Assembly (NCBI GenBank): GCA_026127925.1 | Contig: JAJSLM010000001.1 | Coordinates: 310,001 to 374,000, forward strand | DNA length: 64,000 nucleotides | Direction: 5' to 3' | Source: Thermoplasmatales archaeon | GTDB taxonomy: Archaea; Thermoplasmatota; Thermoplasmata; Thermoplasmatales; Thermoplasmataceae | In this document: in pieces, positions 1 to 64,000 of the stretch | How the letters are laid out: each line of letters begins with the position of its first letter | Position numbering within the stretch: position 1 is the first letter of the stretch | Made by a program: the position numbers and the translations under genes | The notes under the pieces: generated by a model | What the model was told of the DNA's origin: nothing | Seen by the model: the letters and a program-made list of their open reading frames with translations, nothing else | The model's database searches: none

Positions 1-800
1 TTTATTGCTGAAATTCCAATAGCCGGTATAAGGCCACCTATTGTAGTAGGTATTAATGCAACTAAAAGAACTATTAATATTATCAGATCGGGTTTTACTC
101 CAGCAAAACCTGAAACCGCAAAGAGTGCAACGGTGACAATCAGAAATATAAGTGTAATTCCCGAGAGCAAAACCTGCAGTGAAATTTCATTCGGCGTCTT
201 TTCCCTTTCTGCTGTCTGGACTATTGAAATCATCTGATCCAAGAAGGTTTCACCTTCATTCGCTGTAACAAGAACTTTAATTCTATCAGTGAGGAGAACA
301 GTCGATCCAGTCACGCTGTCCCCGAGGATTTTTCTGACCGGCCTGGATTCGCCCGTTACGCTGGATTCATTAACATAACCTGTTCCATCAATTACCTCTC
401 CATCTGTAGGAATTACGTCATTCGCCTCAACAATTACTACATCGCCTTTCTTCAAATCTGAGGAATTAACTTCAACGATCTTCTTTCCATCAACCTTTTT
501 AGCTGGAACATTTCTCTTCAACGCTTTCAAGGAATCTGTGATCGCTTTGCTTTTCCCCTCAGAAATTGCAGTGCTTACATTTGAGGCAAAGACTGTAAGG
601 AATAGCAATACTATGACTGCAATATAGAATTCTCTGTAAGCGAGTGTGACAGGCAGATCGAAATAGCCAGGAACAATTGCAGCAATAACTGAAATTATGA
701 AGGCAAATTCTGTAACGAGCATTACGGGATTATGCCTGAGGAATCTTGGGTCAAAATCTTTCAATGAATCCAGCATTATTTCTGTAATTTTGATCTTCAT
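1..800 (-). CDS. kdpB: Potassium-transporting P-type ATPase subunit B (KdpB), N-terminal part
   Basis: Catalytic subunit of the high-affinity Kdp K+ pump. The reading frame is open from an ATG at 800-798 to the window edge, giving about 266 residues. Visible are the N-terminal membrane segments, the actuator-domain TGES motif (in SSVTGESRPV) and the TM4 signature LIPTTIGGLIPAIGISAI. The phosphorylation-site DKTG region lies beyond the window. The ATG overlaps the kdpA stop by one base (TAATG), so translation is probably coupled. kdpC should follow to the left of the window. Identity is confident; completeness cannot be judged. Confidence 0.95.
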   Translation of the reverse strand, partial: MKIKITEIMLDSLKDFDPRFLRHNPVMLVTEFAFIISVIAAIVPGYFDLPVTLAYREFYIAVIVLLFLTVFASNVSTAISEGKSKAITDSLKALKRNVPAKKVDGKKIVEVNSSDLKKGDVVIVEANDVIPTDGEVIDGTGYVNESSVTGESRPVRKILGDSVTGSTVLLTDRIKVLVTANEGETFLDQMISIVQTAEREKTPNEISLQVLLSGITLIFLIVTVALFAVSGFAGVKPDLIILIVLLVALIPTTIGGLIPAIGISAI

Positions 801-2569
801 TATACCACTCCTATGAAGAGGCCGAAAGCGCGTCCCCAAGCCTCAAATGGTCCGACAGCAAGTATAGGAAAGAAGGAGAGCACTCCAAGTAGGATCATCG
901 TGGAGAAAAGCATGAGCCCAAAAGTGAACGATCCAGTATCTATTGATCTACCCAACTGTACCTTTGGAATCTTATATGCGAATGACTGTGCAACAGCAAG
1001 CTGGAAAAACATCAGAAGGTACCTCCCAAGTAACATAATCACTCCTTCAACATAATTCAAATACGGCTGGTTAACTGTGAATCCACCCATTGCAGAGCCA
1101 TTGTTAGAAGCCGCTGAAGCGAATTCATAGAATATCTCCGTTATGATATCTGATCTTGGATTAGTAAACGGTGCAAGGATATGCGGAAGAAAGAAAATTG
1201 TGACGCCAAACGGTATGAGAATCAGGAGAGGATGAGTAACCAGCGATAGTGTGGAGTACTTTATTTCCTTTGATCCGATTTTCAAACTCATTAGTTCAGG
1301 AAGTTTTCCCACCATCAAGGCTGTTATAAAGATGGCGAAAATAACATACATGAATATATTAAGAACCCCCGTGCCAACGCCCCCGAGTGGGTCATTCAAA
1401 ATAAGGTTCCCAAGCACACCTAGGATACCTGCGGGTGTGAAAGTAAGTAGTTGCGTTGCCGCGGCACCTGTAGAAGTGAATACAGCCCCAGTTGAAAAGA
1501 TCGAACTCTGGGAAAGACCTATAGCAGTCTCTTTGCCTATCATGTTTCCGTTATAAATTATTCCCATCATGGATAATTGAGGAATGCCAACATACTCGCC
1601 GAAGAATGTCATGAACGTCGTGAAAAGGAATATTCCCAGCAATACACCGATTAACATATTCACGAATCTTTTGTCGTTAAATATATAACGAAGGGACATC
1701 AACGATCCTAGGGGGATAATCGTGAAACTTACGAATTCAACCAGGTTTGATATCCAATTAGGATTTTCGAACGGTGATGCAGCATTCGCTCCATAAAATC
1801 CTCCACCGTTTGTACCTATATTCTTTATTGCTTCCCATGTGGCTACGGGCCCAAGCGGAACCCTGAAAATAGAGTTGGAAAGAATAGGATGTACAATAAC
1901 GTAGGACTGCATTGTCTGAGGTACTCCAAGTGGAAGCAGAATTATAGTAACAATGAGTGTCAAGGGGAAAATCAGATATATTATGGCAACAAGGAAATCA
2001 TGATAGAAGTTCCCAAGGTAGCCGTCATCATTCTTGATGCCATGAATAAACGCTTTCGACGCGGCAAATCCTGTCCCAGCACTGAGAAACATCAGGCCTG
2101 TGAGAACAAATGTTGTCGAGAAATAGGAAAGATGTAATGGATTTGAATAATTTTGCAGATCTGTGTTCGTTAAAAAGCTGGTTACTGTATTGAACACCAG
2201 TGAAGGGCTATATTGATAATAAGAGCCGAAAAATGGAATTTTATTCTGAAAATAGAGAAAGAGGAACGCTATAATACCGGCAGAGGCGTTGAACAAGATT
2301 AGAGTAAGGAAATACTCTTTCAACTTCATTTTTTTGGATGAATCCTCTCCAAATAGTTTCTCAGCGAAGAGTAAAATGGGCCTAAGTATCCTGTCAGCTG
2401 AATTCTTCCGATCAAGATATATGCTGCTTATGTAGCCAGAAATCAGATACGCAAAAATCAGCATTATTAGTATGTAAATTATGATTATTATGGCGCCAGA
2501 AACCAAACGGTTTTGAAGGAAAAACATGCTCCAAAAGGAACCATTACTACTTACGTCTAAATTAGTCAA
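800..2569 (-). CDS. kdpA: Potassium-transporting ATPase subunit A (KdpA)
   Basis: Channel-like K+ binding and translocating subunit of KdpFABC, an integral membrane protein of 589 residues, slightly longer than the usual ~560. The pore signature GTNGGGFYGANAASPFENPN lies at residues 252-271. A further selectivity-filter repeat (SAASNNGSAMGGF) lies at 485-497 and the first filter region (TNTDLQNY) near 135-142. The third repeat is divergent (TSTGAAAT instead of the common TTAASCGAVN). The start is a TTG at 2569-2567 that overlaps the kdpF stop (TTGA), with a GGAG about 10 bases upstream. The extra length is at the N-terminus, where an additional hydrophobic segment follows a polar stretch. Confidence 0.95.
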   Translation of the reverse strand: MTNLDVSSNGSFWSMFFLQNRLVSGAIIIIIYILIMLIFAYLISGYISSIYLDRKNSADRILRPILLFAEKLFGEDSSKKMKLKEYFLTLILFNASAGIIAFLFLYFQNKIPFFGSYYQYSPSLVFNTVTSFLTNTDLQNYSNPLHLSYFSTTFVLTGLMFLSAGTGFAASKAFIHGIKNDDGYLGNFYHDFLVAIIYLIFPLTLIVTIILLPLGVPQTMQSYVIVHPILSNSIFRVPLGPVATWEAIKNIGTNGGGFYGANAASPFENPNWISNLVEFVSFTIIPLGSLMSLRYIFNDKRFVNMLIGVLLGIFLFTTFMTFFGEYVGIPQLSMMGIIYNGNMIGKETAIGLSQSSIFSTGAVFTSTGAAATQLLTFTPAGILGVLGNLILNDPLGGVGTGVLNIFMYVIFAIFITALMVGKLPELMSLKIGSKEIKYSTLSLVTHPLLILIPFGVTIFFLPHILAPFTNPRSDIITEIFYEFASAASNNGSAMGGFTVNQPYLNYVEGVIMLLGRYLLMFFQLAVAQSFAYKIPKVQLGRSIDTGSFTFGLMLFSTMILLGVLSFFPILAVGPFEAWGRAFGLFIGVV

Positions 2570-2655
2570 AATTTCTCAGCTCCGATTATTGCATAGAGAA
2601 GGTATATTACAAGGCCAAATACTATAAGGCCCAATGCGAGGTAGGCTACAATCAT
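2566..2655 (-). CDS. kdpF: KdpF-like small membrane subunit, 29 aa
   Basis: A 29-residue ORF directly upstream of kdpA. Its product is one hydrophobic helix (YLALGLIVFGLVIYLLYAII) ending in GAEKF, the typical pattern of KdpF, which stabilises the KdpABC complex in the membrane. The ATG is at 2655-2653; the TGA at 2568-2566 overlaps the kdpA TTG start by four bases. Placement, length, single TM helix and the terminal A-E-K-F all fit KdpF. It is too short for most gene callers. It is the first gene of the kdp operon and carries the only visible promoter. Confidence 0.85.
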   Translation of the reverse strand: MIVAYLALGLIVFGLVIYLLYAIIGAEKF

Positions 2656-2662
2656 CGGTTTC

Positions 2663-2690
2663 TCGCATTAATGCGACACGTATATTTAAA
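2663..2690 (-). promoter_or_regulatory. kdp promoter: TATA box plus 14-bp palindrome
   Basis: On the minus strand the TATA-like element TTTAAATATA occupies 2690-2681. A perfect 14-bp palindrome, TCGCATTAATGCGA, occupies 2663-2676. The expected start of transcription, about 26 bases from the TATA centre, is near 2660, so the palindrome lies between TATA and start site. A protein bound there would block RNA polymerase. This is a candidate repressor site for K+-dependent control; no kdpDE-like gene is in the window. Confidence 0.6.
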
Positions 2691-2901
2691 AATGTGTAAA
2701 TGCCTCCTTGAAAACCAAATTTGGGCATGTTCTAGCAATAAAAGGAATATAATGCAAAAGAAGGTAAATGTTCGGCATTCGAGGAAATCCGAAAACCTGA
2801 AACCGTAGAAACATCCTGCCCGATTTTTGGAATTCTTTTCAGACCCTAGGGACTTGAGGTTACCTCATAATTCAGAATGGCTTGGCAGAAATTCAATGAT
2901 T

Positions 2902-4470
2902 TTACATTAATTCTGGCACGTCTTTTGCCATGTACGGACCTAGTCGTTCATAACCGAGTTTTCTGAAGTACTCGCGAGCTCCAATTCCGCTTATTACCAA
3001 AACTCTCATTCTACCAAATTCCTCCCTTGAAATCCTTTCGGCTTCTTTCATTAGGTTAGTTCCAAAACCGTGATGTTGCCATTGCTCCTCTTCGTGAAGT
3101 CCTATTGGAACCACGTCGCCAAGTACCTTAATTTCCCTCACGATTGAGCTGTCGCGGACCTCCTGTCTGTGTGCATTCTCGCTTGGTATTCTTAACCGAA
3201 GATAACCGTAAATGTGTTCCTCGTCCTCGATGGAAAGAAATATCTCCTTTCCATTTGAAGCCTCATAATCATGCCTAGTGATTTGCATGTATTTCACCAT
3301 AGATCTCTTGTGTCCAATCTCCCTGGTCCTTATTTCCCAAGTCTTTATTCCCTCTTCCCTCAATCTGTCCATAACGAGATTTCTTAGGTCACTTCGCTTT
3401 ACGCCTGCTTCTATAAATTTCACAGGGATATCACGTTGCATTCTCTGTACGCGTATCCAAGGTGGCATATTTTTCATGAAATATGCGATAAGATCCACAG
3501 TCTCTTCAGTATCAAGTGGAGTATACCTGCCCAGCTTCCACAGCCTGTATAAAGATGTGCCTTTGACCACGAGTGTGGGGTATATTTTAAGCATGTCAGG
3601 CTTATAATCTGGATCGGACACCATCAGGTCAAAACTTCGTCTATCTTCGTTCGGACTAGAACCATACATTCCTGGCATGAGATGATAGACTATCTTAAGA
3701 CCAGCGTCTCTGGAGAGGGCAGAAGACCTTATGATTTCCTGAATGCCATGCCCCCTTCCATTTTCCCTAAGTATCTTATCACTGAGAATCTGTACTCCAA
3801 GCTCTACCTTTGTAGTACCGTAGGAGAGTGAAAAATCAATCTCTCTTTCAAAAAACCAATCAGGTTTTGTTTCTACTGTGAGGCCGATACATCTTCTGGA
3901 GGCCGTTTCGTTACTTGCTATAGAATACTCAAGACTGGGTGAAATGAATTTATTCATAGCATCAATAGAACCCTTAACAAACATAGTTTGGTAATCAAGG
4001 TTTCGGGCAGTGAAAGTACCGCCCATTATGATAAGATCAACCTTACTAGTATCGTGGCCAATAGTTTCCAGTTGCTTTAATCGGTTAAAAACTATGTTAT
4101 AGGGATCATAATTGTTGGCTCTCCCGCGCAAGGCAGACGGTTCATACCCGGTATAAGATTGTGGAGAATTATTGTCTACCCCACCCGGACAGAAAATACA
4201 TTTGCCATGAGGGCATCTTTCAGGTGATGTCATCGCCGCTACCACTGCCACACCGGACATAGTTCTAGTTGGCTTAATTCTCAAAGTTTCTCTTTTATCT
4301 TTATCAATCAATCCGGAAGCAAGTATCTCGGAATTACTCGGAACGTGATCAAGACCCAATTCCCTTGAAAGCTCCAGTTTCCGTTTTTGCAGTGTACTGC
4401 TATCGATCAATTCCGAGCTGTTTATCTCGGAAGCTATAAGCTCGTAAAACTCCACGAAAATGATATGCAT
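2902..4470 (-). CDS. elp3: Elp3 family tRNA uridine(34) acetyltransferase (radical SAM + GNAT)
   Basis: Archaeal Elp3 of 522 residues, adding the carboxymethyl-type modification at wobble U34 of tRNA using acetyl-CoA and radical SAM chemistry. The radical SAM cluster motif CPHGKCIFC has Cys86, Cys91 and Cys94. The C-terminal lysine-acetyltransferase-like fold (GFGTNLMKEAERISREEFGR, then AREYFRKLGYERLG) spans about 440-515. The first ATG is at 4470, but the TATA-like stretch is at about 4486-4478. A leaderless start at the GTG codon 4455-4453 (residue 6, EFYELI...) fits the spacing better. The gene is monocistronic as far as visible. Confidence 0.93.
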   Translation of the reverse strand: MHIIFVEFYELIASEINSSELIDSSTLQKRKLELSRELGLDHVPSNSEILASGLIDKDKRETLRIKPTRTMSGVAVVAAMTSPERCPHGKCIFCPGGVDNNSPQSYTGYEPSALRGRANNYDPYNIVFNRLKQLETIGHDTSKVDLIIMGGTFTARNLDYQTMFVKGSIDAMNKFISPSLEYSIASNETASRRCIGLTVETKPDWFFEREIDFSLSYGTTKVELGVQILSDKILRENGRGHGIQEIIRSSALSRDAGLKIVYHLMPGMYGSSPNEDRRSFDLMVSDPDYKPDMLKIYPTLVVKGTSLYRLWKLGRYTPLDTEETVDLIAYFMKNMPPWIRVQRMQRDIPVKFIEAGVKRSDLRNLVMDRLREEGIKTWEIRTREIGHKRSMVKYMQITRHDYEASNGKEIFLSIEDEEHIYGYLRLRIPSENAHRQEVRDSSIVREIKVLGDVVPIGLHEEEQWQHHGFGTNLMKEAERISREEFGRMRVLVISGIGAREYFRKLGYERLGPYMAKDVPELM

Positions 4471-4542
4471 AACCGTTATTTAATTTTGCACGGCATCCTT
4501 ACTCAGAAGTAAACTTAATCTTAATCTTCATATTCTCTGAGT

Positions 4543-5031
4543 ATGGAAACGAAAATTAAGGCAGTGAGTTTAGAAGTACCGGAAGATTCCAACATAATAC
4601 TCGGATATTCTCATTTCATAAAGACCGTTGAGGATTTAAATGAAATCATTAAAACATACGTCCCACAGGCAAAATACGCTCTAGCATTTTCGGAAGCTTC
4701 TGGCGATAGACTCCTCAGATTCGAGGGCAACGATCGCCACTTAATAGAGGTGGCTTTGGAGAATCTTAAAAAATTATCTGCAGGACATACCTTCTTAATT
4801 ATATTGAAAAACGCATTTCCCATCAGTATTCTTGATGCGATCAAGAATTGTCAGGAAGTTGGAAGAATATTTGCTGCAACAAGCAATCCAGTGGATGTAA
4901 TCCTTGCGGAAATCGAGAGGGGATGTGGGATCCTCGGAGTAATCGATGGCTACTCTCCCTTGGGTATAGAAGATGCCACGCAGAGAAGCAAAAGGATAAA
5001 ACTACTTAGAGAGATAGGATACAAGAGTTAG
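4543..5031 (+). CDS. Adenosine-specific kinase family protein (DUF355 type)
   Basis: A 162-residue soluble protein matching the small archaeal/bacterial family called adenosine-specific kinase, from the structure of a Pyrobaculum member. The family signature is in the C-terminal half: FAATSNPVDVILAE followed by RGCGILGVIDGYSPLGIE. Biochemical evidence for the family is thin, so the kinase role is only a family label. A TATA-like stretch at 4512-4522 is about 25 bases upstream of the ATG, so the mRNA is probably leaderless. Its TAG stop (5029-5031) shares its last base with the first base of tRNA-Arg. Confidence 0.85.
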   Translation: METKIKAVSLEVPEDSNIILGYSHFIKTVEDLNEIIKTYVPQAKYALAFSEASGDRLLRFEGNDRHLIEVALENLKKLSAGHTFLIILKNAFPISILDAIKNCQEVGRIFAATSNPVDVILAEIERGCGILGVIDGYSPLGIEDATQRSKRIKLLREIGYKS

Positions 5032-5103
5032 GGCCCATAGTGTAATGGATCATCACATAGGCCTCCGGAGCCTATAATTCGGGTTCGAATCCCGGTGGGC
5101 CCG
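5031..5103 (+). tRNA. tRNA-Arg (anticodon CCG)
   Basis: A 73-nt cloverleaf: acceptor GGGCCCA/TGGGCCC, anticodon stem TAGGC/GCCTA with loop CTCCGGA, and a T arm with loop TTCGAAT. Anticodon CCG is at 5065-5067 and the discriminator is G5103. CCA is not encoded. There is no intron. The 5' base is the last base of the preceding stop codon, so the tRNA is probably released from a shared transcript by RNase P. A T-rich stretch (CTTTAATTTTTAT) follows immediately and may be the terminator. Confidence 0.96.
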
Positions 5104-5288
5104 CTTTAATTTTTATATTCCACATCATCAATGATTCTGTTTCGATTTTCCGTGCCGTTCTGTTCGTTGTTATCAAAACAGCAAAATTGATTTTCTAGCG
5201 CTTTGTTGACCCAATCAGCAATATATCCCTTGTAAAATGTTGTTTATTGGTTTTCATTTTTGCGTTAGCTTGCGACTGAGTTTATTGA

Positions 5289-5711
5289 TTATTGGATTGC
5301 GTTTGTTATCGCCAACTGGAGTCTTAGGAGAAATTTTTTCATTCTCGCAGGAGTGCACTCAACAACATTGTTTCTGAATTCAACATCTGTCATCTTTTTC
5401 TCATTATTTTCCGAGACTAAGACATGAAAGGAGGAAATATTGTCAATTTCGTCCAACGAGGGTAAATCATCAAATACACCATCATTCCCGTCCTGCAAAG
5501 GTTCCACAAATTCAACAAATTGAATAGTGTAATTGAAATTGTCAGCGCTAAGGGATATTTCCATATCTTCCGATTTCGATAGTAACTCCACTAACTTCGT
5601 CACAACTGACCTAGAGATTAGTGGAGCATGATCTGATAGATCTTCTTCTTTTAGTTTATCCATCTCTTTTCTAATCAAACTTTCGTGGTTTTGAATTTTA
5701 TCGTTGGCCAT
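5289..5711 (-). CDS. Hypothetical acidic soluble protein, 140 aa
   Basis: I do not recognise this protein. It is 140 residues, acidic, with no membrane segment or signal peptide. The N-terminal 40 residues are charged and probably helical (RKEMDKLKEEDLSDHAPL). A central acidic stretch (QDGNDGVFDDLPSLDEID) lies around 85-105. The C-terminus is a basic amphipathic helix (ARMKKFLLRLQLAITNAIQ). The start ATG at 5711-5709 follows GGACAGGAATAAACC, and the promoter carries a 7-bp inverted repeat. The isolated position between a tRNA and unrelated genes suggests a lineage-specific gene. Confidence 0.6.
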   Translation of the reverse strand: MANDKIQNHESLIRKEMDKLKEEDLSDHAPLISRSVVTKLVELLSKSEDMEISLSADNFNYTIQFVEFVEPLQDGNDGVFDDLPSLDEIDNISSFHVLVSENNEKKMTDVEFRNNVVECTPARMKKFLLRLQLAITNAIQ

Positions 5712-5740
5712 GGTTTATTCCTGTCCGCAACTATATCTTG

Positions 5741-5760
5741 TGCAGATATATTAATCTGCA
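5741..5760 (-). promoter_or_regulatory. Inverted repeat overlapping a TATA box
   Basis: TGCAGATATATTAATCTGCA is an inverted repeat with 7-bp perfect arms (TGCAGAT/ATCTGCA) and a 6-bp spacer. The TATA-like core TTAATATAT on the minus strand lies within it, 35-45 bases upstream of the ATG of the unknown 140-residue protein. Occupancy would compete with TBP, as expected for an archaeal repressor operator. Confidence 0.5.
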
Positions 5761-5992
5761 AATTACCTTTAACAGATTTGCTAGCATCTCCACATCAGAT
5801 AATTTGTAGTTCCAGAAACTGCATAGGACCTTCAGTAATATCTTTTTGGATACGGAAGGTCCAGTTAAAATAGTCTCTGAGGTTATGCAATAGAATCGAT
5901 ACTAACACAGGATAGAATGTTAAATCATATTGGAGAAATGAAGTAAACTATGTCGATAAGCGCACTTATACACTAGACGTGATAAATTGATT

Positions 5993-6478
5993 CTAGTCTT
6001 CGCTGATTAGCTTACCATAGGTACTAATCATTTCTCTGAAACCCAAGCTTTCATAGAAAGCAAGAGCCATTGGATTTCGGGAAGGGAATTCCGCTGAAAC
6101 AAGGTTTACGTGGTACTCTTTTAGCATCTGGACTAGTTTATTGTAAATGGTTCTGGCAACGTCTTTTCTCCTGAACTCTGGCATTACGTAAAAATCTGTT
6201 ATTCTTGCTTCTTTGTCTGGCGTGTAGTACATTCTCTTCATTATATCGACACATATGATGCCTACGACCTTTTTTGAAGACGTGGCAACAAGAGCGATAT
6301 GTTCATCATGTTTTTCAACTTTTGATTCCAGGTGCTTAATAACGTCTTCTTTGGCTTTATCCGATGTCAGAAACGCGGAATCAAATTCTCCATTTATCCT
6401 CTTCTGGCGCAATAATAGATCTGTGGCTTGTTCAAAATCACTCCTTTCGAGCCTTCTTATTTCAAAACTGTTTTTCAA
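5993..6478 (-). CDS. GNAT family N-acetyltransferase
   Basis: A 161-residue single-domain GNAT enzyme that would transfer an acetyl group from acetyl-CoA to an amine. The core shows the beta4-alpha3 acetyl-CoA region DFYVMPEFRRKDVARTIYNKL (about 90-115) and the late motif NLVSAEFPSRNPMALAFYESLGF near the end. The pyrophosphate loop is RRKDVA instead of the classic Q/R-x-x-G-x-G/A, within known variation. It starts with TTG one base after the malic enzyme stop, with GGAGG inside the end of that gene, so the two are co-translated. The substrate is unknown; acetylation of malic enzyme itself is only a thought. Confidence 0.85.
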   Translation of the reverse strand: MKNSFEIRRLERSDFEQATDLLLRQKRINGEFDSAFLTSDKAKEDVIKHLESKVEKHDEHIALVATSSKKVVGIICVDIMKRMYYTPDKEARITDFYVMPEFRRKDVARTIYNKLVQMLKEYHVNLVSAEFPSRNPMALAFYESLGFREMISTYGKLISED

Positions 6479-6479
6479 T

Positions 6480-7817
6480 TTATTTTCCTCCTCCAGGTAA
6501 ATCCTTGATTAATTTATCATCAAGGACCTTCAAGTATAATTTCCTGTTTGTCTCAATAATTTCCGAAGCGGTTTTTCTGAACCCTTCTCTACTGTCTATT
6601 TTCCTTGCGAGACCTAGTTCTACAGTCTTATATGCGACTGCTGAGGCGACAGTAGGATAAAGTTCCCATTCGTCCATAGAAGGAACAATCTTTTCAGGAG
6701 AAGGTTCCTTTACGAAGTCGGCGATTTCTTTTGAGGCCGAAACCATTACATCGAAATTCACGCCTCTGGACCGGGCATCAAGTATACCCCTGAAGACGCC
6801 CGGAAACACCAAACTGTTATTTACCTGATTATGAAAATCACTTCTGCCGGTTGCCACGATCTTGGCACCATTAGCCAGGGCGTCATCCGGCCAGATCTCC
6901 GGATTAGGGTTTGCCAGAGCAAAAACTATAGCATCGGTGTTCATTGATCTTATCCACTCAGGTTTGATTGTTCCTGGACCGGGCTTTGATGCTGCAATCA
7001 CTACATCTGCGCCCTTGAATGCATATTCTTCAGGCCCTTTTAATCTTTCAGAATTCGTCTTAATAGCTAACTGGTACTTCCATGGATTATTAAGCATTAA
7101 CTTATCCATGTCGCTCCTTTCCGGTTCCAGTATACCATGCGAATCCGTCATTAAAATGTTTCCAGGTTTTGCACCTGCTGCAAATAATAAAAATGCCGTT
7201 GCGATGTTCGCCGCTCCGGAGCCCATTAGAATAATCTTTGCTTCCTCGATCTTTCTATTTGTTAGCTTAAGGCTGTTGAACAACCCAGCAAGACTTATGC
7301 ATGCGGTTCCAAGCTGATCATCATGCCACGTAGGAATAGATAATGATTTTTGAAGCTCTTCAAGAATGAAAAAGCACTTTGGGGATTCTATATCCTCAAG
7401 ATTAAAGCCACCAAACGAAGGCTCGAGCGCCTTTGCCGTTGCAATAAATTCATCTTTACTGTGAACGCGAATCGGCACAGGCGTGGCATTAACTCCCCCA
7501 AGAAAATTGAATATTAGGGCTTTTCCCTCCATAACCGGAAGAGATGCTTCAGGCCCAACATTTCCAATTCCCAGTACCCTTGTTCCGTCAGTTATAATCG
7601 CAACATTATTCCATTTGCCTGTCATTTCAAAAGAAAGATCTATTTCTTTTGCAATTTTAAGAGAGACCGCCGCAACTCCCGGGGTGTACCAAAAAGAGAA
7701 GTCGCTGAGATGCCTAACCGGAACCTTCGGGATAGTCTGTATTTTTCCTTTATAGTATTCTGAATAGACTATTGCCAACTCATCAAATTTAGCAGTCCGA
7801 GAAGCATTGCTATCCAT
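6480..7817 (-). CDS. NAD(P)-dependent malic enzyme (oxaloacetate-decarboxylating)
   Basis: A 445-residue short-type malic enzyme converting malate to pyruvate and CO2 with NAD(P)+ reduction. Visible landmarks are Tyr44 in YTPGVA, Lys99 in MEGKAL, the acidic metal ligands EDIE (141-144) and HDDQ (165-168), and the Rossmann loop GSGAAN at 199-204. HDDQLGTA replaces the more usual HDDQHGTA, a conservative-looking change next to a metal ligand. There is no phosphotransacetylase-like C-terminal domain, unlike bacterial MaeB. A TATA-like CTTAATTAATTG at 7847-7836 places transcription start at or next to the ATG, so the mRNA should be leaderless. Confidence 0.92.
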   Translation of the reverse strand: MDSNASRTAKFDELAIVYSEYYKGKIQTIPKVPVRHLSDFSFWYTPGVAAVSLKIAKEIDLSFEMTGKWNNVAIITDGTRVLGIGNVGPEASLPVMEGKALIFNFLGGVNATPVPIRVHSKDEFIATAKALEPSFGGFNLEDIESPKCFFILEELQKSLSIPTWHDDQLGTACISLAGLFNSLKLTNRKIEEAKIILMGSGAANIATAFLLFAAGAKPGNILMTDSHGILEPERSDMDKLMLNNPWKYQLAIKTNSERLKGPEEYAFKGADVVIAASKPGPGTIKPEWIRSMNTDAIVFALANPNPEIWPDDALANGAKIVATGRSDFHNQVNNSLVFPGVFRGILDARSRGVNFDVMVSASKEIADFVKEPSPEKIVPSMDEWELYPTVASAVAYKTVELGLARKIDSREGFRKTASEIIETNRKLYLKVLDDKLIKDLPGGGK

Positions 7818-7955
7818 GGGAGGTTAAGGCATAGACAATTAATTAAGATAATGGATAACAGGTTATGTTTATATTTAAATACATGAATTAAGGTTGTGAT
7901 TTTGTAGAGCAACAAGTTAGCAGAAAATAATTAATTTTCATAGATATCATGGATC
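7818..7955. promoter_or_regulatory. Divergent promoter region, malic enzyme / GNAT
   Basis: The minus-strand element CTTAATTAATTG (7847-7836) is centred about 25 bases from the malic enzyme ATG. The plus-strand element AAATAATTAATTTTC (7924-7938) is centred 25 bases before the GNAT ATG at 7956. A third AT element, TTTATATTTAAAT near 7868-7880, has no start codon at leaderless spacing and may be a second promoter. Confidence 0.5.
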
Positions 7956-8888
7956 ATGGAATTGAATAACGTTAAACTGGATTGGAATGGTATACTCGAT
8001 AAACAGATCAACAAATTAGAGGAAAAATATCCAGAAAACAACATCAGGCAAGCTTACAGCCAAATAATATCTCTTCTAAATGAGAATAAGATTAAATCAA
8101 GAGTTATTACAAATGGAAAAAGTGTAATTTGTTATTCATTCATGATTGATTATTCTGGTTTTATTGACAGACTTTACGCAGTCTTAGGCTTTGAAGATGA
8201 GAGTTACGTTGACGCTGCACGTGCAGAGAACCTTTTAACATGGATCGAGAGCGAAGCAAGAAAGGAGGATAAGTCCGTAGTAATAGGGGACATTTACAAT
8301 GGCACCGAAACTATTTCAAATCTTTTGGGCGAGCACGGTTTCTTCAAAATGGAAAGAATCCGACTTGAACTTGGTTTAAAAGATTACTTTCCAACGCATG
8401 CCGAAAATTTTTCACGCGAATTCAACGAAATATTTTCCGTCACACCTGCCTCATATTCCGATGCACAATTTGACGCATATAGCGGTGAAGATGACGTTCT
8501 TCTTTTTCCATCCACAAGAAATGAGCGAATACCCTCCACTGCTCGTATTCTGGAAGGGGAAATAGGAAAATTAATCCCCGAAGCGAGTTTTGTTCTGAAG
8601 GAGGGTGAAAAGATTATCGCTGGAATAATAAGCGTCGAGACTGAAAATAAGAACGGTTCAAGCAGACGTGCCCTGATAGCCGATATATTTGTTGATAAAA
8701 ATAATAGAAAAAAAGGCCTAGGAAAAGAAATTCTATCCAAGTCCCTGGACAAACTTAAAGAAATGAACTTTGATTCCGTGATTCTCTGGGTCTCGTTAAA
8801 CAACCCCGCAAGATTCCTTTACTTTAACCTTGGATTTAGGGAGACGGGTTACGGCAGGGAGATTTCCTATTTCCAGATTAAAAAATGA
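7956..8888 (+). CDS. GNAT family acetyltransferase, two-domain, 310 aa
   Basis: A 310-residue protein whose C-terminal ~140 residues are a clear GNAT domain. FVLKEGEKIIAGIISVE is followed by ADIFVDKNNRKKGLGKEILSK (acetyl-CoA loop R-K-K-G-L-G) and WVSLNNPARFLYFNLGFRE. The N-terminal half (about 1-150) resembles a decayed or non-catalytic GNAT fold (FMIDYSGFIDRLYAVLGFEDES... LLGEHGFFKMERIRLELGL), so the protein may be a tandem duplication with one active copy. The substrate is unknown. The mRNA is probably leaderless. The 3' end overlaps the convergent membrane gene by 11 bp. Confidence 0.82.
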   Translation: MELNNVKLDWNGILDKQINKLEEKYPENNIRQAYSQIISLLNENKIKSRVITNGKSVICYSFMIDYSGFIDRLYAVLGFEDESYVDAARAENLLTWIESEARKEDKSVVIGDIYNGTETISNLLGEHGFFKMERIRLELGLKDYFPTHAENFSREFNEIFSVTPASYSDAQFDAYSGEDDVLLFPSTRNERIPSTARILEGEIGKLIPEASFVLKEGEKIIAGIISVETENKNGSSRRALIADIFVDKNNRKKGLGKEILSKSLDKLKEMNFDSVILWVSLNNPARFLYFNLGFRETGYGREISYFQIKK

Positions 8889-9825
8889 AAAAAGAGATAA
8901 TGCTCAACACAACCGGTATCATGAAATTGTCGTCAAATGCTTCATAGGGCAAACTCTCAACAAAAGCCGCGAGAACTCCTAAAAACAATCCTGACCAGTT
9001 TAGTAAGATAAACCCGAAAAATCCTGCAACAACAAGAAACGAAAGAGTCCCGGCAATAGATTTCTTTTTGTTATAGAATATTCTTGGTGATTTGATTCGC
9101 ATACCAATAATTGTAGCAAGTGGATCACAAATCGTAACGGCTATGAGTATTAGAATGATAATATTAATTGAATTTATGATGGCATAAGCGAGCATTATCC
9201 CGCAACCAAACCATATTGCGCCTATTCCCAAAGGTACTCCATTTCTTTCCAGCCCATAAATCTTGGATGAAAAGGCTTTATCCCTGTTCATTGAAACATA
9301 AGCGCCTATTAGTAGTAGGACCACGAGGGCAACGGTGTATGCTATCCTGGTCTTTGCCGGCCCAAACAGCAATAAGAGAATTATCAAGGCAATACCGCCC
9401 CCTACTTGCACAAGGTCCCTAGTTATTTCCCTTGAGGGGTTTCTTCCCTTGCTGACAGTGTTTCTCATTACCCACGCCATGCTCTCCTTGTCAGAAACGA
9501 GACCAAGCATAATTCCGAGGCCTATAGAAAGATCTAATAAAGGCCATATCTGGTGATCCTTCGTTAAGATAAAAATGGCCAATAGGTACGAAAGTATAGC
9601 GATACCAAAATATAATGAAAGCTTAGTGTACATGTATTTTATTGTAACGATCATCAGTACAATGGATAATACGGGCTCTGCATTTCCAGTGAACAGGGTA
9701 ATAGCAATGGAAAATACCCACGCCAATAGATACGCGACAAGAAATCTGCCTGGATTATTCATCAAGGTTAAAACAGAAATCAGGACACTCGCAACAATCA
9801 GGATTATGTTAATTATATAGTTCAA
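8878..9825 (-). CDS. Predicted polyprenol kinase (dolichol/phytol kinase-like membrane protein)
   Basis: A 315-residue integral membrane protein with about eight or nine hydrophobic segments. The C-terminal half shows the order typical of the CTP-dependent dolichol kinase/phytol kinase/phosphatidate cytidylyltransferase superfamily. That order is D-P-L-A-T-I-I-G, a basic patch ending KKKSIAGTLSF, then AAFVESLP and DDNFMIPVV. The likely role is phosphorylation of an isoprenoid alcohol for membrane lipids or the glycan carrier; the true substrate cannot be read from sequence. The TTG start at 9825 sits about 37 bases from an AT-rich element shared with the divergent glgB promoter. An ATG 21 codons in is an alternative. 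Confidence 0.75.
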   Translation of the reverse strand: MNYIINIILIVASVLISVLTLMNNPGRFLVAYLLAWVFSIAITLFTGNAEPVLSIVLMIVTIKYMYTKLSLYFGIAILSYLLAIFILTKDHQIWPLLDLSIGLGIMLGLVSDKESMAWVMRNTVSKGRNPSREITRDLVQVGGGIALIILLLLFGPAKTRIAYTVALVVLLLIGAYVSMNRDKAFSSKIYGLERNGVPLGIGAIWFGCGIMLAYAIINSINIIILILIAVTICDPLATIIGMRIKSPRIFYNKKKSIAGTLSFLVVAGFFGFILLNWSGLFLGVLAAFVESLPYEAFDDNFMIPVVLSIISFFIF

Positions 9826-9887
9826 GCTGAGCCAAAGCTATATGACTGCAGTATTATTTATTTATCATTAGGTATTAGAGTAACATC
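9826..9887. promoter_or_regulatory. Compact divergent promoter of the glgB operon
   Basis: A 62-bp spacer holds one AT-rich core, TATTATTTATTTAT (9852-9865). It is centred about 26-30 bases before the glgB ATG and, read on the other strand, about 37 bases before the membrane protein TTG. One TATA region could drive both directions. The glgB mRNA would be essentially leaderless. Confidence 0.5.
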
Positions 9888-12009
<2,122 letters not shown>

Positions 12010-12020
<11 letters not shown>

Positions 12021-13935
12021 CATTGCAATTGAGAATGTGTATCCGGAGATCAACTGTGGCTCATTCTACTCCAAAGGAACACTAGGAGATAAGTTTGACG
12101 TGTACGCTGATGTGTACAAAGGTGGACACGAAACAATTGCCGCATTTTTAAAGTACAGGAAAAGTGGCGAAAATGAATGGACTGTAATTCCCATGGATTC
12201 TCTTGGAAATGACAGGTGGCATGGTTCATTCACTCTGGAACGTATAGGGATGTATGAATACACAATAGAGGCATATTTGGATTCGTACTTCACGTTACTC
12301 AAGGACGCTGAATCATGGTATAAAGCAGGAGAACCGGTGGAAACTGATATCTCTCGAATTTTTTCTCTCTTGGAATCAGCTCGAAAACAAGGAGACAATA
12401 ATGAAAAACAATTTCTCTCGCACGTCATTGATGGCACTAGGAATATGGGTGTTTATGAGGTTCTAAGTGTTCTCAATGACAGGGTCTTGCAAGCAATTGC
12501 ATTGAAATATCAGGAAAAAAAGGAACTTTCCACATATAAGGTTCTCAGGGTATTTTGTGATAGAAAAAAGGCAACATTTTCTGCATGGTATGAACTCTTT
12601 CCAAGATCACAGGGAAAATCTAACAGCGTTTCCGGAACATTCAAGGATGTGGAAGGAAGACTCGATGACATAAAGAGAATGGGATTCGACGTTCTCTATC
12701 TCACACCTATTCATCCCGTTGGCACGACAAACAGGCGCGGAAAGAATGGAGCCAGGTACGCCGACAGAGGAGACGTGGGGAGTCCATGGGCAATCGGGAA
12801 CTCCGATGGTGGGCACATGAGCATTAATAGCGAGTTAGGCAACCTAGGGGATTTTGAACATCTTATCTCCGAAGCAAAGGGAAGAGATATTGAGATCGCC
12901 ATGGATATGGCTTTTCAGTGCTCACCAGATCATCCTTATGTAAAGAAGCATCCGGAATGGTTCGCGCATGGACCGGATGGGAAAATCAAGTACGCAGAAA
13001 ACCCACCAAAAAAGTATTTCGACATTTACCCTATAGATTTTGGAACACAGGATAAAAACAACCTCTATAAAGAACTGAAGAGGGTAGTAACCTTCTGGAT
13101 CGGTAAAGGTATCAGGATTTTTAGGATCGATAATCCGCATACGAAGCCATTTGATTTTTGGGATTACCTCATCAACGAGATTAAGGAGGAATACCCAGAA
13201 ACACTCTTTCTATCAGAGGCCTTTACCAGAAAACCTGTAATGTACTGGCTTGGAAAAATAGGTTTCTCTATGTCATACACATATTTTACATGGAGAAATT
13301 ATGACTATGAGATTCGTGACTATTTCAATGAACTTTATTCTGATGAGATTAAACAGTTCTTCAGGCCTATGTTATTCACAAACACTCCAGACATACTCCC
13401 GCGGTCTCTCTCTGGAAAGAATCGCAATGCCTTCATTATCAGGTCCGCTCTGGCATCAACGCTTTCTCCGTTATGGGGGGTTTACAGTGGATTTGAATTG
13501 TGCGAAAATCAACCGTTGGGAGATTCTGAGGAATATCTGAACTCAGAAAAGTATGAAATAAGGATGAGAGACTGGAATGCCCCTGGCAATATTCGCGATG
13601 TCATAGGCAGGTTAAACTTAATCCGAAGGGAAAACGAAGCACTTCAAAACTTTGGAAACTTGAGATTCTGTCAAAACGACAATCACAATATTCTCTCTTA
13701 CGTACGTTATACCCGTGATCTTAAAAATGTGCTGATAATCGTTATAAATCTAAATCCTGACGAGACTCAGAGCGATGTAATACATCTCCCGTTTAGGGAA
13801 ATAGGTATGAATCCGGGAACGTATGAAGTTATTGATCTACTCGATGGTAGCGAATACACATGGAATGGTGATTCCAACTATGTTCGCCTGATACCCGGAA
13901 TCAGGCAGGCCCATATAATGAAGGTGATAACATAA
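12010..13935 (+). CDS. glgE: Maltosyltransferase GlgE (alpha-1,4-glucan:maltose-1-phosphate)
   Basis: A 641-residue GH13_3 enzyme that transfers maltosyl units from alpha-maltose-1-phosphate to the non-reducing ends of alpha-glucan, releasing phosphate. Family marks are SAWYELFPRS at the start of the barrel region (~residue 195), the segment PDGKIKYAENPPKKYFDIYP, the nucleophile Asp374 in FRIDNPHTKP and the acid/base Glu403 in SEAFTRKP. The N-terminal beta-sandwich and helical region of GlgE is present. Its place between branching enzyme and TreS/maltokinase is exactly that of the bacterial GlgE pathway. The ATG overlaps the glgB end. Confidence 0.95.
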
Positions 13936-13936
13936 G

Positions 13937-15613
13937 ATGCTTAACGGCGAAAAATTATGGTACAGGGATGCTGTTTTTTATGAACTGCACGTAAAAGGGT
14001 ATTATGATTCCACAAATGACGGCACCGGGGATTTCAGAGGTCTCTCCATGAAACTGGACTATCTTAAGGACCTTGGAATCGATGCCATATGGCTATTGCC
14101 ATTCTATAAGTCTCCATTAAGGGACGACGGGTATGACATTTCCGATTACTATTCGATCCAACCGGAATATGGCAATCTAGAAGATTTCAAGAATTTCATA
14201 GAGAAGTCGCATTCACTTGGCATAAGAGTCATTGCAGACCTGGTGCTGAATCATGTTTCGGACCAAAATGAGTGGTTCCAGGAGTCAAAATCCTCGCGTA
14301 ATTCAAAGAAACGGGACTGGTTCATCTGGACAGATGATCCCACAAAGTTTAGTGAGGCCAGAATAATTTTCGTTGATTCAGAAAGATCAAACTGGGCCTA
14401 TGAACCCGTTACACAGCAATATTACTTTCACAGGTTCTACTCTCACCAACCAGATCTTAATTATGATAACCCTGAGGTTCGGGACGAGGTAAAAAATATT
14501 GTAAGATTCTGGTTGAAGATTGGCCTTGACGGATTCAGGGCAGATGCGGTTCCGTTCCTCTTCAAGAGAGAAGGGACAAACTGTGAAAATCTCCCTGAGA
14601 CCCATAACTTTTTTAAAGAGTTACGGAAAATGATGGATGAAGAATTTCCTGGAACAATACTCCTGGCTGAAGCAAATGAGTGGCCGACGGAAACTAAAAA
14701 GTACTTTGGAAACGGTGATGAATTTCACATGGCTTTCAATTTCCCCTTAATGCCCCGTATATTTGTTGCCCTTGCAAAGAGAGATGGTTTTCCAATAATA
14801 GACATAATTGAACAAACTAAGGGAATTCCAGAGAATTGTGACTGGTGCATCTTCCTGAGGAATCACGATGAACTTACACTTGAAATGGTGACGGACGAAG
14901 AGCGGGATATAATGTATAAGGAATACGTGAAAATACCCAAGATGAAACTCAATATCGGTATAAGGAGGCGTCTGGCACCTTTACTCGATAACGATAGGAG
15001 CACCATCGAGCTTGTTAACGCTTTGATATTTTCACTTCCTGGGACGCCTATAATATATTATGGTGACGAGATAGGTATGGGTGATAACATTTACCTCGGA
15101 GACAGAAATGGTGTAAGGACGCCCATGCAGTGGTCATATGATAGGAACGCAGGTTTCTCTTACGCGGATGCAGAACAGCTTTACAGCCCAGTAATAACGA
15201 ACCCTAATTTCAGTTACGAGAGCGTGAATGTTGAGGGCGAAAGTAGAATTTCTTCCTCACTTCTTAACTGGATGAAAAAGATAATTGGCGTCAGGAAGGA
15301 CTATCGTGAACTGCTTGGCCGTGGCGATATACAGTTTATCAGCCAGAAGAATAAGAGAGTTTTAGTTTATATAAGGAAGTATAAGGACCAGCGTATGCTT
15401 TGCATATTTAATCTTTCAAGGAGACACACATATGTGGAAATCGATCTTTCTGAATACAAGGGACTGAAACCCGTTGAAGCATTTACAAAATCCTATTTCC
15501 CTAGGATTGGAGATCTTCCATATTTCTTTACATTACATCCTAGAAGCTTTTTCTGGCTGAATTTGACTGTGCCTTCGTTTGACGATTCAATGGACTTTGA
15601 TGGAGATGAATGA
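13937..15613 (+). CDS. treS: Trehalose synthase / maltose alpha-D-glucosyltransferase (TreS)
   Basis: A 558-residue GH13_16 enzyme that reversibly isomerises trehalose and maltose. The TreS pattern includes LWYRDAVFYELHVKGYYDS at the N-terminus, the segment ARIIFVDSERSNWAYEPVTQ typical of TreS rather than other GH13 members, nucleophile Asp203 (GFRADAVP), acid/base Glu245 (LLAEANEW) and Asp311 (RNHDELTLE). There is no fused maltokinase domain; the kinase is the next gene. The start is one base after the glgE stop, so it is translationally coupled. Confidence 0.95.
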   Translation: MLNGEKLWYRDAVFYELHVKGYYDSTNDGTGDFRGLSMKLDYLKDLGIDAIWLLPFYKSPLRDDGYDISDYYSIQPEYGNLEDFKNFIEKSHSLGIRVIADLVLNHVSDQNEWFQESKSSRNSKKRDWFIWTDDPTKFSEARIIFVDSERSNWAYEPVTQQYYFHRFYSHQPDLNYDNPEVRDEVKNIVRFWLKIGLDGFRADAVPFLFKREGTNCENLPETHNFFKELRKMMDEEFPGTILLAEANEWPTETKKYFGNGDEFHMAFNFPLMPRIFVALAKRDGFPIIDIIEQTKGIPENCDWCIFLRNHDELTLEMVTDEERDIMYKEYVKIPKMKLNIGIRRRLAPLLDNDRSTIELVNALIFSLPGTPIIYYGDEIGMGDNIYLGDRNGVRTPMQWSYDRNAGFSYADAEQLYSPVITNPNFSYESVNVEGESRISSSLLNWMKKIIGVRKDYRELLGRGDIQFISQKNKRVLVYIRKYKDQRMLCIFNLSRRHTYVEIDLSEYKGLKPVEAFTKSYFPRIGDLPYFFTLHPRSFFWLNLTVPSFDDSMDFDGDE

Positions 15614-16982
15614 CTACATCGAAAATTTGGAAGGTTTAAAGGAGGATCTCCTGAACTACATAACGACGCGAAGATGGTACGGGAACAAAGCTGGTTTAAC
15701 TGCAGGCCTGGAAATAATTGATTCTTTTCAGATAGAAGATTTTGTCCTAGCAATATTCAAAGTTAAGGGTGTATCGGATTCAATGTATTATGTTCCGCTG
15801 TTCTTTTCCAAAGATGAATTCTCTGGCAGAATAAGCTTCTTCGAGGAGAACGGTACCGGGGTCAACGTTTATGACGCATTCTATTTTGAGAATTTTGCTA
15901 AACTTATAATGCGAAATATGGAGCATAAGACGGTTTTAAAGGGAAAAGATTCGTATATAGAGTTTCAGAGAACAAATTTTTTTCAATTAAATGAAGAAAA
16001 CAATTTTTCAGTAATAAAAACAGAGCAGAGCAACAGTTCATTCATAATTGGTAATGCGATCGTAAAAAACTACAGGTATCTTCAGTTTGGGGAGAATCCT
16101 GACATAAACATGTCAATCAAGTTAAAAGAAAATGGGTTTGCACACGTACCTTCCTTGAAAGGATATATGAAATATGTATCCACTGATGGAATAATATATC
16201 TATGCAGTGCCATGGAATATTTCCCTAAGTCTGTTGACTTATGGTCCTATTACAACGATAGCCTCAAAGCCGATATGGGTAATTTCAAATCCAAGATCCT
16301 CGATTTAGCGGCTGACATGGGTACACTTACAGGGAATATGTGCAAGACACTAGCGAGTGTAAGGGACGAAGATTTCCGGCCTGAGAAAATGGCCGTTTCG
16401 GAACTAGAGGATGTAATTGACGACTCTTTTAGGTATCTTGATGCCTCGAGAGAAATAATGAGAAAGCGCAATATGGAACTTGGTCCACTCTCCCTGGATC
16501 TGGACCAAGAAAAAATAAAGAAGGTGTTTAACTCATTATTTCAAAATGAAATTTTGATGAAAACACGAGTCCATGGAGATTATCACCTGGGCCAGATACT
16601 TCTTTACAGGAACAGATATTATATAATCGATTTTGAAGGAGAACCTGTGAGAAGTATGCTTGAACGAACAAGCAAAAAATCCCCTTTCAAAGATGTTTCA
16701 GGTATTCTGAGATCAATCGACTATCTATGTTCTGGATTTGGCGAAGGCGTGGAGAATATGTCCAGTGAGATCATGTCTACGTTCCTCAGGCATTACGTTA
16801 AGATAATAGGGGATATGAATCTCATACCAACAGATAATGAAAAGATTTCCAGATTGCTGCAGCTTTTCCTCTTGCAGAAAGCATCCTATGAACTCCTCTA
16901 CGAGATTAACAATAGGCCCTCCTGGATGCACATTCCACTGAATGCGTTAAAAGATATTTTGGAATCCCTAACTGTTATCTGA
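15606..16982 (+). CDS. mak: Maltokinase (Mak/Pep2)
   Basis: About 458 residues. It phosphorylates maltose with ATP to alpha-maltose-1-phosphate, the GlgE donor. The aminoglycoside-phosphotransferase-like catalytic loop is VHGDYHLGQ (Asp near residue 325), followed by YIIDFEGEPVRSMLERTSKKSPFKDVSG, the maltokinase hallmark. The frame is open from 15579, but the ATG at 15606 is preferred because it overlaps the treS stop within ATGAATGA and gives the family's usual N-terminus (LLNYITTRRWYGNK). ATG 15600 is an alternative. The 3' end overlaps treX on the other strand by 8 bp. Confidence 0.94.
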   Translation: MNDYIENLEGLKEDLLNYITTRRWYGNKAGLTAGLEIIDSFQIEDFVLAIFKVKGVSDSMYYVPLFFSKDEFSGRISFFEENGTGVNVYDAFYFENFAKLIMRNMEHKTVLKGKDSYIEFQRTNFFQLNEENNFSVIKTEQSNSSFIIGNAIVKNYRYLQFGENPDINMSIKLKENGFAHVPSLKGYMKYVSTDGIIYLCSAMEYFPKSVDLWSYYNDSLKADMGNFKSKILDLAADMGTLTGNMCKTLASVRDEDFRPEKMAVSELEDVIDDSFRYLDASREIMRKRNMELGPLSLDLDQEKIKKVFNSLFQNEILMKTRVHGDYHLGQILLYRNRYYIIDFEGEPVRSMLERTSKKSPFKDVSGILRSIDYLCSGFGEGVENMSSEIMSTFLRHYVKIIGDMNLIPTDNEKISRLLQLFLLQKASYELLYEINNRPSWMHIPLNALKDILESLTVI

Positions 16983-19080
16983 CGGCTTTTAGGACAAAAG
17001 CTGATCCAGGTTCCAGGACTATGTGCTGAGCACCGATATCTCGTTCATCCTCCGGATGTATCTGCTGAGAGCTTATCAAGAGGATAAAACGGCTATATCC
17101 AGAAGGAAGATTGAATTTCAAGGGTATTGTGGTTGGATTGAACGCTATGAACAGATTATCCCGTTCACAGCCGTCATGTTCGCACTTTGTGCAAACGAGA
17201 AGTATTCCAATACTCCTTTTTACGTGCCAGTCCGATTCGTTCATTTCAGTTCCATCGCTCCTCAGCCATGCGATCTGTTTTGCATCCGGATCTTTTCCGG
17301 AGCCTTTCAGATAACTATCCTGCCTAAGGACACAGAATCTTCTGCGTATAGCTATGATCCTCTTTGTGAAGTCAAGAAGATTTCTTTTATCTTCATCAAC
17401 GTTCCAATCATACCATGATGTCTCATTGTCCAGTTTATAGGCATTGTTATTTCCATTCTGTGTTCTCTTTATTTCGTCCCCACCAAGGATCATCGGAGTT
17501 CCCTGAGAGGTCAAAAGCGTGATAAGAAACGTTCTAATCCTTGTGTTTCTCTTCTTCAAGACTGCTGGAGAATCAGTTGGACCTTCAAAGCCCATATTTT
17601 CGCTAATATTATTATCAGTACCGTCTTTATTTCCCTCATTATTTTCCTCGTTGTGCTTAGTGTTGTAGCTTACCAGATCGCTGAGCGTAAATCCGTCATG
17701 GCACGTAATGAAATTCACACTGGAGTACTGTGTTTTTCCACGCCATTCAAAAAGATCGGAGGATCCGCTGAAGCGAGTGGCAAATTCTGAGAGATTTCTT
17801 CCATGCCCTTTCCAGTAATGTCTAACACCATCCCTGTACTTTCCGTTCCACTCAGCCCAATCGAGTGGAAAGTTGCCCAACTGATATCCTCCGATTCCTA
17901 CGTCCCAGGGTTCTGCAATTAATTTTACAGTAGAAAGGATGGGATCCGTATGTATTATACCGAAGAAGGACGTAAATGGGTCGAAAGCGGAGCGCTTTCT
18001 GCCCAGCACCGATGCAAGGTCAAACCTGAATCCATCAACCTGCATGTCAATGGCCCAGTACCTTAAACTGTCTGTTATCAACTTAAGCACCTGTGGATGC
18101 TTTATATTTATGGTATTTCCGACACCTGTGAAATCAACATAATACCTCTTGTCCGAAGCCAGCTTGTAATAAACTGAATTATCTATGCCTCTGAAAGACA
18201 TTGTCGGGCCCAACTGGTTGCCCTCTGCCGTATGGTTGTACACAACATCAAGAATCACCTCAATCCCATTCTCATGGAATTTCTTAACAACATTCTTGAA
18301 TTCGTTGATTTGGTCTCCTGGAGCTTTCCCAGCAGAATATGTTATCTCTGGGGAAAAAAAGTTGATCGTATTATATCCCCAGTACGTGTTTGTTGTAATA
18401 CCGTTGAAAACATAAGAATCAATTCTCTGGTGAATAGGCAATAATTCTACAGCGTTTATTCCAAGATCCTTGAGATAATCTATCATTTGATCTGAATAGA
18501 GAGCCAAAAATGTTCCTCGGATACGCTCGTCTATATCTGGCTTTCGTTTTGTCAACCCTTTTACATGGGTTTCATAGATAATGAGGTCCTTCCACGGGAT
18601 CAAGGGTTTCCCAACGCCTTTCCAGTCAAAGTTATCCTCGAACACGACAGATTTCGGCATTGCGTTTGCGTCGTCCATGTCATCAAACGAAAGGTCAGCA
18701 CCGGGGTCGTTTAACTTGTAACCGTTTGTTAATTCTGTAGATATTACTTCTGAAGAAACAGCCTTCGAATAAGGATCCATCAACAATTTATTTTTATTAT
18801 ATCTTAGACCATTTTCAGGGGAAAAAGGACCGTCCGCTCTATAGCCATATAGCGTCCCTGGGCCTATCCCTGAAATGAAAGCCCTCCACATGAACTTGCT
18901 TTGTCGTTCAAGTGGATATATCTCAGGGTTTCTGTCGTCATTGTTCTTGTAAATTTCAACATATATTGCTGTTGCGTTTTCGGAATAAACTGAGAAAAGA
19001 ACTCCCTCGTTAGTAACGATAGATCCTTGATTATAACTGGAAGCTTTTAGTTTAGAATATAACGGATCCAGTATTTTCAC
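16975..19080 (-). CDS. treX: Glycogen debranching enzyme TreX/GlgX
   Basis: A 701-residue GH13_11 isoamylase-type enzyme hydrolysing alpha-1,6 branches. An N-terminal CBM48 domain (GVLFSVYSENATAIYVEIY, then LYGYRADGPFSPENGLRYN) precedes the barrel. DVVYNHTAEG is at 278-287, nucleophile Asp354 is in GFRFDLASVLGR, acid/base Glu390 in IAEPWD, and Asp462 in CHDGFTLSDLVSYN. The GTG start at 19080 has a TATA-like element about 22 bases upstream, so it is probably leaderless and separately transcribed from treYZ. In Sulfolobus TreX works with TreY and TreZ, which lie just upstream here on the same strand. Confidence 0.95.
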   Translation of the reverse strand: MKILDPLYSKLKASSYNQGSIVTNEGVLFSVYSENATAIYVEIYKNNDDRNPEIYPLERQSKFMWRAFISGIGPGTLYGYRADGPFSPENGLRYNKNKLLMDPYSKAVSSEVISTELTNGYKLNDPGADLSFDDMDDANAMPKSVVFEDNFDWKGVGKPLIPWKDLIIYETHVKGLTKRKPDIDERIRGTFLALYSDQMIDYLKDLGINAVELLPIHQRIDSYVFNGITTNTYWGYNTINFFSPEITYSAGKAPGDQINEFKNVVKKFHENGIEVILDVVYNHTAEGNQLGPTMSFRGIDNSVYYKLASDKRYYVDFTGVGNTINIKHPQVLKLITDSLRYWAIDMQVDGFRFDLASVLGRKRSAFDPFTSFFGIIHTDPILSTVKLIAEPWDVGIGGYQLGNFPLDWAEWNGKYRDGVRHYWKGHGRNLSEFATRFSGSSDLFEWRGKTQYSSVNFITCHDGFTLSDLVSYNTKHNEENNEGNKDGTDNNISENMGFEGPTDSPAVLKKRNTRIRTFLITLLTSQGTPMILGGDEIKRTQNGNNNAYKLDNETSWYDWNVDEDKRNLLDFTKRIIAIRRRFCVLRQDSYLKGSGKDPDAKQIAWLRSDGTEMNESDWHVKRSIGILLVCTKCEHDGCERDNLFIAFNPTTIPLKFNLPSGYSRFILLISSQQIHPEDERDIGAQHIVLEPGSAFVLKAVR

Positions 19081-19198
19081 TCCTTTCGATCTGATTCAAA
19101 TATAAGATTTAACACTTCCGAGTCAAACAAAATTCATTCATTTAATAATCGCTCCCTACTAGCTCCGTCATAAAAAAGAAATTACTATGAAGGTACAA
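19081..19198 (-). promoter_or_regulatory. treX promoter spacer
   Basis: The spacer between treZ and treX contains CTTATATTTG on the minus strand (19106-19097), centred about 22 bases before the treX GTG. No hairpin or repeat was noticed. It implies treX is not simply read through from treYZ. Confidence 0.5.
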
Positions 19199-20881
19199 CT
19201 AATATTCCTCAATTAAGGCTGAGAATGGCAGGATCAAAATTTTCTTTGTCGCTCCTTTTGATTCCTGTACTATTGTTTGTGGTTTATCAGAGAAGGAAAA
19301 GTAAACCGAAGCCTTTTGGTATTCTATCTTTATTATTTTACTCTCAAAATGTACTTGATATTTCTCGGAAACGATCTTCTTGCGCAAACTTATCATTTTT
19401 TTATAAAATTCAAGAAACTCTTTCCCTCTGTCGTCTGTAATCCTCCATGATAATTTCGATTTATTGAACGATTCGACGGATGAGGGATCCGGTATATCGC
19501 CTTTCCAGGAAAAATCTTTAAATTCTTTAAATCTCCCTTCTCTTACAATCTTTGCGAACTCTTTATCTTCTGTTTGCATAAAAAATAAAAAGGGGTTGGT
19601 TTCGCCGTACTCTTCTCCCATGAAAAGCATAGGTGTAAAGGGGGAGAGAAGCACGGAAGCTGCGAATAGCTTTGCTTTCTCATCGCCAACTATACTGACC
19701 GGTCTCTCTCCAAACGCACGGTTTCCAACTTGATCATGATTCGAATCGAAAACCACCAGTTTTCTTCTGTTTTCTTCGAATAATGTTCCTCTTGTCTTCT
19801 TCAGGTACTTCGAGTATCTCCCATTATAGAGATAACCATTTTCAAGGCAGTCAGTGATGTCAGTAAACTTTCCATAATCCTCATAATACCCACTGTTTTC
19901 ATAAGTCAGAAATGAATGTATGCTGTGGTGGAAATCACCATTCCAACTTGCATCAAATCCGTAACCACAGTCCTTTAGTTCCTTTACGAGGGCATTGTCG
20001 TTCTTGTCGTCTTCGGCAATGAGTTTTATTTTTCTTCCTAATCTATTCTCGAGGCCTTTTATTAGAATAGAAATTTCCTTCAGTATGTGACTCGGGGAAG
20101 AATCGAAAATGGCATGTGTCGCATCTATCCTCAGGCCATCGAATTTATATTCTTCTATCCAGTATTTCACGTTCTGCAAAATGAACGATCTTACTGCATC
20201 TGATCCAGGTCCGTCAAGATTAAGTGCCTGACCCCATGGATTATTGTACCATTTTGAGAAATAGTCTCCAACAACTCCGAGTATATTACCAAGTGGCCCT
20301 ATGTGATTGTAAACTACGTCTAGAATAACATTTATGCCGTTCTCATGTAATTTGTCGATAAATCTACACAAGTCTTCAGGCCTACCATAGCTATAACTAG
20401 GAGCAAAAAGAAAGACGCCGTCATATCCCCAGTTCCTAGTTCCATAAGTCTGGTTCAACGGCATTAATTCCACGTGATTTATTCCTAAATTTACAAAATG
20501 ATCAACCATTTCCCCCGCGGATTCGTAAGTACCTTCTCTTGTATACGTTCCAACATGGATTTCTTCAATTATGGTTTCCTTCAGGTCATATGTTTTCCAT
20601 TTTTTAATGCGTTCAAGGTCGTTTTTTATTATCTCGCTTGGACCATATATCCCCTCAGGTTGAAATCTCGAAGCAGGATCTGGTATTTTTTTACCGTCAG
20701 CGAGAAAGTAATATCGGTCACCTGGAGATAGTTTTAAGTCAGCGCTCTTGAATCCATCCGAGGAATCGTACATTGTAAATCTGGCACCATCTCTAACACG
20801 CAAAAACACCATGTCCTTAATATTGGGCGCCCAAACATGAACGGTAACGGTATCTCCAATAAACTCATACCCATGGTTCAC
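19199..20881 (-). CDS. treZ: Maltooligosyltrehalose trehalohydrolase (TreZ)
   Basis: A 560-residue GH13_10 enzyme that releases free trehalose from maltooligosyltrehalose. A short N-terminal CBM48-like domain (VTVHVWAPNIKDMVFLRV) is followed by PDPASRFQPEGIYGPSEI, typical of TreZ. Catalytic residues are Asp253 (DGLRIDATHAIFD), Glu290 (IAEDDKND) and Asp383 (SNHDQVGNRAFGER). The ATG overlaps the treY stop by four bases (ATGA at 20878-20881), so the TreY-TreZ pair is co-translated. No frameshift was seen. Confidence 0.95.
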   Translation of the reverse strand: MNHGYEFIGDTVTVHVWAPNIKDMVFLRVRDGARFTMYDSSDGFKSADLKLSPGDRYYFLADGKKIPDPASRFQPEGIYGPSEIIKNDLERIKKWKTYDLKETIIEEIHVGTYTREGTYESAGEMVDHFVNLGINHVELMPLNQTYGTRNWGYDGVFLFAPSYSYGRPEDLCRFIDKLHENGINVILDVVYNHIGPLGNILGVVGDYFSKWYNNPWGQALNLDGPGSDAVRSFILQNVKYWIEEYKFDGLRIDATHAIFDSSPSHILKEISILIKGLENRLGRKIKLIAEDDKNDNALVKELKDCGYGFDASWNGDFHHSIHSFLTYENSGYYEDYGKFTDITDCLENGYLYNGRYSKYLKKTRGTLFEENRRKLVVFDSNHDQVGNRAFGERPVSIVGDEKAKLFAASVLLSPFTPMLFMGEEYGETNPFLFFMQTEDKEFAKIVREGRFKEFKDFSWKGDIPDPSSVESFNKSKLSWRITDDRGKEFLEFYKKMISLRKKIVSEKYQVHFESKIIKIEYQKASVYFSFSDKPQTIVQESKGATKKILILPFSALIEEY

Positions 20882-23316
20882 TTCAGAACACCCTCCGTCA
20901 AGACCGTGAAAGGGAAAGTTCTCATTATGTTCTCTACTTTTACAGAATTTTTTACTTCGTAGACGTCGTTTGTGAACACATCTATAAATTTGTGAAGTTT
21001 GTTGTCACCCAGTGTCAGTCTGGTATCTTTCCACACATTTGACAACGGGAGGACTCCATTCAAAAAAGCCGTTCGGATAGGTACAACGACAATCATAGTC
21101 TCTTTCTTGTAGACGCGGCTGAAAGCTATGATATTATTTTTAAGCTTTCCATGCACCTGGAGAGGTATGTATTTGCCAGAGAAAACTTTACTCCTCTTCC
21201 TGAAATTTAGCAAGACATAAGAAGTTAAGAGTTTCAATCGTCCACTTGACAAATTATCAAGAAACGCATTGAAATTGCCTTTTCTGTACTGATCCACGAC
21301 ATATTCCAGCTCCCGCGAAAGCAAGGAAAAGTTTGCTGCAATTCTGTTGTCTGGATCTGTGAAGAAGTTATTTGCCAGTTCTGAGCCTTGGAAGACATCT
21401 GGTACCCCCGGTGAAGTTATTTTAAGTAAATTCTGCTCGACAGAATTTAATGCACCATATGGGGCGACGCGGTTGTAGAATTCCATGTAACTTTCCCTGA
21501 ATTTAGTATCATTCATTGATGCACGTATGAAATTAAGCAAGGTCTCCTCATAGGTTTCATTCTTTTGATCCCAATCTGTATTTGTTCCAGATTCTCTGGC
21601 CATTTTTAACATCTGGTTACACACTCGATCCTCGAACTTTGAATCCCATTCTGAAGGATTTTGTGCCAGAAGGATCTGATAAAAATAGTACTCATCCTTC
21701 TTGCTTGGGGAATCATTAATTTTGAATTTCACATTAAAACTACTCCATGACTGTATGTATTTTTCCCATGCCTCTGGGATCTCTGATATTACATTGATCT
21801 TTGCCCGCAGATCCTCGCCCAACTTGGTATCGTGTGTGGATAGAGTATTTATGGAATTAGGTGAAACCTTAGATCGTTCCAAATTAAATTGGTGGAACTC
21901 TTCAGGAGACACGGAAAATAATTCAGGGTCGCATCCCACCTCATTTATTGATAGCAGTGGCACATAAAGGAAGAACGCCTTATCTTCAGTGGATTTCGCG
22001 GTTATAGCGGGCATGAACTGCTCTAATCTTTTAAAAATTTCAGTTGAGGTTTTATCATGCAATACGCGTTTAAGAATGTCAAGAGCATCGCCTTCTGCAG
22101 AACTCTCTTTTGCGTTTTCAATTGCTCTTTCCAAGATCTCGAACGAGTGCTTATCCGGAACGTATGTCCTGTATACAGGAATGTTTACGAGAAGTTCACT
22201 CAAGGCCGCCCTTAATGAATGAATGTTGCATTCCTGTCCGTAAACCTTTTCTCTGGCGAACTTAAAGAATATGTCCGTAACATAGTCGATCTCCGAGACG
22301 AAGCGTTTTTCCATGTAGTGGTGCTTTGCATCTTGCATAATCCTTTGAAGGTCTATACTTTCGCCAGTAAACTTTCTATAAATCCCTAACAGTTTAGACC
22401 TATTTTTTTTGTCTACGAACAAATAGGTGCATCGGAAGAGGAAATCGTAACCAGTAGTCCCATCAGACAACCATAATGGTTGTACTTTCTCGTTTTTGTC
22501 TAGTATCTTTTCAACAAAAACATAAGCACCTTTGTTACGTTTGATTCTTGATATGAATCCCCTAGGATCAAAAAGTCCATCTATATGGTCGATTCTGTAC
22601 CCGTCTATAAGCCCTTTTTCTTCTAGTTCTCTTAACTTTCCCATAACTAGTGAAAAATATTTTTCTGGTCTTATTGCAATTAGTGAGTTGACAGAGAAGA
22701 ATCTCCTGTAATTAGTTCCAGCCAATGCAGAACGGTAATATACTGGCCTGAAGTATTGAAATTTAATCAAATCTTCTAGTTTAACGTTCCGACTGGATGG
22801 CGCACCAAAATTTGTGCGTAACGCAAATGTTTCTCCTCCTATTTCTATCGTTTGTCCATTCTTTAATATGACTTTGTCTTTCAGGGCGGTTTCAAATGTG
22901 GTTCCAAGTATTGGCAGATCTATTTTCTTAGATTGGAAATTAGTTGAATGAAAAACATCAAACAGGTTGTAGTAATGGGATTTTGGTCCATTCCTAAATA
23001 TGTCCTGTAAATACACATTCTGAGAACTAATAGCCATGTGATTCGGAACAATGTCCTGGATCCATCCCATCTCATTCCTATGAACCAACTCAGACATTTG
23101 TACGAATTCTTCTTCACTTCCAAGTTCAGGATTAATTTGTTCGAAATTCACAACATTATAACCATGATTGCTGCCTTTAACGCTTTCAAGGATGGGTGAA
23201 GAATAAATGTGAGATACTCCTAATTTTTTAAGATAACTGATTAATCCTCCTATCTCGCTGAGTGGAAAGGATCTATTGAATTGTAATCTGTACATTGACG
23301 TTGGATGGAGACTCAT
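20878..23316 (-). CDS. treY: Maltooligosyltrehalose synthase (TreY)
   Basis: An 812-residue GH13_26 enzyme that converts the reducing end of alpha-1,4-glucan to an alpha,alpha-1,1 linkage. Family marks are YRLQFNRSFPLSE at the N-terminus, IVPNHMAISSQN at about 89-100, NYRRFFSVNSLIAIRPE near 212-228, nucleophile Asp243 in DGYRIDHIDGLFDP, acid/base Glu269 in FVEKIL, and TLSTHDTKLGED with the transition-state Asp further on. First gene of treY-treZ. A TATA-like stretch at 23347-23335 is about 25 bases before the ATG, so the mRNA is probably leaderless. Confidence 0.95.
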   Translation of the reverse strand: MSLHPTSMYRLQFNRSFPLSEIGGLISYLKKLGVSHIYSSPILESVKGSNHGYNVVNFEQINPELGSEEEFVQMSELVHRNEMGWIQDIVPNHMAISSQNVYLQDIFRNGPKSHYYNLFDVFHSTNFQSKKIDLPILGTTFETALKDKVILKNGQTIEIGGETFALRTNFGAPSSRNVKLEDLIKFQYFRPVYYRSALAGTNYRRFFSVNSLIAIRPEKYFSLVMGKLRELEEKGLIDGYRIDHIDGLFDPRGFISRIKRNKGAYVFVEKILDKNEKVQPLWLSDGTTGYDFLFRCTYLFVDKKNRSKLLGIYRKFTGESIDLQRIMQDAKHHYMEKRFVSEIDYVTDIFFKFAREKVYGQECNIHSLRAALSELLVNIPVYRTYVPDKHSFEILERAIENAKESSAEGDALDILKRVLHDKTSTEIFKRLEQFMPAITAKSTEDKAFFLYVPLLSINEVGCDPELFSVSPEEFHQFNLERSKVSPNSINTLSTHDTKLGEDLRAKINVISEIPEAWEKYIQSWSSFNVKFKINDSPSKKDEYYFYQILLAQNPSEWDSKFEDRVCNQMLKMARESGTNTDWDQKNETYEETLLNFIRASMNDTKFRESYMEFYNRVAPYGALNSVEQNLLKITSPGVPDVFQGSELANNFFTDPDNRIAANFSLLSRELEYVVDQYRKGNFNAFLDNLSSGRLKLLTSYVLLNFRKRSKVFSGKYIPLQVHGKLKNNIIAFSRVYKKETMIVVVPIRTAFLNGVLPLSNVWKDTRLTLGDNKLHKFIDVFTNDVYEVKNSVKVENIMRTFPFTVLTEGVLK

Positions 23317-23494
23317 ACATTATGCTAACAAACGCACATATTTTTAGTCTTCCATTACTGTAATTGAATTGGGTTTTCTATCAGTCAAAGGTATCATCAA
23401 CTGTTATTGGGGATAATTTCTAATTTTTCGCTTAAAGTTTTTATTCCGGTATAAGTTACGGGAGATACAAAAGTGTTTGATCAGGTGAAACAGT
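23317..23494. promoter_or_regulatory. Divergent promoters of treY and eS8
   Basis: The minus-strand element CTAAAAATATGTG (23347-23335) serves treY. On the plus strand, GGTATAAGTT near 23449-23458 would start transcription about 16 bases before the eS8 TTG. That leader carries AGGTGA (23483-23488) as a ribosome binding site. The rest of the spacer shows nothing notable. Confidence 0.45.
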
Positions 23495-23905
23495 TTGACT
23501 ATATTTCATGGTAAACCAAAAAAGAAACCGAGTGGTGGGAAGCTAAGAAAAGCCAGAGAAAAGAGAAGATATGAGCTTGGACGCGAACCGACGCTTACAA
23601 GGATTGGGCCCACATCAAGAAAAGTTATCAGGACAACCGGCGGTAATTCAAAAGTGGTCCTTATGAAGGAGGACACGGCTAATGTTTATTCGCCATCAGG
23701 AAAAGTTGTAAAGAGAGTTAAAATTCAGACCGTTAAGAAAAACTCTGCTGATCAGCATTATGTTCAGAGAAATATAATCACTAAAGGTACTGTAATCTTG
23801 ACTGAAATAGGTGAGGCCAAGGTGACGTCAAGACCAGGACAGGACGGAGTTATAAATGCTGTTCTCCTTGAGGAATCTTCTGTCAGTCAAGAAAAACAGA
23901 ATTAG
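23495..23905 (+). CDS. rps8e: Small ribosomal subunit protein eS8
   Basis: 136 residues, an archaeal/eukaryotic-type small-subunit ribosomal protein. The N-terminus FHGKPKKKPSGGKLRKAREK matches the eS8 start, followed by the basic body and TKGTVILTEIGEAKVTSRPGQDGVINAVL at the C-terminus. The TTG start is chosen because it gives the conserved N-terminus and has AGGTGA seven bases upstream. The SRP19 gene follows two bases after the stop, suggesting one mRNA. Confidence 0.95.
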   Translation: MTIFHGKPKKKPSGGKLRKAREKRRYELGREPTLTRIGPTSRKVIRTTGGNSKVVLMKEDTANVYSPSGKVVKRVKIQTVKKNSADQHYVQRNIITKGTVILTEIGEAKVTSRPGQDGVINAVLLEESSVSQEKQN

Positions 23906-23907
23906 TT

Positions 23908-24162
23908 ATGTCAATAACATTATATTCCCAGTATTTCAACCCAAAATTATCTAGGTCTAAGGGGCGACGAATACCATTAGATCCAGCAAAGAAATACTCT
24001 GATGAATCTCTTGTCAATATCCTGAAAGGATTTGGATTCAAGTATGAAGTGCGAGATGTCAGATATCCAAGAGTACCGTGGGAGCCGTGTAAGATGTACG
24101 TGCTAGAGGCTAATGTCAAGAAATCCACTTTAATTAAGATGATCGAAAGAAAACTCAGATAA
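23908..24162 (+). CDS. srp19: Signal recognition particle 19 kDa protein (SRP19)
   Basis: 84 residues. It binds helices 6 and 8 of SRP RNA to help SRP54 assemble. The conserved start ITLYSQYFNPKLSRSKGRRIPLDPAKKY and the later PRVPWEPCKMYVLEA are the SRP19 signature. The short C-terminus ends KMIERKLR. It is immediately downstream of eS8, a pairing seen in other euryarchaea as far as I recall. Confidence 0.93.
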   Translation: MSITLYSQYFNPKLSRSKGRRIPLDPAKKYSDESLVNILKGFGFKYEVRDVRYPRVPWEPCKMYVLEANVKKSTLIKMIERKLR

Positions 24163-24174
24163 CCTAAATCTAAT

Positions 24175-24199
24175 TCCTTTTTCCATTTTTGCACTTTTT
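24175..24199 (+). terminator. T-rich terminator after srp19
   Basis: Three closely spaced T runs (CCTTTTTCC, ATTTTTG, CTTTTTA) lie 13-38 bases after the SRP19 stop. Archaeal RNA polymerase terminates at such oligo-T tracts without needing a hairpin. Confidence 0.45.
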
Positions 24200-24342
24200 A
24201 AAAACTAAGCACGATTCACATACAAAGAATAAAATTTTCAAATTCGAATTTACTAGCTATCTTTTAATTCGAAAGGTCTCGGAATTAGATCTGGTTATTG
24301 ATGTGTACGAATCGTAAATTATCAATACTGTATGTGGGTTAG

Positions 24343-25815
24343 TTATATGTATCCGCTTTCCGTCACGCGAAATACTACTTTTATCCACAAATTCTTTTCG
24401 AAGAAAAGGAATATGTCTGAAGCCAGGACAATAGCAGATATGTAAATTATTGCGTTTACGGATGTTATGGATACGGCGGCTATAACGATCAGGGCAGTAA
24501 TAGGCCCCATGTCGAGAAATTGCCTGGCCTTTCGCTGAGGGGTTATAAACGCAGGGTCTCTTATCTGAAATGTTCCTAAACTAACGTTCAACAAGAAAAT
24601 TGGCATTATAAGCAAGGGCACAACAAAGAACTCTAAGTATGCCACTCCCACTGTATTAAGTCCGTATATGAAGTGAAGGAAAACCAATACTACTCCAATG
24701 GGGGTGGAAACAAGGACGGTCTTGATCATGCGTGCCAGTATTAGATAGCCTACGTACTCGCGGGGAGATACTGATGTAAATGAAAGCCAGCCCCTCTCCA
24801 GGGATAAAGCGTTTATCGAATGAGTGAAAGTGATGCCCAAAAGAGTATATATGGCAATGATCAGAATGATCAATGGGAATAAGGTAAGTAGGAGCATATA
24901 AAAATGTGACAAGAAACCAAGGACTCCTACAATAACGGCCAAGGCTATACCCGTCACTAACGCAAATTTAAGCGTAGGGCCTTGGGAAATTCTGACAACG
25001 TTGTCCGAAGAAAAATTCTTACCAGTCAGTGTAGAATGGCTTCTGGAAAGACTGAATTTAATCATTGCTTCCGACGCCTGAATATTGTTGAACGAAATGT
25101 TTTCCTCTTTTTCTGTCCTGTTATGCGTATTTAAGAACGTCCTTGTATCTAGGTGTGGTGCTATCTGGCCCAGGTTCTCAGAATTTACATTCCCTAGAAC
25201 TCTAATTGCATAAAATACAAGAACTAATGGAAGAACAAGCACCATGATAATGCTAACGATATCTATATGAAAATTTGAAATGTCGCTTAGAACCGAAAGA
25301 TATGGAACCGTGTACCAGGAAAGTACAAGGTATAAGAGGGTAAACAACATAAAACTTATGGCAATCAAAACTCTCTTTACTACTGTAAAGGTTGAAGCAA
25401 TAACACTTAATGAGGTTACTATGAATGATAGCGCTATCAAGGATATTATGATGGCATATCTGCCAAGAGGGGATGTTGAAACTGGCCCGGCTGCCCATAG
25501 GAGAGTATCTAAAATTGAAAGACCAACGAAAACGTACTTACTTATATAGAGTGATACGGCCTTCCATTGGTCGTTAATGGGGGATGTAAACAGGAAATCA
25601 ACGTCAGATCTGAGTATGGGTATGCTTGCTGTATAAACAAAATAGTATATGAAAAACAAGCTTACACCAACGAAAATTGCTCTGAATAATAAACTTCCTA
25701 CAAGAGAAAGATCGAACGCAAGTACAATGCTCACCATAACGGAGAACGCGAGAAAAATAATGTAAAGCTTTGAAAACCGAGTTAATAGTATTAGTTTCAC
25801 AAGACCATTTGGCAT
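24343..25815 (-). CDS. Polytopic ABC-type exporter permease, orphan paralogue
   Basis: A 490-residue protein with about ten to twelve hydrophobic segments and a central soluble loop (about 215-255). It is a clear paralogue of the protein at 34526-35974. Both carry RSDVDFLFTSPI/RSDTDFLFTSPV near residue 75, GxFQIRDPxFITPQRxARQ near 415, and a similar length and layout. The other copy is next to an ABC ATPase; this one has none nearby. The probable role is the membrane part of an export system using a trans-encoded ATPase. GGTGAG lies about 6 bases before the ATG, unusual for a first gene in this genome. Confidence 0.7.
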   Translation of the reverse strand: MPNGLVKLILLTRFSKLYIIFLAFSVMVSIVLAFDLSLVGSLLFRAIFVGVSLFFIYYFVYTASIPILRSDVDFLFTSPINDQWKAVSLYISKYVFVGLSILDTLLWAAGPVSTSPLGRYAIIISLIALSFIVTSLSVIASTFTVVKRVLIAISFMLFTLLYLVLSWYTVPYLSVLSDISNFHIDIVSIIMVLVLPLVLVFYAIRVLGNVNSENLGQIAPHLDTRTFLNTHNRTEKEENISFNNIQASEAMIKFSLSRSHSTLTGKNFSSDNVVRISQGPTLKFALVTGIALAVIVGVLGFLSHFYMLLLTLFPLIILIIAIYTLLGITFTHSINALSLERGWLSFTSVSPREYVGYLILARMIKTVLVSTPIGVVLVFLHFIYGLNTVGVAYLEFFVVPLLIMPIFLLNVSLGTFQIRDPAFITPQRKARQFLDMGPITALIVIAAVSITSVNAIIYISAIVLASDIFLFFEKNLWIKVVFRVTESGYI

Positions 25816-26074
25816 TTAAATCTCACCGGCAACTCTCCTATTGAAGATTAGCATGTCTTTCTCTTATTTAGCACCTCTTTGCTTCTTATTATACCTCCTC
25901 ATTTTCGTTCTTGACCCAGCAGTTTAGTCTCAAATACTTCAGTGTCTGAAGAGAGCCTAAATGCTACCAGAAGAAAAGTCGCCACGTACATGTTGGGGCA
26001 GAAACAGCACTAAGCCAGAGATAAAGCAGTATAAATCCTAAAGATAAAGTAATATCTAATTCCGCTATCACATA

Positions 26075-28156
26075 TTGTTGACAAAGCTAAGTGAACTCTC
26101 TCTGCCACAGTCCTTTCTTGACTTATTCGATGGGAATGATGTGGAACTGTATCCGCATCAGGAGGAAGCCATCAAGCTCCTGGATAGTCACAAAAATGTA
26201 ATCGTGTCTGTTCCAACTGCATCAGGAAAGAGTCTAATAGCTTACTATGCCATATACAAGGAATTTCTTAAAAAGAATAAGAGCATGTATATTGTTCCCT
26301 TAAGAGCTCTGGCTTCTGAAAAGTATTCTGAACTGAAAAAACTAGGCTCTCAGGGAATGCGTGTTGCTTTATCCATTGGGAATTATGACGAAACCCCTGA
26401 ATTTATAAAGAAATGCGATGTTGTAGTATGTACCTCAGAAAAAGCTGATTCCCTTTTTCACAGAGATCCGGATTTTATTTCTGAAATATCTCTTGTTGTA
26501 GCAGATGAACTACACCTTCTTGGAGATTCGTCCAGAGGTTCAAGGCTTGAAACATTTCTCTCAGCTATAGTTAAATCCAGTCCGGACACGATGACTCTTG
26601 GTTTATCAGCCACCATTACAAACATCAGCGATCTGTGCAAATGGCTTAATGCCGTGCCAGTAGTCAGTGACTTTAGACCGGTGTCTCTGAGCAAGGGGAT
26701 ATTAACTAAATCATACCTGGAGATAGCTGATAAAAGGATAGCTTCGTTCAAGGAGGAGGATGCGGTGGTTGGACTCTGCAACAGAGTCGTTTCCGAAGGC
26801 GGGCAGATCCTAATTTTTGTGAGTTCAAGAAAAAGAGCAGAAGATCTTGCTCTTAAACTCTCGGAGAGGATAGAGAAAGATAAAATCGAACCGGTAAAAT
26901 TTACAGCTAATGAGGACGAAATGAACTACTACGACGACCAGATGCAGCAACTTTTTTCATCAGGAGTCGCTTTTCACCATGCGGGTCTGTCGAATAAGAT
27001 AAGGGAACTCGTTGAAGAAAAATTCAGGGACAGAAAGCTCAAAGTTCTTGTCGCAACACCTACACTTGCGGCCGGTATAAACTTGCCAGCACGGACGGTC
27101 TTAATTCTTGATCTCAGCCGTTACTCGAACGGGCGCATGGAGTACATCTCAACAACGGAGGTACATCAAATGCTGGGCCGGGCAGGAAGGCCAAAGTATG
27201 ATCGGTCCGGATACGGCATCCTCTATGCCGCTAATTCAAACACGGAAGAAACAGCCAGGGACTATCTTGAATCGGAACCCGAGCCGGTAATATCAAACCT
27301 GGGGCAGGAAAGTTTGATTCGTTTTATATCATTGGCGCTTGTATCAAACGGTTTAGCCAAAAGCATTCAAGATATATCTGAATTTTATGATTCTTCCCTT
27401 TTTGGTATTCAGAATCCGGATACCGATTTATCTTATAATATTGAAAAGTCCATGAACTTTTTGGTAGAGAACGAGCTTGTTCTTTCGCGGAATTTTAAAT
27501 TTTATCCGACCCAGTTTGGCAAGATTGTTTCGGACCTTTATCTTGATCCAATAACTGCTGTTCAACTCCGGGACTACCTGAGAAGCAAAGACATTACCGA
27601 CGAACGTTCCCTTCTCTGGCTTGCAAAATCTCCAGAGATCCCTTCACTTTATATAAGGGCTGCAGAGCGGGAACAGGCTATTGTATTTGCTGAGATCGCG
27701 GATTTCCCACTGGAAGATTGGGATCCCGATGCATTAAACAGAATAAAGCTCGCTATGATGTTATATTCCTGGATACAGGAAGTGCCAATAAATAAAATCT
27801 GCAGTGATTTCTTCATCGGCCCGGGGGATGTTCAGTCAAAAGCAAGCAGTGCAGATTGGATATCTTATGCACTTTCACGCCTTGCGGGCCTGTTTCTTCC
27901 AGAAAAAAGGAGATATTTTGAAATTTTAAATATCAGAATTAGGGAAGGCATAAAGGAAGAGCTGGTTCACCTTATTGTATTACCCAACATTGGCAGGGTT
28001 CGGGCAAGAAGACTCTTTAATAATGGGCTTTTAGATCTTAATTCTATTGCCTCATGCGATATACAAAAACTCCAGAATATCCCGGGGTTCTCAAAGAGAC
28101 TCGCAGAGACTACCAAAGAAAATGCAACAAGATTGGTTCAAAGAGGATATTCGTGA
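26075..28156 (+). CDS. hel308: Ski2-like DNA helicase Hel308
   Basis: A 693-residue superfamily 2 helicase that unwinds lagging-strand and stalled replication forks 3' to 5'. Q-motif-like LYPHQEEAI (25-33), Walker A VPTASGKS (46-53), DELH box (144-147), SAT-like GLSATITN, and motifs IV-VI (IFVSSRKRAEDL, FHHAGLS, ATPTLAAGINLPAR, QMLGRAGRP). The C-terminal part includes the winged helix, ratchet helices and a helix-hairpin-helix end (LPNIGRVRARRLFNNGL). The start is one of two tandem TTG codons (26075/26078). It overlaps trm5 by four bases (GTGA). Confidence 0.94.
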   Translation: MLTKLSELSLPQSFLDLFDGNDVELYPHQEEAIKLLDSHKNVIVSVPTASGKSLIAYYAIYKEFLKKNKSMYIVPLRALASEKYSELKKLGSQGMRVALSIGNYDETPEFIKKCDVVVCTSEKADSLFHRDPDFISEISLVVADELHLLGDSSRGSRLETFLSAIVKSSPDTMTLGLSATITNISDLCKWLNAVPVVSDFRPVSLSKGILTKSYLEIADKRIASFKEEDAVVGLCNRVVSEGGQILIFVSSRKRAEDLALKLSERIEKDKIEPVKFTANEDEMNYYDDQMQQLFSSGVAFHHAGLSNKIRELVEEKFRDRKLKVLVATPTLAAGINLPARTVLILDLSRYSNGRMEYISTTEVHQMLGRAGRPKYDRSGYGILYAANSNTEETARDYLESEPEPVISNLGQESLIRFISLALVSNGLAKSIQDISEFYDSSLFGIQNPDTDLSYNIEKSMNFLVENELVLSRNFKFYPTQFGKIVSDLYLDPITAVQLRDYLRSKDITDERSLLWLAKSPEIPSLYIRAAEREQAIVFAEIADFPLEDWDPDALNRIKLAMMLYSWIQEVPINKICSDFFIGPGDVQSKASSADWISYALSRLAGLFLPEKRRYFEILNIRIREGIKEELVHLIVLPNIGRVRARRLFNNGLLDLNSIASCDIQKLQNIPGFSKRLAETTKENATRLVQRGYS

Positions 28157-29106
28157 CGATCCATCTGAAAATAAAAAAAGAATTTGCGAACAATATTATC
28201 CTTCTTTTGGGTAAAGGTCCAGTGAGGGACTTTAAACACGTTATACAAAAGGATTCTGAATTTGTATATGTCCCGTTGAGTAAAGTACCAGAAAGTATCT
28301 ATGAAAACGCTGAAATCGTGGACATAGAACCAAAGGAAAAGCGGATCAGATATTATCCAAAAACATCCGGTGGTTCGTTTGACCTTATAGGGAGTATAGC
28401 CATATTAAAATACAGGGAACCTGAAAGATTGAAAAAAGTTGCACATGAGATATTGACGACTAATAGGAATATCAAAGCAGTCTATTCGGACCAGGGTGTA
28501 TCCGGACCTTATCGCATTCGAGACCTGAATCTTATAGAAGGGGAGCGCGTCTATGAAACTGACTACAGGGAAAACGGAGTGGTAATGAAGGTGGATCTAA
28601 GCAGTGTGTATTTTTCTCCAAGGCTCGCGACAGAACGCCTCCTTGTTTCACAGTCAGTAAAAGAGGGTGAATTGATCGTTGACATGTTTTCTGGTATAGG
28701 GACTTTTCCGTTAAACATAGCGCACAAAAAAAAGTGCGAGATTTATGCGATAGATAGTAACCCTAGAGCCATTGGTCTTTTGAACGAAAACCTGAAGAAA
28801 AATCATCTGTTGGGGCGCATATACCCAACCCTGGGCTTGGCAGAAAAAGAAATAGTAAAATTCAGGGATGTTGACCGAATCATAATGAATCTTCCACATG
28901 ATTCTTTTATGTACGTTTCAGCAGCTAAAGAGGTTCTTAAATCGAACGGTCTAATAAATTATTATGAGATAGCTGATATAATAACCCTCGAGGAAAGGAT
29001 GGAAAAGCTTTTTGAAATGGGTTTGAACATAGTTTCGAAAAGAGTGGTTCATAGTTATTCAAAAATTGAAAGGATGTATTCTCTGACGCTAAGGAAAGAA
29101 AATTAA
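28153..29106 (+). CDS. trm5: tRNA (guanine(37)-N1)-methyltransferase, Trm5 type
   Basis: About 317 residues, a class I SAM-dependent methyltransferase making m1G37, which prevents +1 frameshifting and is the first step to wyosine. The N-terminal D1/D2 part is followed by the SAM fold. DMFSGIGTFPLNIA is motif I, AIDSNPRAIGLLNENLK is motif II, and the catalytic-site motif MNLPHDS is the Trm5 N-x-P-x-x-S pattern. The frame is open from 28054, but GTG 28153 overlapping the Hel308 stop, with AGAGGA upstream, gives the expected N-terminus. A TYW2-like relative lies at 50466. Confidence 0.88.
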   Translation: MTIHLKIKKEFANNIILLLGKGPVRDFKHVIQKDSEFVYVPLSKVPESIYENAEIVDIEPKEKRIRYYPKTSGGSFDLIGSIAILKYREPERLKKVAHEILTTNRNIKAVYSDQGVSGPYRIRDLNLIEGERVYETDYRENGVVMKVDLSSVYFSPRLATERLLVSQSVKEGELIVDMFSGIGTFPLNIAHKKKCEIYAIDSNPRAIGLLNENLKKNHLLGRIYPTLGLAEKEIVKFRDVDRIIMNLPHDSFMYVSAAKEVLKSNGLINYYEIADIITLEERMEKLFEMGLNIVSKRVVHSYSKIERMYSLTLRKEN

Positions 29107-29164
29107 TCTTCTTCGTTCTTAGGAAATCTTGTCTTTTAAGATATCTAAAATGCCCCGAACAGTG

Positions 29165-29938
29165 TTAAAGGCTATGAGTGAGATTGTCTATTCTTCCACC
29201 GTCTGCAACGATCACTTGGCCATCTATAAACGCTGCCTCATCTGAGCAAATAAATGATGCAATATTTGCAATGTATTCTGGTTTTCCGATCATGTTAAGC
29301 TCTGTTCTCTCAATGAAAAACTTTTCAAAAGTATCTATTTCTTCCTTTGTTTTTCCTCCTATTGTCATGTCTGATTCTACCCAGCCTGGTGCGATTGCAT
29401 TTACTCTAATTTTATACTTCCCTAGTTCAAATGAAAGTCTCTTTGTCAGACTTATTATCGCGGCCTTAGTCATTGAATAAAATGTTGTATTGTCTGCTGC
29501 AGTACCGACCCCCGCGTTTGAAGCTATATTTAGAATGACACCTCTAGTTTCCTTAAGGTTGTTAATGGCCTCCAGCGTAGTGTACACAGCACCCTTTACA
29601 TTTACTGCGTACATCCTCTCAACACGCTCTTCATCATATTCTTCAAACGGCATGAGATTGAAAATTCCCGCGTTGTTGACAAGAATGTCAATGCTTCCCA
29701 TCTTTTTGTTGATATCCTTTATCATATTTCTGACTTCATCTCTGTTGGATACGTCAGCCTTGAAAATCTCAGATCCTGTTAATTTCTCCCTCAGTTCCAA
29801 GGCCGCTTTCTCGTTTCTTGAATAATTTATTGCTATTCTTGCTCCATCCCTGTGGAATCTTTCTGCTATTGCGCGCCCTATCCCTCTAGACGACCCTGTT
29901 ATCAACGCAATTTTTCCATTCATTCTAGCGTTTTCCAT
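29165..29938 (-). CDS. Short-chain dehydrogenase/reductase (3-oxoacyl-ACP reductase-like)
   Basis: A 257-residue classical SDR. The NAD(P) loop is TGSSRGIG (14-21), NNAG is at 88-91, and the catalytic set is Ser140, Tyr154 and Lys158 (YSMTK). The end VIVADGG is typical. Arg41 in NYSRN suggests NADP(H) preference. The annotation as FabG-like is by family only; sugar or alcohol dehydrogenases have the same layout, and fatty acid synthesis is unlikely to be its job in an archaeon. The TATA element CTAATTTATAG (29968-29958) is centred 25 bases before the ATG, so the mRNA is leaderless and monocistronic. Confidence 0.88.
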   Translation of the reverse strand: MENARMNGKIALITGSSRGIGRAIAERFHRDGARIAINYSRNEKAALELREKLTGSEIFKADVSNRDEVRNMIKDINKKMGSIDILVNNAGIFNLMPFEEYDEERVERMYAVNVKGAVYTTLEAINNLKETRGVILNIASNAGVGTAADNTTFYSMTKAAIISLTKRLSFELGKYKIRVNAIAPGWVESDMTIGGKTKEEIDTFEKFFIERTELNMIGKPEYIANIASFICSDEAAFIDGQVIVADGGRIDNLTHSL

Positions 29939-30039
29939 ATAACTATATCACTGCTTTCTATAAATTAGGGGTACCATGATTCTTTTTCCGATAGGAAATT
30001 ATGAAAATTAATCAACCTCAAATGTATTAGGACTTTCAA

Positions 30040-30816
30040 ATGGGAATAGTCCAGGGTATCGGTGATCTCACAGCTCAAATGTATGAGCGTGTCCTGATGG
30101 AGCAGATAAAATCTGATAAAGTGCCCCACCACATTGGGATAATTACGGACGGAAATCGCAGATACGCGAAGAATAATAACATTTCCGATGAGGAAGGGCA
30201 CGTACAGGGTAAGAAAAAACTCGAAGAGGTGCTGGAGTGGTGTATGGAAATTGGTGTACATACCGTTACGGTTTACGGATTTTCAACTGAGAATTTTAAC
30301 AGGAATCCTGATGAAGTAGATTTCCTGTTAAGACTTATAAATGGTGCGCTCCTTGACCTGATGAAGGACCAACGCGTGTTCAAGAACAGAATTCGTGTGA
30401 AGGTAATTGGCGATCCCAATCGATTACCAGACTATCTCAGAAAGACCATAGACGAAGTAGAGCGAACGACAGAGGATTTCGAGAAGTTTAGGCTTAACAT
30501 AGCAGTCGGTTATGGGGGCAGAGAAGAGATAATTAGCGCAATAAAATCTATAGTAAAGGACGTAGAGGATAAGAAGATCCAGGTGGACGACATTAATGAA
30601 GGAATTTTCCGAAAGTATCTCTATGATAAAACATCTCCAGATCCAGATCTAATATTGAGAACAAGTGGAGAAGAACGAATATCAAATTTTCTTCTTTGGC
30701 AATCAGCATATTCTGAATTATACTTCTCTGAAGTGAACTGGCCGGAGCTAAGGAAAGTAGACTTCCTTAAAGCTATTGCATCATATCAGCAACGGAAGAG
30801 GAGATTTGGAAAGTAA
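30040..30816 (+). CDS. uppS: cis-Prenyltransferase (UppS/polyprenyl diphosphate synthase)
   Basis: 258 residues. It extends farnesyl or geranylgeranyl diphosphate with cis isoprene units to the long polyprenyl carrier used for glycan transfer. HIGIITDGNRRYAKNN contains catalytic Asp37. The pattern continues with VTVYGFSTENFNR, GYGGREEI and DLILRTSGEERISNFLLWQSAYSELYF, in the order fixed for the Z-type family. The archaeal form likely uses GGPP. It is the first gene of uppS-tiaS-adenylate-kinase-like-CDP-alcohol transferase; its stop overlaps the tiaS ATG (TAATG). Confidence 0.94.
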   Translation: MGIVQGIGDLTAQMYERVLMEQIKSDKVPHHIGIITDGNRRYAKNNNISDEEGHVQGKKKLEEVLEWCMEIGVHTVTVYGFSTENFNRNPDEVDFLLRLINGALLDLMKDQRVFKNRIRVKVIGDPNRLPDYLRKTIDEVERTTEDFEKFRLNIAVGYGGREEIISAIKSIVKDVEDKKIQVDDINEGIFRKYLYDKTSPDPDLILRTSGEERISNFLLWQSAYSELYFSEVNWPELRKVDFLKAIASYQQRKRRFGK

Positions 30817-32126
30817 TGTTCCTTGCCATAGACGACACAGATTCCCCGAAGAATATGTGTACAACTTTTGTTCTTACAGAAATCATTCATGAAACAGGTA
30901 TGGATATAATAGGAATGCCTAGACTTGTCAGGCTCAATCCTACAATACCTTTCAAGACCAGAGGCAACGCATCTTTGGCTGTACAACTAGGGAAAGGGAT
31001 TGGGGAAAAAAGAAAGATTGGTAATATTCTTGGAAAAGATATTTTTTCATACGATTCCGGCGAGGAATCAATTGATGAATCAGATCTAATGGATATAGCT
31101 GAAGAAGTAATTTATCGCTACGCTGATCTCGATTACGAGGGAACAAATCCAGGTATCGTCGCGAGCAAGACTACATTTGACCCTGCATTTTACTGGAAGG
31201 CAGTTCGCGAAGTATCCGAAATAAGTGAAGCAGAGGACTTTATAATTCACAGCGGAGGGCATTTTCGCAAAATTAAGAACGGCAGAGGTATAATTGGCGC
31301 TGCTGCTGCAATTGCGTGGCCGAGGAATGCAATTACCTATGAGCTGTTATTCTATTCTGATGACAAGAACCATCAGATTCCTAGGAACTTACAATTTTAT
31401 TTATCGGAAAAAGCCGAGATGATCCAGGGGACCTTCAACAACATTGATCGCGAGAATAGGCACCCGGCAATATTCCCCGATCAATCCACCCCAGTATTGA
31501 TGGGAATAAGATCTATGACAGATGAAGGATTTCTGGAGAATGTCCTTGAATTGGACGGAATCTCTGATCTCCACTATTCAAGATTCATGTTGTATGAGAC
31601 AAATCAAGCCACCGATGATCACATCATAGAGAATTCCACATATTTCTGGGATTTCCATTCGTATAGGATCGATGGTATTATTTCCATAACGCCTTACTCA
31701 ATCAACGGTTCCCATTATTTTTCTGAAATGATATCTAACGGAAAGAGAGTTAAAATCGCTGCCTTTGAACCCACGAAGGAATTCAGGAAAATATTCCGAC
31801 AACTGCGTCCCATGGACTTGGTCAGCGTTTATGGTTCGATGAAAAATGGTACACTTAACGTTGAGAAAATGCAGATTAAAGCAACATCCAAAATATACGG
31901 CAGAACTGCTCCAGAGTGTCCGGATTGCTCTGTGAGAACTGTGAACAAAGGCCTTAATGACTACAGATGTCCTGTATGCGGAAAGATAATGAATTTACCA
32001 TCCTATGAATCTATAGAACGAGATGTTAGTCCGGGATTTTATGATGTTCCAGTTTCTACAAGAAGACATCTTAGCAAACCCTTCAGCATCTCTGGTTATT
32101 CACTCCGGAAAGGCGATGCATCCTGA
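30816..32126 (+). CDS. tiaS: tRNA(Ile2) 2-agmatinylcytidine synthetase TiaS
   Basis: A 436-residue archaea-specific enzyme that attaches agmatine to C34 of tRNA-Ile(CAU) using ATP, so that it reads AUA. The N-terminus MFLAIDDTDSPKNMCTTFV and the following NPTIPFKTRGNASLAVQLG are diagnostic. An OB-like region follows, then a C-terminal zinc ribbon (CPDCSVRT...YRCPVCG, about 366-388). Start and stop are both coupled to neighbours: TAATG with uppS, and the stop TGA lies inside the start of the next ORF. Confidence 0.95.
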   Translation: MFLAIDDTDSPKNMCTTFVLTEIIHETGMDIIGMPRLVRLNPTIPFKTRGNASLAVQLGKGIGEKRKIGNILGKDIFSYDSGEESIDESDLMDIAEEVIYRYADLDYEGTNPGIVASKTTFDPAFYWKAVREVSEISEAEDFIIHSGGHFRKIKNGRGIIGAAAAIAWPRNAITYELLFYSDDKNHQIPRNLQFYLSEKAEMIQGTFNNIDRENRHPAIFPDQSTPVLMGIRSMTDEGFLENVLELDGISDLHYSRFMLYETNQATDDHIIENSTYFWDFHSYRIDGIISITPYSINGSHYFSEMISNGKRVKIAAFEPTKEFRKIFRQLRPMDLVSVYGSMKNGTLNVEKMQIKATSKIYGRTAPECPDCSVRTVNKGLNDYRCPVCGKIMNLPSYESIERDVSPGFYDVPVSTRRHLSKPFSISGYSLRKGDAS

Positions 32127-32584
32127 TCTGTATTAGCGGTATACCTGGTTCAGGAAAAAGCACAGTTTGCCAAAAATTGAAAGAACTTGGGTACGACTGT
32201 AAGAACGCATCTCTTATTGAGGGATATGAAAAATGCCTAGATGGGGATGAGGTCGATATAGACTGCCTCAGGAACAGAATGAACTTTGTAAAAAGCAACA
32301 ATATGATCGTCGAGAGCCATTTCGCTCATCTTTTGGGTTGTGATTTGATCATAATACTTCAAAGAGATACGGAATCAGTAAGAAGGACACTGAGTAATCG
32401 TGGATACAGCAAGGAGAAAATTGAAGAAAATATCGATGCTCTACTTAGCGACACGATCTATTATGAGAGCCTTGAATTCCTTCCGGCACCATTGATCAGA
32501 AAAGTCAAGGTAACTGAAAATAATTTAGATGATGCAGTTCTAAAATGTGTTGAGGTGATAAACAGCTTTCAGAAGAGAAACTAA
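32123..32584 (+). CDS. Adenylate-kinase-like NTPase (AK6/Fap7 type), non-AUG start
   Basis: About 153 residues. The P-loop ISGIPGSGKSTVC is at the very N-terminus, followed by VESHFAHLLGCDLIIILQR and RGYSKEKIEENIDA, the pattern of archaeal AK6/Fap7 NTPases involved in 18S/16S rRNA maturation with uS11. The P-loop lies upstream of the first conventional start codon (TTG 32177). The frame upstream of the P-loop has no ATG, GTG or TTG for many codons. CTG at 32123, overlapping the tiaS stop (CTGA), or ATC at 32120 with AAAGG six bases before it, are the plausible initiators. A sequencing error is the alternative. Confidence 0.8.
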   Translation: MICISGIPGSGKSTVCQKLKELGYDCKNASLIEGYEKCLDGDEVDIDCLRNRMNFVKSNNMIVESHFAHLLGCDLIIILQRDTESVRRTLSNRGYSKEKIEENIDALLSDTIYYESLEFLPAPLIRKVKVTENNLDDAVLKCVEVINSFQKRN

Positions 32585-32611
32585 AAGTATATCTGTAGGT
32601 TATTCCGAGAT

Positions 32612-33220
32612 ATGGTTCTCGATGCCTACCGTGCAAAGGTCGACGGGATTTTGACAAAGATATCTCGCCCGTTCAGTGAAACAAATCCCAACCTAATCTC
32701 CGCCCTGTCGCTGGCGTTGGCTGCGTTAACTGGACTGTTATTTTTCCTTAATAATATCTTCATTCTCATAAGCTTCTTTACATTATTACTCTCGGCACTG
32801 TTTGATGCAATAGACGGCAAGGTTGCTAGGATGAGAGGTATAGCTTCTAAAAGAGGCGATCTAATAGACCATGTTTTTGACAGATACTCTGATGTATTTA
32901 TAATTCTAGGTTTCGCCTTTAGTGTATATGCTCAGCTATGGATTGGCTTACTCGCGATAATAGGCATAATGCTTACGAGCTATATGGGAGTTCAATCACA
33001 GGCTTTGGGATTAATGAGGAATTATTCAGGGATCATGGGCAGGGCAGACAGGCTGGTTCTCATGCTCGTCTTTATATTGATCCAGTTTTTTTTCAGATTC
33101 AATGTTATCTTTTCCGGAATCTTGATAACGCCTATTGATGTACTTCTAATCATTTTTGCCATAGCGGGAAACGTAACCGCCGTCCAAAGATTCTACGGAT
33201 CGTATCAGGCCCTTAAATAA
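32612..33220 (+). CDS. CDP-alcohol phosphatidyltransferase (archaetidylinositol phosphate synthase-like)
   Basis: A 202-residue membrane enzyme with about six TM helices. The family motif D-x2-D-G-x2-A-R-x8-G-x3-D-x3-D is complete: Asp65, Asp68-Gly69, Ala72-Arg73, Gly82, Asp86 and Asp90. In archaea, close relatives join CDP-archaeol to myo-inositol-1-phosphate or glycerol phosphate to make polar headgroups. The N-terminus (DAYRAKVDGILTKISRPF) resembles the inositol-phosphate type. It is 27 bases downstream of the NTPase gene and probably in the same operon. Confidence 0.85.
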   Translation: MVLDAYRAKVDGILTKISRPFSETNPNLISALSLALAALTGLLFFLNNIFILISFFTLLLSALFDAIDGKVARMRGIASKRGDLIDHVFDRYSDVFIILGFAFSVYAQLWIGLLAIIGIMLTSYMGVQSQALGLMRNYSGIMGRADRLVLMLVFILIQFFFRFNVIFSGILITPIDVLLIIFAIAGNVTAVQRFYGSYQALK

Positions 33221-33312
33221 TGTGCAATTGATCCACAAAGCATACTGAAAATCGAGAATTTGCGTAAAATATTAAGATACAAATTCACATTACTAAGAAA
33301 GGTAAATTATAA

Positions 33313-33969
33313 TTGAAAAAAATTGAACTTATCGCTTTTGATATGGATGGGGTCCTTACAAATGAAGTAAGTAGTTGGGAGTACTTACATCGAACATTTG
33401 GAGTCAATAATAAGTCCAACTGGGACCTCTATGAAAGAGATAAGATTTCTTACGAAGAATTCTTGAAGAGCGATGTTTCGCTGTGGTTAGACAAATTTGG
33501 AAAAGTAAGCGAGAAGCATGTCCGTAATATCCTTGACAAAATTGAACTTAAACAAAATCTCGAGGGTACTCTTTCCAAGATCCGAAGTTTAGGTATCAAG
33601 ACAATTATAATTTCTGGGGGTGTATATTGGCTTGCTGAGAAGATAAGTACCATTGTACCTTTTGACGATATATACGCAAACTGCATTCTTGTTGACAGCA
33701 ATGGTTTCTTGAAGAAGGAAGGTTTCGCTCCCGTAGATCCTAAGAAAAAAGGGAAACTCCTGAAAAAAATACAGGGGATTTATGATATTGAAGGTGAAAA
33801 TACGATTGTAGTCGGTGATTCTGATCACGACGTTTTAATGTTCGATCACGCAGCATTTTCTATCGCCTTCAATCCTACTTCAAGATATGTGGCTGATTCC
33901 GCAGACTATGTTGTTTTCGGTGAAGATTTCTCCGTCATAATGGAGGTCTTGGAAAATATCAGTAAATGA
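33313..33969 (+). CDS. HAD-superfamily phosphatase (phosphoserine phosphatase-like)
   Basis: 218 residues. HAD motif I FDMDGVLT (nucleophile Asp9, Asp11), motif II TIIISGGVYWLAEK, Lys in the KKKGKLLKK region, and motif IV VVGDSDHDVLMFDHA. A helical cap of about 75 residues after motif I places it in the SerB-like C1 class. The substrate could be phosphoserine or another small phosphate ester. It starts with TTG preceded by AAGGTAA; a TATA-like TAAAATATTAAG near 33264-33276 gives a leader of roughly 20 bases. Confidence 0.85.
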   Translation: MKKIELIAFDMDGVLTNEVSSWEYLHRTFGVNNKSNWDLYERDKISYEEFLKSDVSLWLDKFGKVSEKHVRNILDKIELKQNLEGTLSKIRSLGIKTIIISGGVYWLAEKISTIVPFDDIYANCILVDSNGFLKKEGFAPVDPKKKGKLLKKIQGIYDIEGENTIVVGDSDHDVLMFDHAAFSIAFNPTSRYVADSADYVVFGEDFSVIMEVLENISK

Positions 33970-34026
33970 ATGCCACTCTGGTTTAGTCAAATCAGTTCGC
34001 TAAAATAATACTTCAATAAAATCTGG

Positions 34027-34260
34027 TTAGAGAGTAATAACAGTCAAAGTTTTTGTGTCGATTACCCCGTCTATTGTCCTTATCTTTTCAATCATCACTT
34101 TTCCAATCTCATTGTAATCTTTTGCGTCTATCTTGACGATGAGATCATATTCTCCGAACAAGGGATGTATCTCAGCTATGTAGTCAAGTTTCGAAATTTT
34201 GTTGTAAACCTCCTGTTCTTTTCCTGGAACAGTGCTAATAAGGACAAATGCTAACGACAT
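34027..34260 (-). CDS. Stand-alone Lrp/AsnC effector-binding (RAM) domain
   Basis: 77 residues starting at the ATG 34260-34258: SLAFVLISTVPGKEQEVYNKI... HPLFGEYDLIVKIDAKDY... IDTKTLTVI. This is the alpha-beta RAM fold of Lrp/AsnC regulators without a DNA-binding domain. Such proteins bind amino acids and may assemble with full-length Lrp proteins. The frame is open to 34314, but a TATA-like CTTTATAAT lies within that stretch and AGGG precedes the 34260 ATG, so the shorter start is preferred. Confidence 0.85.
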   Translation of the reverse strand: MSLAFVLISTVPGKEQEVYNKISKLDYIAEIHPLFGEYDLIVKIDAKDYNEIGKVMIEKIRTIDGVIDTKTLTVITL

Positions 34261-34525
34261 TATGTTTACCCTAAAATCCCCATTTTTATCTATTATAAAG
34301 CTTTTTACATACAAAATAAATCATTGTGTTTATAGCAGGGATTGGTTTCCAGCATCTGCAAAATGATCCGTAATCTATGCAGTCTTATAAACCGGCTTTC
34401 CCTACGAGAAAACCGTGATATATTCGGTTATTTTTGGACGGAACAATTGCACCGATTAGTCAGGTATAAATATTAGACTTTTTTCTACGGTATTTGGGTC
34501 TGATGAGGTTCACCATTTGATAACG

Positions 34526-35974
34526 TTAACTAAACCCCTTCTCAGTCATCCTAAAAACGGCAAAGTTCAGGATTTTAGGATAGAACAAGAAGATCAGGGA
34601 CAGTATAATTACTCCAAGAGCCACATAAACAGATAGCATGAAAAAGAATGCAGAAACGCCACCAATTATCATTCCACCAATACTGACGGGGGCGTAAAGA
34701 ATCTGCTTTGCATTTCTTTGTGGCGTTATAAACTCTGGATCTTTAATCTGGAATACACCAACGACCATTGTCGTCATTATCAGCAAAATCACCATCATTG
34801 GTGCGTCAATAAATTCGACCACGGCCAATCCAAGAATATTCAGATGGAATACTAAGTAAATGAACAAAACTGAAATTCCTATTGGGCCTGTTATCGCAAG
34901 ACTCCTAATCATTCGCCCATAGATGACATATCTTATGTACACCGCGGGTTTTATGGAAGTAAATGATACCCAGGCTCTTTCAGAGGAAAGCGCGTTATAG
35001 GCAAAGGTATACAGGAACATAAGCGAGTACATCCCCACAAAAATATACAATTCTCTTATCCCCGCTACCATGTGGAAGAAGTAGGAAATTAGGAATAAAA
35101 CAACGCCAGCAAGAGTCCCAACGCCAATAAGTGCAAAGATACCTAAACCTTTGTGAACTCCAACGTTTCTTTCAGAACTGAATGTTCTTCTTGACGAAAC
35201 GATTGAAGTTTTTGTAAGATTAAATATGAGCATTGCTTTCCCGGGAGTCGTATTATCAAATACTCTCTTTCCGTTAGTCGAGACTTTTTTTGCCCTCTCA
35301 CTCTTTTGGGCCCCGCTGATTGTAAGTTTCAAGGTATCAATATCTGCATTTTTTAACTGGACATAGGCGTAGAAAGTCAGGAGAGAAGTTAACGCGACAA
35401 GCATGGCTGTCCCAGAGTATATGTCCCCAAAAATGTAGGATGCCGGAGAAAAACCAAATCCCAACAGGGAAAATAGCTCCCAACCCGAAACAGCGACAAG
35501 AGCAAGTATCTTTCTTCGAACTGTGTATTTAGAAACAGATATACTAAGCGAGGTGATTAGAATGGAAGCTACTATGGTATCAACTATAACGAAAACTCTA
35601 TCTAATAGGACTGGAGCTACTAATCCCACAATATAGAGGTTTGATATTAAGAAAATAATTCCGATAAACAAATACTTACTTGTGTAGAGTGCAAACGCAA
35701 TAGCACGTTTTGAAACAGGTGAAGTGAAGAGAAAGTCCGTATCCGACCGAATTATTGGATAGGAACTATTGAGACCATAAATGATTGTGAATAAAACCAA
35801 TATTCCCAAAACTATGTATCCAAATATGTGCAATAATATAATCGGTTCTTTTGGTGGGAAAAATGAGATCTCTGCAAAAGCATAAGCTAAGAGCAATCCG
35901 AAAAGAACAAGATAGGCGGTAGTGAACCTGGTTCTAATTATTAAAGAAAATAACGAACGAGACATTTCTCTCAC
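34526..35974 (-). CDS. ABC exporter permease subunit (paralogue of 24343-25815)
   Basis: A 482-residue polytopic membrane protein with about ten to twelve TM helices and a charged loop near 220-260. It shares RSDTDFLFTSPVSKRA near residue 75 and GVFQIKDPEFITPQRNAKQ near 415 with the orphan paralogue. Located 61 bp downstream of an ABC ATPase gene on the same strand, it most likely forms an export complex with it. The transported substrate is unknown. Its ATG follows the sequence CTCACCGAA-type spacer without a strong Shine-Dalgarno site. Confidence 0.78.
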   Translation of the reverse strand: MREMSRSLFSLIIRTRFTTAYLVLFGLLLAYAFAEISFFPPKEPIILLHIFGYIVLGILVLFTIIYGLNSSYPIIRSDTDFLFTSPVSKRAIAFALYTSKYLFIGIIFLISNLYIVGLVAPVLLDRVFVIVDTIVASILITSLSISVSKYTVRRKILALVAVSGWELFSLLGFGFSPASYIFGDIYSGTAMLVALTSLLTFYAYVQLKNADIDTLKLTISGAQKSERAKKVSTNGKRVFDNTTPGKAMLIFNLTKTSIVSSRRTFSSERNVGVHKGLGIFALIGVGTLAGVVLFLISYFFHMVAGIRELYIFVGMYSLMFLYTFAYNALSSERAWVSFTSIKPAVYIRYVIYGRMIRSLAITGPIGISVLFIYLVFHLNILGLAVVEFIDAPMMVILLIMTTMVVGVFQIKDPEFITPQRNAKQILYAPVSIGGMIIGGVSAFFFMLSVYVALGVIILSLIFLFYPKILNFAVFRMTEKGFS

Positions 35975-36035
35975 CGAACGATTTCTGTTTCACTCATTTT
36001 ATCCACTCATATTTTTTACAATTATTCGTATTCCA

Positions 36036-36779
36036 TTACGAAATGCCTCTTGTCATGATCCTTTCCACAACGTCTTCTATGCGTTCGTCAACAGTTGCTA
36101 AATCCTGAAGTTCTTTAATACTCCCCTGCCAGGTGATTTTCCCATGGCTCAGTATTATGACGTTTTTGGTTAATCTTGTTGCTATTTCCATAATGTGTGT
36201 AGAGACAAAATACGTTGCATTGAGTTTTTCAAGCAGCCTTATGACTGCGCTCTGAGTCGGGATATCAAGATAATTTAACGGCTCATCAAGTAAAATTACT
36301 TTTGGGTTATGAACGATAGCAAGAGCTACTGATACTTTCTGCCTATTCCCTCTGCTCAACGTTACAACCTTGGAATGTTCATACTCGAACAGATCTAGTT
36401 GTGACATCAGTTCACCTGCTCTCTGATAGGCATCTTTTATTCCCCTAAGTGCAGCAATGTACTCTATGTTCTCTCTCACAGTTAACGTGGGATAAGGATA
36501 GGCATCTTCAGGCAAATAGCCAAATATTCTTTTTGCTTCTGTGCTTGTTGGATCAAAACCACCTATTTTTGCTTCCCCGGAGGTCGGTTTCAAAAGTCCA
36601 ACTAAAATCTTTAAAGTAGTCGATTTCCCCGCTCCATTGGGGCCAAGAAGTGCATATCTGTCCCCGCATGAAATTTTAAAAGTAACCTCATCCAACGCCG
36701 TGACAGTGGGGAAGTTCTTTACTACATGGTCAAATTCTATACAGTTTCCAGTTAACAATTCCTCCAATTTTAGCCACAC
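36036..36779 (-). CDS. ABC transporter ATP-binding protein
   Basis: A 247-residue nucleotide-binding domain. Walker A GPNGAGKST at 46-54, the Q-loop position reads YLPED (Glu in place of Gln), the signature is LSRGN (141-145) in place of LSGGQ, Walker B is VILLDEP with Asp165-Glu166, and the H-loop is VSTHIME. It pairs with the downstream permease. The start is GTG 36779; GGAGG followed by TTG seven codons in is an alternative. Strong AT elements (TTATATAATAAAATATTAAAAG) lie at about 36836-36815. Confidence 0.9.
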   Translation of the reverse strand: MWLKLEELLTGNCIEFDHVVKNFPTVTALDEVTFKISCGDRYALLGPNGAGKSTTLKILVGLLKPTSGEAKIGGFDPTSTEAKRIFGYLPEDAYPYPTLTVRENIEYIAALRGIKDAYQRAGELMSQLDLFEYEHSKVVTLSRGNRQKVSVALAIVHNPKVILLDEPLNYLDIPTQSAVIRLLEKLNATYFVSTHIMEIATRLTKNVIILSHGKITWQGSIKELQDLATVDERIEDVVERIMTRGIS

Positions 36780-36940
36780 TCAGAAGTTCGTAATATCTTT
36801 AATCTATTAAACGCTTTTAATATTTTATTATATAAGTTCTAAAATTATTTAGCTGAGTTCTTGGTCAAAGCAGTCTATTTATAAGAATATATGTTTTCCT
36901 CTTTCTTTGAATGGCGCATTCATGAATATAATTTTTCTGA

Positions 36941-37058
36941 ACGTGTAAAGATCATCTGTTTATAAGGTCCTTATGGCTTAATCTGTTCTGTGTTACACAG
37001 ATGATAATCATTTTCTGCAACGGTCTTGTTTCGCCAACTAACTTATTATGTTACACGT
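36941..37058. repeat. Dyad-rich spacer with nested palindromes
   Basis: In the 280-bp spacer between the winged-helix gene end and the ABC ATPase start are several dyads. They are a 15-bp palindrome TCTGTGTTACACAGA (36987-37001), a 13-bp palindrome ATAAGGTCCTTAT (36962-36974), a 9-bp inverted repeat ATCATCTGT/ACAGATGAT (36951-36959 and 36997-37005), and ACGTGTAA (36941-36948) mirrored by TTACACGT (37051-37058). The recurring half-site is GTGTaA. These may be operators for the adjacent winged-helix protein or form RNA structure. The remaining part of the spacer (36780-36940) is AT-rich promoter sequence. Confidence 0.6.
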
Positions 37059-37059
37059 A

Positions 37060-37428
37060 CTATTTTTGAGGAGTTCCATCGGCAGAAAAAGTAGAGTTTT
37101 TTTCTTCTTTATCCTCCAACTCCAACTCGTTAATTGCTGAAATGTATTTGCGAACAGTTTCGAATCCCTTTTCCGTAATCTTAATTGTTACTCTTTTTGA
37201 TGAGAAGAATGAATGCTCAATGATTGTAACATAGCCTGATGAACTTAACTTCAGGAGGTGATTACCTAAACTCCCCTTTGCGAGTCCCGTGAGTTTTGAC
37301 AATTCAGTAAAACCAAGCTTTCTGTTCATGGACAATGATATGAGAATAAGAAGACGAGGAGATGATTTAAGAGCTCTATCATTAAAGATCGAAGACAGTC
37401 TTTTCAAAGAATCTGGTTCATTAGTCAT
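37060..37428 (-). CDS. Winged-helix transcriptional regulator (MarR/ArsR-like)
   Basis: 122 residues. The winged helix-turn-helix spans about 20-95: SSPRLLILISLSMNRKLGFTELSKLTGLAKGSLGNHLLKLSSSGYV with recognition helix KGSLGNHLLKL and wing SSKRVTIKITEKG. The C-terminus is acidic then polar. No metal ligands or ligand domain were seen. It is the last gene of an ABC ATPase-permease-membrane protein-regulator operon; its ATG overlaps the preceding stop by 8 bp (ATGACTAA). It is probably a local repressor acting on the dyads just downstream or at the operon promoter. Confidence 0.85.
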   Translation of the reverse strand: MTNEPDSLKRLSSIFNDRALKSSPRLLILISLSMNRKLGFTELSKLTGLAKGSLGNHLLKLSSSGYVTIIEHSFFSSKRVTIKITEKGFETVRKYISAINELELEDKEEKNSTFSADGTPQK

Positions 37429-38065
37429 CTATGATCATCACACTCTGGAAATAGGCATTATATATCCCGGCTATGCCGCAAGCCAACCACGTGATTGCTA
37501 CGAGTATCCATACTACAGTTAAAATCAAGTAAATCCCGGACTCAATACCAGCAATACTGATTCCACAACCAGCGACAAAACTAATTAAAGCGACCCATGT
37601 TTCTGGGTGAAATTTTGTCATACTTTTTCTCACGGTGCTGATTATCGCCCAGGGGACAAATAATGCGAGAATAACATACAAAAGCGCAAAATAGCCAACA
37701 AAACCAATTACCGCTAAGAATGTGAGGACAAGCATAACCACCAAAAAAAATAAAATAAAAATGCCCCAGTCCTTCCATGTAGGCTGCTGTTTAAAAATTC
37801 TGGAGACCTTAAACGCCTTGTTGAATATATACCCTGTAAGGAGCATAATAATAAGAGAACTCAAGATGTAAAAGGCGGGGAGAATCCAGTTATTAAGGGA
37901 AAAAACAGGATAAAGTAAACTAGGCAATGTATAAAGGAAGAAGGCTACGGCCCATCCGAGGTAGTAGAGGCCAAACGAACGTCTAAAGATATAATCTTCG
38001 AAGTCAAAGGCTTTTTCTATAAGAGATCTACTTTCTTTCAAATATTTCTCGTCTTCAGAGATCAT
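37421..38065 (-). CDS. Hypothetical membrane protein, about six TM helices
   Basis: 214 residues with a charged N-terminal helix (SEDEKYLKESRSLIEKAFDFEDYIFRR) and then six hydrophobic segments at roughly 33-53, 60-80, 100-120, 122-142, 155-173 and 178-202. I do not recognise a family. It is encoded between the ABC permease (overlap of 4 bp) and the winged-helix regulator (overlap of 8 bp). It may be a sensor or accessory subunit of the transporter, as in small-molecule or lipid-stress export loci; that is inference from context. Confidence 0.7.
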   Translation of the reverse strand: MISEDEKYLKESRSLIEKAFDFEDYIFRRSFGLYYLGWAVAFFLYTLPSLLYPVFSLNNWILPAFYILSSLIIMLLTGYIFNKAFKVSRIFKQQPTWKDWGIFILFFLVVMLVLTFLAVIGFVGYFALLYVILALFVPWAIISTVRKSMTKFHPETWVALISFVAGCGISIAGIESGIYLILTVVWILVAITWLACGIAGIYNAYFQSVMIIDD

Positions 38066-38868
38066 ATCTGCCTCATCCCCTCGGTGTCCTGTGGCTTAAT
38101 GTGCCTGAAAATATAAATATCTATCGCAAATAACACCAGTTCCCATAGAACAAGGCTCATCAAGAGGGTGAACCAGCTTAGGGTTTCAGGATGAGACGAA
38201 ACAAAACTGCTTATCGGTTGTTGATTTGCAAAGGCAGCCTGGATAAGGCTCGGCCCTGAGTTCCATGGAGATAAGTACATCAACAGTTTTGGCGGAGAAG
38301 CATAAATCATAAGATAGCTTAATGAAAAAACTAGAACCATGGGTATGAATGATAGAAATTGTACGATCTTTACGTTACCGTATGAGATCACGAGTAGAAC
38401 AAGCATTACAGATATGAGCATGAAGAAGACCCCAACAAGTACAGCGATTCCAAAGGTCTTCAAAAAGGATAGATATGTGGGGAAGACATTTACTTTTAAA
38501 GAAAGGTAGAACATGGAGGCTGTAAAAACAATCCCTATCACGACCAGAACCAGTGAGACAAAAATCCACGCAAGTAGAAGATCCAGAAGGTACCTTGATC
38601 TCAAAAGTTTCGTATATTTGAATGAGAATATTAGTGCATTTGTTGACCACGCCATTGACATGGCTAATGTTACGGAAACAGAGGAAAATGAGATTAGGGC
38701 TATCAATGCGTACCAAGCCGAAGTAATGGGCATAGCAGTTAAAGGCGTGAGGAAGGATCTATCCATGACAAATGCACCTAATGCCGCCCACATTAAACTG
38801 AAGAACCCTCCCCAGAACCAGAGAAATTTGTTTGTCACCAACGAATGAAAATAATATTTGGCAATCAT
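38062..38868 (-). CDS. ABC-2 type transporter permease
   Basis: 268 residues with six predicted TM helices (about 15-35, 50-70, 95-120, 138-165, 172-192, 233-253), the ABC-2 layout of exporters. No signature residues define the substrate. The ATG overlaps the stop of the ATPase gene by four bases (ATGA) and its own stop overlaps the next membrane protein start. Operon position two of four. Confidence 0.8.
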   Translation of the reverse strand: MIAKYYFHSLVTNKFLWFWGGFFSLMWAALGAFVMDRSFLTPLTAMPITSAWYALIALISFSSVSVTLAMSMAWSTNALIFSFKYTKLLRSRYLLDLLLAWIFVSLVLVVIGIVFTASMFYLSLKVNVFPTYLSFLKTFGIAVLVGVFFMLISVMLVLLVISYGNVKIVQFLSFIPMVLVFSLSYLMIYASPPKLLMYLSPWNSGPSLIQAAFANQQPISSFVSSHPETLSWFTLLMSLVLWELVLFAIDIYIFRHIKPQDTEGMRQI

Positions 38869-39671
38869 TTAACCACGTCCTGTATTGAATTTACTAAATC
38901 TGTTGAGGACGACAGAGGGGTATCTCCCTTATCCAGGGTTACGCAGAAAGTGCCGTAACATGTTCGGATAGTTGAAAGTGCTGATGGCACGTCCCCCCTG
39001 GTAAGGTATAACCTGTTTATGTCACTCGAATTAAACTTGCCATACAAATTACCATCAATTATTAAGTAAAGCCCCCAATCCGGAAGCGATTTTAAGGCGC
39101 CGAAATCGTGTGTGTTTATAAGCACACTGCCTTGAAAGTTTTTCAGGTCATTTACCATCATGAGCCGTCTGCGCACATCAAGACTCTCAAATGGTTCATC
39201 AAGAAGAGCAAGTTTATATCCAATCTCCAAAGCCATTATGTTGCAGAATGCCTTATCCTGTCCTGTGCTAAGTTCATTTGTTCTTTTTGTAAGTACATCC
39301 AATAGTTCGTAACTCTCAAAGTGTTTGAAAACCTTTTCAGAATCGATACCGGATATAGAACAGTACATCTCTACCTTTTTTTTCACAGTAAGATCTAATA
39401 GACGATAGACGGTGTCAAGGTTACACGCGACACCCGTCACGCTATTTGCATTTTTAAGATCAATGCCAAATACTCTTATCTCACCTTTTGTTGTCTTTGC
39501 GAGGCCCATGATACCCTTTATCATCGTGGTCTTCCCAGATCCGTTTGAGCCAACTATTGCAATTTTCTCAGAATCAATACGAAGGTTTATGTTTGAAAGA
39601 ACATTTTTCATACCCTTCGAATACGCCAAACTTATGTCATTTAATTCGAGTTCCATTTGAAGTGTTATCAA
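38865..39671 (-). CDS. ABC transporter ATP-binding protein, divergent
   Basis: 268 residues. Walker A GSNGSGKTT (41-49), signature LSTGQ (134-138), Walker B LALLDEP (Asp158-Glu159), H-loop INTHD. The Q-loop glutamine is missing: the region reads GVACNLDTVYR. The C-terminal ~50 residues extend beyond the NBD and hold two cysteines (RTCYGTFC). The start is TTG 39671, or ATG 39656 five codons in. A TATA-like TCAATATAG lies near 39720-39712. First gene of the regulator-containing operon. Confidence 0.88.
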   Translation of the reverse strand: MITLQMELELNDISLAYSKGMKNVLSNINLRIDSEKIAIVGSNGSGKTTMIKGIMGLAKTTKGEIRVFGIDLKNANSVTGVACNLDTVYRLLDLTVKKKVEMYCSISGIDSEKVFKHFESYELLDVLTKRTNELSTGQDKAFCNIMALEIGYKLALLDEPFESLDVRRRLMMVNDLKNFQGSVLINTHDFGALKSLPDWGLYLIIDGNLYGKFNSSDINRLYLTRGDVPSALSTIRTCYGTFCVTLDKGDTPLSSSTDLVNSIQDVVK

Positions 39672-39882
39672 GTTTCATTATTAGAATGGATTCAGGTGTC
39701 TAAATTTCAGACTATATTGAATAGCGAATCGTGAATAGAAGTCCCCCTATCATCTAGCGATCCCTATATCTAATCGTTAGCAGCAAAAACATTCATCACA
39801 TTCAGTTTCTCTCACTAGCGGGTTCCTTCATCCATCTTAACAAGGTTTATAAGCAAAGCATTTATCACATTGAGCTTAATAT
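39672..39882. promoter_or_regulatory. Divergent spacer: ABC operon / tRNA-Lys promoters
   Basis: The minus-strand TATA-like TCAATATAGT is at 39720-39711. It is flanked by the weak dyad GTCTAAATTTCAGAC (39698-39712). On the plus strand GGTTTATAAGC (39844-39854) precedes tRNA-Lys by about 30 bases. An imperfect 16-bp direct repeat, CATTCATCACATTCAG (39790-39805) and CATTTATCACATTGAG (39859-39874), differs at two positions. Nothing coding was seen. Confidence 0.4.
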
Positions 39883-39956
39883 GGGCCCATAGCTCAGCCA
39901 GGTAGAGCATCTGGCTTTTAACCAGGTGGTCAGGGGTTCGAACCCCCTTGGGCCCG
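39883..39956 (+). tRNA. tRNA-Lys (anticodon TTT)
   Basis: A 74-nt cloverleaf: acceptor GGGCCCA/TGGGCCC, D arm GCTC...GAGC, anticodon stem TCTGG/CCAGG with loop CTTTTAA, and T loop TTCGAAC. The anticodon TTT decodes AAA/AAG. The discriminator is G39956; CCA is not encoded and there is no intron. It lies 18 bases before the rpoH ATG with no promoter between, so it may be the 5' part of the rpoH-B-A transcript. Confidence 0.96.
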
Positions 39957-39974
39957 TGCCGGAGGAAGAAAAAC

Positions 39975-40238
39975 ATGAGTAAATTTAACGTGTTGCAACA
40001 CGAATTAGTTCCAGAACATCACCTAATTTCAAAGGATGAAGAGGATAAGGTTTTAAAGGAGTTAGAGATAACGAGAGACCTTTTGCCAAAGATAAGCAGG
40101 AGTGATCCAGCAATAAAGGCGCTTGAAGAAATTCATGGTCCGCTCGAAAGCGGTAGAATAATTAAAATAATTCGTAAGAGTCCTACGACTGGATACTCCG
40201 TTTATTATAGGGTCATCGCGGATGAGGTCTTTAAATGA
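39975..40238 (+). CDS. rpoH: RNA polymerase subunit H (Rpo5)
   Basis: 87 residues from the ATG at 39975, chosen over the longer frame because GGAGGA stands 9 bases before it and [18 protein letters not shown] is the family start. This small assembly subunit is homologous to the C-terminal domain of eukaryotic Rpb5: [14 protein letters not shown]-like core, then [22 protein letters not shown] at the end. Its stop overlaps the rpoB ATG (ATGA). Confidence 0.95.
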
Positions 40239-43200
40239 AGGAACTTGTTGACTATTTTTTTAAAAATGAAAGTGTTGTCAGCCATCAAATAGATTCTTAC
40301 AATAATTTTGTCGCTTCTCTGGGCAATCCAAACAGCGTAATGCAGCAGATTGTGGATGAGACGAAAGTATCGGATGAAGATTTACTAGGCACAATTGTGC
40401 TCGATCCATCTAAAGTCGGAGGTCGTGATATTAAAGTCTATTTTGGCCGTACACGGGACAATGGTAAATTCGTAGGTGAACAGACAATCTGGGTCGAGCG
40501 TCCGGAAATCAAGGAGGCGTCAGGAGCATCAAATCAAATAGTCCCTAACGAAGCAAGGCTTAGGGATCTCAATTACATGGCACCCATTTTTTTGAAGGTC
40601 AGGGTTGTAGAGGACGGGCAGGAAAAAGATTCGGAATCAATAAAGATTGGAGAAGTCCCCGTAATGGTTCGATCGAAAATATGCACACTTTATGGCAATA
40701 ATCTGGATCAATATATAGAAAAAAATAATGGTCCAACAAACGTTTCCAGGAAGGAAAAGCTACAATATGTTGGGGAAGATCCAGACGATTCTGGCGGTTA
40801 TTTTATCATCGGCGGTTCTGAAAGAGTAATAGTTTCTCTAGAGGATCTTGCACCAAATAAAATCCTCGTAGAATACGAGGAAAAGTATGAGACACGCGTT
40901 GAAGTTGCTAAGGTATTCTCCCAGAAATCTGGTTTCAGGGCAATGACCGCTTTGGAGAGGGGAAACGATGGCGTGATCAACGTTTCTGTTCCCAGCGTTG
41001 CGGGTTCTATTCCTTTAGTTATCCTGATGAAGGCACTCGGTATGTCGAAAGATGTCGATGTCCATAACTCAATAGCATCCCTTCCTCAGATTGAGCCTAT
41101 TATTTATGCAAATATAGAAGAATCAAAAAGCCCGAAGGTCTTCCCTCCGAACGGTGTTAACACAACAGAGGATGCGATAACCTATCTCGAAAAGAGATTT
41201 GCTGCTGGTCAGGCAAAAGAATTCAGAGAGAAGAAAATATCACAGATGCTTGATAGATCTCTGCTCCCGCACCTCGGTGATGGAGTTGAGGATCGACTTA
41301 AGAAGGCAATATACCTCGGTAGGATGGCCCGTTCACTTCTTGAACTTCATGTTGGAGTAAGGAAAGAGGACGATAAGGATCATCTTGCAAATAAGAGGAT
41401 AAAACTGGCCGGGGATCTCCTTGATGAATTATTCAGGAACGCATTCCAATCGATTATGAAAGACCTGAAGTATCAGTTGGAAAGAACGTACAACAGGAAG
41501 AAAGGCATAAGACTTAAACCGGCCGTAAGACAGGATCTTCTTACACAAAAGATGCTTCACGCTATGGCCACTGGAAACTGGATCGGTGGACGTACCGGTG
41601 TATCGCAGCTACTGGACCGTGTTTCCAATGTAAGCACATTGAGCCATCTCAGGAGAGTTATATCTCCATTGACTAGATCACAGCCACATTTCGAGGCTCG
41701 TGACCTTCATCCAACACAGTGGGGACGAATCTGTCCTAACGAGACACCCGAAGGGCAGAATTGTGGCTTGGTTAAGAATGCGGCACTTATAATTAACGTT
41801 ACAGAGGGTATAGATCCCGAGGAGGTTATGGCCTTTTTGAGATCGGCAAAGGTTGGCGAAGTTAAAGGTGAAAATGCCGAGACAGGGCGGGTCTATCTCA
41901 ACGGAGATCTCGTGGGCTATTACGATGATCCAGAGACACTTACCAGAGAAGTCAGAGAGGAACGAAGAAACGGGAACCTTTCCTCTGAAGTGAATGTGCG
42001 TTACGATCCTTCGACACGTGAAGTTATAATAAACTGTGATCGTGGGCGATTAAGAAGACCGCTTTTAGTCACAAGAAACGGTGACACAGTCGTAACAGAT
42101 CATATGCTTAAGGAACTTGAAGAAGGTGAGGTAGGCATAGAGGATCTTCTGAAGAAAGGTGCAATCGAATACCTGGATGCAGAAGAAGAAGAAAACGTGT
42201 TTATTGCAGTTTATGCATATAACATACCTGAGAGATGCCCAAAATGCTCAGAATTTTTATCGAGAAACAGCGTAAGATGGATTAACCCTGGTCAGGGAGC
42301 TGAGAATCCAATTATCCTAGAATGCGGTCACTGCCACGCAAACTTTGAGGTAGAGAGACTCCTTACAGACAAGCATACACACCTTGAGATTGATCCGTTC
42401 CTTATCCTAGGAGTTGTTGCTTCCATAATCCCATACCCCGAACACAACTCTTCACCGAGAATTACTATGGCTGCAGCCATGACAAAGCAGTCTATCGGTC
42501 TATCATCTACAAATTTCAGGATAAGGTCCGATACTAGGGGGCATGTCCTTCATTATCTTCAGGTCCCGCTTGTAAGAACGCGGGTCATGGATTTTATAAA
42601 ATATGAAAAAAGGCCAGGTGGTCAAAATTTTGTTGTTGCAATATTGTCTTACCAGGGTTATAACATCCAGGATGCACTTGTTTTCAATAAAGCGTCCGTT
42701 GAAAGGGGCTTGGGAAGAAGCACATTTTTCAGGACTTATAGCGCCGAAGAACGGCGTTATCCTGGTGGGCAGGAAGATAAATTCGAGATTCCGTCACACG
42801 ATGTTCTAGGTGCACGTTCTGAGGAATACTACAAGAATCTTGATGAGAGCGGAATCATTTTCCCAGAATCCTATGTGGAAGGGTCCGATGTTCTCGTCGG
42901 GAAGACTTCTCCTCCAAGATTTCTTGAGGAAGGTGCCGAAAAACTTGGTCCGCAGAGACGAAGAGAATCCTCTGTTACGATGAGGCCGAATGAGAAGGGA
43001 TACGTTGACAATGTTATACTTACAGTCTCTGAGAGTAACAGCAGGGTGCTTAAGATCAGGGTCAGGAGCGAGAGAATACCGGAACTCGGTGATAAATTCG
43101 CATCCAGGCATGGTCAAAAAGGCGTAATTGGTGCCCTCGTACCGCAGGACGATATGCCTTTCACCGAGGAAGGCGTCATTCCAGATCTGCTTATCAATCC

Positions 43201-43827
43201 TCATGCCATCCCTTCAAGAATGACCGTCGGTCACCTTCTTGAGATGATTGGTGGCAAGATTGCATCTCAGCAGGGAAGGATTATCGATGGAACCATTTTC
43301 GGTGGCGAGCCCGAAAAGAGCTTGAGGGAGGGACTTATCAAAAGTGGGTTCAGATACTCTTCAACCGAGGTGATGTACGATGGAATAACGGGTGAAAAAT
43401 TCAAAGCAGATATATTCACCGGTGTGATCTATTACCAGAAACTGCATCACATGGTCGCAGGGAAATTCCATGCAAGATCCCGTGGTCCGGTCCAGATCCT
43501 GACAAGACAGCCCACAGAAGGAAGATCGAGGCAGGGGGGTCTCAGGTTCGGAGAAATGGAAAGGGATACGCTTATTGCTCATGGTGCTGCAATGGTTATC
43601 AAGGACCGCTTACTCGATCAGAGCGATGGTACAATCATATATGTGTGCGGAAATCCTTCATGCGGGCATATAGCTATTCTTGATCGCAGAAAAGGAACGC
43701 TTAGATGTCCGGTCTGTGGCAACACGGGAAATATCTACCCCGTTGAAACCAGCTACGCATTTAAACTGATGAGGGATGAGCTCAGTTCTATGGGCGTTAT
43801 GATGAGACTTATTTTGGGTGATCTTAA

Positions 43828-43831
<4 letters not shown>
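40235..43831 (+). CDS. rpoB: RNA polymerase subunit B (Rpo2), unsplit
   Basis: 1198 residues, the complete second-largest subunit in one chain. Landmarks are the N-terminal [36 protein letters not shown] in the fork-loop region, [37 protein letters not shown] with the catalytic-site lysines, and the C-terminal zinc-binding CGNPSCGH...RCPVCGN. A second CPKC...CGHC zinc site lies near 666-705. The unsplit form is found in Thermoplasmatales, Thermococcales and Crenarchaeota. It overlaps rpoA1 by four bases. Confidence 0.97.
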
Positions 43832-48023
<4,192 letters not shown>

Positions 48024-48043
48024 ATTGGTTATGGTAAATTCTT

Positions 48044-48472
48044 ATGAAGGAAATAACAATTGACAACAAACTGATGGGGTATATCGCCCTTTTTGAAAAA
48101 CTCGGTAAGATTGACGTCAAGGAATGCCTTGAAAATGACGATATGGTCCTTTTCCTGGTAGGGGAACACAAGATGGGTGAGATGTTCAAACGGAATCCAA
48201 ATGTCATGTCCGAACTGAAAGAGAAGATAAACAAGCACATTCTCGTTGCAGAGGTATCAAAGGACCTTCTAAGCATGGTTAAAAATCTTTATTATAGATT
48301 CAAAGTGAAGGAGATCTATATCTCGTGGAAAATGGAGCAGACCGAGGTTGTTGTCTCCGTCGAGCAGACCGAGGTCGGGAAAGTGATTGGAAAGGAAGGC
48401 AGGAACATAAAACTCTTCAAGGAAGCGCTTTCCAGATATTTCAATGTTAAGAGTCTCAGCATCAAGCAATAA
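48044..48472 (+). CDS. nusA: Archaeal NusA-like KH protein
   Basis: 142 residues. The archaeal short NusA has two KH folds and no N-terminal or S1 domain. The first KH segment contains DDMVLFLVGEHKMGEMFKRN, the second VGKVIGKEGRNIKLFKEAL near the C-terminus. It binds RNA and probably acts in elongation or termination with the polymerase encoded just upstream. The L30e gene that often separates A'' from NusA in archaea is absent here. Confidence 0.9.
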   Translation: MKEITIDNKLMGYIALFEKLGKIDVKECLENDDMVLFLVGEHKMGEMFKRNPNVMSELKEKINKHILVAEVSKDLLSMVKNLYYRFKVKEIYISWKMEQTEVVVSVEQTEVGKVIGKEGRNIKLFKEALSRYFNVKSLSIKQ

Positions 48473-48519
48473 TGAGTGCATAATTTCTGTTAATTTTATA
48501 TTTTAGTTGGTAATTTAGA

Positions 48520-48879
48520 ATGGTAGCAATGAATAACGATCAAGGCAATGAAAATGAAGGCATCGGCATTGGTGAGGGCGAGAATGCAATAAGAGTTATA
48601 CTGCCGAATAAGAGAAAGGGCGAGATGTTTGGCGTAGTTGAAAAACTGGCCGGCGCTTCCCATGTTAACGTCCTTTGTGAGGACGGTTTTACGCGTAACA
48701 CAAGAATTCCAGGAAAAATGAAGAAGAGGATGTGGATCCGTGAAGGTGATCTAGTCATCGTTAAGCCATGGCAGTTCCAGACGGAAAAGGCGGACGTAGT
48801 TTATAGGTACACGCAAACTCAGGCAAATTATCTCAGCCGAAGCAATATATTGCCGGATATTATAAACATTTTCAAATAA
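48520..48879 (+). CDS. Translation initiation factor aIF1A
   Basis: 119 residues. S1/OB-fold initiation factor that binds the A-site region of the 30S subunit. The core RVILPNKRKGEMFGVVEKLAGASHVNVLCEDGFTRNTRIPGKMKKRMWIREGDLVIVKPW-type pattern (about 25-85) is unmistakable. The N-terminal ~20 residues are acidic and glycine-rich. Start is ATG 48520 or 48529. A TATA-like TTTATATTTTAG about 25 bases upstream supports a leaderless mRNA starting the aIF1A-rio1-dim2 unit. Confidence 0.94.
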   Translation: MVAMNNDQGNENEGIGIGEGENAIRVILPNKRKGEMFGVVEKLAGASHVNVLCEDGFTRNTRIPGKMKKRMWIREGDLVIVKPWQFQTEKADVVYRYTQTQANYLSRSNILPDIINIFK

Positions 48880-48881
48880 TT

Positions 48882-49661
48882 ATGAATGATGAAAGCGCGC
48901 TTGAACAGCTTCTGAAATCAAATGAGTATCTTCATCACATCGATATGGACAGGAAGACTGCGGATCTTGTTTTTGATCGCAGGACAATAAAAGCAATATA
49001 TAAATTGATGAGCGACCGTACGATCGAATACCTGGATTTTCCGATATCCTCCGGAAAGGAATCGGTTGTGTTCAAGGTGTATGCCAAGGGAAGGCCATTC
49101 GCGCTTAAAGTCTACAAACTCTCCACGCTGAGATTTGGGTCCGTTTGGAGATACATAGAGGGGGATCGTAGGTTTTCCAAGGAACAGATAAAGAGATCGA
49201 ACATCGTCTTCATATGGGCAAAGAAAGAAATCGTGAATATGCAAGAACTAAGGCGATATAAAATTCCGGCACCCAAACCGATATTGTATTATCGGAACCT
49301 TGCGCTAATGTCATACATCGGTTCGAAAGTTTCTCCTGCGCCGATGCTGAAGGAATATTCTGGGGACTTCAATAAGGTATTTGAGGAAATCGTTGCATCT
49401 ATGGCGGTGATGAATCAGAAGGCGCACATTGTGCATGCAGATCTGAGTGAATACAATATACTGTGTTTTCGCGGAAAATTCTACTTCATAGATCTTGGGC
49501 AGGCGGTCTCGATAGAGCATCCATGGGCAGAATATTTTCTTCAGAGAGACATACGTAACATGGTAAACTTTTTTACGAAAAAGGGAATTAAGACAAGTGT
49601 GGACGAACTATACAAGAGCGTCACGGGCAATGTGAGAACGAAGGAGTTCATAGTACAGTAG
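48882..49661 (+). CDS. rio1: RIO-type protein kinase (Rio1)
   Basis: A 259-residue atypical protein kinase/ATPase needed for late 30S maturation. ATP-binding loop SSGKESVVFKVY, catalytic loop HADLSEYNIL with Asp187, and metal-binding DLGQ with Asp204. The substrate-type end EYFLQRDIRNMVNFFTKKG matches the Rio1 subfamily (archaeal RIO1) rather than Rio2, which carries a winged helix. It begins two bases after the aIF1A stop, linking it to ribosome assembly and initiation. Confidence 0.93.
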   Translation: MNDESALEQLLKSNEYLHHIDMDRKTADLVFDRRTIKAIYKLMSDRTIEYLDFPISSGKESVVFKVYAKGRPFALKVYKLSTLRFGSVWRYIEGDRRFSKEQIKRSNIVFIWAKKEIVNMQELRRYKIPAPKPILYYRNLALMSYIGSKVSPAPMLKEYSGDFNKVFEEIVASMAVMNQKAHIVHADLSEYNILCFRGKFYFIDLGQAVSIEHPWAEYFLQRDIRNMVNFFTKKGIKTSVDELYKSVTGNVRTKEFIVQ

Positions 49662-49680
49662 GTTTGAGGAAGGTGAAATT

Positions 49681-50247
49681 TTGAAAACAAATGAAAGGAC
49701 TTACCTTTCATCAATAAAAATCCCGAGGGACAGGATCGGTGTCCTCGTCGGCCAGAAAGGGAAGATCAAAAGGAAGATAGAATCGATGGGTGAAGTTCAG
49801 CTCGATGTGGATTCGAAAGGCGGCGACGTCGAGGTCTATCAAGTAGGGGATCCCCTTAAATCATCCAGGAGCATAAATGTCGTTCAGGCCATAGCTCGTG
49901 GATTCAGCCCTGCGAATGCCGCTCTGTTATTTTCTGAGAACGAAGAGCTCGTAGTCATACCTCTGAGGGATTTTGCAAAACCAGGCTCAAGACGCATTGA
50001 GGACATTAAGGGCAGGATAATCGGGACAAAAGGAAGCACAAGGCGCATCATCGAGGATCTCACGTCATGCAAGATATCTGTTTACGGCGATACGGTATCA
50101 TTGATCGGGGATTATCTCTCACTTGAAGCTTCCTTGAAAGCCGTAAACATGCTGATTAACGGAAGCAGGCACAGAACGGTTTACACGTTTCTGGAGAAGA
50201 ATGCCAGGCAACTCAGGTTGCAGAGGATCGAGGAAAGTTTTGGATGA
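49681..50247 (+). CDS. KH-domain rRNA-processing protein (Dim2/Pno1-like)
   Basis: 188 residues with two KH domains. The first has GVLVGQKGKIKRKIE (near 20-35), the second GRIIGTKGSTRRIIEDLTSCKISVYG (about 115-140). Homologues bind the 3' end of 16S rRNA and aIF2alpha. The TTG start at 49681 follows AGGTGA by four bases. Directly downstream of rio1, with which the eukaryotic relatives act in 40S maturation. Confidence 0.92.
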   Translation: MKTNERTYLSSIKIPRDRIGVLVGQKGKIKRKIESMGEVQLDVDSKGGDVEVYQVGDPLKSSRSINVVQAIARGFSPANAALLFSENEELVVIPLRDFAKPGSRRIEDIKGRIIGTKGSTRRIIEDLTSCKISVYGDTVSLIGDYLSLEASLKAVNMLINGSRHRTVYTFLEKNARQLRLQRIEESFG

Positions 50248-50293
50248 TTCGCCCACGACAATATTATATCATTTTTTAGTATACCCTCTGGAG

Positions 50294-50368
50294 AGCGGGG
50301 TAGGGTAGTTAGGAAATCCCGACGGGCTCATAACCCGTAGATCAATGGTTCAAATCCATTCCCCGCTA
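50294..50368 (+). tRNA. Initiator tRNA-Met (anticodon CAT)
   Basis: A 75-nt cloverleaf: acceptor AGCGGGG/CCCCGCT, anticodon stem ACGGG/CCCGT with loop CTCATAA, T stem AATGG/CCATT. The A1-U72 pair and the three consecutive G-C pairs at the base of the anticodon stem mark the archaeal initiator. The discriminator is A50368; CCA is not encoded and there is no intron. A TATA-like AATATTATATC lies about 40 bases upstream. Confidence 0.95.
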
Positions 50369-50465
50369 TTTTTCTGTCGCAGGTTTATATTTTTTCATAC
50401 CATTCACATAGGCCTTCGCTCAGGCACATTTCTCGTGTCCTTGCGATGGTATAAAATTCTAATAT

Positions 50466-51506
50466 ATGATGGAGCGTAAGACATTGGCGAGTACAGGAAG
50501 AAGAGTGAGAAGCCCCTACCTAAAGGTTCCGAAGGTAGAAGCATCCAGAACCATCAAAAGGCTGAAGCGTGAAAGGAAATTAAACTCTGAGTTGGAGATC
50601 ATTCAAAGGGCGAAATTTATACTCGTCCCACTCCTAGATGATCAGATTCCTTTTTCTGGGTACGGGAATTTTCATTACAGAAAGAACAAGATAATCAGTA
50701 AATACATTTCCTTCAAGGCATTCAATGAAACATTTATCAGCCCAAAGAAGTTCAGATGGGTCAGGATTGGCAGGTCCCTGATCATAAAGAACTCTTATCT
50801 GCGCTCCAGAAGGAAGAGAAACCTGTCATTGATAGCCAGGGTACTCAATGTGGATACAATCTATGTGGATAACGGTATATCGGATGACCTGATGCGCATC
50901 CCCAAATTATCGCCCATTTTTGGCAAAGGGGGAATCACGGTGCATAAGGAAAATGGTGTAATTTTCACGCTTGACCCTGGTAAGGCAATGTTTTCTCCAG
51001 GAAATGTCAATATTCGTGGAACACCTTTTCCAAAAAATCTTGTGCATGGCATAGCCTTAGACATGTTTGCCGGGATCGGTTATTTTTCGCTTCCTTTGGC
51101 AAAGAAAAACCCGGACCTGAAAGTCTATGTGGCAGAAATTAATCCCGTATCTTTTACTTATCTCGAACGCAACGTCTCAGCCAATGGTCTTTCTCACAGC
51201 GTGATTCCATTCAATGGCGATTGCAGACTGGCTTTCCCTGATGTAATTGCAGATATCATAATTATGGGGCATTTTGAATCCATATATTATTTAAGTGCGG
51301 CACTGCTTCACTCCCACCCAGGAACTGTGTTAAACATGCACATAGTTGCTGATTCAAGGAAACCACAGTCAGCGTTCCACGAAGTCAATGAACGTGCCAA
51401 GGCATTAGGAGCAATTTTGGACCTTATAAGTACTGTAAGGGTAAAGTCCTACGGTCCTGGAATGGATCATTTGTCCACTCTCTGGAGAGTTTCCAGATTC
51501 GTGTGA
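50466..51506 (+). CDS. taw2: tRNA wybutosine-synthesising protein 2 homologue (Taw2/TYW2)
   Basis: 346 residues, Trm5-related class I SAM fold. FSPGNVNIRGT, then DMFAGIGYFSLPLAKKN (motif I) and VYVAEINPVSFTYLERNV (motif II). Where Trm5 has N-x-P-x-x-S this protein has IMGHFES, as in TYW2-type aminocarboxypropyl transferases acting on 4-demethylwyosine in tRNA-Phe. The N-terminal 100 residues are basic. TATA box GGTATAAAATTC at 50448-50459 is close to the first ATG. A leaderless start a few codons later (TTG 50484) is possible. Confidence 0.8.
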   Translation: MMERKTLASTGRRVRSPYLKVPKVEASRTIKRLKRERKLNSELEIIQRAKFILVPLLDDQIPFSGYGNFHYRKNKIISKYISFKAFNETFISPKKFRWVRIGRSLIIKNSYLRSRRKRNLSLIARVLNVDTIYVDNGISDDLMRIPKLSPIFGKGGITVHKENGVIFTLDPGKAMFSPGNVNIRGTPFPKNLVHGIALDMFAGIGYFSLPLAKKNPDLKVYVAEINPVSFTYLERNVSANGLSHSVIPFNGDCRLAFPDVIADIIIMGHFESIYYLSAALLHSHPGTVLNMHIVADSRKPQSAFHEVNERAKALGAILDLISTVRVKSYGPGMDHLSTLWRVSRFV

Positions 51507-51716
51507 TAAACCACATTATAAATTTTCGGATTGCAAATGGTTATGTACTCCAGAGGTGCAGTAATTACCCAATTCGTAAGAGAAAATAGTGAATAACTTC
51601 GAAGGAAAAGACAAACAGGTTCCATAAGTCATCTCCAGTCATTAAAGTGCATAACTTATTAATGCTGGCCGAGCAATAAGAAGTAATAAATAATTTCGTT
51701 GCATATGTAAATTAGT

Positions 51717-52037
51717 TTGGTAAACAATAATTATAAAGCGAGAGGTAGAAGAGGCGCAAGTTTTTACGAAAAACGAAAGGATGGATACAATAGACCTGTG
51801 AGAAAATTGAACATGAGAAAGAGTGAGGAATTCAATTATCTTTTGGGAAAACTTGTTGAACCTCTTTCAGACAGCGTGAAAGGTTCGATCATGGGATCAA
51901 TCTACGCCATTGCATCTAAAAAAGGTGTAAAGGAAGCCAAGGAATTTATCGATAAGAAACATGATGAAGGCGTGATTAGCGCTGAACTTCAAAAGAAACT
52001 CATTGACCTTGTCTCGACGTATGGAAAAGTGCGCTGA
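51717..52037 (+). CDS. Hypothetical basic protein, 106 aa
   Basis: I do not recognise this protein. The N-terminal 35 residues are strongly basic with Arg/Gly/Tyr (ARGRRGASFYEKRKDGYNRP), suggesting nucleic acid contact. The remaining 70 residues look like a helical bundle (SEEFNYLLGKLVEPLSDSVKGS ... AKEFIDKKHDEGVISAELQKKLIDLVSTYG). A TATA-like AATAAATAATTT at 51685-51696 is centred 26 bases before the TTG start, a clean leaderless arrangement supporting that the gene is real. The preceding 210-bp spacer holds no other feature. Confidence 0.65.
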   Translation: MVNNNYKARGRRGASFYEKRKDGYNRPVRKLNMRKSEEFNYLLGKLVEPLSDSVKGSIMGSIYAIASKKGVKEAKEFIDKKHDEGVISAELQKKLIDLVSTYGKVR

Positions 52038-52055
52038 TTCTTAGCAGTTGTTGTT

Positions 52056-52778
52056 TTAGTTTTCCCTCCATCTTGTGAGGAATCTTGCGAGCACGAAGAG
52101 AACTACGGTTTCTAGGATAAGTACTGGTACCTCGAGGAACAGCATAGGTGACAGATGGAAAATGGATTGTGCTATAACCGCTGCAGGGGTCACCGGAGAG
52201 ATTGAGAGCGCATAGAGGGCATATCGAGGTATATAGTTATATGGGTAGAATGTTGGTGGCAGGACCGTCATAGCCACCGACAATATGGCTGCGATGCCCC
52301 ATACATTTCTTACATGTTTTATCATCCCCGATATTATGAAAGAAATTGATGATGTTGCTATGACAAGAAGCACCAGCACACCAATGAGAATAAATATCGC
52401 TATGGTGTTGAAAACATGGAATATAACACCAAGGATCGAATAGAGGGCTATTCCAGGAATAGAAAACATGAGATAACTTAGAGTAAGCGCCAGCATGTAG
52501 TCCGAAGGAGAGACCCTTGTCGGGACATAAAGATCCTGCATTCTCAACTGCAGCCTCATGAACGCGGCATCACCGGCGCTTGACAGTGCGACAGATGCCA
52601 CGGTTATTACGAATCCTCCAACAATAGCAAACTTTACGAGTTCCCCCTTAGTTATTATGAATACTATGAATAGCAGGGAAAGAGGTGTCATCAGCGCCGC
52701 TATTATGTACGATGGTCCTCGCGGGATTGCTTTAAGGCCGTAATACCATGCCATGAGGCCAACATATTTAAGATTCAA
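52056..52778 (-). CDS. ABC-2 type transporter permease
   Basis: 240 residues with six hydrophobic segments, the ABC-2 layout; the start region MAWYYGLKAIPRGPSYIIAALMTPLSLLFIVF and the later VRNVWGIAAILSVAMTVLPPTFYPYNYIP are like DrrB/NodJ-type exporters. The TTG start at 52778 overlaps the ATPase end by 11 bp; ATG 52754 is an alternative. It would pair with the upstream ATPase. Substrate unknown. Confidence 0.85.
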   Translation of the reverse strand: MNLKYVGLMAWYYGLKAIPRGPSYIIAALMTPLSLLFIVFIITKGELVKFAIVGGFVITVASVALSSAGDAAFMRLQLRMQDLYVPTRVSPSDYMLALTLSYLMFSIPGIALYSILGVIFHVFNTIAIFILIGVLVLLVIATSSISFIISGMIKHVRNVWGIAAILSVAMTVLPPTFYPYNYIPRYALYALSISPVTPAAVIAQSIFHLSPMLFLEVPVLILETVVLFVLARFLTRWREN

Positions 52779-53607
52779 GGAACACCCCCATGCTTATGAA
52801 AAGATCATCAAGGGTGATCTGTTTTATCGTGAATCCCATGCTTATGTACTTTTCTGCGTCATCTCTCTTGATATACCTTATGAATGTACCACCGACTTTG
52901 ATGCAGTCATTGCGTTCTTCGTGTGTTTCGGCCCTGAGCATTCCATTAAATTTTCTGAGAAGCTCTGTTGGCTTACCGTGCTCTATAACGTTCCCATGAT
53001 CCATCAGGATGAGGTCTTCAGAAAGCTGCTGTGCTTCTTCCATGTAATGCGTGGTGAGGATTACCTCTGATCCTATCCTTCCTATCGCTGACCATACCTC
53101 AAGTCTCGATATTGGATCGAGCCCTGTTGTGGGTTCGTCTAGAAAAACAACATCAGCATTTGAGGCCAGTGCCATTGCCACAAAGACCTTTCTCTTCATC
53201 CCTCCGGAGAGTGTGTCGGTCGGGCTGTTCTTGAACTCCCGAAGATCAAGTTCATCAAGTGACTTATTCGTCTCATCTCCAGCCTCCTTGAAGGAGAATC
53301 CTCTTCCGACCAGATACAATTTTACCTGCTCATATGCAGTCATTATGCCTACAAGCGATGCTTCCTGAGGAATACTGACCACAGATCTTCTAATCTCCTT
53401 TGTGTTTTTCAATATGTCAAGGCCGTTAATGCTAGCTGATCCAGAGGTCGGCGCAAGCTGGGTAGAAAGAATCCTTATAAACGTAGTTTTCCCGGCACCA
53501 TTTCTACCTATTATGGAGGTAATGCGCTTGCTTGTCTGGATGTCAATAGCATTCAGGGCTACGAGACTCCCGGAATATCTCTTCGTAAGTTTCTCGGTTA
53601 CTATCAT
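52768..53607 (-). CDS. ABC transporter ATP-binding protein (DrrA-like)
   Basis: 279 residues, canonical NBD: Walker A GRNGAGKTT at 34-42, Q-loop SIPQEASL, signature LSGGMKRKV, Walker B VVFLDEPTTGLDP, H-loop LTTHYMEEAQQ. The C-terminal ~60 residues form the short extra domain seen in multidrug or antibiotic exporters. The ATG at 53607 lies about 28 bases from TTTTATACATCG (53641-53630). First gene of a two-gene operon. Confidence 0.92.
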   Translation of the reverse strand: MIVTEKLTKRYSGSLVALNAIDIQTSKRITSIIGRNGAGKTTFIRILSTQLAPTSGSASINGLDILKNTKEIRRSVVSIPQEASLVGIMTAYEQVKLYLVGRGFSFKEAGDETNKSLDELDLREFKNSPTDTLSGGMKRKVFVAMALASNADVVFLDEPTTGLDPISRLEVWSAIGRIGSEVILTTHYMEEAQQLSEDLILMDHGNVIEHGKPTELLRKFNGMLRAETHEERNDCIKVGGTFIRYIKRDDAEKYISMGFTIKQITLDDLFISMGVFLES

Positions 53608-53735
53608 GAAAGGAAATTATGTATATGTGCGATGTATAAAACTTAATTGCTAAAGAATACAAGTGTGAATAACCCGCTTATGAACGTTTTCTCTAAATTT
53701 ACATACGAATCGCAGAAGAATAAGATTATAATCCC

Positions 53736-54038
53736 ATGTCATTCTTATGTGTCGTGGTAACTAAAGAAAAGGTAGAGGAGTATATAGAAATTGAAAGGAA
53801 GGCGCTGGACAAGCTCAGGATCTCACCACCAGAAAATTCTTTTCTGCGTGAATTTGCGGATGATGCCCTTACCATGATAAGGAGCTACTTTGTGGACGCT
53901 AAGCATTTCTTGGAAAAGGAGGACCTTACAAACGCTTTTGCAGCCCTAAATTACTCCTACGGCTGGATAGATGCCCTTGTAAGGCTCGGGATATTCGACG
54001 GCGGCAATGATCACACACTGTTCACTCTATATAAATAG
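53736..54038 (+). CDS. DUF357 family protein
   Basis: 100 residues matching the archaeal DUF357 pattern: KLRISPPENSFLREFADDALTMIRSYFVDAKHFLEKEDLTNAFAALNYSYGWIDALVRLGIFD-type helical hairpin (shown in part as SYFVDAKHFLEKED and ALNYSYGWIDALVRLG). Function unknown; all-helical and acidic. A TTATAA at 53725-53730 is too close to the ATG but is 26 bases before GTG 53754, so a leaderless 94-residue form is possible. Confidence 0.82.
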   Translation: MSFLCVVVTKEKVEEYIEIERKALDKLRISPPENSFLREFADDALTMIRSYFVDAKHFLEKEDLTNAFAALNYSYGWIDALVRLGIFDGGNDHTLFTLYK

Positions 54039-54146
54039 AAGATGGTGAATAAGTTAATATGCCGCGTTAGCATAAAAGAGAGCAAAAATGAAATTTCTTA
54101 ATATAAGAAGCAATAACGGTAACACTCTTAAAATGGATAGGTATTA

Positions 54147-54626
54147 ATGGTAGACAAGAAGAAAGATAAGGATGATGAAAACTTTCATTACATCGTCAGA
54201 ATCGGAAACAAGGATTTAAATGGTGAGAGATCAGTAAGACTGGCACTTGCTGACATTAAGGGTATCGGGGATCGCCTAGCAGAGGTAGTTTCTATTAATC
54301 TTAAATTGGATGGATCAAAGAGGCTAGGAGATCTTGACGATGATCAGATCGATAGACTGAAGAAATACGTGGAATCAAAGCAGTATGAGGCTGTCCCGGA
54401 ATGGATGGTCAATCACAGGTACGATGAAATCACGGGCGCCACGCAGAATTTAATATCCACAGATCTTGAAACACAGATTACTGATGATATTAACTATATG
54501 AAGAAAATAAAATCATACAAGGGGATAAGACACGAGAAGGGAAAGAAGGTAAGAGGGCAGAGGACAAAATCAAATGGTAGAAAGGGCCTTTCTGTCGGTG
54601 TCCAGAGAAAGAAGGAGGCACAGTGA
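54147..54626 (+). CDS. rps13: Small ribosomal subunit protein uS13
   Basis: 159 residues. VRIGNKDLNGERSVRLALADIKGIGDRLAEVV is the N-terminal helix-two-turns-helix region and RHEKGKKVRGQRTKSNGRKG the rRNA-binding C-terminus. The acidic/basic N-terminal tail MVDKKKDKDDENF is an archaeal-style extension. First gene of uS13-uS4-uS11-rpoD. A 19-codon ORF ends in TAATG overlap with its ATG. Confidence 0.95.
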   Translation: MVDKKKDKDDENFHYIVRIGNKDLNGERSVRLALADIKGIGDRLAEVVSINLKLDGSKRLGDLDDDQIDRLKKYVESKQYEAVPEWMVNHRYDEITGATQNLISTDLETQITDDINYMKKIKSYKGIRHEKGKKVRGQRTKSNGRKGLSVGVQRKKEAQ

Positions 54627-54632
54627 TTATAA

Positions 54633-55247
54633 ATGGGAGATCCAAAATTTCCGCATAAGAAGTATTCCACGCCCAGGCATCCGTGGGAGAAAATAAGAAT
54701 TGACGAGGAGAAGATTTTACTATCAAAGTACGGCTTGAAGAATAAGCGCGAACTTTGGACGGAGATGGCAACCCTGAAGTCATTCAGGAGTCAGGCCAGA
54801 ACTCTTCAGGCCAGATTGAGGACAAACGATCCTAATGCAATGAAGCAGTTCCAGTTGATGATAAGAAGATTGAACAGGTACGCTCTTCTTCCGGAAAATG
54901 CCACTCTGGATGATGTTTTGTCCTTAACTATCGATAATATCCTTTCACGCAGGTTGCAGTCTGTTGTATTCCAAAAAAATCTTTCCATAACAACAAAGCA
55001 AGCCAGGCAGATGGTTACCCATGGCCACATATTGGTGAATGGCAGAAGAGTAACGATCCCCAGTATGCTTGTGCAGAGGTCGGACGAGGATAGTATATCC
55101 TATGCACCAGATTCTCCATTTACTGACGAGATCCATCCTATCAGGAAGGCGATCTCAGATTCTCAGGGTGTACAGGAATCCAGTGAAGAACCAGAGGAAT
55201 CTGCAAGTGAAGAGAAACCGCAAAATCCGGGAGCTGATGTGAAATGA
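54633..55247 (+). CDS. rps4: Small ribosomal subunit protein uS4
   Basis: 204 residues. [23 protein letters not shown] is the archaeal S4 start; the S4 RNA-binding module [30 protein letters not shown] lies near 110-145. The last ~35 residues are a Glu/Ser-rich acidic tail ([18 protein letters not shown]), longer than usual. The stop overlaps the uS11 ATG by four bases. Confidence 0.95.
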
Positions 55248-55627
55248 ACAAAACAGGCGTTGCGCATATTTTTGCTTCCCAGAATAACACAATTATCATT
55301 GTGACTGATATGACCGGTGCAGAGACCATAGCTAAAGCTTCTGGCGGAATGGTAGTAAAGAATGACAGGGACGAATCCAGCCCATATGCCGCAATGAAGG
55401 CAGCAGATCTCATCGCTCAGAAATTAAGGGAAAAAGAGATTTCCGACATAATAATAAAGGTAAGAGCTCCTGGCGGAAGCAGATCCAGAATACCAGGACC
55501 TGGCGCACAAGCGTCTATTAGGGCTCTTTCCAGGGCAGGTTTTAAGATAATCAGGATAGAGGAGGTAACTCCTGTTCCACATGATGGAACGAAGAAAAAG
55601 GGCGGAAAAAGAGGTAGGAGGGTATAG
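55244..55627 (+). CDS. rps11: Small ribosomal subunit protein uS11
   Basis: 127 residues. [24 protein letters not shown] at the start and [30 protein letters not shown], then [20 protein letters not shown]-like end (here [20 protein letters not shown]). It forms the 30S platform and is the partner of the Fap7-like NTPase encoded at 32123. It is followed four bases later by rpoD. Confidence 0.96.
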
Positions 55628-55631
55628 TCCC

Positions 55632-56453
55632 ATGTCTCTGAAAATTATTGAGTCTTCAGATCGATTTATGAGATTCTCCGTCAACGAGATTAATCCGTCG
55701 ATTGCGAATGCACTGCGGCGCACGATTATGGACGATATCCCAAAACTCGCTATCGACAAGGTTATTTTCCATCACGGCCAGATCAGGGATAACGAAGGAA
55801 ACGTGTACGATTCGTCGCTTCCATTATTTGATGAGATCGTGGCTCACAGGCTTTCTCTCGTTCCGCTAATCACTGACCCGAAGATGAATTTCAGGGAGGA
55901 ATGCAGTTGCAAAGGGGAAGGATGCCCTCTCTGCACGATGTCTTATTCAATAAACCGAATCGGTCCAGGTCTCGTTACTTCTGCGGATCTGCAGCCATTG
56001 GGAAATCCCGAGCTTGTTCCATCTGATCTGGAGATTCCTATCGTTAAGCTAGGACCGAAACAGGCAATTCTCGTCACGGCGGAGGCACGCATGGGAAGAG
56101 GAAGCGAGCACGCTAAATGGTGTGTAACCTCTGGTGTTGCATACAAATATCACAGGGAATATATTGTGAAAAAATCTGAGATCGGAAACTGGCAGAACTA
56201 CAAGGATAAATGCCCGGGAAGCGTCATCGGTGAAAACGATAAAGAGATCAGATTTACAGATGATTATGGATGCACACTGCTATACCAACTTCTTGACAAC
56301 CCAAACGTAGAGCGGTTCGAAGACCCTACAACATATATTTTCCAGTTCGAGACTGATGGGTCGTATAAGGCTATCGATGTCCTGGAATATGCACTGAAGA
56401 GACTGCCACAGAGACTTAACACTCTTCTGGATAGTCTTGTGGTTCAGGATTAG
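55632..56453 (+). CDS. rpoD: RNA polymerase subunit D (Rpo3)
   Basis: 273 residues from ATG 55632, preferred over the longer open frame because GGAGG precedes it and [32 protein letters not shown] is the family start. The Rpb3-type zinc loop [11 protein letters not shown] is present (C-x-C-x4-C-x2-C, near 86-96). The inserted ferredoxin-like domain (about 160-215) retains only isolated cysteines (DKCPGSV, YGC). The full set of four needed for a cluster, known in Sulfolobus D, is therefore missing. Last gene of its operon. Confidence 0.94.
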
Positions 56454-56454
56454 T

Positions 56455-56476
56455 GTAAAAAATTAATTTTTTTTAC
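56455..56476 (+). terminator. AT hairpin with T8 run after rpoD
   Basis: GTAAAAAA and TTTTTTAC can pair across TTAATT, giving a hairpin with an eight-T run, beginning two bases after the rpoD stop. It separates the ribosomal/polymerase operon from the NAD kinase gene. Confidence 0.6.
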
Positions 56477-56532
56477 CCCAGACGGAATGTTATAATTTGT
56501 GATAGGCATTCAGCCCTATAATCGGTGATTAA

Positions 56533-57351
56533 TTGAACGTTGGTATAGTCATACGGAAAAATTGTCAGAGATGCGCAAATGTCGCTGAGAGAATCGTCGA
56601 CATATTTCCGCCTGACTGGCGTTGCTTCTACGACAGGGAAGTCTCAAGGTTTCTTGATGTAGAAAGCACTGATTTTTCAAAAGTTGCGCTTGATTTTATG
56701 ATATCTATAGGCGGAGATGGAACAGTTTTAAGGGCCCTTCAGGTGAATAGCGCCCCTGTTATCGGAATAAACATGGGCAGCCTTGGGTTTCTCAGTGAGG
56801 TTGAGATAGGCGATGTAGAGAGCTCCGTTTATTCACTCATACGAGGGGATTACAAAATCGAGGAAACCCTGAAGCTTAAGGTGAGTATCAACGGGGAGGA
56901 ACTCCCCGAGTGCACTAACGAGGTCGTTGTTCACACACGCAAAATTGCGAAGATAAGGAAATTTGAAGTATTCGTTGGGGATAATTTTTATCAGCGAGTT
57001 AACGCGGACGGAATCATAGTTGCTACCCCGATAGGATCAACATCGTACTCTTACAGTGCAGGTGGACCGGTGATATTTCCAACTTTAGACGCCATGACCG
57101 TTTCATTTATAGCCCCTTTCAGGGCGGGTGGTCGCTCCCTTGTAATTCCAAATGATCAGGTGATAAAGATCTATTTGCTTGGCACGGATCAGGATTCCAT
57201 GGTGATAATAGACGGCCAAAAAGAGTACCGCGTGGACGTTGGCGATGAGATTTCGGTCAGTGTTTCCAAGAACAGGGCAAAATTCATTACGTTTCAGAGA
57301 TCTTTTTACGATAAGGTAAGGGAGAAACTGCTTGGCAATGTGGTCGATTAG
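56533..57351 (+). CDS. nadK: NAD kinase
   Basis: 272 residues. It makes NADP+ from NAD+ and ATP or polyphosphate. The GGDGT motif is at 60-64 (ISIGGDGTVLRAL), the NE/D pair region in ECTNEVVVH near 120, and GSTSYSYSAGGPVIFP near 170. The TTG start follows an AT-rich stretch with GGTGA about 7 bases away. The 3' end overlaps the JAMM-protein frame by about 20 bp, implying co-translation. Confidence 0.94.
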   Translation: MNVGIVIRKNCQRCANVAERIVDIFPPDWRCFYDREVSRFLDVESTDFSKVALDFMISIGGDGTVLRALQVNSAPVIGINMGSLGFLSEVEIGDVESSVYSLIRGDYKIEETLKLKVSINGEELPECTNEVVVHTRKIAKIRKFEVFVGDNFYQRVNADGIIVATPIGSTSYSYSAGGPVIFPTLDAMTVSFIAPFRAGGRSLVIPNDQVIKIYLLGTDQDSMVIIDGQKEYRVDVGDEISVSVSKNRAKFITFQRSFYDKVREKLLGNVVD

Positions 57352-57700
57352 GCGTAGAACGCTGCGGATGATACTCGAAGCGTCGAAGGACACATACCCC
57401 AAGGAGTTCGGTGCCCTTCTGAAGGCAGAGAACGGTGTGATCTATGAGATAGCGATCCTTCCTGGAACAGTTAACGGAGACAGACATACTATATTCTATA
57501 TGTACAACAAACCAATAGACTTCAGCATTGTCGGTTCTGTCCACTCTCATCCCTCAGGAGTTACTTTACCTTCCGATGAGGATAAGCACATGTTCTCAAA
57601 CAGCGGAGATATACATATAATCGTTGGATATCCATACGAGATAGATCATTTCTCGGCATACAACAGAAAGAGTGAATCGATCCCACTGAAGGTTATCTAA
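57332..57700 (+). CDS. JAB1/MPN (JAMM) domain metalloprotease-like protein
   Basis: 122 residues. The complete JAMM motif is present: Glu25 (KEFGALL) and HSHPSGVTLPSDED, i.e. H-x-H-x7-S-x2-D for zinc binding. It is a single-domain archaeal form, probably a desampylase-like isopeptidase removing small ubiquitin-like modifiers, by family analogy. Start TTG 57332 or ATG 57338, both inside the end of nadK. No ubiquitin-like gene was seen in the window. Confidence 0.88.
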   Translation: MAMWSIRRRTLRMILEASKDTYPKEFGALLKAENGVIYEIAILPGTVNGDRHTIFYMYNKPIDFSIVGSVHSHPSGVTLPSDEDKHMFSNSGDIHIIVGYPYEIDHFSAYNRKSESIPLKVI

Positions 57701-57759
57701 TATTTCATTCCATAGATTTTCTTTGGATTCTTTATACTGTTTGTTTGGAGGGATTATAA

Positions 57760-58671
57760 TTATTTTGAACTCCTATCTTTCTTGTAGTTTCGCGAAGCCA
57801 GATTAGAATCCTCGTTCTCGTAGTCATCGTATCCAATCAGAGTGTAGAACTCTGTCCTTGTCATCAAGCGGTCCATGATGCCTGCCTGAGTTCCGTTTTT
57901 GGCTATGAATGAGAACACCGCTTCATTTGTAAGTAGGGAAGCCCTGAATGCCGTGAGCGGAAAAATAACCGCTTTATATCCAATTCGTCTTAGTTCGTCA
58001 ACAGTAAGTAGCGGGCTCTTTCCAAACTCCGTCATGTTTGCCAGAAGTGGTGTCTTTATCCCTCTTGCAAACTTTGCAAACTCTTCCTTGGACTCCAAAG
58101 CCTCTGTAAATATCATGTCAGCACCGTTTTCCGTATATTCTTTCGCTCTTTCTATCGCATCGTTCAGACCGGTAACGGATCTTGCATCTGTCCTGGCTAT
58201 GATAACAAAATCATCATTTTTTCTTGCCTCAACAGCAGCTTTAACTTTAAGAATCATTTCCCTTGGATCAACAAGAACTTTTCCAGAAAGGTGCCCGCAC
58301 TTCTTTGGAAGCACTTGATCTTCAATGTGGATAGCAGATGCTCCCACGCTTTCCAGCACCCTCACAGTTCGTGTAACATTTATTGCTTCGCCAAATCCAG
58401 TGTCCGCATCAACTATAAGTGGAAGCTTGGAAACTTGTACAATTTTTCTAACACACTCCGCCACCTCCGTAAGCGTCGTTACTGAAAGATCTGGCAATCC
58501 CATGGACCCAGCAACTCCAGATCCAGATAAATAAAGTGAATTAAACCCTGCTCTTTGAGCCTGTAGGGCTGCTATCCCGTCAATAACTCCTGGTGCCACT
58601 GCAAAACTGTCTTTTAGGATATTTCTTAAGGCTGATGGCCCTTCATTTACATTATCTCTTAAAATTGACAT
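57760..58671 (-). CDS. prpB: 2-Methylisocitrate lyase (PrpB)
   Basis: 303 residues, isocitrate lyase superfamily. It cleaves 2-methylisocitrate to pyruvate and succinate in propionate breakdown. SLYLSGSGVAGSMGLPDL, the metal-site VDADTGFG (near 87-94) and the catalytic KKCGHLSGK with Cys125 are all present, and HIEDQ precedes it. A TATA-like ACTATAATC near 58712-58704 gives it its own promoter although prpD lies just upstream on the same strand. Confidence 0.92.
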   Translation of the reverse strand: MSILRDNVNEGPSALRNILKDSFAVAPGVIDGIAALQAQRAGFNSLYLSGSGVAGSMGLPDLSVTTLTEVAECVRKIVQVSKLPLIVDADTGFGEAINVTRTVRVLESVGASAIHIEDQVLPKKCGHLSGKVLVDPREMILKVKAAVEARKNDDFVIIARTDARSVTGLNDAIERAKEYTENGADMIFTEALESKEEFAKFARGIKTPLLANMTEFGKSPLLTVDELRRIGYKAVIFPLTAFRASLLTNEAVFSFIAKNGTQAGIMDRLMTRTEFYTLIGYDDYENEDSNLASRNYKKDRSSK

Positions 58672-58740
58672 ATGGAATACCTGTTCTATTATCCCAGCAT
58701 TATAGATTATAGTTTCCTAGTATGTGTTGAGCTCCGGAGA

Positions 58741-60081
58741 CTAGTTTTTGTTGCTTACTTCCTGTGAAAGGAGCTCGAACAGGTCATCAATTTGTCTCTT
58801 CTCTATGCTTTTGCAAAACTCAATAACTTCCTTAGCTCGTTCTTTGCCCATTAATGAGGCGGCTTTCTTTTCTAGATCGTTCCATGAATAAGGATTCCTA
58901 AAATGTCCTTTTGGTACCTCGATCTCCTCGGTTTCTTCTACTCGATCGGTCTTTACAGTTATCTTTATTGGAAGATACTCGGGATACATCTTGTTGTACT
59001 TTTCAGTCACCTTGAAATCAGTCCTGTCGATCAGATCAAGCAAATTTTTTTCTTCGAAATAAGTCTCCTGGAATGTATCTGGGGTAGGAGCACCGTGAAG
59101 AAGTGTGTAGGCTATAATGAATGGCATGCTGTGGTCTGCAGTCTCTCTAGTCTTAGGCCTTCGTTTTTCTGGATCTTTTATTATAATCTTGTTTGCCACT
59201 TCGAAAGTCTCTACGGTTACACTTTGCACGACACCTCTTAACCTTTTATGAAGGGACTCGGCAGCTTCGGCAGCACTCATGGCGTGGTATTCGACAGGAT
59301 AATTCTTGATCATTGTTTTGAGTACTTTCCCGTATGTTATGTTGAGATCAAATGCTCCTGAGACCTGTTTGAAGAATCCGAATTCACCCTCAAATATAGG
59401 CGATGGCCCGGTCAGTCCTTCTTGTGCAAGAACGGCAGCAAAAACGCTGTTCCTGCTTGCATTTGCGGCTGTGCATCCTTTCCACATGCTGAGTTCTCCT
59501 GATCTGGTCTGTCTGAGACTTATGTTGTTGTTTATCGCAAGACCAAGCAGGTTCTCGAACTTTGTTTCCTCTAGATTGAGGATCAGTCCGAGTCCACTAG
59601 CAGAAGAAATTGAATCGTAAGTTACGTGATCCCAGCCCATGTCACGAATGGAGACCACATCGGACAAAGAACAGACTACGTCATAGGCCATATTGACACC
59701 CTTCAATATTTGCATACTCGAAAGTCCAAAAGCATCTCCTATGGCAAGCATGGGGGGTATATTGTCTGAAGGGTGAAGGGCTTCCTTCGAAAGATAAGTA
59801 TCATTAAAATCGAGGTAACGTGTCATGGTCCCATTTATAAAAGTAGCAGTGTCAACAGACGCCTTTTCATTTGAGAAATAGATGTGCGCGTTATACTTTC
59901 CGTTAGCAGGTAGCAATGCTTTCTTTTCTAAAACCACTGGTTCTGATCTCATTGCTCCAAATGATACAACAAGAGAATCTGCAACTCTTTTCTTGAGTTC
60001 GTCTAACAATTCACCACTTAACGGATGATCCAATATGTCATTTGAATGTTCTATTATTTTTTTAACTACTGTATCCATCAA
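58741..60081 (-). CDS. prpD: 2-Methylcitrate dehydratase (MmgE/PrpD family)
   Basis: 446 residues. It dehydrates 2-methylcitrate on the way to 2-methylisocitrate. Family marks: ADSLVVSFGAMRSEPV, FINGTMTRYLDFNDTY, LHPSDNIPPMLAIGDAFGLS, GWDHVTYDSISSASGLGLILNL and YPVEYHAMSAAEAA. The likely start is ATG 60078 (second codon of the open frame). TTAAATATAT is centred about 25 bases upstream, so the mRNA should be leaderless. prpC (methylcitrate synthase) is not adjacent. Confidence 0.9.
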   Translation of the reverse strand: MMDTVVKKIIEHSNDILDHPLSGELLDELKKRVADSLVVSFGAMRSEPVVLEKKALLPANGKYNAHIYFSNEKASVDTATFINGTMTRYLDFNDTYLSKEALHPSDNIPPMLAIGDAFGLSSMQILKGVNMAYDVVCSLSDVVSIRDMGWDHVTYDSISSASGLGLILNLEETKFENLLGLAINNNISLRQTRSGELSMWKGCTAANASRNSVFAAVLAQEGLTGPSPIFEGEFGFFKQVSGAFDLNITYGKVLKTMIKNYPVEYHAMSAAEAAESLHKRLRGVVQSVTVETFEVANKIIIKDPEKRRPKTRETADHSMPFIIAYTLLHGAPTPDTFQETYFEEKNLLDLIDRTDFKVTEKYNKMYPEYLPIKITVKTDRVEETEEIEVPKGHFRNPYSWNDLEKKAASLMGKERAKEVIEFCKSIEKRQIDDLFELLSQEVSNKN

Positions 60082-60529
60082 TAGGACATTTATTCAATAT
60101 ATTTAACTGTGAGATTATACGCTCATTTTTTCTTGTGGTTACGAATCGGTGTCACTGGTGAAATGCTCAAAAAAACTTAACTACGTTAGGGATCTTGGTG
60201 GATGGATTGTTAGTGATGTTAGTAAACGAACACTCTTTACTATAGACTATATAGGGAAATCAGCCATATCACCTGCTCCAAATTATGTCACACCCTTTAT
60301 GAAAAAGACCTGGATGCTTTCTACAACGAGTCTGTCCGTTACATTTGTTGACATCTTATTCATTAAATAAAAAGTAAGTGTTTGTACACTGTGAATAAAC
60401 ATTTTTTCAATTTGCAAGAAAGCTAAAAATAAATTACTGTATCATTGAGATAAATATCCCCAAATATAATGTCAAATGAAAAAGATATTTATACTTTAAT
60501 ATCTATCACTTAATGGTGACAAAATACAA
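60082..60529. other. 448-bp spacer, promoters and a doubtful 73-codon frame
   Basis: The left end holds the prpD promoter (minus strand, 60108-60095). The right end holds tandem TATA-like elements (GATATTTATAC, CTTTAATATC at 60484-60505) before the membrane protein at 60530, plus near-mirror GATAAATATC at about 60449-60458. A 73-codon plus-strand frame (60149-60370, GTG start) has no family resemblance, mixed composition and no leaderless-spaced TATA. It may be chance or a gene remnant. Confidence 0.4.
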
Positions 60530-61198
60530 ATGAATTCTAAATTTTTGACTGTTGGTATAGTAATTTTGGTTGTAGGTCTTATAGTCTTATTGTTTGGTTT
60601 CGGGGTATTCACTGGATCACAAAGTAACCTGACAGGTTACTCAGCCGGAGTAGCAGCTACGCCACAGATAAATATCACGTCTAGTTCTCTCATAATGGTT
60701 TCTGGTTCCGGGATGTACCTAGTTAATAATTCGGCTATTGGTAACATTATGGATTATTCAACGGCAATGAGCAATGTCATGCATCCAAATTATCTGGGCG
60801 GTTATAGTGTGGGGCCAGGTTTGTATTATGTAGTCTACGTAACTAACAACACGTCGACACCAGCTTTACCTTCCGGTCATAGTTATAAAATAGTATCACA
60901 AGGCTTCCTGTTAAGTATCCTTGGTATAGTCTTGGTCGTCGTCGGTGTTATACTTGCTGCACTATCTGGAGTAATGAAGAAAAAAGGTAATGAAACAAAA
61001 GCTGAGGAGAAAAAACCGGAAGAAACAAAGCCAGTGCAGCCTGAGGAGACTAAGTCGGAACAGCCTGAGCAAAAAGATTCTTCTCCACCTGACGCTGAGT
61101 CGGGGAAGCCACAAGATAACCCTAAAACAACAGAAAAGAAAAATACTTCGTCTTCTTCAAAGCCTCCTAAGTCCAGGAAAAAAACTGGAAGCCAATAA
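60530..61198 (+). CDS. Membrane protein with charged Pro/Lys/Glu cytoplasmic tail
   Basis: 222 residues, no recognised family. TM1 (about 6-28) is a signal anchor, followed by an extracytoplasmic Ser/Thr/Asn/Gly-rich region (about 30-125, several N-x-S/T sequons), then TM2 (about 128-148). The tail from 150 to 222 is low-complexity Lys/Glu/Pro/Ser (KPEETKPVQPEETKSEQPEQ). Topology is probably both termini inside. TATA CTTTAATATC is 25-30 bases before the ATG. It may be a cell-envelope or scaffold protein. Confidence 0.75.
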   Translation: MNSKFLTVGIVILVVGLIVLLFGFGVFTGSQSNLTGYSAGVAATPQINITSSSLIMVSGSGMYLVNNSAIGNIMDYSTAMSNVMHPNYLGGYSVGPGLYYVVYVTNNTSTPALPSGHSYKIVSQGFLLSILGIVLVVVGVILAALSGVMKKKGNETKAEEKKPEETKPVQPEETKSEQPEQKDSSPPDAESGKPQDNPKTTEKKNTSSSSKPPKSRKKTGSQ

Positions 61199-61339
61199 CT
61201 AGTAAGTTTCATTTTCCATTTTCAAATTTTTTAATCGTTTAGGTCGATGGTTTAATTTAATTTCAGTTCGTTTTTAGTTTGTTCGGATCTGTAAACGAAA
61301 TATTTAAATATAAGCTTTAGAATATATACATGGTCATTT

Positions 61340-61474
61340 ATGGCACACAAAAAATTTGATGAAGATGACCCAGAAATAGCTAGTGCAGAAGAAATGGACG
61401 AAGTTGCATTTGGGGAACCAAAAGGAGAAAAGAAAAAATCAAGGAACGATTCTCGTTCTGTCTCTAGGAAATAA
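61340..61474 (+). CDS. Small charged protein, 44 aa (candidate)
   Basis: An ORF of 44 codons: an acidic half (KKFDEDDPEIASAEEMDEVAF) followed by a basic half (KGEKKKSRNDSRSVSRK). A strong TATA-like TATTTAAATATAAG at 61301-61314 stands about 26-33 bases before the ATG, as for other genes here. The last 36 bases run antisense to the 3' end of aspS. No family is recognised. The promoter placement is the main reason to believe it. Confidence 0.5.
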   Translation: MAHKKFDEDDPEIASAEEMDEVAFGEPKGEKKKSRNDSRSVSRK

Positions 61475-62725
61475 ACTGACTTCTCTGATATTTTGTAAAT
61501 CTAGCAGAATCATCGTGAGACGCTCCAGACCTAATCCCCACCCTGCGTGTGGTGGCATACCATATCTGAACGCTTTCAGGTGAAATTCAAAATCTGCTGG
61601 TTTCAAACCTTTTTCCTTTAACCTTTTTTCTAATAAATCTATTTCGTGGATACGTTGCGCTCCTGACGTGATTTCTTTATCCCTATATTGCAGATCGAAT
61701 GAATTTGTTACAAGGGGGTTATCTTCCTTTGGCATAGTATAAAACGCTCTCACTTGGGACGGCCATTCAGTTATAAAATAAAACGACTTGAACTGTTCTC
61801 CAATGATTTTGAGTTGTTCCGGACTAAAATCTCCACCAAAATCCATTTCAACATCATTTTTGTGTAGATAGTCAATACATCTCTGATACGATATTCTGGG
61901 GAATGGAATTTCAGGGATTTCGATTTGCGTTGACGCGAGGTCGGTAAAAGTATTGCTTAAAGCAACAGATTCTATACCTGCCTTAACAGATCTTTCTAAC
62001 ATGCTCATAGCGTCATTGTGGTCGGAAAAACTCATTTCAATATCTATAGAAGTGAATTCATTCAGATGTCGGGGTGTGTTATGTTCCTCGGCTCTAAAGG
62101 CAGGTCCCACCTCAAACACTCGGTCAAATCCTGCGGACATGAGCATTTCTTTGTACAACTGTGGACTCTGGTTAAGATATGCATTTTTTTCAAAATACTT
62201 TACGCCGAAGAGATCGGCTCCGCCTTCTGTTGCAGCAGCTACGATTTTAGGCGTGTGGACCTCAATGAAGTGCTCAGAATTCAGGAACTTCCTTATGCCC
62301 CATAATAGCTCGCTTTCCAGGTGGAATATTTGCAATCTTTCAGGCTTGCGAAGGTCAAGAAATCTATTGTTAAACCTTGTGTCAAAATCAGCTTCAACTG
62401 GATCTGCTATTCCCAAAGGAAGTGGGGTTAATGAACGATTAAGTAAGGAAAGATCGATTACCTGGACCTCCATTCCCCCTTTGGCTTGGGAGTGTTTATT
62501 CAGTATACCTGTGAGCCTTATCACCGATTCTCTGGTAAGTTCATTGATCATTTCTCTTGTTGAATCATTGTCCAGCTTGAGTGTTGACTGAACGATACCA
62601 GTGTTGTCTCTCACCATCAAAAAGGCAACGTTCTTTAGTTTCCTGATATCCTGAACCCATCCCGCTATATCAACTCGTTTTCCGTCTTCTGAACCAGATA
62701 GTTCATAAATGTAGTTTCTAGACAT
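61439..62725 (-). CDS. aspS: Aspartyl-tRNA synthetase (archaeal type)
   Basis: 428 residues, class IIb synthetase. The N-terminal OB anticodon-binding domain has VDIAGWVQDIRKLKNVAFLMVRD. Motif 2 is FEVGPAFRAEEHNTPRHLNEF and motif 3 is GWGLGLERLTMILLDLQNIREVSLFPRD. The position that is Trp in discriminating and His in non-discriminating archaeal enzymes is Gln here (GWVQDI), so whether tRNA-Asn is also charged cannot be told. TTTAATTAATAC about 25 bases upstream of the ATG indicates a leaderless mRNA. Confidence 0.94.
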   Translation of the reverse strand: MSRNYIYELSGSEDGKRVDIAGWVQDIRKLKNVAFLMVRDNTGIVQSTLKLDNDSTREMINELTRESVIRLTGILNKHSQAKGGMEVQVIDLSLLNRSLTPLPLGIADPVEADFDTRFNNRFLDLRKPERLQIFHLESELLWGIRKFLNSEHFIEVHTPKIVAAATEGGADLFGVKYFEKNAYLNQSPQLYKEMLMSAGFDRVFEVGPAFRAEEHNTPRHLNEFTSIDIEMSFSDHNDAMSMLERSVKAGIESVALSNTFTDLASTQIEIPEIPFPRISYQRCIDYLHKNDVEMDFGGDFSPEQLKIIGEQFKSFYFITEWPSQVRAFYTMPKEDNPLVTNSFDLQYRDKEITSGAQRIHEIDLLEKRLKEKGLKPADFEFHLKAFRYGMPPHAGWGLGLERLTMILLDLQNIREVSLFPRDRTRIVP

Positions 62726-62801
62726 TTATGGTTAATCTCATTGTATTAATTAAAATAATAGATGATCGAAAGACTAAATAATCAATATACAATAGTTAAG
62801 T

Positions 62802-64000
62802 GTGAAGGCTTACAAGATTCTCCTGTTTGTTATTTTCGCGGCAACACTAGTGGCCATGGCTGGTGCTTCCCATGCGAGCGGCCAGAAGGTAGTCGTTGTC
62901 TTGAATCTGGATGAAGAAATTGATCCAGGCTCTGGAAATTTCATAGCAAGTTCTCTCTCATCTTTAACCCCAAGCACAACTGAGGCGGTGATCATCAACA
63001 TGAACACCCCAGGCGGGATTCTCGAGAATATGCTTCAGATGGTTAACGCAATTAACAGTACCGAAGCAAAAGGGATCAACGTTTACACATATATACCGGC
63101 AGACGGAATGGGGGCATCGGCAGGCTCTTACGTCGCGATGGCTACAACTGGGATATATATGGGCTCTGGCTCCTATATCGGTCCATCAACGCCGATTGTT
63201 GAGGGTGGAACCGCCCTCGAAGAAAAGCATACAACCGATGCTATGGCTGCATTGATGGGAAGTATGGCGATAGCGCATAACAGGAATGCAACTGCCGCTG
63301 AGAATATGGTGTTCAACAACACAGCTTATACCGAAACACAAGCTGTATCAATCAATCTTGTAACCGGTTATTCTCCAAACCTTACGGCCCTCATCACGTC
63401 GCTTCATTTGTCATCTTATCCGGTAGAAACAGGTAATCCAAATTTCTATGATGATTTCCTCAGCTTTTTGAGTAACAGCACAGTAGATGGCATATTTATC
63501 CTTATAGGTGCTATCGCAATTCTAGCGGATCTGTTTCATGGAACTGCAATACTGTCTGCTGTCGGGATAATCCTTATTGCTCTTGGTCTTCTTGGTGCTG
63601 AGATCATTGGTGCCTCTCTTGTCGGAATTATACTCCTGCTGGTGGGTGCCGTTTTGATCATCGTTGAGGCGAAGACAGGCCACGGGATTTCACTTGTAGC
63701 AGGTGTCGTAACGGCGCTGATCGGCACATTTCTTCTGGCTTCGCCATATCTTTCTAGTAATGTTGGATACTCACCGGCCCCATATGGCGCCAACAGCTAC
63801 ATTGTTGCTATTGCGATTGGTGTTATCGCAGTATTCTTTGGGTTTATGATCAGAAGAATTGCCGTCACTTTTAAAGCAAGAAAATTTACAGGTGCAGAAG
63901 TGTTAATAGGACGGACAGCAAACGTAAAGGAATCCCTTTCGCCAAAAGGATGGATATCAATAGATGGTGTTCGATGGGAAGCAAAAACTGAGGATAATTC
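62802..64000 (+). CDS. Membrane-bound ClpP-class serine protease, NfeD family (3' truncated)
   Basis: About 399 residues to the window edge. A signal-like hydrophobic segment (5-22) is followed by the ClpP-class domain: NMNTPGGILENM, nucleophile Ser106 in GMGASAGSY and candidate general base Lys142. Then come about four to five TM helices (roughly 225-355) and the start of the NfeD OB domain (GRTANVKESLSPKGWISIDGVRWEA). Relatives cleave the C-terminus of stomatin-like proteins, whose gene often follows and may lie beyond the window. GTG 62802 has ACTAAATAATC 25 bases upstream, hence leaderless. Confidence 0.9.
   Translation, partial: MKAYKILLFVIFAATLVAMAGASHASGQKVVVVLNLDEEIDPGSGNFIASSLSSLTPSTTEAVIINMNTPGGILENMLQMVNAINSTEAKGINVYTYIPADGMGASAGSYVAMATTGIYMGSGSYIGPSTPIVEGGTALEEKHTTDAMAALMGSMAIAHNRNATAAENMVFNNTAYTETQAVSINLVTGYSPNLTALITSLHLSSYPVETGNPNFYDDFLSFLSNSTVDGIFILIGAIAILADLFHGTAILSAVGIILIALGLLGAEIIGASLVGIILLLVGAVLIIVEAKTGHGISLVAGVVTALIGTFLLASPYLSSNVGYSPAPYGANSYIVAIAIGVIAVFFGFMIRRIAVTFKARKFTGAEVLIGRTANVKESLSPKGWISIDGVRWEAKTEDN

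Follow-up and report, generated by a model that had tools for sequence, protein, structure and literature searches.

A four-gene cassette in a Thermoplasmatales archaeon is most suitably classed as a variant, contained in one operon, of the regulon that joins the regulator TFB-RF1, the membrane protein PF1089 and an ABC exporter in Pyrococcus, and is new as a single operon. We consider it reasonably probable that the cassette encodes an ABC-2 exporter and a dedicated switch of two proteins, in which a small winged-helix protein (REG) would serve as activator and a membrane protein with six predicted helices (TM6) as signal input. The cassette lies in the window, a stretch of 64,000 nucleotides from contig JAJSLM010000001.1 (positions 310,001 to 374,000, forward strand) of assembly GCA_026127925.1, a genome of 1.73 Mb that is 98% complete. 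Its four minus-strand open reading frames (ORFs) overlap one another by 4, 4 and 8 bp in the ORF listing, as the original prediction had claimed (Table 1). The 8-bp overlap joins the TM6 and REG genes, with TM6 directly upstream of REG. Alignment with relatives points to the ATG rather than the listed TTG as the start of the ATPase gene, and the start was therefore moved there.

Table 1. Features of the cassette, in coordinates of the window.
Feature	Position	Strand	Remarks
ABC ATPase	38865..39656	-	263 aa, start ATG 39656 (listed ORF extends to TTG 39671, 38865-39671)
ABC-2 type permease	38062..38868	-	268 aa; NosY-like predicted fold
TM6 membrane protein	37421..38065	-	214 aa, six helices predicted; proposed signal input for REG
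REG winged-helix regulator	37060..37428	-	122 aa; PH1061/TFB-RF1 type (HTH_34)
Predicted REG operator GTCTGAAATTTAGAC	39698..39712	sequence read on minus strand	centre at -49 relative to ATG 39656
TATA-like box TTCTAATA	39679..39686	-	-30 to -23 relative to ATG 39656

The ATPase has Walker A, the signature LSTGQ, Walker B and the H-loop, and at the Q-loop it carries neither the Gln of canonical ABC ATPases nor the Glu of other ABC-2 ATPases. This absence of Gln had been predicted and was confirmed: Asn occupies the position (N84, 268-aa numbering) in all 32 aligned ATPases, which were picked from the ATPases collected, with duplicates and split ORFs omitted. Asn is found throughout this ATPase class, while other ATPase-like ORFs of at least 200 aa have Glu, Gln, Asp or Ser. 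By sequence comparison, the class with Asn already has a solved member, the Sulfolobus tokodaii protein ST1066 (PDB 2PJZ), to which the ATPase profile aligns almost from end to end (E 1.7e-64). ST1066 shares the STNL motif that replaces the Q-loop, and the likeness extends through the C-terminal tail of the profile. The cysteines to which attention had been drawn in this tail do exist in the window ATPase but are not conserved; most of the 32 ATPases have Ser at the better-aligned site (GTFS), and the cysteines are therefore given no weight. The predicted model of the permease resembles NosY (7o0y), the permease of the NosDFY ABC transporter (VIA Z 20.6, rmsd 3.0, 224 aligned; Foldseek E 4.5e-5), and this predicted fold identifies the protein as a probable ABC-2 permease; identity to NosY is just 17-19% and the fold match carries no function. 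The window permease itself matched no Pfam family, and PF01061 was matched by 3 of the 31 members of the permease family.

The 214-residue membrane protein had been called unrecognised, a description that held: searches of Pfam and NCBIfam up to E 1 gave no match for it, and at E 0.01 no Pfam family was matched by any of the 32 aligned members of its family, window protein included. NCBIfam matches of single relatives (E 0.0035-0.067) fell on four different families with one member each and are attributed to chance. Searches against solved structures gave nothing of note by sequence (best E 3.4), and the best Foldseek match of the predicted model had E 1.1. The model (pLDDT 83.5, pTM 0.79) contains six membrane helices, the first continuous with an N-terminal helix. 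A ZnT7 fold was considered for it and rejected; the VIA Z of at most 9.3 (96 aligned, rmsd 3.0) is below the helical-bundle background of about 13 given in the tool's own note, so no fold is claimed. The positive-inside rule, applied by hand, predicts an N-in/C-in topology with the N-terminus, loop 2 and loop 4 in the cytoplasm. The most conserved parts are TM1 and cytoplasmic loop 4, and the outer loops vary most; RR-G-YY-W forms another conserved surface on the cytosolic side. Under the assigned topology the external loops are tiny and TM6 therefore has no external sensor domain, so that the source of a signal would be the membrane or the transporter.

Among solved structures, the REG profile matches PH1061 of Pyrococcus horikoshii best (1UB9; E 2.7e-16), which makes REG a homologue of the PH1061/TFB-RF1 type. 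We take PH1061 to be the orthologue of PF1088 (TFB-RF1), an assumption supported by the exact published motif that stands beside PH1061-like genes (see below). In Pfam, REG matches, among others, HTH_34, ArsR above the cut-off and MarR weakly, with no match to PadR. REG is little more than a winged helix, and therefore has no obvious ligand site of its own. A small winged-helix protein paired with a membrane protein is also known from bacteria, where PadR regulators have DUF1700 membrane partners; these pairs follow the same logic as REG and TM6, but the window REG and the 32 TM6 members match neither family in Pfam.

The available portion of PMC5937170 describes TFB-RF1 (PF1088) of P. furiosus as encoded downstream of the membrane-protein gene pf1089, with which it is co-transcribed. 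By bringing TFB to a weak BRE it activates its own operon as well as pf1011/pf1012, an operon for an ABC-2 exporter; it acts from a site just upstream of BRE and TATA that in Thermococcales promoters has the motif TCTGAANTTCAGA. As far as that text describes it, the Pyrococcus system shares with the window a small winged-helix regulator gene directly 3' of a membrane-protein gene, a palindromic site upstream of BRE/TATA and control of an ABC-2 exporter, the last two being predictions in the window. The exporter forms a separate operon in Pyrococcus, whereas all genes are in one operon in the window, where the standing of the exporter as a target of REG rests on the predicted site. Further, the Pyrococcus exporter ATPase has a Q-loop in contrast to the Asn of the window ATPase, and four TM segments are predicted for PF1089 compared with six helices for TM6. 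The original interpretation holds in part: the cassette, put forward as a possible undescribed subtype, has a precedent in this TFB-RF1/PH1061-type regulator tied to an ABC-2 exporter. Titles and abstract openings yielded no published description of the cassette itself.

A neighbourhood survey of the 214-residue protein, which had been proposed as a check of the original prediction, found the full order ATPase-permease-TM6-REG on one strand at 27 of 41 loci, a count to which the window contributes, as do a record retrieved twice (L061/L063) and two loci where one gene is split into two ORFs. The rest comprise seven loci cut by contig ends, five in which the ABC genes diverge from TM6-REG, one where TM6 and REG are both missing (L070, in genome G044) and one with only a TM6 fragment (L098). 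Among 117 genomes of the window's order, many of them incomplete, the 214-residue protein was matched in 33 and the permease in 37 (E 0.001). The genome searches covered the window's phylum, with Pyrococcus and Sulfolobus seen through solved structures, and the contig scan gives one locus. A multi-TM ORF lies directly upstream of REG in the window and, by script, of 48 of the 51 REG ORFs identified at E <1e-18, which include a duplicate record and near-identical genomes. The three exceptions are a locus where TM6 is present and hidden by an overlap in ORF calling (L130), one with an internal deletion that has fused the ATPase and REG ends in one short ORF (L186), and one at a contig start (L191).

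TM6 and REG behave as a portable pair that accompanies canonical ABC-2 exporters too. A second cassette in the same genome (L129; contig C2) has TM6-REG behind a canonical ABC-2 permease (PF12679) with an ATPase that carries PEL at the Q-loop, and exporters like this one precede the pair in L190, from a genome of the same genus, and in L131. The pair is divergent beside another kind of ATPase, with ALIEDP or ALISDP, in L095 and L134, and only TM6 fragments, with no adjoining intact exporter, are found in L132 and L133. Profile comparison (hhalign probability 92.8, E 4.1e-7) indicates a distant relationship between TM6 and the membrane proteins of divergent cassettes. Genome G044 is a natural loss of the pair with the exporter kept: its ATPase and permease are retained at 65% and 60% identity, TM6 has no match, and REG has a weak match only, in a 240-residue frame elsewhere.

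Among more remote relatives of REG, ten loci in the same taxonomic order have regulators that are much closer to PH1061 than REG is (one tested, E 2.7e-28); eight belong to family f3, one to f6 and one (G115) to the window's own family. A protein of 4-6 hydrophobic segments is encoded directly upstream of the regulator in all ten, and no ABC gene was detected adjoining these pairs. Comparison of TM6 with these membrane proteins, a set outside which PF1089 itself lies, gave an hhalign probability of 16.7 (E 0.0015), which does not establish homology. The exact TCTGAANTTCAGA motif is present upstream of the pair in eight of the ten loci, at -24 to -59 from listed, uncorrected starts; one has 11 of 13 positions and one is cut by a contig end. 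The exact motif was found in 13 of 15 genomes searched, and its reversed control in none of the 15; 10 of the 13 have a copy at a membrane protein-regulator pair. G010 has a second copy before an ABC ATPase gene (centre at -48), after which comes a multi-TM ORF, the same two-operon arrangement as in the Pyrococcus regulon. Other copies are located within an ABC ATPase gene (G021), with no recognised target nearby (G013 and G015), and 30-31 bp ahead of a gene that we take, from its N-terminus, to be thiolase-like (G007 and G022).

These loci bear on whether TM6 could be an accessory subunit of the exporter, either a third transporter component or a self-protection protein, with REG acting alone. 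The placement of its gene between those of the permease and the regulator, overlapping both, would suit such a role. However, TM6-REG accompanies two kinds of canonical ABC-2 exporter in addition to the Asn-loop kind, is on the strand opposite the exporter at five loci, and has counterparts in the ten closer loci that lack a detected adjoining ABC gene, while in G044 the exporter persists without TM6. We regard an accessory role as unlikely.

The promoter of the cassette provides a second line of comparison. The predicted operator in the window contains TCTGAAATTTAGA, which agrees with the published 13-nt palindrome at 12 of 13 positions (N counted) and lies upstream of the putative BRE/TATA region, centred at -49. 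The palindrome is conserved in eight of nine aligned promoter rows, two of which (UBA582 and G109) are the same record and one of which (G072) is nearly identical, and it is missing from G044, the row without TM6 and REG. A palindrome scan of other cassettes found the same kind of site in the same place. By script, 41 of 46 promoters scored with corrected starts have the site centred 47 (24 promoters), 48 (12) or 49 (5) bp before the first start codon; since some genomes are near-identical, the 46 promoters are not independent cases. G111 and G110 have GTCGAAAATTTAGAC at -47, under the threshold of the script, and L131 has GTACAATTTTTGTAC 49 bp ahead of the permease gene, the true first gene there. 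Among the 46 promoters, that of L147 has no site and that of G044 no operator. As a control for position, 374 other ORFs of at least 150 aa, called mechanically and some of them not genes, were scored; six have the site, and on inspection all six are cassette genes, being either partner genes of divergent promoters or the L131 permease. In L092, L094, L096, L097 and L135, the divergent start codons are 94 bp apart and a single palindrome lies 47 bp from each, a distance that for L096, L097 and L135 assumes that TM6 starts at the second in-frame ATG (codon 16); L096 and L135 are near-identical.

In an alignment of 40 promoters, which include both sides of some divergent ones, a TATA-like stretch follows the site centre at about 22 bp, with 85-100% A or T at positions +19 to +25. 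The TATA would thus lie about 25 bp ahead of the start codon, which fits the leaderless transcripts that are common in archaea, and the TATA-like box of the window would be compatible with such a transcript as well. The position of the window site also appears compatible with TFB recruitment.

The site itself varies among cassettes. Most have GTTCA-N5-TGAAC, which agrees with the Pyrococcus motif at only 4-7 of 13 positions, and likeness to that motif is confined to the window's clade and the ten closer loci. The window's own genome has no copy of the exact TCTGAANTTCAGA motif; GTYYRAAWTTYRRAC occurs there at two places, which are exactly the two cassettes, and the reversed control pattern also occurs twice. 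GTTCA-N5-TGAAC is present in 72 of 77 genomes of the family, including some without a detected cassette. Motif counts alone are therefore not diagnostic, and it is position that tells. Among 14 further sites, hand-picked from the matches listed, three (L183, L186 and L190) are 47-48 bp away from a cassette gene start; for the other 11, no start codon stands at that distance and the profiles used show no adjoining cassette gene.

This geometry is relevant to the alternative that REG is a repressor of the ArsR or MarR kind, leaving its operator upon inducer binding or through TM6, which we judge to be quite improbable. Both families appear among the Pfam matches of REG, and a palindromic predicted site ahead of the operon that encodes REG would also suit this reading. 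Against this, the site precedes the TATA-like stretch and keeps a constant distance of 47-49 bp to the start codon, to both of them where promoters are divergent, and a protein with little besides a winged helix offers no obvious ligand pocket. Further, the closest characterised relative, TFB-RF1, is an activator whose site is likewise just upstream of BRE/TATA, according to the available portion of PMC5937170. That the cassette is an ordinary ABC-2 exporter operon with a hypothetical membrane gene associated by chance, to which the lack of any convincing family model for TM6 might lend itself, is hardly credible, since many genera share the gene order and the position of the site and the neighbourhood survey already contradicts a chance association; the four-gene arrangement is not chance.

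We therefore return to the two-protein switch as the preferred reading. By analogy with the Pyrococcus precedent, REG would bind the palindrome just upstream of BRE/TATA and help recruit TFB to the promoter, as TFB-RF1 does. TM6, embedded in the membrane, is most likely the signal input of REG. In the resting cell it would most likely keep REG inactive at the membrane, and probably does so until a signal arrives; when the exporter substrate or a membrane disturbance is sensed, REG would be released and could activate the whole operon, its own gene included. A self-activating REG needs both a brake and a signal, and TM6 as a membrane-bound anti-activator would supply them. The available portion of PMC5937170 reports extremely low expression of the pf1089/tfb-rf1 operon under normal growth and a 54-fold rise on pyruvate with plasmid-borne extra TFB-RF1, which, by analogy, is compatible with an anti-activator; the available portion of PMC10746257 names no inducing condition of TFB-RF1. 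An exporter with a dedicated sensor and regulator, as originally predicted, remains the best-supported reading, within which sensing by TM6, its binding to REG, the direction of the effect and the substrate are what we infer.

It is conceivable, and we put it forward tentatively, that TM6-like and TFB-RF1-like proteins form a general archaeal transmembrane signalling unit in which a membrane anti-activator sequesters a TFB-recruiting activator. Such a unit would span Thermococcales and the window's phylum, move between unrelated ABC-2 exporters, and have a rigid operator-to-TATA geometry that can fire two promoters simultaneously; if true, it would explain the role of PF1089 and the signal of TFB-RF1. 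The available portion of PMC5937170 leaves open two things, the physiology of TFB-RF1, an activator with a well-described mechanism, with the conditions that induce it, and the part played by its membrane partner, and the cassettes bear on both. With regulator, membrane partner and exporter in one unit, a predicted operator of fixed geometry and a genome that has lost the pair naturally, the two questions can now be tested directly. The constant spacing, with a palindrome equidistant from two starts as one instance, also constitutes a useful natural data set on the contacts of archaeal activators with the basal machinery.

The variation in the operator is suggestively tracked by one residue of a REG helix, x in the stretch KGSLxNHL, across what are few evolutionary events. 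An operator-recognition code is not claimed, as L089 and L082/L091 do not fit: Ser at x is also paired with GTCCA in L089, and in L082 with a site that is a GTACA/TGAAC hybrid. The residue is mostly Ser, with some Lys and Glu, in the GTTCA-type cassettes, and Ala in L083 and L084, which have GTACA sites. It is Gly in the seven proteins of the window's clade, whose sites are of the GTCT or GTCG type wherever the promoter is available.

Directly downstream of the four-gene operon, and on the same strand, the window carries another ABC-type pair (34526-36779), whose DrrA-like ATPase has Glu at the Q-loop position. Its 482-aa partner has no matches in Pfam up to E 1 and, among the loci scanned, matches only itself. 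A second TM6-REG cassette, that is, the six-helix membrane protein with its winged-helix regulator, is present elsewhere in the same genome and has a perfect GTTCAAAATTTGAAC site at -48 from the start codon.

Further arrangements of the cassette and its site, the predicted REG operator, occur in loci from other genomes. L092, L094, L096, L097, and L135 are natural bidirectional promoters, in which a single palindrome lies exactly 47 bp from each of both start codons. L083 and L084 hold two unlike, adjoining cassettes; the second has divergent ATPase and permease genes, one GTACA/GTTCA hybrid site common to both, and a membrane protein to which the TM6 profile gives no match. L186 has a single ORF of 213 aa that begins as the ATPase and finishes as REG, yet the site is retained at -48; this ORF looks like a remnant left by internal deletion of the permease and TM6. 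In two genera, an exact motif of the type published for the Pyrococcus activator TFB-RF1 lies 30-31 bp before a presumably thiolase-like gene, which is possibly a further target, the alternative being a chance occurrence.

Coordinates of additional genes, cassettes, and motifs
Feature	Position	Source	Remark
DrrA-like ATPase	36036-36779	window, minus strand	member of second ABC-type pair
482-aa protein	34526-35974	window, minus strand	partner of DrrA-like ATPase
Second TM6-REG cassette	5305-8370	L129, own genome, contig C2	with canonical ABC-2 exporter
Fused ATPase/REG ORF	5589-6230	L186 (G064)	
Exact TFB-RF1-type motif	centre 3313	L264 (G007)	before presumed thiolase-like gene
Exact TFB-RF1-type motif	centre 4601	L268 (G022)	before presumed thiolase-like gene
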